A DNA stretch of 44,176 nucleotides. Origin: Bacteroidetes bacterium RIFCSPLOWO2_12_FULL_35_15. Lineage in GTDB: Bacteria; Bacteroidota; Bacteroidia; 2-12-FULL-35-15. The notes below the pieces were generated by a model, which was given only the letters and a program-made list of their open reading frames with translations, did no database searches and had not been told where the DNA came from. The stretch spans positions 1 to 44,176 of the forward strand of contig MEPB01000110.1 in NCBI GenBank assembly GCA_001769385.1, in the 5' to 3' direction. Of this stretch, positions 1-44,176 are shown in pieces. The position numbers and the translations under genes are program-made. Numbering within the stretch: the first letter of the stretch is position 1; the number at the start of each line of letters is the position of its first letter.

Positions 1-686
1 TTGCTACCTGTTAATATGACATTGCCCTTTGAAGGGGGCAGGGGGATGAAATTAAATAATTGAAATAGAGCCAATTATAAAACACGTCAATGGTAGTGTT
101 TCTGAAGCTGAAGCAAAAGAAACGTATCGGGAACATTTCTGAGATAGTTTTTTCTTTCAAATGTTCACGATACAATTCCGCGAAAAGCGGAATTACTCAA
201 ACTATAAACCAACTGATTAATGTCTGTCCATAATGTATGTATAAACAAATTTTTCAAAAATATTAAACACAGAATTACGAAATTGTAAATTCCGATTCAA
301 TATCAATTATTTAAGAATAAAGCTTATCCGGAGCTTCCTTGCGAGGCTTTTTTTAGCGGAAGCAATCTCATTAATTGTTGAGATTGCTTCTTCGTTCCTG
401 CATCGCAATGACGTTCTAATTTTAATGTCGACTCTATCGACAGACTCTAATTATTCCATTCCGATTTTAAATGTTCAGGTAATTTTAATTATCTTTGAAT
501 CATCATGAGAAAAAATTACAATAAAGCACCTTTCAAATTTCTGCCTTGGGTAGCCTTACCCGGTTTGTAATCAGATTTTTTTTTCCCGGGAAGCAAACAT
601 TTCTCCCTTTCTTTAAATTCATTCTTTAATATTTATTCATCTTTGAAAACGATGATTTATCGTGTTCAATAAACAAAAATAATCAT
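1..686. other. Intergenic leader rich in inverted repeats
   Basis: No convincing gene was found in this stretch. It holds a hairpin with arms AATTCCGC/GCGGAATT at 174-194, a copy of the dispersed GAAGCAATCTCA repeat at 359-413 (listed separately) and a TGCCC...GGGCA-type hairpin near 23-40. A perfect TATCTTTG, matching the Bacteroidota -7 consensus TAnnTTTG, lies at 490-497. It is followed at 505-570 by a 21-codon ATG reading frame that I cannot confirm as a gene. The window edge cuts whatever lies upstream. Confidence 0.6.
359..413. repeat. Dispersed palindromic repeat, copy 1
   Basis: Perfect 12-bp inverted arms GAAGCAATCTCA (359-370) and TGAGATTGCTTC (379-390) are followed by TCGCAATGACG at 403-413. 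The same words recur at 8930-8972 and 37645-37735, so this is a dispersed element. There is no transposase nearby. Such non-autonomous elements are common between Bacteroidota genes; any function is unknown. Confidence 0.75.
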
Positions 687-1844
687 ATGAAAAAAATTAT
701 TGTATTAGGTGCCGGTATGGTTGGCAGCGCAATTGCTATTGATCTGGCAAAAAAACATAGTGTAACAGTTGCTGATCTGAGCGACAAAGCATTGGAGAAA
801 TTAAAACAAAAAAATTCTCAAATAACAACTCTTCAGCTGAATGCGAAAGACAAAGCATTATTAACTGCCGCTATCACTCCTTTTGATCTGGTAGTTTGTG
901 CAGTGCCCGGTTTTATGGGATTTGAAACATTAAAAACAATTATTGAAACAGGCAAAAATGTGGTCGATATTTCTTTCTTTCCTGAAAACTCACTCGACCT
1001 GGATGCATTGGCAAAACAAAAAGGAGTGACAGCCATTGTTGATTGTGGCGTAGCTCCGGGTATGGACAATATTATTTTAGGTTATTATAATGAAAAAATG
1101 AAACTTACTGATTTTGAATGTCTGGTTGGTGGATTACCGAAAGTAAAAAAATGGCCCTTTAATTATAAAGCTCCTTTCTCGCCTATTGATGTGATTGAGG
1201 AATATACCCGTCCTGCACGTTATGTTGAAAATGGCGAAATTATTACCAAGCCTGCTATGTCGGATGTCGAACACATTGAAATGGAAGGTGTAGGAACGCT
1301 CGAAACATTTAATTCAGATGGCTTACGTTCCATCATTTTTACGATGCCTCACATAAAAAACATGAAAGAGAAAACCATGCGTTATCCCGGTCATATCGAA
1401 AAAGTTCTTGCCTTGAGAGACTCCGGTTTTTTCAGCAAAGAGCCTGTAAAAATAAATGGTGTTGACATTGTACCTTTGGATTTTACTTCTAAAATTTTAT
1501 TCAACGAATGGAAATTAGGTGATACCGAAGAAGAGATCACCGTGATGAGAGTTACTGTTACAGGAACAGAAAATGGCGTTGAGAAAAAAATAAGTTATCA
1601 TTTGTATGATGAATACAACAAAGAAACGCAAACATCGTCCATGGCTCGTACAACAGGATATACTTGTACTGCAGCTGTTGAACTGGTATTAAAAAATCTG
1701 TTTTCTGAAAAAGGTGTGTTTCCACCGGAGTTAGTTGGTAAACATGAAGTTTGTTTTAATCATTTTATGGATCATTTAAAAGAACGTGGCGTTAATTATC
1801 GCAAAGAAGAAATGATAATTACAGATTCAAAAATTAAAATTTAG
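687..1844 (+). CDS. Saccharopine dehydrogenase-family oxidoreductase
   Basis: A predicted cytoplasmic NAD(P)-dependent oxidoreductase of the saccharopine dehydrogenase / lysine 6-dehydrogenase superfamily, 385 residues. The N-terminus is a Rossmann nucleotide-binding fold with GAGMVG at residues 8-13 directly after the first beta strand. The motif GVAPGMDN near residue 120 is characteristic of the family's substrate-binding part, and the remainder fits the C-terminal saccharopine dehydrogenase domain. The ATG lies right before the Rossmann strand, so the start is secure. It is transcribed alone, with repeats upstream and a strong terminator at 1862-1905. Family members act in lysine metabolism (saccharopine cleavage or lysine oxidation) or on related amino acids such as carboxynorspermidine. 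The sequence alone does not tell me which substrate is used. Confidence 0.88.
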   Translation: MKKIIVLGAGMVGSAIAIDLAKKHSVTVADLSDKALEKLKQKNSQITTLQLNAKDKALLTAAITPFDLVVCAVPGFMGFETLKTIIETGKNVVDISFFPENSLDLDALAKQKGVTAIVDCGVAPGMDNIILGYYNEKMKLTDFECLVGGLPKVKKWPFNYKAPFSPIDVIEEYTRPARYVENGEIITKPAMSDVEHIEMEGVGTLETFNSDGLRSIIFTMPHIKNMKEKTMRYPGHIEKVLALRDSGFFSKEPVKINGVDIVPLDFTSKILFNEWKLGDTEEEITVMRVTVTGTENGVEKKISYHLYDEYNKETQTSSMARTTGYTCTAAVELVLKNLFSEKGVFPPELVGKHEVCFNHFMDHLKERGVNYRKEEMIITDSKIKI

Positions 1845-1861
1845 TTTTTCTAAAACAATTC

Positions 1862-1905
1862 ATACTAAAAGGCACATTATCTCAATGTGTCTTTTAGTAT
1901 TTTTC
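1862..1905 (+). terminator. Rho-independent terminator after the dehydrogenase gene
   Basis: A 17-bp stem (1862-1878 with 1884-1900, one G-U pair) has a five-base loop and is followed by TTTTT at 1901-1905. It starts 17 bp after the stop codon. Confidence 0.85.
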
Positions 1906-1960
1906 TAAATCAACTAATACAATTCTAACTATTTTATTTCCGAAATTTAGCCCAACACAC

Positions 1961-2015
1961 TTCTCGACACCGCTCGAAATGACAGCGCTGGTGTCATTTC
2001 GAGCGGTGTCGAGAA
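1961..2015. repeat. 24-bp perfect inverted repeat (TCATTTCGAGCGG type)
   Basis: The arm at 1961-1984 is the exact reverse complement of 1992-2015, with loop GCGCTGG. The core word TCATTTCGAGCGG plus TCGAGAA recurs as a single half-site at 18635-18658. This marks a dispersed element present here as a palindrome and elsewhere as one arm. Confidence 0.8.
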
Positions 2016-2033
2016 ACGAGCGAGGCAATTTAA

Positions 2034-2094
2034 ATTGGACTAGTTTATACTGGTAAGTGGTATAATACCAATACGTGTTATGGTTTAGTCCAAT
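2034..2094. repeat. Nested cruciform repeat
   Basis: Outer arms ATTGGACTA (2034-2042) and TAGTCCAAT (2086-2094) are perfectly complementary. They enclose an internal palindrome TGGTATaATACCA at 2058-2070. The arrangement would fold as a hairpin within a larger stem. No gene overlaps it. Confidence 0.65.
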
Positions 2095-2110
2095 AATAAA
2101 ATTGTAAAAT

Positions 2111-2238
2111 CAACCACAGAGATTCATAGAAAAATTTACTACTCTTGTAAAACATAGGCAGAACTTTAATCATAGCCTATGTGAAACCCATCTTTGAAGG
2201 GCTATCAATTTCTTAAAACCTATGTTCCTATGTGGTTA
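2111..2238. repeat. AACCACA-type imperfect inverted repeat
   Basis: CAACCACAGAGATTCATAG at 2111-2129 is matched in inverse orientation by CCTATGTTCCTATGTGGTTA at 2219-2238. An inner perfect 8-bp stem ACATAGGC/GCCTATGT (2152-2159, 2175-2182) lies between them. Single related words occur at 32076-32090 (TAACCACATAGATTC) and 41217-41229. It looks like a dispersed non-coding repeat. Confidence 0.6.
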
Positions 2239-2274
2239 TATTTGGATTAAAATATCTTAGGTAATAGTATAATT

Positions 2275-4527
2275 CTATTGTTTTACCAGCCTTGAAACTA
2301 ATTTTTGGTTGTTGTTTGAAAGTTCAATAATATACACACCATTACTTAAAAACGATAAATTATATTTTTGAGTTAACTCTTCTTTCCCTGTATATTCATC
2401 TGTCATCATTATGTTTCCAAGTATGTCATAAATTATCAAATGTGTTTTTTCGTTTTTATCCATTCCATTTATTGTGAGATGAATTTCATTATTAAATGGA
2501 TTAGGCTGTAAATTCAAATGAATTGTATTTGAATTTGAATACTCCGAAATGCCGATCGAACCCGCACTGATAGTAAAATTTTTATCATTAATATCAAAAA
2601 AGATGTTCCCGATACTTTCCACTTTTATTCTGCATGTGGTTTGAGCTATACCATATGCAGGGACTGTAATAAGTTGACTTCCATCATTTGGGGTATTCGC
2701 TAAAAGTAGTGTAAATGTTGATCCGCCATCAATCGAAATTAAAACATTTACAGTTGTACAACTAACAGGTAATAAATTAGTTCCGTTAACATTCCAGGAA
2801 ATTGTTTGTGAACTATTACTTGCCCATACAATTCCGGTTGTGTTTGGATAAGCTACTTCAAACGGACCCGAACCGTCAGTTATTACCTCTGTGTTGGCAT
2901 AACATAAACCGCCACCACCCATTTTATTATCCCGGGCAATGAGCCTGAAATTTAATGTTTCCGGATTAGACGATAAATATTCACCAATAGTTCCGGTATA
3001 GTTGCCGCTTAATACAACACTCAATTCAGGAAACATTCTGCTTGGAGAACTAACCGGCATATAAGAACGGAAGTAAGGTGAATTACCAAGATCCCAGTCC
3101 CCACCAAATCCATTATCTATTTCCTCCCATTGATAGGTTAATACATCGCCATCAATGTCTGTTGCTGAACCTGTTAAAATGAAAGGTGTAGCATTGGGGA
3201 TTATAAACGAAGCGGTACAGGTAACTACAGGAGCAGTATTCCCGGTTGTTGTAATAACCGGACAATTACTTCCATTGGTAATAAAATCCATTATTTCATC
3301 AAAATTAATTGTATGAAAATAGGCTATGCTATGGGTTGATACATCATTCCAGCCACACAAACCCGCATACCCCATAATAGTAACCCCACTGCCCGGTTCT
3401 ACCTGTGTGCCTGCATTTTCATTTCCTCCACATTCATTAAAAGAATGATTGCCGCTAAACTGATGTCCCATTTCATGTGCTACATAATCAATATCAAAAG
3501 GATCTCCAACAGGATATGAATTGCCTGTAATGCCCCTTGCTTTCCCAAAGGAACATACACAACCCAGGTATGCCAATCCGCCACCGCCGGTGCTAAAAGT
3601 ATGGCCTATATCGTAATTCGCATTGCCAATATTATTATCTATTACCAGTTGACTTTCATTAATTAAAAGGTTAGCATTATTGTTACCTGAAAAAGGGTCT
3701 GAATTAAAATCAGAGTATAAAATAGATGTTTCATTCGCCACTAACACAAGTTTAACTGCCACTTCTGTTTCATATACACTGTTTATACGGACTACGGTGG
3801 TAACTATTGCAGATAAAATCTGAGATACTCCAGGATTGGTCAACCCTGTGGCTGCTTGCGCATATTCTCCTGTACAGGCAATTGCCAAACGATAGGTTCT
3901 TAAATTTTCCCCTGCGCAGATCCCCGCCCTGCTATTTTTTAAAGCATTTTCGGAAATATTTTCTTTTTTTTTATCAGTTTTAGGATTAATCACTCCAATC
4001 TCCGGTAATTTTCTGGCAGCATCTTTTTCAAAATCAGCAGCATAATAAACTATATAATCCGAAGTATTATTTCTGGAATAGGGATCAATAAAAATATCTC
4101 CGGAAAGATCTCGTATCATTGCATGAAATCCAAAATCAGTCCAATCCAGTTTACCATAAACCGATTCATCATCGATTCCCTGTATATTAAATGCTTTTAT
4201 ATCCGGAAATTGTGAGGCAAGTTCAGGAGCCATAACTGCAGACTCAACAACTCTGAATTTTTTTAATGAGCCATCAGGAAATGGTAATTCAATGATCACC
4301 TGTGAATTTTTAAGCATCATGTCCTTCTCGCTTGGAGCTGAAAAAAGACCGGATTTTAAATTACTTTCCTCCAAATGGAATACTTTATATTTTTTAGGAA
4401 TAATAGTGCGCTCGCCTGTTATTGTTACCTGGGTTTCCTCTACAGATATCCAAAATGCTTTATTTGTTTGAGCTTGAATGGAACAGATAAATGTTGCCAA
4501 AAATAAAAAAAAGACTGTTTTTTTCAT
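2275..4527 (-). CDS. Secreted reprolysin-like metalloprotease with T9SS type A sorting domain
   Basis: A predicted secreted zinc metalloprotease of the metzincin clan (M12B/reprolysin-like), 750 residues. A signal peptide covers about residues 1-19 (MKKTVFFLFLATFICSIQAQ). A propeptide-like region follows, then the catalytic domain with HEMGHQFSGNH at residues 351-361. Those three histidines would bind zinc and E352 would be the general base. The Met-turn-like TIMGYAGLC follows. The residue usually glycine in HExxHxxGxxH is Ser358 here. The middle part is beta-rich and Ig/fibronectin-like. The last roughly 85 residues (from LNLQPNPFNNEIHL to LVSRLVKQ) are a type A C-terminal domain, recognised by the type IX secretion system and removed on export. 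It stands alone, divergent from the TPR gene. The protease target is unknown. Confidence 0.9.
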   Translation of the reverse strand: MKKTVFFLFLATFICSIQAQTNKAFWISVEETQVTITGERTIIPKKYKVFHLEESNLKSGLFSAPSEKDMMLKNSQVIIELPFPDGSLKKFRVVESAVMAPELASQFPDIKAFNIQGIDDESVYGKLDWTDFGFHAMIRDLSGDIFIDPYSRNNTSDYIVYYAADFEKDAARKLPEIGVINPKTDKKKENISENALKNSRAGICAGENLRTYRLAIACTGEYAQAATGLTNPGVSQILSAIVTTVVRINSVYETEVAVKLVLVANETSILYSDFNSDPFSGNNNANLLINESQLVIDNNIGNANYDIGHTFSTGGGGLAYLGCVCSFGKARGITGNSYPVGDPFDIDYVAHEMGHQFSGNHSFNECGGNENAGTQVEPGSGVTIMGYAGLCGWNDVSTHSIAYFHTINFDEIMDFITNGSNCPVITTTGNTAPVVTCTASFIIPNATPFILTGSATDIDGDVLTYQWEEIDNGFGGDWDLGNSPYFRSYMPVSSPSRMFPELSVVLSGNYTGTIGEYLSSNPETLNFRLIARDNKMGGGGLCYANTEVITDGSGPFEVAYPNTTGIVWASNSSQTISWNVNGTNLLPVSCTTVNVLISIDGGSTFTLLLANTPNDGSQLITVPAYGIAQTTCRIKVESIGNIFFDINDKNFTISAGSIGISEYSNSNTIHLNLQPNPFNNEIHLTINGMDKNEKTHLIIYDILGNIMMTDEYTGKEELTQKYNLSFLSNGVYIIELSNNNQKLVSRLVKQ

Positions 4528-4891
4528 AAATCAGAATTTAATGTTCAGGTAAAAATAGCATTTATTTTAAGTAATTACTATTGACCATTAAATTACGGTT
4601 CGCAAATAGCCGGGCTAGCAGAGCACGCTTTGCAAGATTTGTTTAGAATGCATTTTTACAAAGTAGTACTTAGGATATTTTTATAAGCGTGTTTTCATTG
4701 TGAAATAAAACCATAACTATTTATTCTTTGTATAGTTTCAATTTCCTTTTTAATATTTGGATGCAATATAAATTTGTTTGTAGATTGCAGTATAATTTCA
4801 ATACAAGGGGAAGCACTTTCTATAAACCATTGGGACAACAGGCGTAATCCTGAACAGAGGAATGATACACACATAATTTGAGAAAATATTT
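4528..4891. other. Divergent intergenic region between protease and TPR genes
   Basis: This AT-rich stretch separates two divergently transcribed genes and must hold both promoters. A TTTG near 4734 is followed by TAATATTTGG near 4753. That resembles the Bacteroidota promoter but with off-consensus spacing inside the -7 element, so no promoter is called. I see no gene, terminator or strong repeat. Confidence 0.45.
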
Positions 4892-6166
4892 ATGAACAAA
4901 ATAATCCGCACTGTTTTTATTTTTTTAATTCTGAATTGCTTTCAGCAAAATTTCTTTTTTGCACAAAATATAAATACCGACTCCATCGAAGTTTTTATAA
5001 AAAATGAAAAAAACGATACTGTCAAAATGAACACTTTAAATAAATTTTGTAGAACTTTTTGGCAAACCGGAGAGTATGATAAAGCTCTGAATTATGCGAA
5101 AACAGCGTTATCCATTGCAAAAAAATTAAATTTAAAAAAAGGTATTACAGGCGCATACAATAATTTGGGAGTAACTTATTGGTATCAGGGACACTATGCA
5201 AAAGCTTTAGAAAATCATTTAGCAGCTTTAAAAATAAAAGAAGAATTAGTGGAGCAGGCAGAAAAAAATAATGATTCCGTCAAATTGAAGGAAAGTAAGA
5301 ACAGTGTGGCAAAGTCATTTAATAATATCGGAATGGTATATGATGCACAAAGAAATTTCCCTAAAGCGCTTGAATATTATGAACAGGCTTTAAAGATACA
5401 GGAAGAGCTTGGAGACAGAAACGGTGTTGCAAGTGATTTGAATAATATCGGAAATGTATATCATTCAGAAAAGAATTATTCAAAGGCAATTACCTATTTT
5501 TTAAGGTGTCTGAAAATGATGCAAGAAATGGGAAATAAAATGGGTATTGAATCATCCTTGGCAAATCTTGGCAATGTGTATAAAAGTCAACGCAACTATC
5601 CAAAAGCATTGGAATATGATATGCAATGCCTTGCAATGGCAGAAGAACTTGATGACAGAAATGGAATTACTGTTTCGTTAAACAACTTAGGATTAGTTTA
5701 TTCAGAACTGGGGCAATATGAAAAAGCACTTGAGTTCCTGAATAAAGGATTAATATCCGCGAAAGAGATTGATTCCAAAGAATGGATGAAAATAAGTTAT
5801 GAAGGATTATCGGATCTTTATGAAAGGATGAAACAACCTGCGAAAGCATTGGCATATTATAAACTTTTTTCAGATGTGAAAGATTCATTACTTAATGATG
5901 ATAATAACAAACATATCGCACAAATGCAGACTCAATTTGATAGCAATAAAAAAGATAATGAAATAAATTTGCTTAACAAAGATAAGGTCCTGAAAGAAAC
6001 AGAAATTCAAAAGCAAAAAGCAGAAACAGAGAAACAACAAACACAACGCAATGCTTTTATTGTAGGATTTGCTTTGGTAATCCTGCTTGCTCTTTTCATT
6101 TTCAGAAGCTACCGCCAAAAACAAAAAGCAAACGTTATTATTACTGAACAGAAAAATGAAGTATAA
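4892..6166 (+). CDS. TPR-repeat membrane sensor, N-terminal part of a split TPR-SpoIIE protein
   Basis: This 424-residue frame encodes a signal/anchor segment (about 1-25) and six to seven tetratricopeptide repeats spaced about 40 residues apart (about 45-330; for example NNIGMVY, NNIGNVY, ANLGNVY, NNLGLVY). A charged coiled coil (about 340-385), one membrane helix (388-405) and the start of a second coiled coil follow. It ends at TAA 6164-6166. The frame stays open beyond that stop and runs straight into the SpoIIE phosphatase domain at 6245-6961, (6245-4892) being divisible by three. The codons between read KQKHIIEEKNKDITDSINYA, exactly the linker expected in Bacteroidota TPR-SpoIIE proteins. 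So this is probably the front of a 689-residue protein interrupted by one nonsense codon. Intact relatives sense stress through the TPRs and dephosphorylate an anti-sigma antagonist. Confidence 0.8.
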   Translation: MNKIIRTVFIFLILNCFQQNFFFAQNINTDSIEVFIKNEKNDTVKMNTLNKFCRTFWQTGEYDKALNYAKTALSIAKKLNLKKGITGAYNNLGVTYWYQGHYAKALENHLAALKIKEELVEQAEKNNDSVKLKESKNSVAKSFNNIGMVYDAQRNFPKALEYYEQALKIQEELGDRNGVASDLNNIGNVYHSEKNYSKAITYFLRCLKMMQEMGNKMGIESSLANLGNVYKSQRNYPKALEYDMQCLAMAEELDDRNGITVSLNNLGLVYSELGQYEKALEFLNKGLISAKEIDSKEWMKISYEGLSDLYERMKQPAKALAYYKLFSDVKDSLLNDDNNKHIAQMQTQFDSNKKDNEINLLNKDKVLKETEIQKQKAETEKQQTQRNAFIVGFALVILLALFIFRSYRQKQKANVIITEQKNEV

Positions 6167-6244
6167 AAACAAAAACATATTATCGAAGAAAAAAATAAAG
6201 ACATTACTGATTCCATCAACTACGCAAGACGGATCCAAACAGCG

Positions 6245-6961
6245 ATGCTTGCACCGATTGAAGACATTGCAAAAACACTGAAAGATTTTTTTATTCTTTA
6301 CAAACCTAAAGACATTGTGAGTGGGGATTTTTATTATTATGCTGTAGCCGGAGACAAAATAATTATCGCTGTCGCGGATTGCACCGGACACGGAGTCCCC
6401 GGAGCATTCATGAGCATGATCGGCAATGATGCATTAAATGAGATCATCTTAGAAAAAAAATGTATCGAACCCGGAGACATTCTAAGTAATTTACACGATG
6501 GAGTGCGTAAAGCACTCAAGCAGGATACCTCCAAAACTCAAACTGCTGATGGAATGGATATTGCTCTTTGCGCACTTGATTTAAAAAGCAATATTCTTGA
6601 ATATGCCGGAGCATTAAGGAATCTCTACATTTCACGAGGTCAAAATAATTTATTGGAAGAAATAAAAGCAAATAAACAATCTATTGGAGGTGTAAAGTCA
6701 GATATAAAAAAAATATTTACAAATAATACCATTCAATTAAATAAAGGGGATGCATTTTATATTTTTTCTGACGGGTATGCCGATCAGTTTGGTGGAGCGG
6801 AGGGAAAAAAATTTATGATCAAACGATTGAAAGATACGCTTATGGAAATTCAAAACAATACGATGCCTGAACAGGAAACCATCCTCAACAATACCATTGA
6901 CGTATGGAAAGGAAGCACGGAACAAGTAGATGACATATTAGTCGTTGGGGTAAGGATTTGA
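6245..6961 (+). CDS. SpoIIE-type PP2C phosphatase domain, C-terminal part of a split TPR-SpoIIE protein
   Basis: A 238-residue SpoIIE/PP2C serine phosphatase domain. The expected metal-binding acidic residues are all present: VSGDFY (Asp28), AVADCTGHGVPGAFMS (Asp45, His49), FSDGYADQFGG and the C-terminal VDDILVVG. The domain is complete and not visibly decayed. It lies in the same frame as the TPR gene, downstream of its TAA at 6164-6166. ATG 6245 is simply the first methionine after the stop, in the middle of the normal linker, so the true product may be a read-through fusion rather than a separate protein. If it is expressed alone it would be a soluble, sensor-less phosphatase. Whether the stop is real, a sequencing error or a regulated site cannot be decided here. 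Confidence 0.75.
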   Translation: MLAPIEDIAKTLKDFFILYKPKDIVSGDFYYYAVAGDKIIIAVADCTGHGVPGAFMSMIGNDALNEIILEKKCIEPGDILSNLHDGVRKALKQDTSKTQTADGMDIALCALDLKSNILEYAGALRNLYISRGQNNLLEEIKANKQSIGGVKSDIKKIFTNNTIQLNKGDAFYIFSDGYADQFGGAEGKKFMIKRLKDTLMEIQNNTMPEQETILNNTIDVWKGSTEQVDDILVVGVRI

Positions 6962-6979
6962 GACAGGAAAAGTGTTAGT

Positions 6980-7477
6980 TCAGAAAATGTACTTCACAAT
7001 TTTTTCTCCGTGTTCAAATCCTTCTTCTTTGAATTTCATTCCTACTTTTTCCAAAATTTTTATTGAATTGTAATTTTCAATTGCAGCCCGCCCAACGATA
7101 TTTTTTTGTTTCAATGTTTGTATGCCGTATTTCATCACCGCTTTCGCTGATTCAGTCCCATAACCCTTTCCCCAATGTATTTGAAAGAAACGATATCCCA
7201 GATCAATTTCCTTTAACTCATCAATGAATTTCAGACCGCACCATCCAATAAATTCATTATTCGATTTTAGATGAACCGCCCAGCGACCTATTTTATTTTT
7301 ATATTGAGGTAAAATTATCTCCTTTAAAATGTTTTTAGCTTCCCCTATATCTTTTACTGTTCCATCTCCTGTATAACGTGTCACTTCTGGATCACTATTT
7401 AACTCGATCAGTAATGGAGCATCCTTCATTGTAAACTCACGTAAATACAAGCGTTCGGTTTCCAGGGTACGTTTCAT
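6980..7477 (-). CDS. GNAT-family N-acetyltransferase (RimJ/RimL type)
   Basis: A 165-residue acetyltransferase of the GNAT superfamily, which transfers acetyl from acetyl-CoA to an amine. The opening TERLYLREFTMKDAPLLIEL is typical of the RimJ/RimL subgroup (PF13302). The acetyl-CoA pyrophosphate loop is seen at HWGKGYGTESAKAVMKYG (about residues 120-137), and NYNSIKILEKVGMKF forms the C-terminal helix-strand. Members acetylate ribosomal protein N-termini, antibiotics or other small amines; the substrate here is not predictable. It converges on the SpoIIE gene with 18 bp between the ends, and sits upstream-facing from the SRPBCC gene with 215 bp between. Confidence 0.85.
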   Translation of the reverse strand: MKRTLETERLYLREFTMKDAPLLIELNSDPEVTRYTGDGTVKDIGEAKNILKEIILPQYKNKIGRWAVHLKSNNEFIGWCGLKFIDELKEIDLGYRFFQIHWGKGYGTESAKAVMKYGIQTLKQKNIVGRAAIENYNSIKILEKVGMKFKEEGFEHGEKIVKYIF

Positions 7478-7692
7478 GTATGTAATTTTTTGATTTTCCC
7501 AGAAAACATTTTATTAAATATTAAAATGAGTTTTTAATCCACATAACAGCCATAATTGCCAATTAATTTTTCTATCAAAAAAACGAGATATGAATTTATA
7601 ATGCATCCTTCATTTTATTTATTTTCAATAATGAAATTTTTCATCCCTTTCAAATTTTCAATGCCTAACAACAACAATATGGAAAATAATTA

Positions 7693-8232
7693 TTATTTCT
7701 CAAGAACATTTTTAAGATTGCTTAATCCTGTTTCAAGGTCTGCCCCAACTTCCTTGTCCATGTCCATAAATAATCCCATTAAATTCATTGGATATGGAAA
7801 AGCTCCCGTAAAGCCCCACTTAACTTTAGTTTGATTTTCTGAAACAGCCTCCGTTGTCATATACGCATCATCTTCGGCTTCAAAAGGGAGTTTGAACCGA
7901 AGTTTAAATTCTATCCTCTCTCCTTCACTAATTTTTGTAATCTCCTGTTCTCCTTTTCCAACGTCTTTGTTATTACTGTCCCAAGCCGAAATAAAGCCAA
8001 CTGTACCATCTGTGCCGGTGTAGTTTTTTTTCATAGAAGGATCCATCATCGCCCATTTACTGTATTGATCCTGATTTTTCAAAAACTTGATGTAATCAAA
8101 CACTTCCTGTTTGGGCTTATTGATAGTGACCTCCCGTTCAACAGCATAATCTTTCTTTACAAATAATGCAATTATTAAAGGTATGGCGATTAAAATTCCT
8201 ATAGAAATTAAAATTTTTTTCAAGACTTTCAT
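7693..8232 (-). CDS. Membrane-anchored SRPBCC (START-like) family protein
   Basis: A 179-residue protein with one N-terminal membrane helix (about residues 6-25, ILISIGILIAIPLIIALF). A SRPBCC/polyketide_cyc2-like domain follows, opening with VEREVTINKPKQEVFDYIKF, the usual first strand and helix of this fold. Later patterns (WDSNNKDVGKGEQEI, KVKWGFTGAFPYP) fit the hydrophobic-ligand-binding helix-grip. Such proteins bind lipids or other hydrophobic molecules, and most have no known role. It follows the polyketide synthase on the same strand, but 741 bp of hairpin-rich DNA and a terminator lie between. Co-transcription is therefore unlikely, and the family name polyketide cyclase should not be taken as evidence of a link. 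Confidence 0.82.
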   Translation of the reverse strand: MKVLKKILISIGILIAIPLIIALFVKKDYAVEREVTINKPKQEVFDYIKFLKNQDQYSKWAMMDPSMKKNYTGTDGTVGFISAWDSNNKDVGKGEQEITKISEGERIEFKLRFKLPFEAEDDAYMTTEAVSENQTKVKWGFTGAFPYPMNLMGLFMDMDKEVGADLETGLSNLKNVLEK

Positions 8233-8338
8233 GTTTGTTTTTTTTAGGTTAATAAAACAAAGTTAAAAAAATGAATCTCAATATAACAGGAAATAAATTA
8301 TTGAGGTATTACAGCAATATGCAATCAGATAATGATCA

Positions 8339-8512
8339 CTCCGTTAGCCGTAGCAAATAAAAATTATTTATTGTTGGGTGGAGCGTCCCGCTCCGCCATT
8401 TTTAACAAGGCTTCCAGCCTTAAAGAAAACATTTGATTTCAAAATTATGCTTGTTACGGCAAGATGCCGGTCGAAAAAAAGCGGAGCGGGACGCTCCGCT
8501 TAACAGCAAAAA
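8339..8512. repeat. Four-hairpin module A, copy 1 (174-bp direct repeat)
   Basis: This segment is repeated at 8541-8714 (offset 202). I see one base difference, T8379 versus C8581. Its two end hairpins are mutual reverse complements over GCGGAGCGTCCCGCTCCGC (first base changed in this copy). Two smaller inner hairpins are AAGGCT-TCC-AGCCTT and CGGCA-AGA-TGCCG. A spacer at 8513-8540 with a CCGAT-TTTC-ATCGG stem separates the copies. Confidence 0.85.
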
Positions 8513-8540
8513 CTTACAAAAAAAACCGATTTTCATCGGG

Positions 8541-8714
8541 CTCCGTTAGCCGTAGCAAATAAAAATTATTTATTGTTGGGCGGAGCGTCCCGCTCCGCCA
8601 TTTTTAACAAGGCTTCCAGCCTTAAAGAAAACATTTGATTTCAAAATTATGCTTGTTACGGCAAGATGCCGGTCGAAAAAAAGCGGAGCGGGACGCTCCG
8701 CTTAACAGCAAAAA
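8541..8714. repeat. Four-hairpin module A, copy 2 (174-bp direct repeat)
   Basis: Four perfect hairpins, each with a three-base loop, are found: 8579-8599 (9-bp stem, loop TCC), 8609-8623 (6 bp, TCC), 8659-8671 (5 bp, AGA) and 8682-8702 (9 bp, GGA). The first and last are inverted copies of each other, giving a bracketed two-large, two-small plan. No reading frame crosses it. Confidence 0.85.
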
Positions 8715-8740
8715 TTTATCACAAAAAAAGAAGTCTACCT

Positions 8741-8861
8741 CGCCCTCGTTTGCAACGAGGGCGGCCGAACACCGCGTTTATAACGCATAATTAGCATTCT
8801 GTTTTCGTTTCGCAATGCGTCACAGACGCCTTTTTCTTATGTCCTCGTTACAAACGAGGAC
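8741..8861. repeat. Four-hairpin module B
   Basis: The plan matches module A but the sequence differs. Hairpins are 8741-8763 (CGCCCTCGTT stem, loop TGC), 8774-8786 (GCGTT stem, loop TAT), 8817-8829 (GCGTC stem, loop ACA) and 8841-8861 (GTCCTCGTT stem, loop ACA). It is flanked by a direct repeat of about 25 bp, 8711-8735 and 8871-8895, reading AAAATTTATC then CAAAAAAAGAAG. Confidence 0.8.
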
Positions 8862-8882
8862 AAGGTCAAAAAAATTTATCTC

Positions 8883-8915
8883 AAAAAAAGAAGCCCGATT
8901 TCCATCGGGCTTCTT
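8883..8915 (-). terminator. Rho-independent terminator of the PKS gene
   Basis: A perfect stem, AGAAGCCCGAT with ATCGGGCTTCT (8889-8899 / 8904-8914, loop TTCC), is followed on the minus strand by seven U (complement of A 8883-8889). It begins about 60 bp after the PKS stop codon. A shorter relative, CCGAT-TTTC-ATCGG, sits at 8526-8539. Confidence 0.85.
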
Positions 8916-8929
8916 CTTTACTCTTTAAT

Positions 8930-8972
8930 TGAGATTGCTTCGCCCCGCCCATAAGCGGTACTCGCAATGACG
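8930..8972. repeat. Dispersed palindromic repeat, half copy 2
   Basis: TGAGATTGCTTC (8930-8941) and CGCAATGACG (8963-8972) match the right half of the repeats at 359-413 and 37645-37735. It ends immediately before the PKS stop codon at 8974-8976. Confidence 0.7.
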
Positions 8973-8973
8973 T

Positions 8974-11900
8974 TTACGCTATCACACCATCACTTAATTC
9001 AGCAGTTAAAATTTCCAACAATTCTTCTTTGTTATCTCTACAGAACAAGTGAGAACCATTTACTTTTTTGAAGCTGAATTCAGCGGATGTATGACGTTTC
9101 CATTCCATGATCTGCTCTTCTGTAAACACAGTATCATTGATACCTGCAACAGCTGTCAGCGGACATGCTAATGGTTCGTCATCATAATAGGTGTAATTTT
9201 TTCCTAATAAAATATCAGCACGTAAAGAAGGAAGCATCTCATTAAATACTTCTTTATTTTCAATTACTGATTCAGGAATTTCCAATGAACGTAAGTGAGC
9301 TTTGATGTTCGGAATATTTTTTTCCTTATATACCTCATCATCTTGTATTGCATCCAAGAAACGGAACGGACTTGGTAAATGGGGTGCTCTCCAGCCTCCG
9401 ACAATAAATCGAACAGGAGTAACATCTTTTTCTTTACGCAAGAATCTTGCTATTTCCAAGGCAACACCTGCACCTGAACTATGACTGTAGAATGCAATTG
9501 GTGTAGTTAATAAAGACTCTGTTACTTCAGTAAACTTTTTAACCAAATCAATTACATTGTCGAATGGTTTTTCATCGCCACGCTCTTCACGGCCCGGGAA
9601 CTGAACTGCACACACTTCAATATCATCCGGTAAAAATTCATGCCATGCGTTGAAGATACTTGCTCCACCGGCAAAATATGGTAAACAGAATAAACGTAAA
9701 CGAGGATGCTCCACTTTCTTGGTACGAACGATCCATTTATCCAATTCACTTCTTTCACCTGATTGTCCGGCATCAGCACCTGATTGACCATGTAACTCAT
9801 CAATGATCTGAACAGTCATTTCTTCCATAGTCGGACCACGCATAATTCGCATCATGCTATAATCCACTGATAGATTACTTTGTATCCAGTTACGGATCTG
9901 ATTTGCCATCAATGAATCCAAACCATATTTTGTAACAGGCTCTGATGTATCCACTTTATCACCTGTAGTACCAAGTACTCTGGCGATGGTGTCTTTCAAT
10001 TGTGCAAGCAAGATTTCTTTTTGCTCTTCCGGTTTTGCTTCTAAAATTGTTGCTTTCAATGCACCATTTCCTCCGCTGCCGGCAGTTCCTGCGTTCAATT
10101 GTTTTTCTTTGATCAAATGTGCAAAACGACTGGAGTTTGCAGAATGAGGGAAGAAACTTCCGATCATTTCCCAATCCGAATCAGTAGCTACACGCTGAAC
10201 AGGATTGTTCAGCAACATTTGTTCTAACACACGTAATGCTTGGTCTAACGAGAATTGTTTCCAACCTTGTTTGTAAAGCAATCCACCCACATTTCCACTT
10301 CTTGAAACAAATCCTACTTCACCAATAACTCCCCAATTGATTGTCATTGCAGGCAATCCGATTGATCTGCGATAATGCGAGAAATTATCAAGGAAACTAT
10401 TTGCTCCTACATAACTTACCTGACCGGGATTTCCGTAGATCGCAGAAATAGAAGAGTAAGAAACGAAATGTTCCAAGGCCATGTCTTTTGTTGCTTCGTG
10501 CAACAACCAACATCCAACAGCTTTTGGAATAAATACATTCATATAACGTTTGTAATCTATTTCCGGAATACTTCCGTCATCCAATACCATTGCGGCATGC
10601 TGGATTCCTTTTAAAGGAGGCATCGTGTTTTTAATTTCATTGAATACACGATCAATATCTGCTTTGTTGGAAACGTCAGCTTTTGCGATCATTACATTGA
10701 TGCCTTTTGCTTTCATTTTTTCAACCACGGCTTTTTCTTCGTCTAACTTAGGTCCGCTTCTGCTCATCAACACTAAATTCTTCGCACCTTTGCTGGTCAT
10801 CCAATTCGCCACTGCTAAACCAAATCCGGAAGCACCACCGGTAATTAAGTAAGTACCATCCGCTTTAAATTCGATATGACCAGGAGGAGCAACTTGTACA
10901 TCTCCTTCCATCGAAACAATTACTTTTCCGATGTGACGTGCACCTGCCATAAATTGGAAAGCATCAGCTGTCTTCGCAACAGGGAATACTTTTACAGGAT
11001 GAGCAGGGAATTTATTCGCAACAAAATAATCAATTGATTCCTGGAATAATTTTCCACCAAACAATTCTTTTTGCTTGAATAATCGGTCCACATCCACGCC
11101 AAAATAAGTAAGGTTATTTCCGAAAGGCTGTAAACCTAATTTACTGTTTCTGTAAATATCTGTTTTTCCTATCTCCACGAAACGACCATAAGCAGAAAGA
11201 CATTTAACGCTTTTGAAAATGGCTTCACCTGAAAGTGAATTCAAAATAACATCCACTCCTTTACCTTTTGTTTTCGCCATGATCTGATCAGCAAAATCCA
11301 GCGTACGTGAACTCATAATGTTTTCAGGCTCCACACCAATACTTTCAATGTATGCACGTTTATCAGCACTACTTACTGTTGCATAAATTTCAGCACCAAT
11401 TGCTTTTGCAATATGAATTGCAGCAATACCAACTCCACCTGCAGCAGCATGAATAAGGATAGTTTCACCTTTTTCCAGTCGGCAATGATGAACTAAAGAG
11501 AAGTAAGCAGTTGTATAAACAACCGGTAAACTTGCTGCTTCGTTCCAGTTAATGTTTTTTGGTTTCTGAACAACGTGACATGCTCTTGGATAAGCAAATC
11601 CGCCTAAACAAGATGCTGCAGTTGCCATCACCTCATCACCCACTTTTACATTGGTTACATTTTTTCCAACAGATGCAACAACTCCGGCACATTCCAAACC
11701 AAATGTTTTACCAAATAAACCGCCAACAACGGCAGCATCAGAAAGTAATCCCATACCGATCATGATGTCGCGGAAATTCAAAGCAGAAGCTTTGATCTTT
11801 ATTTCCACTTCACCTTCTGCTGGTGATCGTCTGTCTGTTTGACGTAGTGTAATATTATCCAACACACCGTATTCGGTCATGTCTGCAAAATAAGGCGAAC

Positions 11901-14900
11901 CTTCAGCAGGCACAGTTTTCTTAGCACGTTGCGCGATATTCTCGGAAGAGATACGCTCTAACTTATTTACATAACGTTTTTTAGTTCTGTAAGCAATTTC
12001 GTCTTCGGTATCGTTACTGAAAAACTCTTCCAGTAATGAATCAATTTCTTCATCCTTCACAGGAGAACTGAAATCAACCATAGTCGATTTATAGATCGGG
12101 AACTCATTTACGATAACTCGGCTTACTCCACGTAACCCTTCTTGTGAAAGGTTCAATGTTTTTGGAGTTCCGCCAACAGTTTGTGCTCCGCTTGATAACA
12201 ACCAGATGTCCGGTGTTTCTTTAAAGTGTGTTGTGTTTAATTTACGCATCACATTCATCAACATGATGGAAGAATGTTCTTCTGATTTGATGATGTTCTC
12301 CACGTTCAATTGCTCGTTGCTCACACTGTCCAATCCCCAGGCAAAAATAATTCCCTGGAATTTTCCTTTGTTCGCGATCAGGTCAATTAATTTATCCGCA
12401 ACACTTTGTTCCAAAGTATCTACTTCAAACAAGGTATCAGATATTTTATTGAATCCTGTTCCCTTTTTCACGATAGTACACTCTTTATTTAGTGCTCCTA
12501 ATCTGGAAACTATTTTATTAGCTACTCCGCTATCATCAGCAAATACTAACCAATCAGCGTTAGCTAACTTAGCAGGATTTTCATCCGCTTTAGCAGAAAG
12601 ATCTAATTTCTCTGCTCTTGCCATAATGATACTTTGACAAGAAGAATCGTTTTTCTCAAAATCGCTATACAATGCAACATCAGAATAACCATTGCTTTCC
12701 AATACCTTCTTCCATGTTTCAGGTTTCATGGTAGCATGATCTTTACGGATATCTAAATCTTCATACAACCACCAACCTTCTGTCATACCGAAAATAAAAT
12801 CAAGGTACACCGGAGAGTTTGTTACTTCCAACATCATCAACACCCCTTCGGATGCTAACAATTGTTTCACATGTGTAAGAGTTGTTGCTAAATTGCGAGT
12901 TGCGTGAATAACATCCGAAGCAATAATTAAATCGAATGAGTTCAAATCAATTCCTTGTTCAGAAGGATCTTTTTCAATATCCATGATCTTGTATTGAACA
13001 AATGGATACTTCGCAAAACGTTGCTGCGCCTTCAACATAAACATATGCGATAAGTCGGTGAACACATATTCAGTTCTGTCGGCAGGAAATAATGGAAGCA
13101 AAGCTTGCGTCATTCCACCAGTTCCTGCACCTACTTCAAGCACACGTAATGTCTGATCTTCAGGAAGATTTTTTATTAATTCAGAAATTGCTTTTGCAGC
13201 AATGTCGTTGTATTTCTTAAATGCAAATCCTTCTACATAATAACGTACGATCGCATCCCATTTATCTTCCGGGAAGATCAACTGGATCGGATCAACCGTT
13301 CCTGTTAATACACCTGTAATGTCCGGACCGCAACGGCCAAGCAATGTTGACTCATGGTGGAACTGAGGATATTTTTTGCTCAACTCATCCATCCAAGCTC
13401 TTACATCTCTGAAATCAGGAGTCTTCAAAACAGTATAGTTTCCATTACCTCCGGAAACAATTCCTGCATCCTTCAACAATTTGAACATGTGATGGAACAA
13501 ACGATTGTGATCTTTGATGACCTCAAATTTTTTCGCTAATTCCTCAACATTTATTTTATAACCTACTTCGAATGACATTCCCATTTCTTTTAAAGAACTG
13601 CAGATGTATCCGATTGTTAATTTATATTGTTCCGGTTCGTACTGTTTGTAATATTCGTCTTGTTCGTGACGCGCTTTTACTTCATTCAATGTTTCAGTAA
13701 CAGCTGTTTTAATAGAGTTTGGCGAAGGTAAAAACTCACCCGGATTACGAAGTAATTCCTGATCAGTACGTGGTTTCATGTTCCAGTTGTATTCATAGAA
13801 CCAACGGTCTTGTTCTCCACCTGATTCCCCACGTGAACCTTTCAGATATTGAGATTTGAAACCATGAAACTCAGCAACTAAACTTCCGTCTTCATTAAAG
13901 ATCCATAATTCACCCAATGCATATTCATCGGTCCATTCTCTCAAACGACCATGAACAATAAGTTTGAATGTTTTTGGTTTTTCGTAAAATTTAATTCTAT
14001 CAATGTGAACGGGAACATACACCCCCATTTTTTTATTGACATCGTCACGCTCAGAGAAAATTCCGAATACTGTCTGGAAACAGCTATCCAAAACTCCCGG
14101 ATGAATATTGAATTGGAAAAATTCTGAACGGATACTTTCATGAACTTCAATTTCAGAAATTGATTCCCAATGTCCGTCACTTCTCCACAATTTTTTAATT
14201 GCCCGGAAGCTTGGCCCTAGGTATAATCCGCTTTCTAATAATTCATCGTGCATTGGTTTAACAGGCACAGCAATATTTACACGGGTACGGATATCATCCA
14301 GATCAACTTTAATCGGAACAAATTTATCACCGATGTGATTCATTTTTCCATTGGAACACATGGTCCATTGTGCATCTTTACCTTTTGGTTTGGTGTACAC
14401 AAAGTAATCTCCGCCATCAGCAGATATGTCCATTTGAATATGTGGTGGATCACCTGCATCAGGTAAAAATAATGCACTTGCAAAGTTTAAATCTTCAAGG
14501 AATTCAAATTTCTCTCCGAAAGAAGCAATCGCTGCACCTATTGATAAATCAACATGTCCCGCACCAGGGAATACAATTGGCCCCTGTACTTTATGATCTT
14601 CAATGTATGGATAAGTTCTTTTATCCAATGTAACATCCCAAAGAATATTGCTGCTTTCTCTGGCAGAAATATCTTTACGATTAAGATGAGGATGATTGTA
14701 TTCCCTCGCTCCTAATCTCATTTTCTTTCCTTCAGTTGTTTCTAACCAATAGGATTCTTTTTGCCAGGGATATTTTGGTAATTTAACAAGTGTATTATCA
14801 GTACCATAAAATAATTTCCAGTCAACTACACAACCCCAGGAATGTAATGCAGCAACCGATGCAAGGAAAGTACGTTTTTCTTCTTCTTTTCTTCTTAGAG

Positions 14901-17382
14901 AAGGAATAACCAATCCTTTTTTCTTTTTGTTTGCAAACAGATCATTGATACCGATTGCATGAATCGGATGTGGTCCTAATTCGATGAAAGTATCAAAACC
15001 ATCATTCATTTGTGCTTCAACAGCGGATGTGAAATAAACAGGTTCACGAACGTTGCGGAACCAATACATTGGAACCAGGTCTTCGCCTTTTACTTCTTTT
15101 CCTTCAACGGTTGAGTAGAAAGGAATTTTTGTAGCACTCGTCTTGAATTCGCCTAAGGAAGCTAATAATTCTTCTTTCAAGGGTTCCATGTGATGACTGT
15201 GGAACGGTACGTTTACTTCTAATAAACGATGGAAAATATCTTTTTTATTTAACTCTTCTGCTATTTCCAGAATTGCATCGGTATCTCCTGAAAGAGCTAC
15301 CATTGCAGGACCATTTACTGCACCAACTGAAACACGATGCTCTTTACCAACAAGGTATTTACTTGCTTCGGCAACAGGCAATCCAACAGCTAACATTCTT
15401 CCTTTGTCGGTTGCTTTGTATTGCACACGACTTCTATGAAAGATCAACAATACAGCTTGTTCCAATGTTAATGCACCGGAAGCATAACCTGCGGCTACCT
15501 CACCAATACTGTGTCCAACCACTGCACCAGGAGTGATACCAACGGCTTTCCACATTTCATACAATGCGATCTGAACCGCGAATATGGCGGGTTGTGCAAT
15601 GTTTGTATCGCTGATGCGTGACGATGCTTCATCTTTTGTTAACTCTTCGATCAATGACCAATCAGCATGTACCGAAAGCATTTTATCTAATTTCACAATC
15701 GTTTCTCTGAACAACGGTTCTTTTTCAAAAAGCTGTCTTCCCATTGCCCACCATTGTGGTCCTTGTCCGGAGAATACAAATACGATTTTATTTTTTATTT
15801 CGTTTGTTCTGCCTTCTGCGATTCCGGTTGTGGTTTCACCATTCAGGTAGATTTGCAAATTGGTTGCAAGTTCATCTTTTGATTCCGCAACAACAGCTAA
15901 ACGCATGTCGTGGTGAGAATTACGAACTGCTGAAGAAAAACAAATATCATTAAAACTATCTTTGTTTTTTTTGTCCTGAAGGTATCCGATATAAGATTCT
16001 ACAGAAGCTTTAAGCGCATCCGTATGACGGGCAGAAACGGTAAATACTTTTAAGCCTTTTTTGTTTTTTGATTTCGGACTAGGTTTATCATAACCTTCCA
16101 ACACGATGTGCACATTTGAACCACCAAAACCAAATGAATTTACACCACCATAACGAGGAGCACCTTTGGTGATAGGCCATGGAATGCTTTCCGTTGGTAC
16201 TTTTAATTTTAATTCGTCAAACGGAATATTCGGATTTCCTTTTTTGAAATGAATATTTGGCGGGATAATTTGATTTTTTAAAGCAAGCGCTAATTTAGCG
16301 ATCCCTGCAGCACCTGAAGCCGGCTCCAGGTGACCAATATTTGATTTTACAGAACCGATGTAACAATCATCTTTCCGGTCTTTCCCAATTACATTTCCAA
16401 TTGAATTTGTTTCGATCGGGTCGCCTACAAAGGTACCAGTACCATGTGCTTCCACATATTTTACAAGATGCGGGTCAATGTTTGCATCGATATATGCATC
16501 CACCAATAGGTCCTGTTGAGCAATTGGATTAGGTACAGAAATTCCTTTTGTAGCACCATCCTGATTTACCGCAGAACCTTTGATAATAGCGTAAATAGTG
16601 TCGTTATCTTTTTTCGCCTGAGCCAATGTTTTAATAAAAATAAGTCCGGCTCCTTCACTTCTCACATATCCGTTTCCTCTGTCATCAAAAGAATAACAGG
16701 TTCCATCCGGAGAAAGGAAACCGCCTTTACTGAATCCCATTTGAGGTTCAGGTTTTAAAATAGAGTTTACACCACCTGCAAAAGCTGCATCTGCATCACC
16801 TTCCCAGATAGCTCTGCAAGCCAAGTGAATCGCATTTAATGAAGAAGAGCATGCAGTATCGAGTGCGAAACTAGGCCCTTTTAAATTGTAAGAATAAGAA
16901 ATACGATTAGCTGCGATACACATGGCAGCACCTACATTGGTATGTGCACCGATATTTACACGCTCACTGGGAGTGTTTTGAATATCCCCATAATCATGAG
17001 CTGAAATACCAATATAAACAGCGGTACGGGAACCATCTAAGTCATTTAATCTCAATCCGGCATCCTGAACAGCTTCGTAAGAAACTTCCAGCAACATGCG
17101 CTGCTGTGGATCCATACGTGATGCTTCTAATGGAGAAATACCAAAAAATCCGGCATCAAATTTCTCCACGTTATTAATAAAACCGCCTCTTTTTATGCTA
17201 ATTTTACCTGCTCTCCTGAACTCAGGGGCAAACATTGCTTCTACATCCCAACGATCTGCTGGAACTTCAGTTAATGCATCTTTCTTCTCGATCAACAAAT
17301 TCCACAATTCTTCTGGTGAATTTACATCTCCGGGAAATCTACATCCGATCCCGATAATCGCTAATGGTTCTCTTTTTCTCAT
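8974..17382 (-). CDS. Highly reducing type I polyketide synthase, single module with C-methyltransferase and thioesterase
   Basis: A 2,802-residue multidomain synthase building a carbon chain from acyl-CoA extenders. KS about 5-430 has Cys178 (DTACSSS), His313 and His351. AT about 530-830 has Ser625 in GHSIGE and VPFHSHHM at 725-732, which points to malonyl-CoA. DH about 895-1180 has His930 (HKVQGPIVFP) and Asp1099. The C-methyltransferase has LEVGAGTGG at 1415-1423, followed by a structural pseudo-KR about 1605-1820. ER about 1835-2160 has HAAAGGVG. KR about 2175-2400 has GGASGFG, Ser2311, Tyr2324, Asn2328 and a VLDD B-type motif. ACP has Ser2490 (GLDSL). A type II-like thioesterase follows from about 2555 (Ser2635 in SHSSG, Asp2750, His2778). 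All catalytic residues seem intact, so an iterative, fully reducing, methylating enzyme is likely. The order matches fungal highly reducing PKSs plus a thioesterase. Product unknown; methyl-branched fatty acid is my inference. Confidence 0.95.
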   Translation of the reverse strand: MRKREPLAIIGIGCRFPGDVNSPEELWNLLIEKKDALTEVPADRWDVEAMFAPEFRRAGKISIKRGGFINNVEKFDAGFFGISPLEASRMDPQQRMLLEVSYEAVQDAGLRLNDLDGSRTAVYIGISAHDYGDIQNTPSERVNIGAHTNVGAAMCIAANRISYSYNLKGPSFALDTACSSSLNAIHLACRAIWEGDADAAFAGGVNSILKPEPQMGFSKGGFLSPDGTCYSFDDRGNGYVRSEGAGLIFIKTLAQAKKDNDTIYAIIKGSAVNQDGATKGISVPNPIAQQDLLVDAYIDANIDPHLVKYVEAHGTGTFVGDPIETNSIGNVIGKDRKDDCYIGSVKSNIGHLEPASGAAGIAKLALALKNQIIPPNIHFKKGNPNIPFDELKLKVPTESIPWPITKGAPRYGGVNSFGFGGSNVHIVLEGYDKPSPKSKNKKGLKVFTVSARHTDALKASVESYIGYLQDKKNKDSFNDICFSSAVRNSHHDMRLAVVAESKDELATNLQIYLNGETTTGIAEGRTNEIKNKIVFVFSGQGPQWWAMGRQLFEKEPLFRETIVKLDKMLSVHADWSLIEELTKDEASSRISDTNIAQPAIFAVQIALYEMWKAVGITPGAVVGHSIGEVAAGYASGALTLEQAVLLIFHRSRVQYKATDKGRMLAVGLPVAEASKYLVGKEHRVSVGAVNGPAMVALSGDTDAILEIAEELNKKDIFHRLLEVNVPFHSHHMEPLKEELLASLGEFKTSATKIPFYSTVEGKEVKGEDLVPMYWFRNVREPVYFTSAVEAQMNDGFDTFIELGPHPIHAIGINDLFANKKKKGLVIPSLRRKEEEKRTFLASVAALHSWGCVVDWKLFYGTDNTLVKLPKYPWQKESYWLETTEGKKMRLGAREYNHPHLNRKDISARESSNILWDVTLDKRTYPYIEDHKVQGPIVFPGAGHVDLSIGAAIASFGEKFEFLEDLNFASALFLPDAGDPPHIQMDISADGGDYFVYTKPKGKDAQWTMCSNGKMNHIGDKFVPIKVDLDDIRTRVNIAVPVKPMHDELLESGLYLGPSFRAIKKLWRSDGHWESISEIEVHESIRSEFFQFNIHPGVLDSCFQTVFGIFSERDDVNKKMGVYVPVHIDRIKFYEKPKTFKLIVHGRLREWTDEYALGELWIFNEDGSLVAEFHGFKSQYLKGSRGESGGEQDRWFYEYNWNMKPRTDQELLRNPGEFLPSPNSIKTAVTETLNEVKARHEQDEYYKQYEPEQYKLTIGYICSSLKEMGMSFEVGYKINVEELAKKFEVIKDHNRLFHHMFKLLKDAGIVSGGNGNYTVLKTPDFRDVRAWMDELSKKYPQFHHESTLLGRCGPDITGVLTGTVDPIQLIFPEDKWDAIVRYYVEGFAFKKYNDIAAKAISELIKNLPEDQTLRVLEVGAGTGGMTQALLPLFPADRTEYVFTDLSHMFMLKAQQRFAKYPFVQYKIMDIEKDPSEQGIDLNSFDLIIASDVIHATRNLATTLTHVKQLLASEGVLMMLEVTNSPVYLDFIFGMTEGWWLYEDLDIRKDHATMKPETWKKVLESNGYSDVALYSDFEKNDSSCQSIIMARAEKLDLSAKADENPAKLANADWLVFADDSGVANKIVSRLGALNKECTIVKKGTGFNKISDTLFEVDTLEQSVADKLIDLIANKGKFQGIIFAWGLDSVSNEQLNVENIIKSEEHSSIMLMNVMRKLNTTHFKETPDIWLLSSGAQTVGGTPKTLNLSQEGLRGVSRVIVNEFPIYKSTMVDFSSPVKDEEIDSLLEEFFSNDTEDEIAYRTKKRYVNKLERISSENIAQRAKKTVPAEGSPYFADMTEYGVLDNITLRQTDRRSPAEGEVEIKIKASALNFRDIMIGMGLLSDAAVVGGLFGKTFGLECAGVVASVGKNVTNVKVGDEVMATAASCLGGFAYPRACHVVQKPKNINWNEAASLPVVYTTAYFSLVHHCRLEKGETILIHAAAGGVGIAAIHIAKAIGAEIYATVSSADKRAYIESIGVEPENIMSSRTLDFADQIMAKTKGKGVDVILNSLSGEAIFKSVKCLSAYGRFVEIGKTDIYRNSKLGLQPFGNNLTYFGVDVDRLFKQKELFGGKLFQESIDYFVANKFPAHPVKVFPVAKTADAFQFMAGARHIGKVIVSMEGDVQVAPPGHIEFKADGTYLITGGASGFGLAVANWMTSKGAKNLVLMSRSGPKLDEEKAVVEKMKAKGINVMIAKADVSNKADIDRVFNEIKNTMPPLKGIQHAAMVLDDGSIPEIDYKRYMNVFIPKAVGCWLLHEATKDMALEHFVSYSSISAIYGNPGQVSYVGANSFLDNFSHYRRSIGLPAMTINWGVIGEVGFVSRSGNVGGLLYKQGWKQFSLDQALRVLEQMLLNNPVQRVATDSDWEMIGSFFPHSANSSRFAHLIKEKQLNAGTAGSGGNGALKATILEAKPEEQKEILLAQLKDTIARVLGTTGDKVDTSEPVTKYGLDSLMANQIRNWIQSNLSVDYSMMRIMRGPTMEEMTVQIIDELHGQSGADAGQSGERSELDKWIVRTKKVEHPRLRLFCLPYFAGGASIFNAWHEFLPDDIEVCAVQFPGREERGDEKPFDNVIDLVKKFTEVTESLLTTPIAFYSHSSGAGVALEIARFLRKEKDVTPVRFIVGGWRAPHLPSPFRFLDAIQDDEVYKEKNIPNIKAHLRSLEIPESVIENKEVFNEMLPSLRADILLGKNYTYYDDEPLACPLTAVAGINDTVFTEEQIMEWKRHTSAEFSFKKVNGSHLFCRDNKEELLEILTAELSDGVIA

Positions 17383-17473
17383 GTTTTGCTTTAATGTTTA
17401 ATGCTGTGCTCTAATATGCTCTGATAGCTATCTGAAATTAGTTAAAAAGTATCAAATTTTTATCGAAAAGTAG

Positions 17474-17481
17474 CAAAGATA
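17474..17481 (-). promoter_or_regulatory. Candidate -7 promoter element of the PKS
   Basis: The minus strand reads TATCTTTG, an exact match to the Bacteroidota TAnnTTTG element, 92 bp before the PKS start. The nearest upstream TTTG is only 11 bp away, too close for the usual 19-20 bp spacing, so only the -7 box is supported. Confidence 0.35.
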
Positions 17482-17675
17482 ATAAAATTCGTCAAACCGT
17501 AGTATTTATGTTTGCTTTTATATATGAATAAAGGTTTTATAAGGGCTTCACATTATTATTTTTTGCCCCCTGTTTTTCTTAAAATAAAGAAATAAAAAAA
17601 ACAGGTTCAACATAAAAAAATGAAAGAAGCATTGAAAATACTATACAATTTTTTTTAAACGATGAGAAATCTCAA

Positions 17676-17689
17676 ATGATTTATATCAT
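17676..17689. promoter_or_regulatory. Crp/Fnr-like operator palindrome
   Basis: ATGAT-TTAT-ATCAT is a perfect dyad with the same half-site core and N4 spacing as the FNR box TTGAT-N4-ATCAA. It lies 92 bp upstream of a Crp/Fnr-family gene and 294 bp upstream of the divergent PKS. Binding by that regulator is inferred, not shown. Confidence 0.4.
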
Positions 17690-17780
17690 GTTTTAATATG
17701 ATTCTTTACACTTTCTTTGAGTGGAGAAAAACAGTGTCTTTTTACATGTAATGGTTTATTATTAAAACTATCTTTTTTCA

Positions 17781-18491
17781 ATGCGAACAACATATACTTT
17801 AGCTAAGTGCAAAAACTGCAACACCCATTTACATTCTCTTTTCGAGACTCTTGATCCAAAAGAAACCAGCTTGCTAAACGAACATAAATCCTGTTCATTT
17901 TATAAAAAAAATCAAATTATTTTTAGTCAAAATAGTCAGGCACATGTTCTTTATATTATTTGTTCCGGAAAAGTAAAACTGTATCAATTATCGGAGAACG
18001 GAAGAGAACAAATTGTGCGTATGGCAAATGCGGGTGATATTCTTGGATATCGTGCACTCTTAAGTAACGATCGTTACACCTCTTCAGCCGAAACAATTGA
18101 AGAAGCAAATATTTGTGTTATTCCAAAAGAATTCTTTTTTAATCTGATGGCAAAAAACCCATCCATTACTGCCCATTTAATGAGGATCTTATCGGACGAT
18201 CTTAAAAAAGCAGAACATAAAATAACGGATCTTGCACAAAAGCCTGTAAGAGAACGTATGGCCGAAGCGATATTATTTATCAAGGAAACGTATGGTTATG
18301 AAAAGGATAACGCGACTATAAATGTTGTATTGACTCGTGAAGAGCTGGCCAATATTGTTGGAACGGCTACCGAAACAGCGATACGTTTATTATCCGAATT
18401 AAGACAGGAACACTTGATCGATTTTATCGGTAAAAAAATAAAAATCCTGAATCACGCGAGGTTAACTGAGTTGGCGAATGTGAATGATTAA
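17781..18491 (+). CDS. Crp/Fnr-family transcriptional regulator
   Basis: A 236-residue regulator. A cyclic nucleotide-binding-like beta barrel spans about residues 25-140 (KNQIIFSQ, SGKVKLYQL, GDILGYRALL). A long dimer helix follows, then a C-terminal winged helix-turn-helix (TREELANIVGTATETAIRLLSEL, about 178-200) that binds DNA. The N-terminus carries Cys10 and Cys13 as CKNC, plus Cys38 and Cys61. An iron-sulfur or redox-sensing role as in FNR is possible, but the spacing is not that of E. coli FNR. The barrel lacks an obvious cAMP signature. It faces away from the PKS and may control it and itself through the palindrome at 17676-17689. A bidirectional terminator lies downstream at 18761-18792. 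Confidence 0.88.
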   Translation: MRTTYTLAKCKNCNTHLHSLFETLDPKETSLLNEHKSCSFYKKNQIIFSQNSQAHVLYIICSGKVKLYQLSENGREQIVRMANAGDILGYRALLSNDRYTSSAETIEEANICVIPKEFFFNLMAKNPSITAHLMRILSDDLKKAEHKITDLAQKPVRERMAEAILFIKETYGYEKDNATINVVLTREELANIVGTATETAIRLLSELRQEHLIDFIGKKIKILNHARLTELANVND

Positions 18492-18515
18492 TTTTTTTGA
18501 TTAGTAACTTCTACC

Positions 18516-18634
18516 TCAAACCACAAACTTCTTATTGCCTTTTTGTTGGCTGTTTATAGCACTTGCATTTATAAAATAAACGCCATTCTCTAATCACTTA
18601 TGTCCATACTTGTTGTTTTGTTTAATTCGCAACG
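18516..18634 (-). pseudogene. Remnant of a T9SS type A sorting domain
   Basis: On the minus strand, codons at 18593-18634 read ELNKTTSMDISD in one frame. After a one-base loss, codons at 18519-18593 continue LENGVYFINAS...KKFVV and stop at 18516-18518. The pattern LxNGVYF...KKFVV is the hallmark end of T9SS type A C-terminal domains. So this is the last 38 or so codons of a secreted protein, with one frameshift. Upstream homology stops exactly where the dispersed half-repeat at 18635-18658 begins, suggesting that rearrangement there removed the rest of the gene. Confidence 0.6.
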
Positions 18635-18658
18635 GTCATTTCGAGCGGAGTCGAGAAA
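18635..18658. repeat. Half-site of the TCATTTCGAGCGG repeat
   Basis: A single copy of the arm that forms a perfect inverted repeat at 1961-2015, with GAG for GTG near the centre (GAGCGGAGTCGAGAA). It abuts the T9SS remnant. Confidence 0.65.
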
Positions 18659-18760
18659 GTGTGCAGGGCTAAATATTGAACTATAATATATTTAGAATTG
18701 CTATAAACAACAGTATCAGATAAACCCTAGCATGCAATTTTTGTGAACAGCCCTAAAACA

Positions 18761-18792
18761 AAAACATCCCGCATTTCTGCGGGATGTTTTTT
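18761..18792. terminator. Bidirectional terminator between crp/fnr and nrdJ
   Basis: A perfect 12-bp stem, AAAACATCCCGC / GCGGGATGTTTT (18761-18772, 18779-18790), carries A-rich and T-rich flanks. It can therefore end transcription from both converging genes. Confidence 0.88.
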
Positions 18793-18816
18793 GTTTTTAA
18801 CCATTAGCAATACGTT

Positions 18817-21408
18817 TTATCCGCATTTGGAATGTCCGCAACTTTTGCATTTTAAACATCCTTCTTCATAGATCAACCCATCGGTATCACCACAACTTGA
18901 ACATGTTTTATCTTTTGCAACTGTTCCATCCGGGATGAACTTCTTAAGTGCTCTTTCCACACCATGTTTCCAGGTATTGATACTGTCGCTGTATAAATTC
19001 AAATTCTCCACCAAGTCCACAACCTTTGGAATTGGCATTCCATGGCGCAATACACCTGAAATCAATTTTGCATAGTTCCAATATTCTTTATTAAATGAAC
19101 GTGACAGACCTTCAATGGTCACACGGTATCCTTCTTTGTCAAGATATTGGAAATCGTAACGTTTGGTATCTTCCGTACTGGCACTTTTCAATATCCAACC
19201 TGATTTTACCCATGATGGAATCACAAATGAATCTTCATACTTACCGGTGAATATCTCGTATGGTTTACCATTGATAGAACCCACAAAAGCGATCCATTTT
19301 TCATCATGATTCATGAAACGAACAATTTCTGCTTCCAGACGTTCCGGACGGATAGGTGCAATTGTTTCAACGATCTCATCATTTTTCTTTTCTTCTTTCT
19401 TTTTGTCTGTTGACACCAACACACCACTACGAGAACCATCACGGTAAACGGTAATACCTTTCAATCCTTGTTTCCAGGCTTCGAAATAAATTTCTCCAAC
19501 TGTATCTTCTGATACATCAGCAGCTAAATTTATTGTTGAACTGATGGAATGTGTAGTATATTTCTGAACAATGGCTTGTAATTTTATACGTTTCACCCAG
19601 TCAATTTCAGGAGCAGTGGAACCTTTGTATGGGCTCTTGCTGATATCCGTTTCACCGGTAGCTTCCATCCATTGTTTTAATTTATGGTGATATACCACAA
19701 ACTCCTGCCATGAATCGCCCATTGGATCTCTGAAATCAACACGGTTGTTTGTATCCAACGGATTTACTTTTCTTCTGCGTTTGTAGGAAAGCATAAATAC
19801 AGGCTCAATACCTGATGATGATTGTGCCAGCATACTCAATGTTCCTGTAGGTGCAACAGTACTCAAGGATATATTTCTTCTGCCATGTTTCATCATACGG
19901 TTGTATGACTCCGGAAATTCTTTTTGGAACATTTGAATAAACTCAGATGTGTTTTCAATTTTCGAATTGAAGTCTTCAAATTTTCCACGTTCAATAGCCA
20001 TATCAATAGAGCTATCAAATTCCGCTTCACATTTTGTTTTCATGATCTTATCCACTTCAAGCAATGCTTCTTCTGAATCGAATCCAAAACTTAAAGCAGC
20101 CATCGTATCAGCTAATGCAGTAAAACCAAGACCTGTTCTTCTTCCTTTTTTTCCTGCATTGTAAAGCAGTTTCCAAGTATCTACCTCTACTTCTTTTACA
20201 TAATCAGGCTCCGGATCAGCGTTTATTTTTGCTAAAATGCGATCGATATGTTCTAATTCCAGATCAACCAAGTCATCCATTAATCGTTGTGATTCATAGG
20301 TTGTTTCATAGAATTTTTTGTAATCAAATTTTGCTTTTGTTGTAAATGGATTTTCAACAAAATTATACAGGTTAAGCGCAATTAATCGGCAGCTATCTCC
20401 GCCTTGCATAGCGATTTCGGAACAAGGATTTGTTGAAACGTTTCTGAATCCTGGATATACCGATGATGTAGAATAATAATGCTGACGATCCCAGAAAATC
20501 AATCCCGGCTCAGCAGTGTTGTGTGCACACTTAATAATGGTTTTCCACAAATCGCGAGCTTTCACAGTTTTTGAAAACTTCGGAGTTGGAGAATCGATTG
20601 GGAAACGCAATGTGTAATCCTTATCCTCAGCAACAGCATTCATAAATTCGTCAGATAAACGCACAGAGATATTTGCTCCTGTTACTTTTGACAGATCTTG
20701 TTTGATGCTGATAAATTGTTCCACATCAGGATGAGCAATATCAATAGTGATCATCAAGGCACCACGTCTTCCATTTTGCGCAACTTCACGGGTAGTATTG
20801 GAAAAACGCTCCATAAAAGAAACAGCTCCTGTTGTTGAACCGGCAGCATTTGATACCATCATACCGGAAGGACGCAACGTAGATATATCTGCACCAACAC
20901 CGCAACGTCTTTTAAACAATTGTGCCATTTGTTGATCGGTATAAAATATACCTCCGTATGAATCATAAATTTCAGGTAATACAATACAATTAGATAAAGA
21001 TGCGATCACATGAGGATTACCTAATGATGACATTACACTTCCCTGAGGAATAACATGCTTGAACTTTTGAAAATAGGCAAGTATTTTTTCTTCATCTAAA
21101 TGACTACGTTTTTGGCCATATTTTGAAAGGTTTTTTAAACTTCCATTTAAATGAGCTTTTTCTTTGTGCTCGTTTTCTTTGCGTGCAAATTCTTTTGCCA
21201 TACGCAAATGCATATCATCCGGAGTCAGTTCAACTAATTTGCCTTCTTTATTTTTCATGGCATATTTGTTTATCCATGTGGAAGCTGCTAGCTCATCTCC
21301 ATCAAAATAGGCTACACTTTTTTCAAACACTTCTTCATATGAATATGTTTGGCCGATCAATTTTTTTTCGATTTTTTCAGTTTTTTCAGTAGTTTTCAAT
21401 GACAACAT
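18817..21408 (-). CDS. nrdJ: Vitamin B12-dependent (class II) ribonucleotide reductase
   Basis: This 863-residue enzyme reduces ribonucleotides to deoxyribonucleotides using adenosylcobalamin as radical generator. The active-site loop NPCSE lies at 327-331. Cys329 is the expected thiyl-radical residue, with Cys141 (SNCIVLP) and Cys340 (DSCRL) as the redox pair; the spacing equals that of the Thermotoga maritima enzyme. The loop PTGTLSMLAQSSSGIEP (520-536) and YRDGSRSG (655-662) are typical of the family. A TSCPD-type domain covers about 690-795. The C-terminus is cysteine-rich (CSSCG...CLKCKSCGHSKCG, six Cys from 836 to 862), used for thioredoxin-linked re-reduction or zinc binding. It is single-gene, ended by the terminator at 18761-18792. 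The adenosyltransferase at 28449-28997 would make its cofactor. It works with or without oxygen. Confidence 0.96.
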   Translation of the reverse strand: MLSLKTTEKTEKIEKKLIGQTYSYEEVFEKSVAYFDGDELAASTWINKYAMKNKEGKLVELTPDDMHLRMAKEFARKENEHKEKAHLNGSLKNLSKYGQKRSHLDEEKILAYFQKFKHVIPQGSVMSSLGNPHVIASLSNCIVLPEIYDSYGGIFYTDQQMAQLFKRRCGVGADISTLRPSGMMVSNAAGSTTGAVSFMERFSNTTREVAQNGRRGALMITIDIAHPDVEQFISIKQDLSKVTGANISVRLSDEFMNAVAEDKDYTLRFPIDSPTPKFSKTVKARDLWKTIIKCAHNTAEPGLIFWDRQHYYSTSSVYPGFRNVSTNPCSEIAMQGGDSCRLIALNLYNFVENPFTTKAKFDYKKFYETTYESQRLMDDLVDLELEHIDRILAKINADPEPDYVKEVEVDTWKLLYNAGKKGRRTGLGFTALADTMAALSFGFDSEEALLEVDKIMKTKCEAEFDSSIDMAIERGKFEDFNSKIENTSEFIQMFQKEFPESYNRMMKHGRRNISLSTVAPTGTLSMLAQSSSGIEPVFMLSYKRRRKVNPLDTNNRVDFRDPMGDSWQEFVVYHHKLKQWMEATGETDISKSPYKGSTAPEIDWVKRIKLQAIVQKYTTHSISSTINLAADVSEDTVGEIYFEAWKQGLKGITVYRDGSRSGVLVSTDKKKEEKKNDEIVETIAPIRPERLEAEIVRFMNHDEKWIAFVGSINGKPYEIFTGKYEDSFVIPSWVKSGWILKSASTEDTKRYDFQYLDKEGYRVTIEGLSRSFNKEYWNYAKLISGVLRHGMPIPKVVDLVENLNLYSDSINTWKHGVERALKKFIPDGTVAKDKTCSSCGDTDGLIYEEGCLKCKSCGHSKCG

Positions 21409-21637
21409 CTTATTTTTGGGTTTATATTATTTTGTTTCCTTTTATCCGTAGAAATCGGACGCAAGATAAAAAGAGATAAATTAATTTTCGATTTGTAGTT
21501 TTTAACATTCGATTTCAGTTATCAACAGTCACACTTTTTGTCATGCATAATTATGCCTTTTGTCATGCAAAATATTTTAATTGTCTATGGAATCATAAAT
21601 TAATTTACTTATATTAACGCGTGAAAAATCCTTTTTC

Positions 21638-22414
21638 TTGAAAACAAAACTATTTAATTCAATTATCTTTGGTCCTATAACCAGCCGCAGGCTTGGATTG
21701 TCGCTTGGCATTAATTTATTACCCACCGATTCGAAGCTGTGTAATTTCGATTGCATTTATTGCGAATGTGGCTGGACCGACCTGAAATCAGCACCTAAAG
21801 TAGAATTTCATAAAAGAGCAGATGTAAAAAACCAATTAGAAACTATTTTAAAACAGCTTCAGTCAGAAGAAAAAAAATTAAATTCCATCACGTTTGCAGG
21901 CAATGGAGAGCCAACCCTTCATCCTGATTTTAATTTAATAATTGATGATGTAATTAAATTGCGTGATCATTATTTCCCTTTATGCAAAATTTCGGTACTA
22001 TCAAACAGCTTGATGTTAAACAATAGTAAGGTTACTGAAGCATTAAAAAAAGTGGACAATCGGATTTTAAAATTAGATGCCGGCACCGAAGAAACATTTC
22101 AACTCATCAATCAACCATTAAATAAACGAACACTCAAATGGGTTGTAGAGCAATTAATAAAATTTAATGGTGACCTTACCATTCAAACTTTATTTTTAAA
22201 AGGAAAATACAAGAATCACACCATTGATAATACAACAGATTTTGAAATAGAATCCTGGCTTTCTAATTTAAAAAAAATAAAACCGAAATTAGTGATGCTC
22301 TATTCTCTTGACAGGGCAACACCTGCAAAAGACTTACAAAAAATTGATGCAGCAACTTTAAATAGTATTGCAAAAAAGGTGGAAGCAATCGGAATAGAAG
22401 CAATAGTAAGTTAA
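21638..22414 (+). CDS. Radical SAM superfamily protein
   Basis: A 258-residue radical SAM protein. CNFDCIYCECG places the CxxxCxxC cluster ligands at Cys35, Cys39 and Cys42, binding a 4Fe-4S cluster that cleaves S-adenosylmethionine. ITFAGNGEPTLHPDF (about 84-98) is the conserved GGE-like/GEPT strand. The family resembles COG0731-type proteins, but the reaction is not predictable. The start is TTG at 21638-21640. An upstream GTG at 21621 is out of frame and hits a stop at once, and no in-frame ATG precedes the conserved IIFGPITSRRLG, so TTG is the best start. It is divergent from nrdJ and ends at a shared bidirectional terminator. It is not obviously an RNR activase, because class II enzymes need none. 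Confidence 0.88.
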   Translation: MKTKLFNSIIFGPITSRRLGLSLGINLLPTDSKLCNFDCIYCECGWTDLKSAPKVEFHKRADVKNQLETILKQLQSEEKKLNSITFAGNGEPTLHPDFNLIIDDVIKLRDHYFPLCKISVLSNSLMLNNSKVTEALKKVDNRILKLDAGTEETFQLINQPLNKRTLKWVVEQLIKFNGDLTIQTLFLKGKYKNHTIDNTTDFEIESWLSNLKKIKPKLVMLYSLDRATPAKDLQKIDAATLNSIAKKVEAIGIEAIVS

Positions 22415-22424
22415 AAATTAGTAT

Positions 22425-22461
22425 AAAAAAGAAGGAAGCATTTTTTGCTTCCTTCTTTTTT
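22425..22461. terminator. Bidirectional terminator between the radical SAM and surface-protein genes
   Basis: A 16-bp perfect stem (22425-22440 with 22446-22461) includes GAAGGAAGCA/TGCTTCCTTC and A/T tracts on both sides. It serves both converging genes. Confidence 0.88.
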
Positions 22462-22480
22462 TATATAATACAATTTAAAT

Positions 22481-25400
22481 TTACCTTACTAAAGTAACAT
22501 GTCCTATATAATAATGTTTGCTTCCTTTGAAATCTTTGAAATATACTTTCCAAACATAAGCATCCTGTTTTAGCATGGTACCGGAGTTATTCATTTTACC
22601 ATTCCAGCCTTCAAAAATATCCGATGATTTATAAACACGTTCTCCCCAACGATCAAAGATTAAAATTTCGAAATTCTTATAATCCACTCCATCCGCCTGC
22701 ACCATAAATAAGTCATTCAGCCCATTTGCATCAGGTGTAAATGCATTCGGTGAATAAAAAGTTACAATTGGATCTATCACAACTGTTCCATCAGCTGTAT
22801 CAATACAACCATAAATATTTGAAACAATTAATTGAATATCATAGGTACCTGTATCAGGAAAAACAAAAGATGGATTAGAACCTGTTGCCGATCCTGTCGA
22901 TCCTAATAATCCGAAAGCCCAGTTCCATGTATTTATTTGACCGGTAGAATAATCAATAAAATGAACTTCAGGGTTTGTAATAGATGTTGGTTGAGGTGTT
23001 GCAATAAATGCGGCCACAGGTTGAGAATGAATAAGGATAGAATTAGTGTTTGTGATAGTTGAAATACATCCGGGAGGAATAGTATAAGTAAGGGAAACAT
23101 CGTAACTGCCTGCGGCCATGTATGTATTGGAAACATTCTGTTGAGTTGAACTATTGCCATCGCCAAATGTCCAGGCTAAATTTCCACCGGCAGGACTAAC
23201 AGTACTTATAAACGAAATGGTTGTTGGTTCACATCCTTGAGTGGTGTCTGTTGTGTATGAAATAATCGGATTTGCAATCACATCAATTACATCGGTATCA
23301 ATTGAACCACACAAACCGGGTAGCGTATAGGTAATTGTATGGCTTCCTCCCCCTGCAACAGCAGGATCAAAAACACCTGTTGCAGCATCTGTAATTCCAG
23401 CCCCTGACCATGTTCCTCCAGGACTAACAGCTGTAAGTGTTACAGAAGGATATGAAGTACAGAAAGGACCTACATGCGTGATGGTTGAATTAAGCTGTGA
23501 AACAACCACTATTGTCATTGTATCAACAGCAGAACAAGGTGTAGTAATGGTATAAGTTATGATATGACTTCCGACACCGGCAGTTGCCGGATCAAATGTG
23601 CCTGTTGTTGCATTTGTAATTCCTGTACCTGTCCAGGTTCCTCCCGTTGTGGCAGCACTTAAGGTAATTGCAGCAGCGGTTGAACATTGCTGAGCAGCCT
23701 GAGTAATTGTTGCATCGGGCTGAGGAGTAACAATGATATTGATTGTATCGGCTGCTGTACCACAGTTTCCGTTGATCGTAAAATATATTTCATGCGTTGG
23801 ACCTGCCCCGGCAATTGCGGGATTAAAAACCCCTAAGTTAGTATTTGTTATTCCCGGACCCGACCATGTTCCGCTTCCAACAGGAACAGAAACCTGCAAG
23901 GTATCCAGAGGACCATTAACACAATACGGGCCGGCAGGTGTAACAGTTAAGGTACTAATATTAACAACATTTACCTGAACCGAATCAGTTGTTGAGCATC
24001 CACCGGCAATATCAGTTACTGTAACAGTAAATGTTGTTGTAGCGGTAGGTTGAGCGGTTGTATTTTGAATACTTGCATTTGCAATATTTCCACTGGCAGG
24101 AGCCCACTGATAACTATAGCTGGATGGATTTGCTGCAACAGCACATGTTGTGAAACGGGTGTTAGGACGTTCGAACTGTGATATGAATGTATCAGGTGAT
24201 GGAAGACCGCATCCTGAATTAGGATCTTCATAATCATTGATAACTGAAGCAAATGCTGTAGTTGTTTTGTTTAATACATCAGTACTTGTGTAGGCAGTGT
24301 TACTATAACACATTTCCACTATCAGGTTGGATATTCCATCCCATTCATAAGGTGTTGCAAAATTAAAAACATTCCAACCAACTGCTGTATTTGTAGCTAT
24401 AGGACCATATACAACAGTGCTAACATTTTGAAACGAGGTATTTGGAAGAGAAGATAAATTGGTACAACCCATTTTTATATTAAATCCATTGTAAGGGGCA
24501 GAACTGTTTTTTTGAGATACATCAAAAGCAAGTGAGGTTATTTTTCCGCCAACAAAACCAAGGGCATTAAGTTCAGCAGAAGTATAAAGAATTTGAATTC
24601 TTCCATTGTCCCAAAATCCTGTAAAGGGCGTTGGATATTGATTTGTTGTTAATGTTCCCGTTCCTAAAGTAACAGGAACAGAAGAGGCGCAGCCTCCTGT
24701 TGCACTCAAGCCGCATGTAGCCGGAACACCATTCCCAAAACTGAGTGCCAAGGTGGCTGTTTGACCTGAACAAAATGTAGTATCTGCAAAAGCAATAATA
24801 GAAGGAGTGACAGCAGGGATCACTGAAATTGTAAGACTATCCTTTTTTACACAACCGGACGTATTAGTTATGGTTACTGTATAGGTATAAGTGCCGGGCG
24901 AAGTAATACTTGCCACCGGATTTGCAATTGACGTATTGTTTAAATAGGTTGCAGGCACCCATTGGTAGGTATATCCGGCACCTGCAGGAGAAAGATTTAT
25001 GATCCCTAATTGAATTGGTTGCAGCAAACAGGAAGCAGTGGCACTTTGAGTAATATTATACGTAAAATCCGGAACCACATTAACAATTACTGTATCTGTT
25101 AACAAACAGCCATTACCACCATTACATGTCAACAGATAGGTAGTGGTACTTGTTGGAGATGCAATCGGGGTTTGACAAGGGTTACATGAAAAATTTGTCC
25201 CCACTACCAGTGGCGGACCACTGATAACAGACCAGTTAAAAACAGTTCCCGGACCGACAGCATTGAGTGTTACTCCTTGGGTTCCACATTTTATTTGATC
25301 CGGTCCTGCATTGGTTGCTGATAATACATCGATCAGATAATTTACCGTTTGCTGACCTGTTACCGGACACGCATTATCAGAAATTGTAAGTGCGAAGGTG

Positions 25401-26494
25401 GTATTTAAGCCAGATGACCCAGGAGGCGCTGTCCAACCAACAGTAATTTGGATTGGATTGGTTCCGGAGCTTGTAATTGTTGAACCCACTAAAACCTGAG
25501 CAATATTTGTAGTATAGGATAAAATATTTGCAGCATCGGGATCGGTAAAACTCATTTGAAATGAAAAAGGAATATTTTCACATATCTGTAGCGAGTTAGG
25601 TCCTGTAGTTGCTGCGCCAATCCCAACAAGATTACTAATTCCACCTGAATTACACGGGATCACCTGGTTTGTACAATTTACTACAACCATCTGAATATCC
25701 CTGATTACAGTTCCGATCACAATTCCGTTAATGTCTTTTTCTGTCACCATAAAAGACACCACAAAATTTCCAATCGCTGTAGGAGTGAATGAAATTAAGC
25801 CCGTAAGAGCATCAATTGTAATTCCTGGCATTGGAGCAGAGCCGGAATAACCACCAGCATAAGTTACAGGAGTTGTAGAATTACCATCCATTGCATCAAC
25901 TAAAGAATAGGACAGTGTGTTTCCATCTAATTCAACTACCCCCGGACTATAACATACCGGCTGGTTAACACACATATATGGTAAAGGTTGAGAAGTAAAA
26001 TAAGGTGAATTATTAGTTGGTGCAACAACATTATTAAGTGTTGCATAAAAGGTATAACTCGGTTGAGTTGTTACATTTATGGAAGTATTTCTGCAGCAGG
26101 ATGTATGTTCAAAGGTCCATAGGCTGCATGCTCCAGGCAAGGTAACAATTGCAGAATAAACATTTTTTTTATTTCCCGGCAAAGTACCACCTGCTGTGCA
26201 AGATGTTTGGCTTAAAGAAGAAGGACATATTTGAGAAATTTCCAATGCTGAATCCAGAGCCACGGTAAAAGAAAGATTTGTTAAACCACACGTATTAGTG
26301 GCAGAAACCGTTAAACTTGTTCCGGGATCAAAAGCCGAGCAGTCCCAGTAATTAACCAATACCACTTTGTATTGGTTCCCACCTAAAGAAGTGTAGGTTA
26401 TTTCCCCTCCGGAAACATGCGATGCAGCGGCAAATTTTGGCAAACTACTAAAGAGGATCACTAACCCAATTATTGCTGTAATTTTTTTGATCAT
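22481..26494 (-). CDS. Large PKD-repeat surface protein with T9SS type B (gliding-type) sorting domain
   Basis: A 1,337-residue secreted protein. A signal peptide ends near residue 25, followed by SHVSGGEITY, a start often seen in large Bacteroidota surface proteins. Many beta-sandwich Ig/PKD-like domains follow. At about 845-1070 three tandem repeats of 75-80 residues share GTWSGxGIT...GxFxPAxAG. Two PKD domains (about 1075-1245) carry WTFGDGN and WNWAFG. The last 90 residues (NAFTPDANGLNDLF...FDRWGERVYKS...YYIGHVTLVR) are the gliding motility-associated, type B C-terminal domain that routes cargo through the type IX secretion system. A jelly-roll-like insert (about 605-790) interrupts the repeats. 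The likely role is adhesin or cell-surface filament; no enzyme motif is visible. It converges on the radical SAM gene. Confidence 0.9.
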   Translation of the reverse strand: MIKKITAIIGLVILFSSLPKFAAASHVSGGEITYTSLGGNQYKVVLVNYWDCSAFDPGTSLTVSATNTCGLTNLSFTVALDSALEISQICPSSLSQTSCTAGGTLPGNKKNVYSAIVTLPGACSLWTFEHTSCCRNTSINVTTQPSYTFYATLNNVVAPTNNSPYFTSQPLPYMCVNQPVCYSPGVVELDGNTLSYSLVDAMDGNSTTPVTYAGGYSGSAPMPGITIDALTGLISFTPTAIGNFVVSFMVTEKDINGIVIGTVIRDIQMVVVNCTNQVIPCNSGGISNLVGIGAATTGPNSLQICENIPFSFQMSFTDPDAANILSYTTNIAQVLVGSTITSSGTNPIQITVGWTAPPGSSGLNTTFALTISDNACPVTGQQTVNYLIDVLSATNAGPDQIKCGTQGVTLNAVGPGTVFNWSVISGPPLVVGTNFSCNPCQTPIASPTSTTTYLLTCNGGNGCLLTDTVIVNVVPDFTYNITQSATASCLLQPIQLGIINLSPAGAGYTYQWVPATYLNNTSIANPVASITSPGTYTYTVTITNTSGCVKKDSLTISVIPAVTPSIIAFADTTFCSGQTATLALSFGNGVPATCGLSATGGCASSVPVTLGTGTLTTNQYPTPFTGFWDNGRIQILYTSAELNALGFVGGKITSLAFDVSQKNSSAPYNGFNIKMGCTNLSSLPNTSFQNVSTVVYGPIATNTAVGWNVFNFATPYEWDGISNLIVEMCYSNTAYTSTDVLNKTTTAFASVINDYEDPNSGCGLPSPDTFISQFERPNTRFTTCAVAANPSSYSYQWAPASGNIANASIQNTTAQPTATTTFTVTVTDIAGGCSTTDSVQVNVVNISTLTVTPAGPYCVNGPLDTLQVSVPVGSGTWSGPGITNTNLGVFNPAIAGAGPTHEIYFTINGNCGTAADTINIIVTPQPDATITQAAQQCSTAAAITLSAATTGGTWTGTGITNATTGTFDPATAGVGSHIITYTITTPCSAVDTMTIVVVSQLNSTITHVGPFCTSYPSVTLTAVSPGGTWSGAGITDAATGVFDPAVAGGGSHTITYTLPGLCGSIDTDVIDVIANPIISYTTDTTQGCEPTTISFISTVSPAGGNLAWTFGDGNSSTQQNVSNTYMAAGSYDVSLTYTIPPGCISTITNTNSILIHSQPVAAFIATPQPTSITNPEVHFIDYSTGQINTWNWAFGLLGSTGSATGSNPSFVFPDTGTYDIQLIVSNIYGCIDTADGTVVIDPIVTFYSPNAFTPDANGLNDLFMVQADGVDYKNFEILIFDRWGERVYKSSDIFEGWNGKMNNSGTMLKQDAYVWKVYFKDFKGSKHYYIGHVTLVR

Positions 26495-26752
26495 GATCAG
26501 TTTTTGAGTTTGTATTTTATTTCTAAATGTTTGTAAATATATTTTTTACTAATCAAATTTAATTCTACAAAAATTATTATAAGCAACTAAATTACAAAAA
26601 AATTAGTAATTGATAAGGATTTTTCGGTTTTGAAGTACAAAATGAACCCAATTTCTATCTCTTATCAGAGATCAGATGACAAAACTTTGAAATTAGTTGC
26701 ATCTTAAAATACAAAAAATCAAAGGAGTGTTATTTAGTTTTAAATTTACCAT

Positions 26753-27538
26753 GTGAAAACTATTTTGTTGGTATATCATTATCTTAACTACCTGTTCAAG
26801 TCAACTAATGAACATGGGGTACATTCTCCTTTTATTTTCGATCTGTTGACCAATGTGATCTATACCCGATCGGATTTTTATGTTTATCAAAAAATTGAAG
26901 AGTTAAGAGAAAAATTATTAGACTCCGACCAACAAATAAAAGTGAAGGATCTGGGTGCAGGCTCTCAGTTTCAAAAAAACAATCTTAAAAAAATAAAAAA
27001 CATTGCAAAAAATGCCGCAAAGAACCCAAAATATGCCCAATTATTATTTCGGCTCGTAAATCATTTTCAACCTTCTTTGGTTTTAGAATTAGGCACCTCC
27101 TTAGGTATCAGTACTGCTTATTTAGCTTCTGCAAATTCGAAAACAAAAATCATTAGTATAGAAGGCTGCCCTGAAACTGCAAAAATTGCATCTCAGAATT
27201 TTGAAAAATTAGAATTAAAAAATATTGAACAAATTGCGGGTAATTTTGATGATGTTTTACCAATAATTATAAGTAAACAGGATAAAATTGATTTTGTTTT
27301 GTTTGATGGGAATCATCGCAAAAAAGCCACTTTAGATTATTTTCTGATATGTTTAGAAAAAGCAACTGAAAATAGCGTTTTTGTATTTGATGATATTAAC
27401 TGGTCGGATGAAATGAGAGAAGCCTGGCAAGAAATTAAAAACAATAATCAGGTCACTGTGACGATAGATCTTTTTTTTATGGGAATTGTATTTTTTAGAA
27501 AAGAACAGGCTAAACAACATTTTATTATTAAATTTTAA
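26753..27538 (+). CDS. Class I SAM-dependent methyltransferase
   Basis: A 261-residue predicted methyltransferase. LVLELGTSLGISTAYLA (about 119-135) is motif I for S-adenosylmethionine binding. IISIEGCPETAKIA is the acidic post-I strand, and IDFVLFDGNHRKKAT and FVFDDINWSDEM match the O-methyltransferase-like (Methyltransf_24) group. An N-terminal extension of about 110 residues (NEHGVHSPFIFDLLTNVIY) is typical of a Bacteroidota family of unknown substrate. The start is GTG 26753-26755; the overlapping ATG at 26751 reads straight into TGA. It heads a rightward group with the ABC ATPase (130 bp on) and the adenosyltransferase. Substrate not known. Confidence 0.85.
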   Translation: MKTILLVYHYLNYLFKSTNEHGVHSPFIFDLLTNVIYTRSDFYVYQKIEELREKLLDSDQQIKVKDLGAGSQFQKNNLKKIKNIAKNAAKNPKYAQLLFRLVNHFQPSLVLELGTSLGISTAYLASANSKTKIISIEGCPETAKIASQNFEKLELKNIEQIAGNFDDVLPIIISKQDKIDFVLFDGNHRKKATLDYFLICLEKATENSVFVFDDINWSDEMREAWQEIKNNNQVTVTIDLFFMGIVFFRKEQAKQHFIIKF

Positions 27539-27668
27539 TCTGCGAATTGCGAATTTTTCCGAATTTATGAATCCGGAGTGTTTGCAAATTTAATTTGTAA
27601 ATTTGTGAGATATAGTAAATTTCAAGATTCGTAAATCCATTTTTTTATTAGTAATTCCTAGATTAATC

Positions 27669-28379
27669 ATGCAAGCAATTATTCAATTAACTAATATCGC
27701 TAAGAATTATAAAATAGGTACTGAAGTTATTCATGCCTTGCGCTCTGTTTCACTTGAAATTTACAAAAACGAATATGTTGCATTAATGGGCCCTTCCGGT
27801 AGCGGAAAATCAACACTCATGAATGTTTTAGGATGCCTGGACAGTCCCAGCAGCGGCAACTACATATTGAACGGAAAATCAGTTGCGCAAATGGCCGATA
27901 ATAATTTGGCGGAAGTTCGTAATAAAGAAATCGGCTTCGTATTTCAATCATTTAATTTATTACCCCGCTCAACAGCTTTGGATAATATTATGCTTCCTCT
28001 TATATATGCAGGAATTGGCAAAACAGACAGGTTGCTCCGAGGGAAAGAAGTTTTGGAACAGGTTGGGTTAGGAGATCGTTTAACGCATAAACCAAATGAA
28101 CTTTCCGGTGGTCAGCGACAAAGAGTTGCTATTGCCAGAGCATTGGTAAATCATCCTGCAATTATTTTAGCAGATGAACCTACCGGGAATCTGGATTCTA
28201 AAACATCCATAGAAATAATGGGGTTGTTTGAAAAAATTCACAAAAAAGGAAATACCATTATTCTGGTAACGCATGAGGAAGATATTGCCAAATATGCACA
28301 TCGTATTGTTCGTTTAAAGGATGGAATTGTTGAACATGATTACAAAAATGAGCACATTACTACTGTTGCAATGAGCTAA
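27669..28379 (+). CDS. ABC transporter ATP-binding protein (LolD/MacB type)
   Basis: A 236-residue ATPase subunit that powers an ABC transporter of the LolD/MacB/FtsE class. Walker [10 protein letters not shown] is at 41-49, the Q-loop at [10 protein letters not shown] (91-100), signature [15 protein letters not shown] at 145-159, Walker [13 protein letters not shown] at 165-176, and the switch histidine in VTHEED near 200. The FNLLPRST and GNLDSKTS words favour the MacB/LolD group, which exports lipoproteins or macrolide-like substrates, or drives periplasmic proteins mechanically. No permease gene adjoins it, so its partner must be encoded elsewhere. It is 69 bp upstream of the adenosyltransferase. 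Confidence 0.93.
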
Positions 28380-28448
28380 TTTGACAAATTTGATACTGGA
28401 TTTCAAATTTTAATTATAAAATTTTCAAACGACAAATTTTCAAATTAC

Positions 28449-28997
28449 ATGAAAATATATACCAAAACCGGAGATAAGGGCCAAACTTCATTGATAGGCG
28501 GAACACGTGTTCCCAAGCATCATGAACGCATAGAAGCTTATGGAACTGTGGATGAATTGAATTCATACATTGGTTTAATCCGCGATCAGCAAATAGATGA
28601 ACATTCAAAAAAACTTTTGATCGAAATTCAAGATCGTTTATTTACAATTGGATCTTCTTTAGCATCCGATCCTGAAAAGTCGAAGATGAAACTTCCCGAT
28701 CTAAAGGAAGAGGATGTTACTTTATTGGAGAATGAAATTGATAAAATGAATGAATCATTGCCCGAAATGAGATCATTTGTATTGCCGGGTGGGCATACTA
28801 CGGTGTCCTTTTGCCACATTGCACGCTGTGTTTGCCGCAGGGCAGAGCGTTTAAGCATTCATCTGGCTGAACATAGTTTTGTTTCAGAATTAGTGATTAA
28901 ATACCTCAATCGTCTGAGTGATTATTTATTTGTTCTATCCCGCAAATTCACTCAAGATCTGCATGTTTCAGAAATCCCATGGAAACCTCGTATGTAA
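28449..28997 (+). CDS. Cob(I)alamin adenosyltransferase, PduO type
   Basis: This 182-residue enzyme transfers the adenosyl group of ATP to cob(I)alamin, making adenosylcobalamin. The ATP-binding N-terminus TKTGDKGQTSLIGGTRVPK (5-23), the helix RIEAYGTVDELNS (28-40) and the C-terminal signature CRRAERLS (about 139-146) are diagnostic of PduO-type enzymes; length is normal. It is the last gene of the rightward group begun by the methyltransferase. Its product is the cofactor for the class II ribonucleotide reductase encoded at 18817-21408, a plausible reason for retaining it. Other AdoCbl enzymes elsewhere in the genome could also use it. Confidence 0.94.
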   Translation: MKIYTKTGDKGQTSLIGGTRVPKHHERIEAYGTVDELNSYIGLIRDQQIDEHSKKLLIEIQDRLFTIGSSLASDPEKSKMKLPDLKEEDVTLLENEIDKMNESLPEMRSFVLPGGHTTVSFCHIARCVCRRAERLSIHLAEHSFVSELVIKYLNRLSDYLFVLSRKFTQDLHVSEIPWKPRM

Positions 28998-29014
28998 TTA
29001 ATTGCATGAATCAT

Positions 29015-29044
29015 TTTGATTAGTGGAATAAATTTTTACTTTTG
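29015..29044 (+). promoter_or_regulatory. Bacteroidota-type promoter of the DUF2795 gene
   Basis: TTTG at 29015-29018, 18 bp, then TACTTTTG at 29037-29044 closely match TTTG-N19-TAnnTTTG. Transcription would start near 29050, leaving about 87 bases before the ATG at 29137. Confidence 0.65.
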
Positions 29045-29136
29045 CACGAAAATCGGAAATCTTATAAAATATTTACGTTTTAGAATGTAACATCAAAAAA
29101 GTCTTTACATTCTAAATTTCAAAAAATAAAAAAACT

Positions 29137-29358
29137 ATGTACTGGACACTTGAATTAGCAAAAAACTTGGAAGATGCGCCTTGGCCGGCATCAAAGGATG
29201 AATTGATCGACTTTTCAATCCGTTCAGGAGCTCCTATGGAAGTAATTGAAAATCTTCAGGAAATTGAAGATGAAGGGGAAATTTATGAATCTATCGAAGA
29301 GATTTGGCCTGATTATCCTACAAAAGAAGATTTTTTCTTTAATGAAGATGAATATTAG
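29137..29358 (+). CDS. DUF2795 domain protein
   Basis: A 73-residue, strongly acidic protein matching the DUF2795 family: MYWTLELAKNLEDAPWPASK opens it, followed by ELIDFSIRSGAPMEVIENLQ and a C-terminal acidic tail with EEIWPDYPTKEDF. It has no membrane segment and no catalytic motif. Short DUF2795 proteins of this form are found widely in Bacteroidota and their function is not known to me. It has its own promoter at 29015-29044 and a strong terminator at 29372-29404, so it is probably an abundant single-gene transcript. Confidence 0.85.
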   Translation: MYWTLELAKNLEDAPWPASKDELIDFSIRSGAPMEVIENLQEIEDEGEIYESIEEIWPDYPTKEDFFFNEDEY

Positions 29359-29371
29359 TACTTCAAAAAAG

Positions 29372-29404
29372 AAGCCTCGCAAATTTTGCGAGGCTTTCTT
29401 TTTT
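29372..29404. terminator. Bidirectional terminator between the DUF2795 and PepSY-like genes
   Basis: The stem AAGCCTCGC / GCGAGGCTT (29372-29380, 29388-29396) has an AAATTTT loop that can pair further. A T-rich tract follows and an A-rich tract precedes it. Confidence 0.87.
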
Positions 29405-29417
29405 GGAGTAGAATCCG

Positions 29418-29876
29418 TTATTTTTTATCATCATCCTTGTCATCATTCGCTTCCACTTCTTTTTTTACAAAGTTTCCATTCGCATCAAATATATAATCTG
29501 CCTCATCCACTTCTGCCTCATAACTTACCTTGCCGGAAGCATCTGTAATTTTGGAGGCTTCTTTTATTTTTTTACCTGCCATGTTTTTAGCACAGTAATC
29601 ACTGATCGTTTTAGGTAAGTCCGAAACATTCATTTCTACCTCTGTTGCGATCAATTGTCCATTTGGTCCAAATTCTACTGAAGTTTCTATTTTGTTCTCA
29701 GTAAATTCTGCTTCGAAGTTATTTCCTTCTTTTTCCCATTTATCAACTTTTGCATTGGGATGTAGTTTTGATAAAGAGCTTTTAATTGCTGCAGGAACAT
29801 CTGCTTCATTAACTTTTTGAGCATTAGCTGTGATTGCTGAGAACCCGATCGCTAGTAAAAAAAATGTTTTTTTCAT
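29418..29876 (-). CDS. Exported PepSY-like domain protein
   Basis: A 152-residue exported protein. A signal peptide of about 20 residues ends at ITANAQ. Two repeats then each carry the PepSY-like pattern (VPAAIKSSLSKLHPNAKVDKWEKEG... near 28-70, and LPKTISDYCAKNMAGKKIKEASK... near 87-125). The tail is very acidic (ANDDKDDDKK). Such proteins (PF11396-like) are periplasmic in Bacteroidota and often sit beside two-component systems, as here: the histidine kinase ends 133 bp upstream on the same strand. A role as ligand or modulator of the kinase sensor is my inference; no enzymatic motif is visible. Confidence 0.82.
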   Translation of the reverse strand: MKKTFFLLAIGFSAITANAQKVNEADVPAAIKSSLSKLHPNAKVDKWEKEGNNFEAEFTENKIETSVEFGPNGQLIATEVEMNVSDLPKTISDYCAKNMAGKKIKEASKITDASGKVSYEAEVDEADYIFDANGNFVKKEVEANDDKDDDKK

Positions 29877-30009
29877 GGGATAGTTTTTTTATTATTTATA
29901 AATGTTATGTTTTCAAATTATACTACAATATTAATTATTGATTCTGTTTTAATTCTGTGGGCGATTCTCTTGTTTAAAAATGGAAAACTATTCCGTCCAA
30001 CCAGTAAAA

Positions 30010-31284
30010 TCAAATTTTGAATTTCAGTTCAATTGTATGTACTGAATCTGTACATGTATAATTAATAGTGATTTTATACTTATCACAAATCTCTTTTACG
30101 ATTGCCAATCCCAAACCAATAGATTCTGCAGAGGCTTCACTTTTTCTGAATCGCTGAAAAAGCTCATTTGTATTTATAATAGAATAATCGCTGGTATTTG
30201 AAATAACGATCCTGTTCTCTGAAAGTTGAATTTCTATTGATCCACCTTCTATATTATGCCTGATCGCATTTTGTATTAAGTTTGAAATAAGAATATCCGC
30301 TAAAATGGAATTCATTTTGAATGAAGGATCCGCCAGATAACTTTTCTCGACTTTAATGTTTTTATGGGAAATAATATCTTGAAAATGTTCAATTGTTTTT
30401 TCAATAAGTAGGTTGAATTGAATTTCTTCCAGCTCCTTAAATTGATTGTTTTCAATCTTAGAAAGCAATAGCAATGCTTTGTTTAAAGACGATAATTTAT
30501 TACTTGCATTATATAATGACTGAATTATTTGCATCTCACCCTCTGAAAGCGTGTTTGACTGAATCAATAATTCTATTTTATTTTTAATGACCGCTAAAGG
30601 TGTTTGGATTTCATGGGAAGCATTTTCAATAAATTGTTTCTGAGAAATAAAATCCTTGTGAATTTTTTCAGTCATTAATTTCAGTGTTTTATTCAATTCA
30701 GAGAATTCCTGAATATTCGTTTTTTCAAATGAAACAGAAGTATCGTCAATCCGGAATACTTTTAATTTTTCAAGGGTGGAATAAAATGGTTTCCACAGTT
30801 TTTTTGAAACATACCAATTGATGAGAAAAAAGCCAATCAATAAAATTGAAAACAAAACCAATACAGGATAAATAATACTTTCGATCAGATCATCCGATTC
30901 GATAGATGATTTTCTGGCAATAAATTCGAAATTATTTTTCCCGTCACTTACAATTGCCGTTAATACCCTGTATGGAAGGACTTCGCCTTCAATTTTATCA
31001 TATATCAGAGTATCCGAAAAATTATAATTTGATTCAACCTGAATTTGATCAGTAGGTTTTAATTCTATTGGATTATCGATAATAGCAGAAAGTTCAGTTA
31101 ATGAATCAAATGGCTTTCCCATTCTCAAATGTTCCTCTACCAATACTTTCTTTTTCCATAGCGATTCATCAACATTGTCTTGTATTTCGTATGAAACCAG
31201 ACTATAAAGAACAAAAGAACAGATTGCAAAAACCGGTAATGCGAAAAGTAAATAAAATATACTTGTTTTGTTTAATAGTTTCAT
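30010..31284 (-). CDS. Two-component sensor histidine kinase
   Basis: A 424-residue membrane histidine kinase. Two membrane helices (about 8-30 and 137-158) bracket a periplasmic sensor of about 105 residues. The dimerisation/phosphoacceptor helix has ASHEIQTPL with His224 as the phosphorylated residue. The ATPase domain shows an N-box (ISNLIQNAIRHN, about 326-337) and a G-box (SIGLGLAIVKEICDKY). There is no full HAMP signature. Its start overlaps the response-regulator stop by four bases (31281-31284), showing translational coupling. It phosphorylates the regulator encoded just upstream. The signal is unknown, but the neighbouring exported PepSY-like protein is a candidate partner. Confidence 0.92.
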   Translation of the reverse strand: MKLLNKTSIFYLLFALPVFAICSFVLYSLVSYEIQDNVDESLWKKKVLVEEHLRMGKPFDSLTELSAIIDNPIELKPTDQIQVESNYNFSDTLIYDKIEGEVLPYRVLTAIVSDGKNNFEFIARKSSIESDDLIESIIYPVLVLFSILLIGFFLINWYVSKKLWKPFYSTLEKLKVFRIDDTSVSFEKTNIQEFSELNKTLKLMTEKIHKDFISQKQFIENASHEIQTPLAVIKNKIELLIQSNTLSEGEMQIIQSLYNASNKLSSLNKALLLLSKIENNQFKELEEIQFNLLIEKTIEHFQDIISHKNIKVEKSYLADPSFKMNSILADILISNLIQNAIRHNIEGGSIEIQLSENRIVISNTSDYSIINTNELFQRFRKSEASAESIGLGLAIVKEICDKYKITINYTCTDSVHTIELKFKI

Positions 31285-31967
31285 GATTGCTCTTGAGTAG
31301 AAAAATTATAGCCAATTCCATAGATCGTTTTGATATAATCTTGGCAACCCTTCTCGATCAATTTTTTTCTTAAATTTTTGATATGGGTATAAATGAAATC
31401 AAAGGAGTCGCTTTGGTCCATATCATCACCCCACAGATGTTCAGCAATTGCATTTTTAGTAATTACCTTGTTTTTATTGGAAATAAAAAACAATAATAAT
31501 TCATATTCTTTTGTTGTGAGTGTTAACTGGTTTTTTTTGATGAAAACAGTTCGTGATGCCAGATCAATTGTAATTTCATTCAAGCTCAATTCATTTGCTC
31601 CTTCAAAGTTTTTTCTGCGAATTATTGCTTTAATTCGTGCATTCAATTCAGAAAGATGAAATGGTTTTGTCAAATAATCATCAGAGCCAAGTTCAAGTCC
31701 TTTTAATTTATCATCCAAGGAATTTTTTGCAGACACAATAATAATCCCGGCTTCCGATTTTTTTTCTTTCAATTCTTTTATAATTTGCAAGCCATTCCCT
31801 TTTGGCAGAGTAATATCTACTACCACACAATCATATTGATACATATTTACTTTCTCCGATGCTTTTTGATAATCATTCGCTGTTTCGCAGAGATAACCCT
31901 CCGATTCGAGATACATTTTCATCGAATCCAACAAGTCTTTTTCATCTTCTATGATAAGAATTTTCAA
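31281..31967 (-). CDS. OmpR/PhoB-family response regulator
   Basis: A 228-residue transcription factor. The receiver domain (1-118) has acidic residues EDE at 7-9, phosphoacceptor Asp51 (VVVDITLP), Ser79 and Lys101 (LTKPF). The C-terminal winged helix (about 130-225) shows the OmpR pattern LTTKEYELLLFFISNKNKVITK and FIYTHIKNLRKKL. It is the first gene of the RR-HK pair. No promoter match was found in the 440 bp upstream that is shared with secA. Confidence 0.93.
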   Translation of the reverse strand: MKILIIEDEKDLLDSMKMYLESEGYLCETANDYQKASEKVNMYQYDCVVVDITLPKGNGLQIIKELKEKKSEAGIIIVSAKNSLDDKLKGLELGSDDYLTKPFHLSELNARIKAIIRRKNFEGANELSLNEITIDLASRTVFIKKNQLTLTTKEYELLLFFISNKNKVITKNAIAEHLWGDDMDQSDSFDFIYTHIKNLRKKLIEKGCQDYIKTIYGIGYNFSTQEQS

Positions 31968-32407
31968 TTTTTGAGTATTTATTACACGAATTTAAGGTTA
32001 AATTCTAAAGGAATATTGAAGTTATATCAAGACTCAAATAGAAAGGAGATAAAAGATATTAATGACAAAAGAATTTAACCACATAGATTCTTACGTTTTT
32101 ATTGAAAATGATTTTTTGCACAAGTTTATGTTAAAAGCCTGTACAATGTTTTTTCTGCAAGCTTGTTTACTATGTATCTATTTGATAATTTTTTCTTTCA
32201 ATCAAAAATTAACAAGCCGGACTTTCTGTTAATTTGGCAGATTTTAATACTCGGAACAACTTTTGACTTAAGCAGGCAGATTTTCAATTGCCTTATTTAT
32301 GTCTATTATCTTTATTTATCAGTCTTTTGATAAGAAAATAAATTTATGAAAATGAAGCTAAAAAATGGCTATTTTTGCATTTATTATAAAAAATAAACTA
32401 CCTAATA
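31968..32407. other. Divergent intergenic region upstream of secA
   Basis: Apart from an AACCACATAG-type repeat word at 32076-32090 and a -7-like element for secA at 32370-32377, no structured element, RNA or gene was recognised. Confidence 0.5.
32370..32377 (+). promoter_or_regulatory. Candidate -7 promoter element of secA
   Basis: TATTTTTG matches TAnnTTTG exactly, 30 bp before the ATG. There is no TTTG at the usual distance upstream, only TTTATG. Confidence 0.4.
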
Positions 32408-35400
32408 ATGTTAGATTTTTTCACGAAAAAAATTTCCAAACTGTTTGGAACCAAATCCGATAGAGATTTAAAAGAGATACAACCTATTGTTGATAGAGTA
32501 TTAGAAGAATTTCCAAAACTTGCAAACATCAGTAATGACGAGTTACGTGCAAAAACACTGGAATTCAAAAAACGTATAGCCGATTTTTCTTCAAATGAAA
32601 AAAGCCGTATTGCAGAAATAAAAGCAATAATTGATGCGGATTATTCCTTGAATGTGGAAGCAAAAGAAAAGCTATATGAAGAGATCGATGAATTGGAAAA
32701 AACGGTTCTGAAAAACAATAAGGAAGCGCTTGCTGAAATTTTACCTGAAGCTTTTGCCGTGATGAAAGAAACAGCAAAACGTTTCAAAGAAAACAAAACC
32801 ATTGAAGTAACTGCCACTCAAATGGACAGGGACCTTGCTGCACAACGTAATTCTATTGAAATAAAGGGGGACAAAGCCTATTGGAGCAATACCTGGTTAG
32901 CAGCAGGAATTGAAGTTACATGGGACATGGTTCATTATGATGTTCAATTAATAGGAGGTGTTGTTTTGCATCAGGGAAAAATTTCGGAAATGGCTACCGG
33001 TGAAGGAAAAACACTTGTTGGAACATTACCTGTTTATTTGAATGCACTTACAGGATTAGGTGTTCACGTGGTTACTGTAAATAATTACCTTGCAAAACGT
33101 GACTCGGAATGGAACGGCCCATTATTTGAATTTCATGGTTTAACAGTAGATTGTATTGATAAACATGAACCCAACTCTGATGATCGCAGAAAAGCCTATT
33201 TAGCTGACATTGCTTTCGGTACCAACAACGAATTTGGTTTTGATTATTTGCGTGATAACATGGCCCACAGCCCTGGAGATATCGTACAACGTAAACACAA
33301 TTACGCCATTGTTGATGAGGTGGATAGTGTTTTGATTGATGATGCACGAACTCCTTTAATTATTTCAGGACCAACGCCAAAAGGCGATAACCAGGAGTTT
33401 GCAAGCCTAAAACCTCGTATCGAAAAAATTGTTAATGCTCAAAAAGCATATGTGAATACCGCATTAATAGATGCAAAAAGATTAATTGCTGAAGGGAAAG
33501 TTGGCGAAAAAGAAGGTGAAGGAGGTATGGCCTTATTACGTGCTTACCGAGGGTTACCAAAAAATAAAGCCATCATTAAATATTTAAGTGAATCGGGCAA
33601 CAGAGCCATTTTGCAAAAAACAGAAAATTATTATCTGCAGGATCAATCAAAGGAAATGCACAAGGTGGATGCTGAATTATTTTTCATAATAGATGAAAAA
33701 AGAAATACCATTGAGCTTGCCGAAAAAGGTCTTGAATTAATTTCCACTTCTGCAGAAGATGCAAAATTCTTTGTATTGCCCGATGTTGGTGCAGAGATAG
33801 CAGAGCTTGAAAAAGCAAAAATATCTATCGAAGAAAAAGCAAAAATAAAAGATGAACTGATTCGTGATTTCTCAATAAAATCGGAGCGTGTACATACCAT
33901 CAATCAATTATTAAAAGCATATACCTTATTTGAAAAAGATGTGGAATATGTAATTATGGATGGTAAGATCAAAATTGTTGATGAGCAAACCGGTCGTATC
34001 ATGGAAGGACGAAGATATTCAGATGGTTTGCATCAGGCAATTGAAGCAAAAGAAAATGTGAAAGTGGAAGCAGCGACTCAAACGTATGCTACTGTTACGC
34101 TTCAGAATTATTTCCGTATGTACAACAAATTAGCTGGAATGACGGGGACTGCCGAAACAGAAGCAGGTGAGTTCTGGAATATCTACAAACTGGATGTTGT
34201 TGTAATTCCTACCAACAGGCCCATGCAGCGTATCGATTCAGAAGATCTGGTTTACAAAACGAAACGTGAAAAATACAATGCGGTTATCGAAGAAGTAGTA
34301 AAACTGGTTCAGGCCGGAAGACCCGTTCTTGTTGGTACTACATCCGTTGAGATTTCGGAATTACTGAGCCGGATGTTGAAGTTGCGTGGCATCAAACACA
34401 ATGTATTAAATGCAAAATTGCATCAGCGTGAAGCTGAAATTGTTCAGGAAGCAGGACAAGCAGGAACAGTGACTATTGCTACAAATATGGCTGGTCGTGG
34501 TACAGATATAAAACTTGGTCCAGGAGTAAAAGAAGCGGGAGGCTTAGCGATTGTTGGTACAGAGCGTCATGAATCAAGACGTGTTGACCGCCAGTTGCGT
34601 GGTCGTGCGGGACGTCAAGGAGATCCGGGTTCCACACAGTTTTTTGCATCTCTGGAAGATGATCTGATGCGCTTATTCGGTTCGGAACGTATCGCTAAAT
34701 TGATGGACAGAATGGGAATTGAGGAAGGCGAAGTAATTCAACATTCGATGATCACCAAATCTATTGAACGTGCGCAAAAGAAAGTGGAAGAAAACAATTT
34801 CGGGACACGTAAGCGTTTGATCGAATATGATGATGTAATGAATTCGCAACGTGAAGTAATTTACAAGAAGAGGCGCCATGCTTTATTTGGTGAACGTCTG
34901 GCAATTGATATTGCGAATTCAATTTATGATACTTGCGAATCGATAGTAACCGAATATCATGAAATAAAAGATTTTGAGAATTTTAAGATCGAAGTATTCC
35001 GGATATTAGCGACAGAACCACCTGTTGATGAAAATGAGTTCACAAGCGAGAAAGCAGAAGAAATAATTGAAAAATTATATCGTAAAGTGGAAGGAAATTA
35101 TACCTCTAAAAATGATTATATTTCTAACAAATCCTTTCCTATTATTAAAGATGTTTACCAAAATCAATCTCAAACCTATGAGAATATTGTAACCCCATTA
35201 TCTGACGGAATTAAAACATTACAGGTTGTTGTAAATTTAAAACGTGCTTATGAAACAAAAGGTCGTGAGTTAGTTTTAGGTTTGGAAAAAGGCACAGCAT
35301 TGGCAATGATAGATGATGCCTGGAAGGAACACTTACGTGAAATGGATGAATTAAAAACATCGGTACAAAATGCGGTGTACGAACAAAAAGATCCTTTATT

Positions 35401-35695
35401 GATCTATAAATTCGAATCCTTCGAGTTATTTAAGCGCATGGTAACAAGTATTAACAAAGAGATTGTTTCCTTTCTGATGCGTGCAAATTTGCCAAACGAA
35501 ACACAAAATACGGTTCAGCAAGCGCGTGTCCAGGCACCGCGACAGGAACAAACACAAACAAGTCGCAGTGAAGTTGGAGCAGAGCAAAAAGAAAAACCGA
35601 AACCACAACCTGTTCGAGTCGAACAAAAGATTGGGCGGAATGATCCTTGCCCATGTGGCAGCGGCAAAAAATATAAACATTGTCACGGACAATAA
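32408..35695 (+). CDS. secA: Preprotein translocase ATPase SecA
   Basis: The 1,095-residue motor ATPase that pushes unfolded preproteins through SecYEG. Walker A GEGKT is at 198-202 ([10 protein letters not shown]) and DEVD Walker B at 303-306 ([18 protein letters not shown]). Further helicase motifs are seen in [13 protein letters not shown] and [13 protein letters not shown]. The helical scaffold [12 protein letters not shown] and a C-terminal SEC-C zinc tail ([13 protein letters not shown]; Cys1081, Cys1083, Cys1092, His1093) bind lipids and SecB or the ribosome. It is about 190 residues longer than E. coli SecA, with extra sequence in the N-terminal part (residues 60-140) and between the DEAD and crosslinking regions, as usual in Bacteroidota. 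It is transcribed alone, with a strong terminator. Confidence 0.98.
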
Positions 35696-35701
35696 TAAAA
35701 T

Positions 35702-35738
35702 AAAAAAATCCTCAAGAGTTTTTCTTGAGGATTTTTTT
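35702..35738. terminator. Bidirectional terminator between secA and glpD
   Basis: A 16-bp perfect stem (35702-35717 with 35723-35738) contains ATCCTCAAGA/TCTTGAGGAT plus A7/T7 tracts. It begins seven bases after the secA stop and also serves the opposing glp operon. Confidence 0.9.
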
Positions 35739-35793
35739 ATTAATCGATGTAGCGCCTCCTGCGTAATGTTCTGATTATTGCAAAAAAATTAGA

Positions 35794-37443
35794 TCAATTC
35801 GGTTTGGATTCAACCAATGCTTTCTGAAGCTCATTTATAAATTTTGATTTCAATTCTTCGTTGCAGTTTAATTGATTTTGCATGAGATGAGTAACCTGTT
35901 CTCCCCATTTTTTAACCGTATCGATATCGAAGTAAAGCGCAGCTATTCGTCTTATTAAAAAATCGGAAGGTGTCACACACATTTCTTCATTAATACAATA
36001 AATAAGTTGTGCATGAAGAAGCATTGGCAAAGCGCTTTTTTCTTCTTTGTTTAAATTTTCAATGATGCTAAATAGTTTATCAATATTAGATCCATAGCGG
36101 GTTACCAGCATTTCAGCTTCAGCAACACTTAAACTTAATTTTTGTGCTTCTGCAATTTTACTCTTTACGAAAATTGGAAAATTTATTGTTCCACCAACAT
36201 CACCACCAGAAAGGATTATTTTTTCGGTTGAACAAACAGGAATATTTTTCCCTTCCTTTTGCTGATACATTTTTGCAACACGATCAACAACCCGTTCTGC
36301 CATTTTTCGGTAACCGGTCAACTTTCCTCCTGCAATAGTGATAAGTCCCGATGCTGATTCGAACATTTCATCTTTGCGGGAAATTTCTGAAGGTCCTTTC
36401 CCCTGCTTGTTGATCAAGGGTCGTAAGCCTGCCCAACCCGATTCAACATCCTTATCTGTAAGGTTAATATTTGAAAAATAATTATTAACGCATTTTAAAA
36501 GATACTGAAGGTCGTCACTAGTTACTAATGGATTCGCAATATCTCCCGAATAAAAAGTATCGGTAGTTCCTATGTATGTTTTGCCTTCACGTGGGATAAC
36601 AAATACCATGCGTTTATCATGTGTATCAAAATAAACAGATTGCCTGACTGGAAATCTTTTTGCATCTATAACAATATGCACTCCTTTTGTAATGTGTAGC
36701 TTGTTTGCTGTAGTAGTTTTATCTAACGCATCAAGTTCGTCAACCCAGGGTCCGGAAGCATTTACAACATAGTTCGCTTTTACCTCTATCACCCCATTAC
36801 AGAGTTGATCTTGAATTTTAACGCCATTAATTTTTTCATTTTTAAATGTGAACGAAATTGCTTTCATATAATTAAGCGCAACAACACCTCTGTTTACAGC
36901 TTCTTTCAATACTTCCATAGTAAGTCTGGCATCATCCGTCCGATATTCATAAAAAAGAATACCTCCCAGTATATTTTCTTTTCGCAAGGATGGTTCTTTT
37001 GCAAGAGTTTCTTCCACACTTAAAACCTGATGCCGTTCTTCTTTTTTTACACCCGCCAACCATTCATAAACCCACATGCCCAGTTGCGCCATCGACTTGC
37101 TCATGGAGCCGCCTTTCACTATTGGAAGAAGCATTGGTTCAGGTTTTGTAAGATGTGGAGCGTTAGCATGAACTATTTTACGTTCTTTCCCAACTTCGGC
37201 AACAAGTTTAAATTCGTATTGTTTCAAATAACGTAATCCTCCATGCACCAACTTAGTAGAGCGACTTGAAGTACCTGCAGAAAAATCCTGCATGTCGATC
37301 AACGCTACTTTTAGTCCTCGTGAAATTGCATCTAAAGCTATTCCTGCACCTGTAATGCCTCCTCCTATTACTAACAGATCGAAGGAAGTAGTATTCATTT
37401 CATGAATAATTGATTGTCTGTTTTTTGCTGAGAAAGATGCCAA
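35794..37443 (-). CDS. glpD: Glycerol-3-phosphate dehydrogenase (FAD)
   Basis: This 549-residue membrane-associated flavoenzyme oxidises glycerol-3-phosphate to dihydroxyacetone phosphate and feeds electrons to the quinone pool. The FAD dinucleotide fold is LLVIGGGITGAGIALDA (23-39), followed by FSAGTSSRSTKLVHGGLRYL (54-73). GKTYIGTTDTFY and ITIAGGKLTGYRKMAE are later family signatures, and the C-terminal DAO_C domain is present. An internal Met16 (MNTTSFDLL) could also start the protein; the longer start is kept because both are close to family length. It is the last gene of the glp group, 299 bp behind glpK. That gap holds two repeat elements and could weaken or separate its expression. Confidence 0.95.
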   Translation of the reverse strand: MASFSAKNRQSIIHEMNTTSFDLLVIGGGITGAGIALDAISRGLKVALIDMQDFSAGTSSRSTKLVHGGLRYLKQYEFKLVAEVGKERKIVHANAPHLTKPEPMLLPIVKGGSMSKSMAQLGMWVYEWLAGVKKEERHQVLSVEETLAKEPSLRKENILGGILFYEYRTDDARLTMEVLKEAVNRGVVALNYMKAISFTFKNEKINGVKIQDQLCNGVIEVKANYVVNASGPWVDELDALDKTTTANKLHITKGVHIVIDAKRFPVRQSVYFDTHDKRMVFVIPREGKTYIGTTDTFYSGDIANPLVTSDDLQYLLKCVNNYFSNINLTDKDVESGWAGLRPLINKQGKGPSEISRKDEMFESASGLITIAGGKLTGYRKMAERVVDRVAKMYQQKEGKNIPVCSTEKIILSGGDVGGTINFPIFVKSKIAEAQKLSLSVAEAEMLVTRYGSNIDKLFSIIENLNKEEKSALPMLLHAQLIYCINEEMCVTPSDFLIRRIAALYFDIDTVKKWGEQVTHLMQNQLNCNEELKSKFINELQKALVESKPN

Positions 37444-37467
37444 TTTATTTTAATTTGAAAAATTATT

Positions 37468-37590
37468 AATGGAACGCAGATGACACAGATTGCTTAAGAT
37501 TAAAAATGATTTCTAAAATTTTTATCATGAGCTATCTTATGATTTTTTGCCATTTTTTATCATATTAATCAGCGTTATAAGCGTTCTATT
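37468..37590. repeat. GGAACGC-type imperfect inverted repeat
   Basis: AATGGAACGCAGATGACACA begins the left arm (37468-37487). The right arm, 37566-37590, reads in inverse orientation AATAGAACGCTTATAACGCT. The arms match at most positions (GAACGC, GATT conserved). It lies between glpK and glpD and has no coding content. Confidence 0.55.
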
Positions 37591-37644
37591 ATTTTTTTAA
37601 TTCTGATAATGTAAATTTTATTTTTTGCTTCGTACTTGCTATGA

Positions 37645-37735
37645 CGTCATTGCGGACGAGCTTTTCGCGACCGAAGCAATCTCATGTAATTATGTGAGAT
37701 TGCTTTACCTTTCTACGATTGGGTTCGCAATGATG
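37645..37735. repeat. Dispersed palindromic repeat, full copy 3
   Basis: Outer arms CGTCATTGCG (37645-37654) and CGCAATGATG (37726-37735) are complementary with one mismatch. Inner arms GAAGCAATCTCA (37673-37684) and TGAGATTGCTT (37695-37705) are perfect over 11 bp. This is the most complete copy of the element also at 359-413 and 8930-8972. It sits inside the glp operon, just after the glpK stop codon. Confidence 0.8.
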
Positions 37736-37742
37736 TTTATAT

Positions 37743-40059
<2,317 letters not shown>

Positions 40060-40083
40060 ACATTTTAAATTTTAGATTATTAC

Positions 40084-41016
40084 TTATTGTTTTTTGTTAA
40101 ATAAATTAATTGCCCGATCCGGATAATCTGTAATGATTCCATCAACACCTTTACTTACCAGCTTTTTCATATCACTCGTGTCATTTACGGTCCATGGAAT
40201 AAGCAAAATATTTTGTTGATGTAACTCTTTTATCAGGGTATCAGTAATCAACTGAAAATCCGGACTGTATATGGTTGGATAAAAACCTAAATGTTTAATA
40301 TTTATTTTCATTCCGTAAGTATTTTCTACCAAGAGGGAAGTTTTAATTTTTGAATCCATCTTTCGCAGTTCCTGTAACGTTCTTACATCGAAAGACTGAA
40401 TAGTGGTACGATCAAGAAGGTTATATTTTTTTAATTCCGAATAAAGGAGACGGACGAATGTTTTCGGATCGGGGTTAAAAACACCATCCTCTTTGGGATC
40501 GCTCTTTGTTTCGATATTATAGAATATTGGAGACAATTTATTTTCCTTTATATAAGCCTCCACTTTTTTTATTACTTCTGATAATAAAGGCTTATGCTCC
40601 GGTAATTTTTTTTGCGTTAAAAATCGAGGATGAATAAGCATTCCACAATCGTATTGTTCTATTTCTGCATAATTCATTTTATACAGATTGTATTTTTCAT
40701 TCGCATCTTTTTCTACTAACTCGCCATTGGGTTTTGTACAGATCTCCTCCGACATATATGCTTCATGCGATACAACTAACTGAGAGTCTTTGGATACGAT
40801 CACATCCATTTCGATAGTTGTTACGCCTAATTTAACAGCTTCAATAAATGCTGTTACTGTGTTTTCAGGATATAATCCGCGAGCACCTCTGTGGCCTTGA
40901 ATATCAATTTTTACTGATGTTTGGTTATCTGTTTTATAAATAAATGACAAAAGTATCAACGGAATAATTATACCGAAAAAAGAAAAAGGGAGGAGAGTTT
41001 CAATTTTTAGTTTCAT
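40084..41016 (-). CDS. Glycerophosphodiester phosphodiesterase
   Basis: A 310-residue exported or membrane-anchored GDPD enzyme hydrolysing glycerophosphodiesters to glycerol-3-phosphate and an alcohol. An N-terminal hydrophobic segment (about 9-27) suggests a periplasmic location. The TIM-barrel active site starts IQGHRGARGLYPENTVTAF: His42 and Arg43 are catalytic, Glu69 and Asp71 (TIEMDV) bind the metal, and His84 (VVSHEAY) is the second catalytic histidine. IPWTVNDTSDMKKLVSKGVDGIITDYPD near the C-terminus is typical. It is the first gene of the glp operon (24 bp before glpF), so it probably feeds lipid-derived glycerophosphate into the pathway. GlpQ- or UgpQ-like naming is not resolved. 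Confidence 0.93.
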   Translation of the reverse strand: MKLKIETLLPFSFFGIIIPLILLSFIYKTDNQTSVKIDIQGHRGARGLYPENTVTAFIEAVKLGVTTIEMDVIVSKDSQLVVSHEAYMSEEICTKPNGELVEKDANEKYNLYKMNYAEIEQYDCGMLIHPRFLTQKKLPEHKPLLSEVIKKVEAYIKENKLSPIFYNIETKSDPKEDGVFNPDPKTFVRLLYSELKKYNLLDRTTIQSFDVRTLQELRKMDSKIKTSLLVENTYGMKINIKHLGFYPTIYSPDFQLITDTLIKELHQQNILLIPWTVNDTSDMKKLVSKGVDGIITDYPDRAINLFNKKQ

Positions 41017-41289
41017 GAAGTAAATGTAGAAATATTTACAATCTATTCGCTAAAGATTTTTTGTAAGTAAGCAGTAAAAAAATGTTTAAATTGCTGTAAC
41101 AGTGGTTCCTAAAAGAAAGTTTTTAAAAACAATATTTTGGGACTAAATAATTATTATTTGGTCGCTTCTACAATTGGAGTAATTATTAGAATAAGTGGGA
41201 GCAAAAGTCTCCTTCATAACCACACAGACTTATATACAAGGGAGAATTAAAAACAATACTTAATTTTTGAAATTTGTGTCAATCAAATA

Positions 41290-42594
41290 CTATTTGTTCC
41301 TCATAAACACCTGAATGGGAACACCATTAAAATCAAAATTTTCACGCAACCTATTTTCAAGAAAACGAATATATGCTTCGGTAACATATTGCGGAAGATT
41401 GCAATAAAATGCAAACGTAGGAGCGTGTGTCGGCAATTGATTGATGAATTTTATTTTCACATGTTTCCCTTTAATGGCAGCAGGTGGTGAGTGTTGTACA
41501 ATAGGTAACATCACATCATTCAAGTGGCGGGTTTTAATTGTTCGAGTACGATTTTCATTTACTTTTTCAGCAACTTCAATCGCTTTTAAAACTCGTTGTT
41601 TGGTAAGTGCTGACGTAAAAACAATGGGCACATCTTTAAAAGGAGCTAGTTTTTCACGAATTTTTTCTTCGTATTCTTTTGTTGAATTAGTATGTTTTTC
41701 AACCAGATCCCATTTATTTACAAGGATCACAATTCCTTTGCGGTTTTTTTCGGCAAGGTGAAAAATATTGAGATCCTGAGATTCTAATCCCAATGTTGCA
41801 TCCAGCAATAATAAACAAACATCACAATCCTCGATAGCACGTATTGAACGCATCACTGAATAAAACTCCAGATCTTCTTCTACTTTTGATTTTCTGCGAA
41901 TCCCGGCAGTGTCGATCAATAAAAAATCGTGATTAAATGCAGTATATCGTGTATTGATGGAATCACGTGTTGTTCCTGCAATTGAAGTTACAATATTTCT
42001 TTCCTTACCAAGCAAGGCATTTACAAGAGATGATTTACCAACATTTGGGCGACCCACAATTGCAAATTTCGGAATGTTCAATTCTTCTTCTTTTACATCC
42101 GCATCCAGGGCTTTCACCACATCATCCAACAGATCACCGGTACCACTTCCGCTTATTGCAGAAACATTGTATGGATCACCTAAACCCAATGCATAAAACT
42201 CACCGGATAACCCCTGACGAACCTGATTATCGACTTTATTAGAAATAACAAAAACTTTCTTTTTGCCACGTCTTAAAATATTTGCAACCACTTTATCATC
42301 CTCAGTAATTCCTTCAGCAACATCCAAAACAAATAGAATCACATTCGCTTCTTCAATCGCGAGAGTTACCTGTTTACGAATTTCTCCTTCAAACTGATCA
42401 TCCGATCCTTTTACATATCCACCGGTATCGATTACGGTAAATTCCAAACCGTTCCATTCACACTTTCCGTAATGTCTGTCGCGTGTTACACCCGACTCAG
42501 CATCAACTATTGCTTTTCTGCTATCTGTTAATCGATTGAAAAGAGTTGATTTCCCTACATTCGGACGTCCTACTATTGCTACTATATTTGCCAT
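41290..42594 (-). CDS. der: Ribosome-assembly GTPase Der (EngA)
   Basis: A 434-residue protein with two GTPase domains in tandem, needed for 50S ribosomal subunit maturation. Domain 1 has GRPNVGKST (9-17), DTGG (56-59) and NKVD (119-122). Domain 2 has GRPNVGKSS (181-189), DTAG (228-231) and NKWD (293-296). A C-terminal KH-like domain (about 350-434) contacts rRNA. It lies 69 bp downstream of era on the same strand, and an 11-bp hairpin sits between them. Grouping of these two ribosome GTPases fits joint expression. Confidence 0.97.
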
Positions 42595-42621
42595 GTTAAT
42601 TTGAAAATTTATTGATTTGAA

Positions 42622-42649
42622 AATTTGAAAATTAGTACATTTTCAAATT
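42622..42649. repeat. Hairpin between era and der
   Basis: A perfect 11-bp inverted repeat, AATTTGAAAAT / ATTTTCAAATT (42622-42632, 42639-42649), with loop TAGTAC. It is A+T-only apart from one pair and lacks a U tract, so it is not called a terminator. Confidence 0.55.
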
Positions 42650-42663
42650 AGCGAATTAGCACA

Positions 42664-43545
42664 TTAACTAATGTATCCGAAACGCTTTAATTGATTATCA
42701 CTGTCGCGCCAGTCTTTATTTACTTTTACAAAGAGTTCAAGAAATACTTGTTTCTGTAAAAAAGTTTCCATGTCTTTTCGTGCTTCTACACCCACTTTTT
42801 TCAAAGCTTTTCCTTGATGGCCAATGATGATACCTTTTTGAGAATCACGCACCACTAATATCTCTGCACGTATTTTTATGATCTTTTCTTCTTCTTTAAA
42901 TGATTCAACAACAACTTCTACTGAATAAGGAATTTCCTTTTTGTAGTTCATCAATATTTTTTCACGAATAATTTCGGAAATAAAAAACTTTTCGGGTTTG
43001 TCTGTTAACTCATCTTTACCGTAAAACCCCGGTCCTTCAGGTAACAAAGCTAATATCCGATCAAACACATAATTCACATTGAATTTTTCCAATGCTGAAA
43101 CCGGAATAACTTCAGCATTAGGCACTTCTGCTTTCCAATAGGCTACTTTTTCTTCCAGTTTTTCCTGGGTAGCAAGGTCTATTTTATTTACCAGCAAGAG
43201 CACAGGCACCTTCGCATTCTTGATTTTATGCAAGATCTTCTCATCAATCTTAACATCTTCATAAATATCAGTCACAAAAAGCATGATATCAGCATCAGTA
43301 ATGGCAGTATGAACAAACTCCATCATCGATTCCTGCAATTTATAATTCGGCTTTAAAACTCCCGGGGTGTCAGAATATACAATTTGAAAATCTTCCCCGT
43401 TCACAATTCCCATGATCCGATGACGTGTAGTTTGTGCTTTTGAGGTAATAATAGACAAGCGTTCGCCTACCAATACGTTCATAAGTGTTGATTTACCAAC
43501 GTTTGGACTACCAATAATATTTACAAAACCAGCTTTGTGGGCCAT
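42664..43545 (-). CDS. era: Ribosome-assembly GTPase Era
   Basis: A 293-residue GTPase that binds 16S rRNA near its 3' end and checks 30S maturation. The GTPase domain shows GSPNVGKST (12-20), the switch region TTRHRIMG, SDTPG (58-62) and NKID (120-123). The C-terminal KH domain (about 205-293) carries the RNA-binding loop GIIIGHQGKALK. Length and order are standard. It is the first gene of an era-der pair. On the other side it faces the tRNA locus promoter at 43569-43600, with only about 25 bp between its start and that promoter. Confidence 0.97.
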   Translation of the reverse strand: MAHKAGFVNIIGSPNVGKSTLMNVLVGERLSIITSKAQTTRHRIMGIVNGEDFQIVYSDTPGVLKPNYKLQESMMEFVHTAITDADIMLFVTDIYEDVKIDEKILHKIKNAKVPVLLLVNKIDLATQEKLEEKVAYWKAEVPNAEVIPVSALEKFNVNYVFDRILALLPEGPGFYGKDELTDKPEKFFISEIIREKILMNYKKEIPYSVEVVVESFKEEEKIIKIRAEILVVRDSQKGIIIGHQGKALKKVGVEARKDMETFLQKQVFLELFVKVNKDWRDSDNQLKRFGYIS

Positions 43546-43568
43546 CTAAAAAATGTTAATAAGATTTA

Positions 43569-43600
43569 TTTGGAGTACAAAGAAACAAAATATATCTTTG
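43569..43600 (+). promoter_or_regulatory. Bacteroidota-type promoter of the tRNA-fMet locus
   Basis: TTTG at 43569-43572, 20 bp, then TATCTTTG at 43593-43600 is an excellent match to TTTG-N19/20-TAnnTTTG. The predicted start near 43606 would place both tRNA-like repeats and the real tRNA on one transcript. Confidence 0.7.
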
Positions 43601-43669
43601 CACCGCAATTTAAAAAGCCCTTATTAGGCTTCTCGTTCTTAAAAAAAAGATTCAAATACCAAGATACAA

Positions 43670-43767
43670 TGCGGGGTGGAGCTTTGGTAGCTCGTTGGGC
43701 TCATATTCTTCGAAGAAGAACATCGGGTCGAGTATAAAGATTAAAATTAAAGTTCTTAAAAATATAT
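43670..43767 (+). pseudogene. Degenerate tRNA-fMet copy 1
   Basis: Bases 43670-43703 repeat the 5' half of the tRNA-fMet (acceptor strand, D arm with one base missing, anticodon stem and CAT). Bases 43706-43717 are a palindrome TTCTTCGAAGAA in place of the 3' anticodon stem. CATCGGgTCGAGT (43721-43733) keeps the T arm's first half. The 3' acceptor strand is absent, so it cannot fold as a tRNA. A 34-base spacer follows. Confidence 0.75.
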
Positions 43768-43864
43768 TGCGGGGTGGAGCTTTGGTAGCTCGTTGGGCTC
43801 ATATTCTTCGAAGAAGAACATCGGTTCGAGTATAAAGATTAAAATTAAAGTTCTTAAAATATAT
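43768..43864 (+). pseudogene. Degenerate tRNA-fMet copy 2
   Basis: Almost identical to copy 1 (98-bp period), including the TTCTTCGAAGAA replacement and the loss of the 3' acceptor strand. Differences seen are TTCGAGT instead of GTCGAGT and one A fewer in the spacer. The same spacer directly precedes the intact tRNA. Confidence 0.75.
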
Positions 43865-43937
<73 letters not shown>

Positions 43938-43942
43938 CTAGT

Positions 43943-43978
43943 AGCCGATTCTTCTAAAGAGAATCGGCTTTTTTTTTT
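43943..43978 (+). terminator. Rho-independent terminator after tRNA-fMet
   Basis: The stem AGCCGATTCT / AGAATCGGCT (43943-43952, 43960-43969) is followed by a run of about ten T. It ends the tRNA transcript. Confidence 0.9.
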
Positions 43979-43983
43979 CTGTT

Positions 43984-44176
43984 ATGTATGTAGTTTACAT
44001 TCTTTATTCGTATAAATTTGACACCTCCTATGTTGGATATACCTCCGATTTAATTAACAGAATAAAATCTCATAATGAACTGGGTAAAGGATTTACATAT
44101 CGATATAGGCCATGGATAGTTGCTCATGTAGATTTTTTTGACAATAAGTCTGCCGCTTTAAAAAAAGAAAAATATT
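43984..44176 (+). CDS. GIY-YIG nuclease-family protein, cut by the window end
   Basis: The first 64 codons of a gene running off the window. The start MYVVYILYSYKFDTSYVGYT carries the GIY-YIG pattern as VYI...YVG, then DLINRIKSHN, with Arg26 in the position of the catalytic arginine, and ALKKEKY near the end of the known part. Short stand-alone members of this family (UPF0213-like, about 80-100 residues) are common in Bacteroidota and frequently found next to tRNA genes; their role is not settled. The ATG 43984-43986 is 47 bp after the tRNA and just after its terminator. The glutamate-containing C-terminal part is beyond the window. Confidence 0.8.
   Translation, partial: MYVVYILYSYKFDTSYVGYTSDLINRIKSHNELGKGFTYRYRPWIVAHVDFFDNKSAALKKEKY

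Follow-up and report, generated by a model that had tools for sequence, protein, structure and literature searches.

Our analysis indicates that the three hairpin modules lying beyond the 3′ end of a PKS gene in this Bacteroidota genome very probably belong to two families, A and B, of non-autonomous, REPIN-like mobile elements, each made of RAYT transposon ends that became joined after the transposase gene was lost. The window analysed is the whole of contig C110 (44,176 nucleotides), and the genome to which it belongs (G000) comprises 5.39 Mb in 110 contigs. The neighbouring PKS is a protein of 2802 aa with KS, AT, DH, MT, ER, KR, ACP and TE domains. On the minus strand, the order is PKS gene, terminator, module B, linker, module A, a relic terminator, a further module A, and an SRPBCC-type gene (Table 1). 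A type IX secretion (CHU_C) domain is also encoded within the window.

Table 1 Coordinates of the modules, their neighbours and the partner RAYT genes.
Feature	Contig	Position	Strand	Remarks
Polyketide_cyc2 / SRPBCC-fold small gene	C110	7693-8232	-	downstream of modules
Module A copy 1, REPIN-like pair of inverted two-hairpin units	C110	8339-8512		99% identical to copy 2; both halves match model R1
Outer left-end box CCGTTAGCCGTAG	C110	8341-8353	+	conserved at left end of family copies C105, C19, C60
A copy 1 left unit	C110	8372-8420	+	R1 68.6 bits, E 1.5e-16; foot TGTT; 10-bp/3-nt hairpin 8376-8398; small hairpin from 8407
A copy 1 right unit	C110	8457-8505	-	R1 72.6 bits, E 1.3e-17; foot 8502-8505; big hairpin 8479-8501; small hairpin 8457-8469
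Relic copy of PKS terminator stem (CCGAT..ATCGG)	C110	8526-8539	-	duplicated along with module A
Module A copy 2, REPIN-like pair	C110	8541-8714		R1 matches; 99% identity with copy 1
Second CCGTTAGCCGTAG box	C110	8543-8555		in module A copy 2
A copy 2 left unit	C110	8574-8622	+	R1 72.4 bits
A copy 2 right unit	C110	8659-8707	-	R1 72.6 bits
Linker direct repeat copy 1	C110	8710-8733		24 nt, one side of module B
Module B	C110	about 8737-8866		
Module B left unit	C110	8737-8786	+	R2 67.4 bits, E 9.1e-17; big hairpin 8741-8763; small hairpin 8774-8786
Module B right unit	C110	8817-8866	-	R2 70.3 bits, E 1.5e-17; big hairpin 8840-8862; small hairpin 8817-8829
Linker direct repeat copy 2	C110	8870-8893		24 nt, other side of module B
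PKS terminator stem	C110	8888-8915	-	12-pair stem, T-rich downstream on - strand
PKS gene	C110	8974-17382	-	modules A, A, B lie beyond its 3′ end
A-type RAYT	C44	10156-10626		between A units 9973-10020 (+) and 10705-10752 (-)
B-type RAYT	C61	19429-19908		between B units 19322-19372 (+) and 19946-19996 (-)

Each module consists of a single two-hairpin unit present twice in inverted orientation, with the big hairpin outermost. The unit comprises a 4-nt foot, a 10-bp stem closed by a 3-nt loop, a spacer of 8–10 nt, and a small stem of 5–6 bp that also carries a 3-nt loop; the 10-bp length of the outer stems counts a terminal pair of the A-T, G-T or C-G type. The original prediction had described two copies of module A one base apart, large outer hairpins around small inner ones, and a plan that A and B share without sharing sequence, and all of this was borne out. 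The two A copies differ at one of 174 positions (T at 8379, C at 8581), and the eight loops of A copy 2 (TCC, TCC, AGA, GGA) and of module B (TGC, TAT, ACA, ACA) are three bases long. The feet also distinguish the families, reading NGTT[A/G] in family A and NCYT or similar in family B. A box, CCGTTAGCCGTAG, resembles the foot plus the 5′ arm of the big hairpin, and several copies of family A, both A modules among them, carry a similar box at their left end, about 20 nt outside the foot. Treated as single-stranded DNA, modules A and B fold with z scores of -7.7 and -7.4, and none of 200 shuffles folded equally well; in an alternative fold of module A, its two halves pair mutually as one long hairpin. 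Scanning the rest of the window with the covariance models for A-type (R1) and B-type (R2) units gave no convincing match beyond the six units of the modules (67–73 bits).

Across the genome, the same models identified 43 A-type and 22 B-type units. These are almost all extragenic: ORFs of 100 aa or more enclose a single one of the 62 units checked, whereas 72% of random positions at the same loci fall within them. Inverted doublets are formed by all three window modules and recur on contigs C102, C19, C50, C37, C25, C109 and others, and the arrangement on C102, like that at the window locus, fits tandem duplication of a module, there together with its left flank. Compensatory changes, in which both sides of a pair are altered, affect 7 of the 15 pairs in family A and 5 of the 16 in family B, most stem changes preserve Watson-Crick pairs, and the true pairing register stands far above slid registers in both alignments. 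Paired cells reach 98–99% in the A and B alignments, a percentage that is inflated because the units had been picked beforehand by a pairing rule; the covariation is still informative owing to the kinds of change it involves (G-C to T-A, A-T to G-C). Between two B modules on C50 (13179-13260) lies a hairpin of a third type (CCGGCATCTTGCCG, GAAGCAGGATGCTTC), which does not fully agree with either family, and B-type units at C60:22113, C60:22704 and C18:24564 bear a longer insert in the loop of the big hairpin (AGCAAAGCG-like), possibly a sub-family.

Two readings of the modules bear directly on these observations. According to the first, the array is nothing more than a chance palindrome duplicated locally in tandem, as the 99% identity of the A copies and the duplicated linkers might suggest; the original prediction had tied such a purely local origin to an absence of other copies and of covariation. 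It is refuted by the dozens of dispersed relatives in this genome and others, and we give it virtually no credence. According to the second, also among the candidates first proposed, the modules would be a structured non-coding RNA or an mRNA 3′-end stabiliser, with which their stable folds and covarying stems agree. This is highly improbable: no Rfam family reaches its gathering score (the best match attains 32.4 bits against a threshold of 114), the stem changes mostly keep Watson-Crick pairs in hairpins that, as palindromes, are usable on both DNA strands, the units flank RAYT genes, and the position of the modules is past the PKS terminator, outside the 3′ end of its mRNA.

A further reading is that the modules terminate transcription, or insulate the PKS from its downstream neighbour, and have been retained for that role. 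Between 8200 and 9000 there are 11 terminator-like sites on both strands where 1.2 would be expected, and T runs follow the A-type big hairpins. We nevertheless regard this as improbable, given that the T tracts at B-type hairpins are weak, that a proper PKS terminator already exists upstream of the modules, and that dozens of unrelated loci with varied gene orientations contain the same units, which are also found around RAYT genes. For mobile elements of the kind proposed here, additional termination in the interval after the PKS, ahead of the downstream gene, could be a side effect of their presence.

We propose that the local array itself began with insertion close to the PKS terminator, and that a module was then duplicated in tandem along with its linker. 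The CCGAT..ATCGG stem after A copy 1, which had been said to recur as the PKS terminator, is real at both sites, and the direct repeat flanking module B, initially put at about 25 bp, measures 24 nt with 96% identity between its copies. This repeat was considered as a target-site duplication around module B; since it also follows module A, duplication of module plus linker is preferred, and the presence of a linker after each module fits tandem duplication of a module with its flank. Tandem REPIN arrays that take in flanking DNA are on record in Pseudomonas (PMC3116915).

Among the candidates of the original prediction was an element of the REP/BIME kind, mobilised in trans by a RAYT, and a search for such a gene had been called for. 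A search for Y1 transposases in the same genome returned two intact genes situated between inverted units, one between A units on C44 and one between B units on C61, and together with the dispersed copies and the covarying stems these cognate genes lend support to that proposal. The A RAYT (188 aa, motifs NHIH and YIHNNP) and the B RAYT (181 aa, NHLH and YIHQNP) score 114.5 and 93.1 bits with the NCBIfam model NF047646 REP_Tyr_transpos, above its cut-off of 80; with the IS200 model NF033573 they reach 32.2 and 25.1 bits and stay below the cut-off of 55. H60 and H62 of the HxH motif and Y143 are invariant in the RAYT alignment, and the closest RAYT relatives are from Bacteroidota. The modelled structure of a 90%-identical homologue of the A RAYT (pLDDT 88) has its best PDB fold match in 4er8, a RAYT bound to a REP hairpin (E 2.8e-8), with IS608 and ISDra2 less close. 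A second A-type element on C58 has A units around a RAYT copy decayed by an in-frame stop, and C78 and C88 hold the two ends of a third, split by contig ends. The left half of module A in the window differs from its right half, and both differ from the ends on C44. Four Y1 genes elsewhere in the genome, on C38, C60, C43 and C102, served as controls; no double hairpins lie beside them, and they are thus not considered partners.

On C61 (17000-21500), in the surroundings of the B RAYT, a partial RAYT consisting of the C-terminal part is followed by units, which amounts to the 3′ part of the element being duplicated in tandem. On C48 (44200-46600), a RAYT-like frame runs in frame into a PKD/secretion-tail-like protein, 402 aa, so that a RAYT fragment appears fused to the end of a cell-surface protein.

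Among the 31 genomes examined, A units are present in 13, a patchy distribution as expected of mobile DNA. Wherever an A-type RAYT of at least 75% identity occurs (G000, G013, G024, G001), A units lie on both sides of it in every case. Units and RAYTs do not correspond one to one, since A units are also found in several genomes with only distant RAYTs, such as G004 and G005 (best identity 43–48%), and these two also contain B units in the absence of a close B RAYT (39–40%). Either the parents have been lost in such genomes, or related RAYTs act across families, or the assemblies are incomplete.

One of these relatives, G013, preserves deletion intermediates. A 200-bp element occurs twice on its contig C51, identical in sequence and set in different flanks, with both two-hairpin ends kept and the RAYT between them reduced to its start (AAAAAGCCAACAGGTTAT) and end (ACATACAAATAG) regions; on C92, RAYT residues 1-26 are fused to 163-188. 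The elements on C51 and C92 thus have the form of a MITE, with the ends of a full element and the gene deleted, and RAYT fragments also lie beside or between units on C9 and C92 and on C54 of G005. From these remnants it follows that REPIN-like elements without the gene have arisen from full elements through internal deletion. Elsewhere on C51 of G013 (3666-3990), truncated left ends follow one another head to tail, with each successive end beginning inside a hairpin of the one before (CTTGC/CCCC, TCCCG/CCCC), which suggests one-ended or nested events. An empty site was found for no copy, so that movement is what we infer from these patterns, and at the window locus the neighbour proteins of relatives (at most 68% identity) are too diverged for synteny or an empty site to be compared.

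The deletion derivatives look MITE-like, and the occurrence of the A RAYT in intact (C44), interrupted (C58) and split (C78/C88) form suggests that the gene itself moves; both would suit parents that are active insertion sequences of the IS200/IS605 type rather than domesticated RAYTs, making the modules ordinary MITEs of an IS. We consider this rather unlikely, as the proteins fall below the IS200 cut-off and above that for RAYTs, and their nearest fold is that of 4er8, not of IS608 or ISDra2.

The two-hairpin plan extends beyond this genome. A strict detector (both loops of 3 nt, a big stem of at least 8 and a small stem of at least 5 pairs, big hairpin distal) was applied to RAYT flanks. 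It identified the double hairpin in 28 of 56 flanks of A RAYT homologues (1 of 1120 shuffles) and in 15 of 38 RAYT flanks from relatives (1 of 760 shuffles), two sets that overlap slightly, as L076/L211 and L078/L213 are apparently the same loci. In a survey of RAYT flanks from the phylum Bacteroidota, 44 of 156 were positive against 5 of 3120 shuffles, with unrelated hairpin sequences; in 17 of the surveyed flanks the two hairpins both have loops of 4 nt, and 14 flanks combine 3- and 4-nt loops. While hairpin sequences are fully different between elements, the two ends of one element agree, at 80% identity against 44% between elements, a value that none of 10,000 permutations reached. For the wider interpretation of this pattern we see an even chance: a large Bacteroidota branch of RAYTs would recognise a composite two-hairpin end with equal short loops (3+3 or 4+4), this end would evolve as a unit with the enzyme while its hairpin sequences are replaced, and the gene would have been shed repeatedly to leave REPINs, a mode unlike the foot-plus-single-hairpin of the RAYTs studied so far. 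Those are known to read a GTAG foot together with one hairpin, and to cut at CT or CA (PMC8266576).

For the elements described here, the RAYT, a HUH/tyrosine enzyme, would bind the paired hairpins when the DNA is single-stranded at replication, and would cut near the outer foot, GTT[A/G] in family A and NCYT-like in family B, with the foot presumably acting as guide. The segment could then be moved or copied in trans into extragenic DNA.

The modules share with REPINs their many extragenic palindromes, their inverted doublets and the recurrence of the same units on the flanks of a RAYT; the canonical GT[AG]G foot of REPs is absent, and there are two hairpins per unit instead of one. Like the Pseudomonas REPINs of Bertels and Rainey (2011, PMC3116915), they are extragenic inverted doublets linked to a RAYT, occur in tandem clusters that include flanking DNA, and can adopt alternative hairpin and clover folds; they differ in having two hairpins per end, a foot other than GTAG, and tens rather than hundreds of copies. 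With the REP/BIME and TnpAREP of E. coli they have in common a cognate Y1 enzyme, inverted palindromes and a 5′ foot, but the E. coli REP is one bulged hairpin with GTAG, whereas here perfect 10-bp stems with a 3-nt loop are accompanied by a second small hairpin. The HUH/Y1 fold and subterminal hairpins recall IS200/IS605, from which the sub-cut-off protein score and the inverted two-hairpin ends set them apart. A REP of the CGTC kind, with an unpaired CGTC tag, a stem of 8–9 bp and a loop of 4–5 nt, was tried for module B and rejected, as its CGTC lies inside the stem and its loop has 3 nt. The RAYT-like genes of TIRtrons (Di Nocera et al. 2013, PMC3733652) likewise lie between inverted repeats that have no relation to GTAG REPs, some of these repeats being double palindromic.

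The elements match the loosely described TnpAREP subclass 2.6 (group 5 of Bertels), for which the text of Quentin et al. (2018, PMC6006769) reports genes from Bacteroidota flanked by ‘atypical secondary structures’ that lack GT[AG]G. Points of agreement are Y1 proteins of about 180 aa (about 179 in the subclass), the NH[LIV]H and YIH[QN]NP motifs, and hairpins without a GT[AG]G foot that flank the gene and have copies elsewhere in the genome. The WQ motif given for the subclass in the table of that paper was not seen, A having FWTHENH and B VWTDDNH. There, the structures are described just as atypical and weaker, in contrast to the fixed two-hairpin plan, equal short loops and REPIN-like pairing found here. 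We found no description of this plan in the texts consulted, among them that of PMC6006769.

These findings touch on two open questions, the origin of REPINs from RAYT transposons and the means by which RAYTs know their own repeats. The genus shows full, decayed and gene-free elements side by side, and a single genome holds two RAYT/REP families with the same architecture and unrelated sequences, which makes it a natural test system for REP recognition outside Proteobacteria. Repeats of this kind near biosynthetic genes should not be taken for riboswitches or dedicated terminators.
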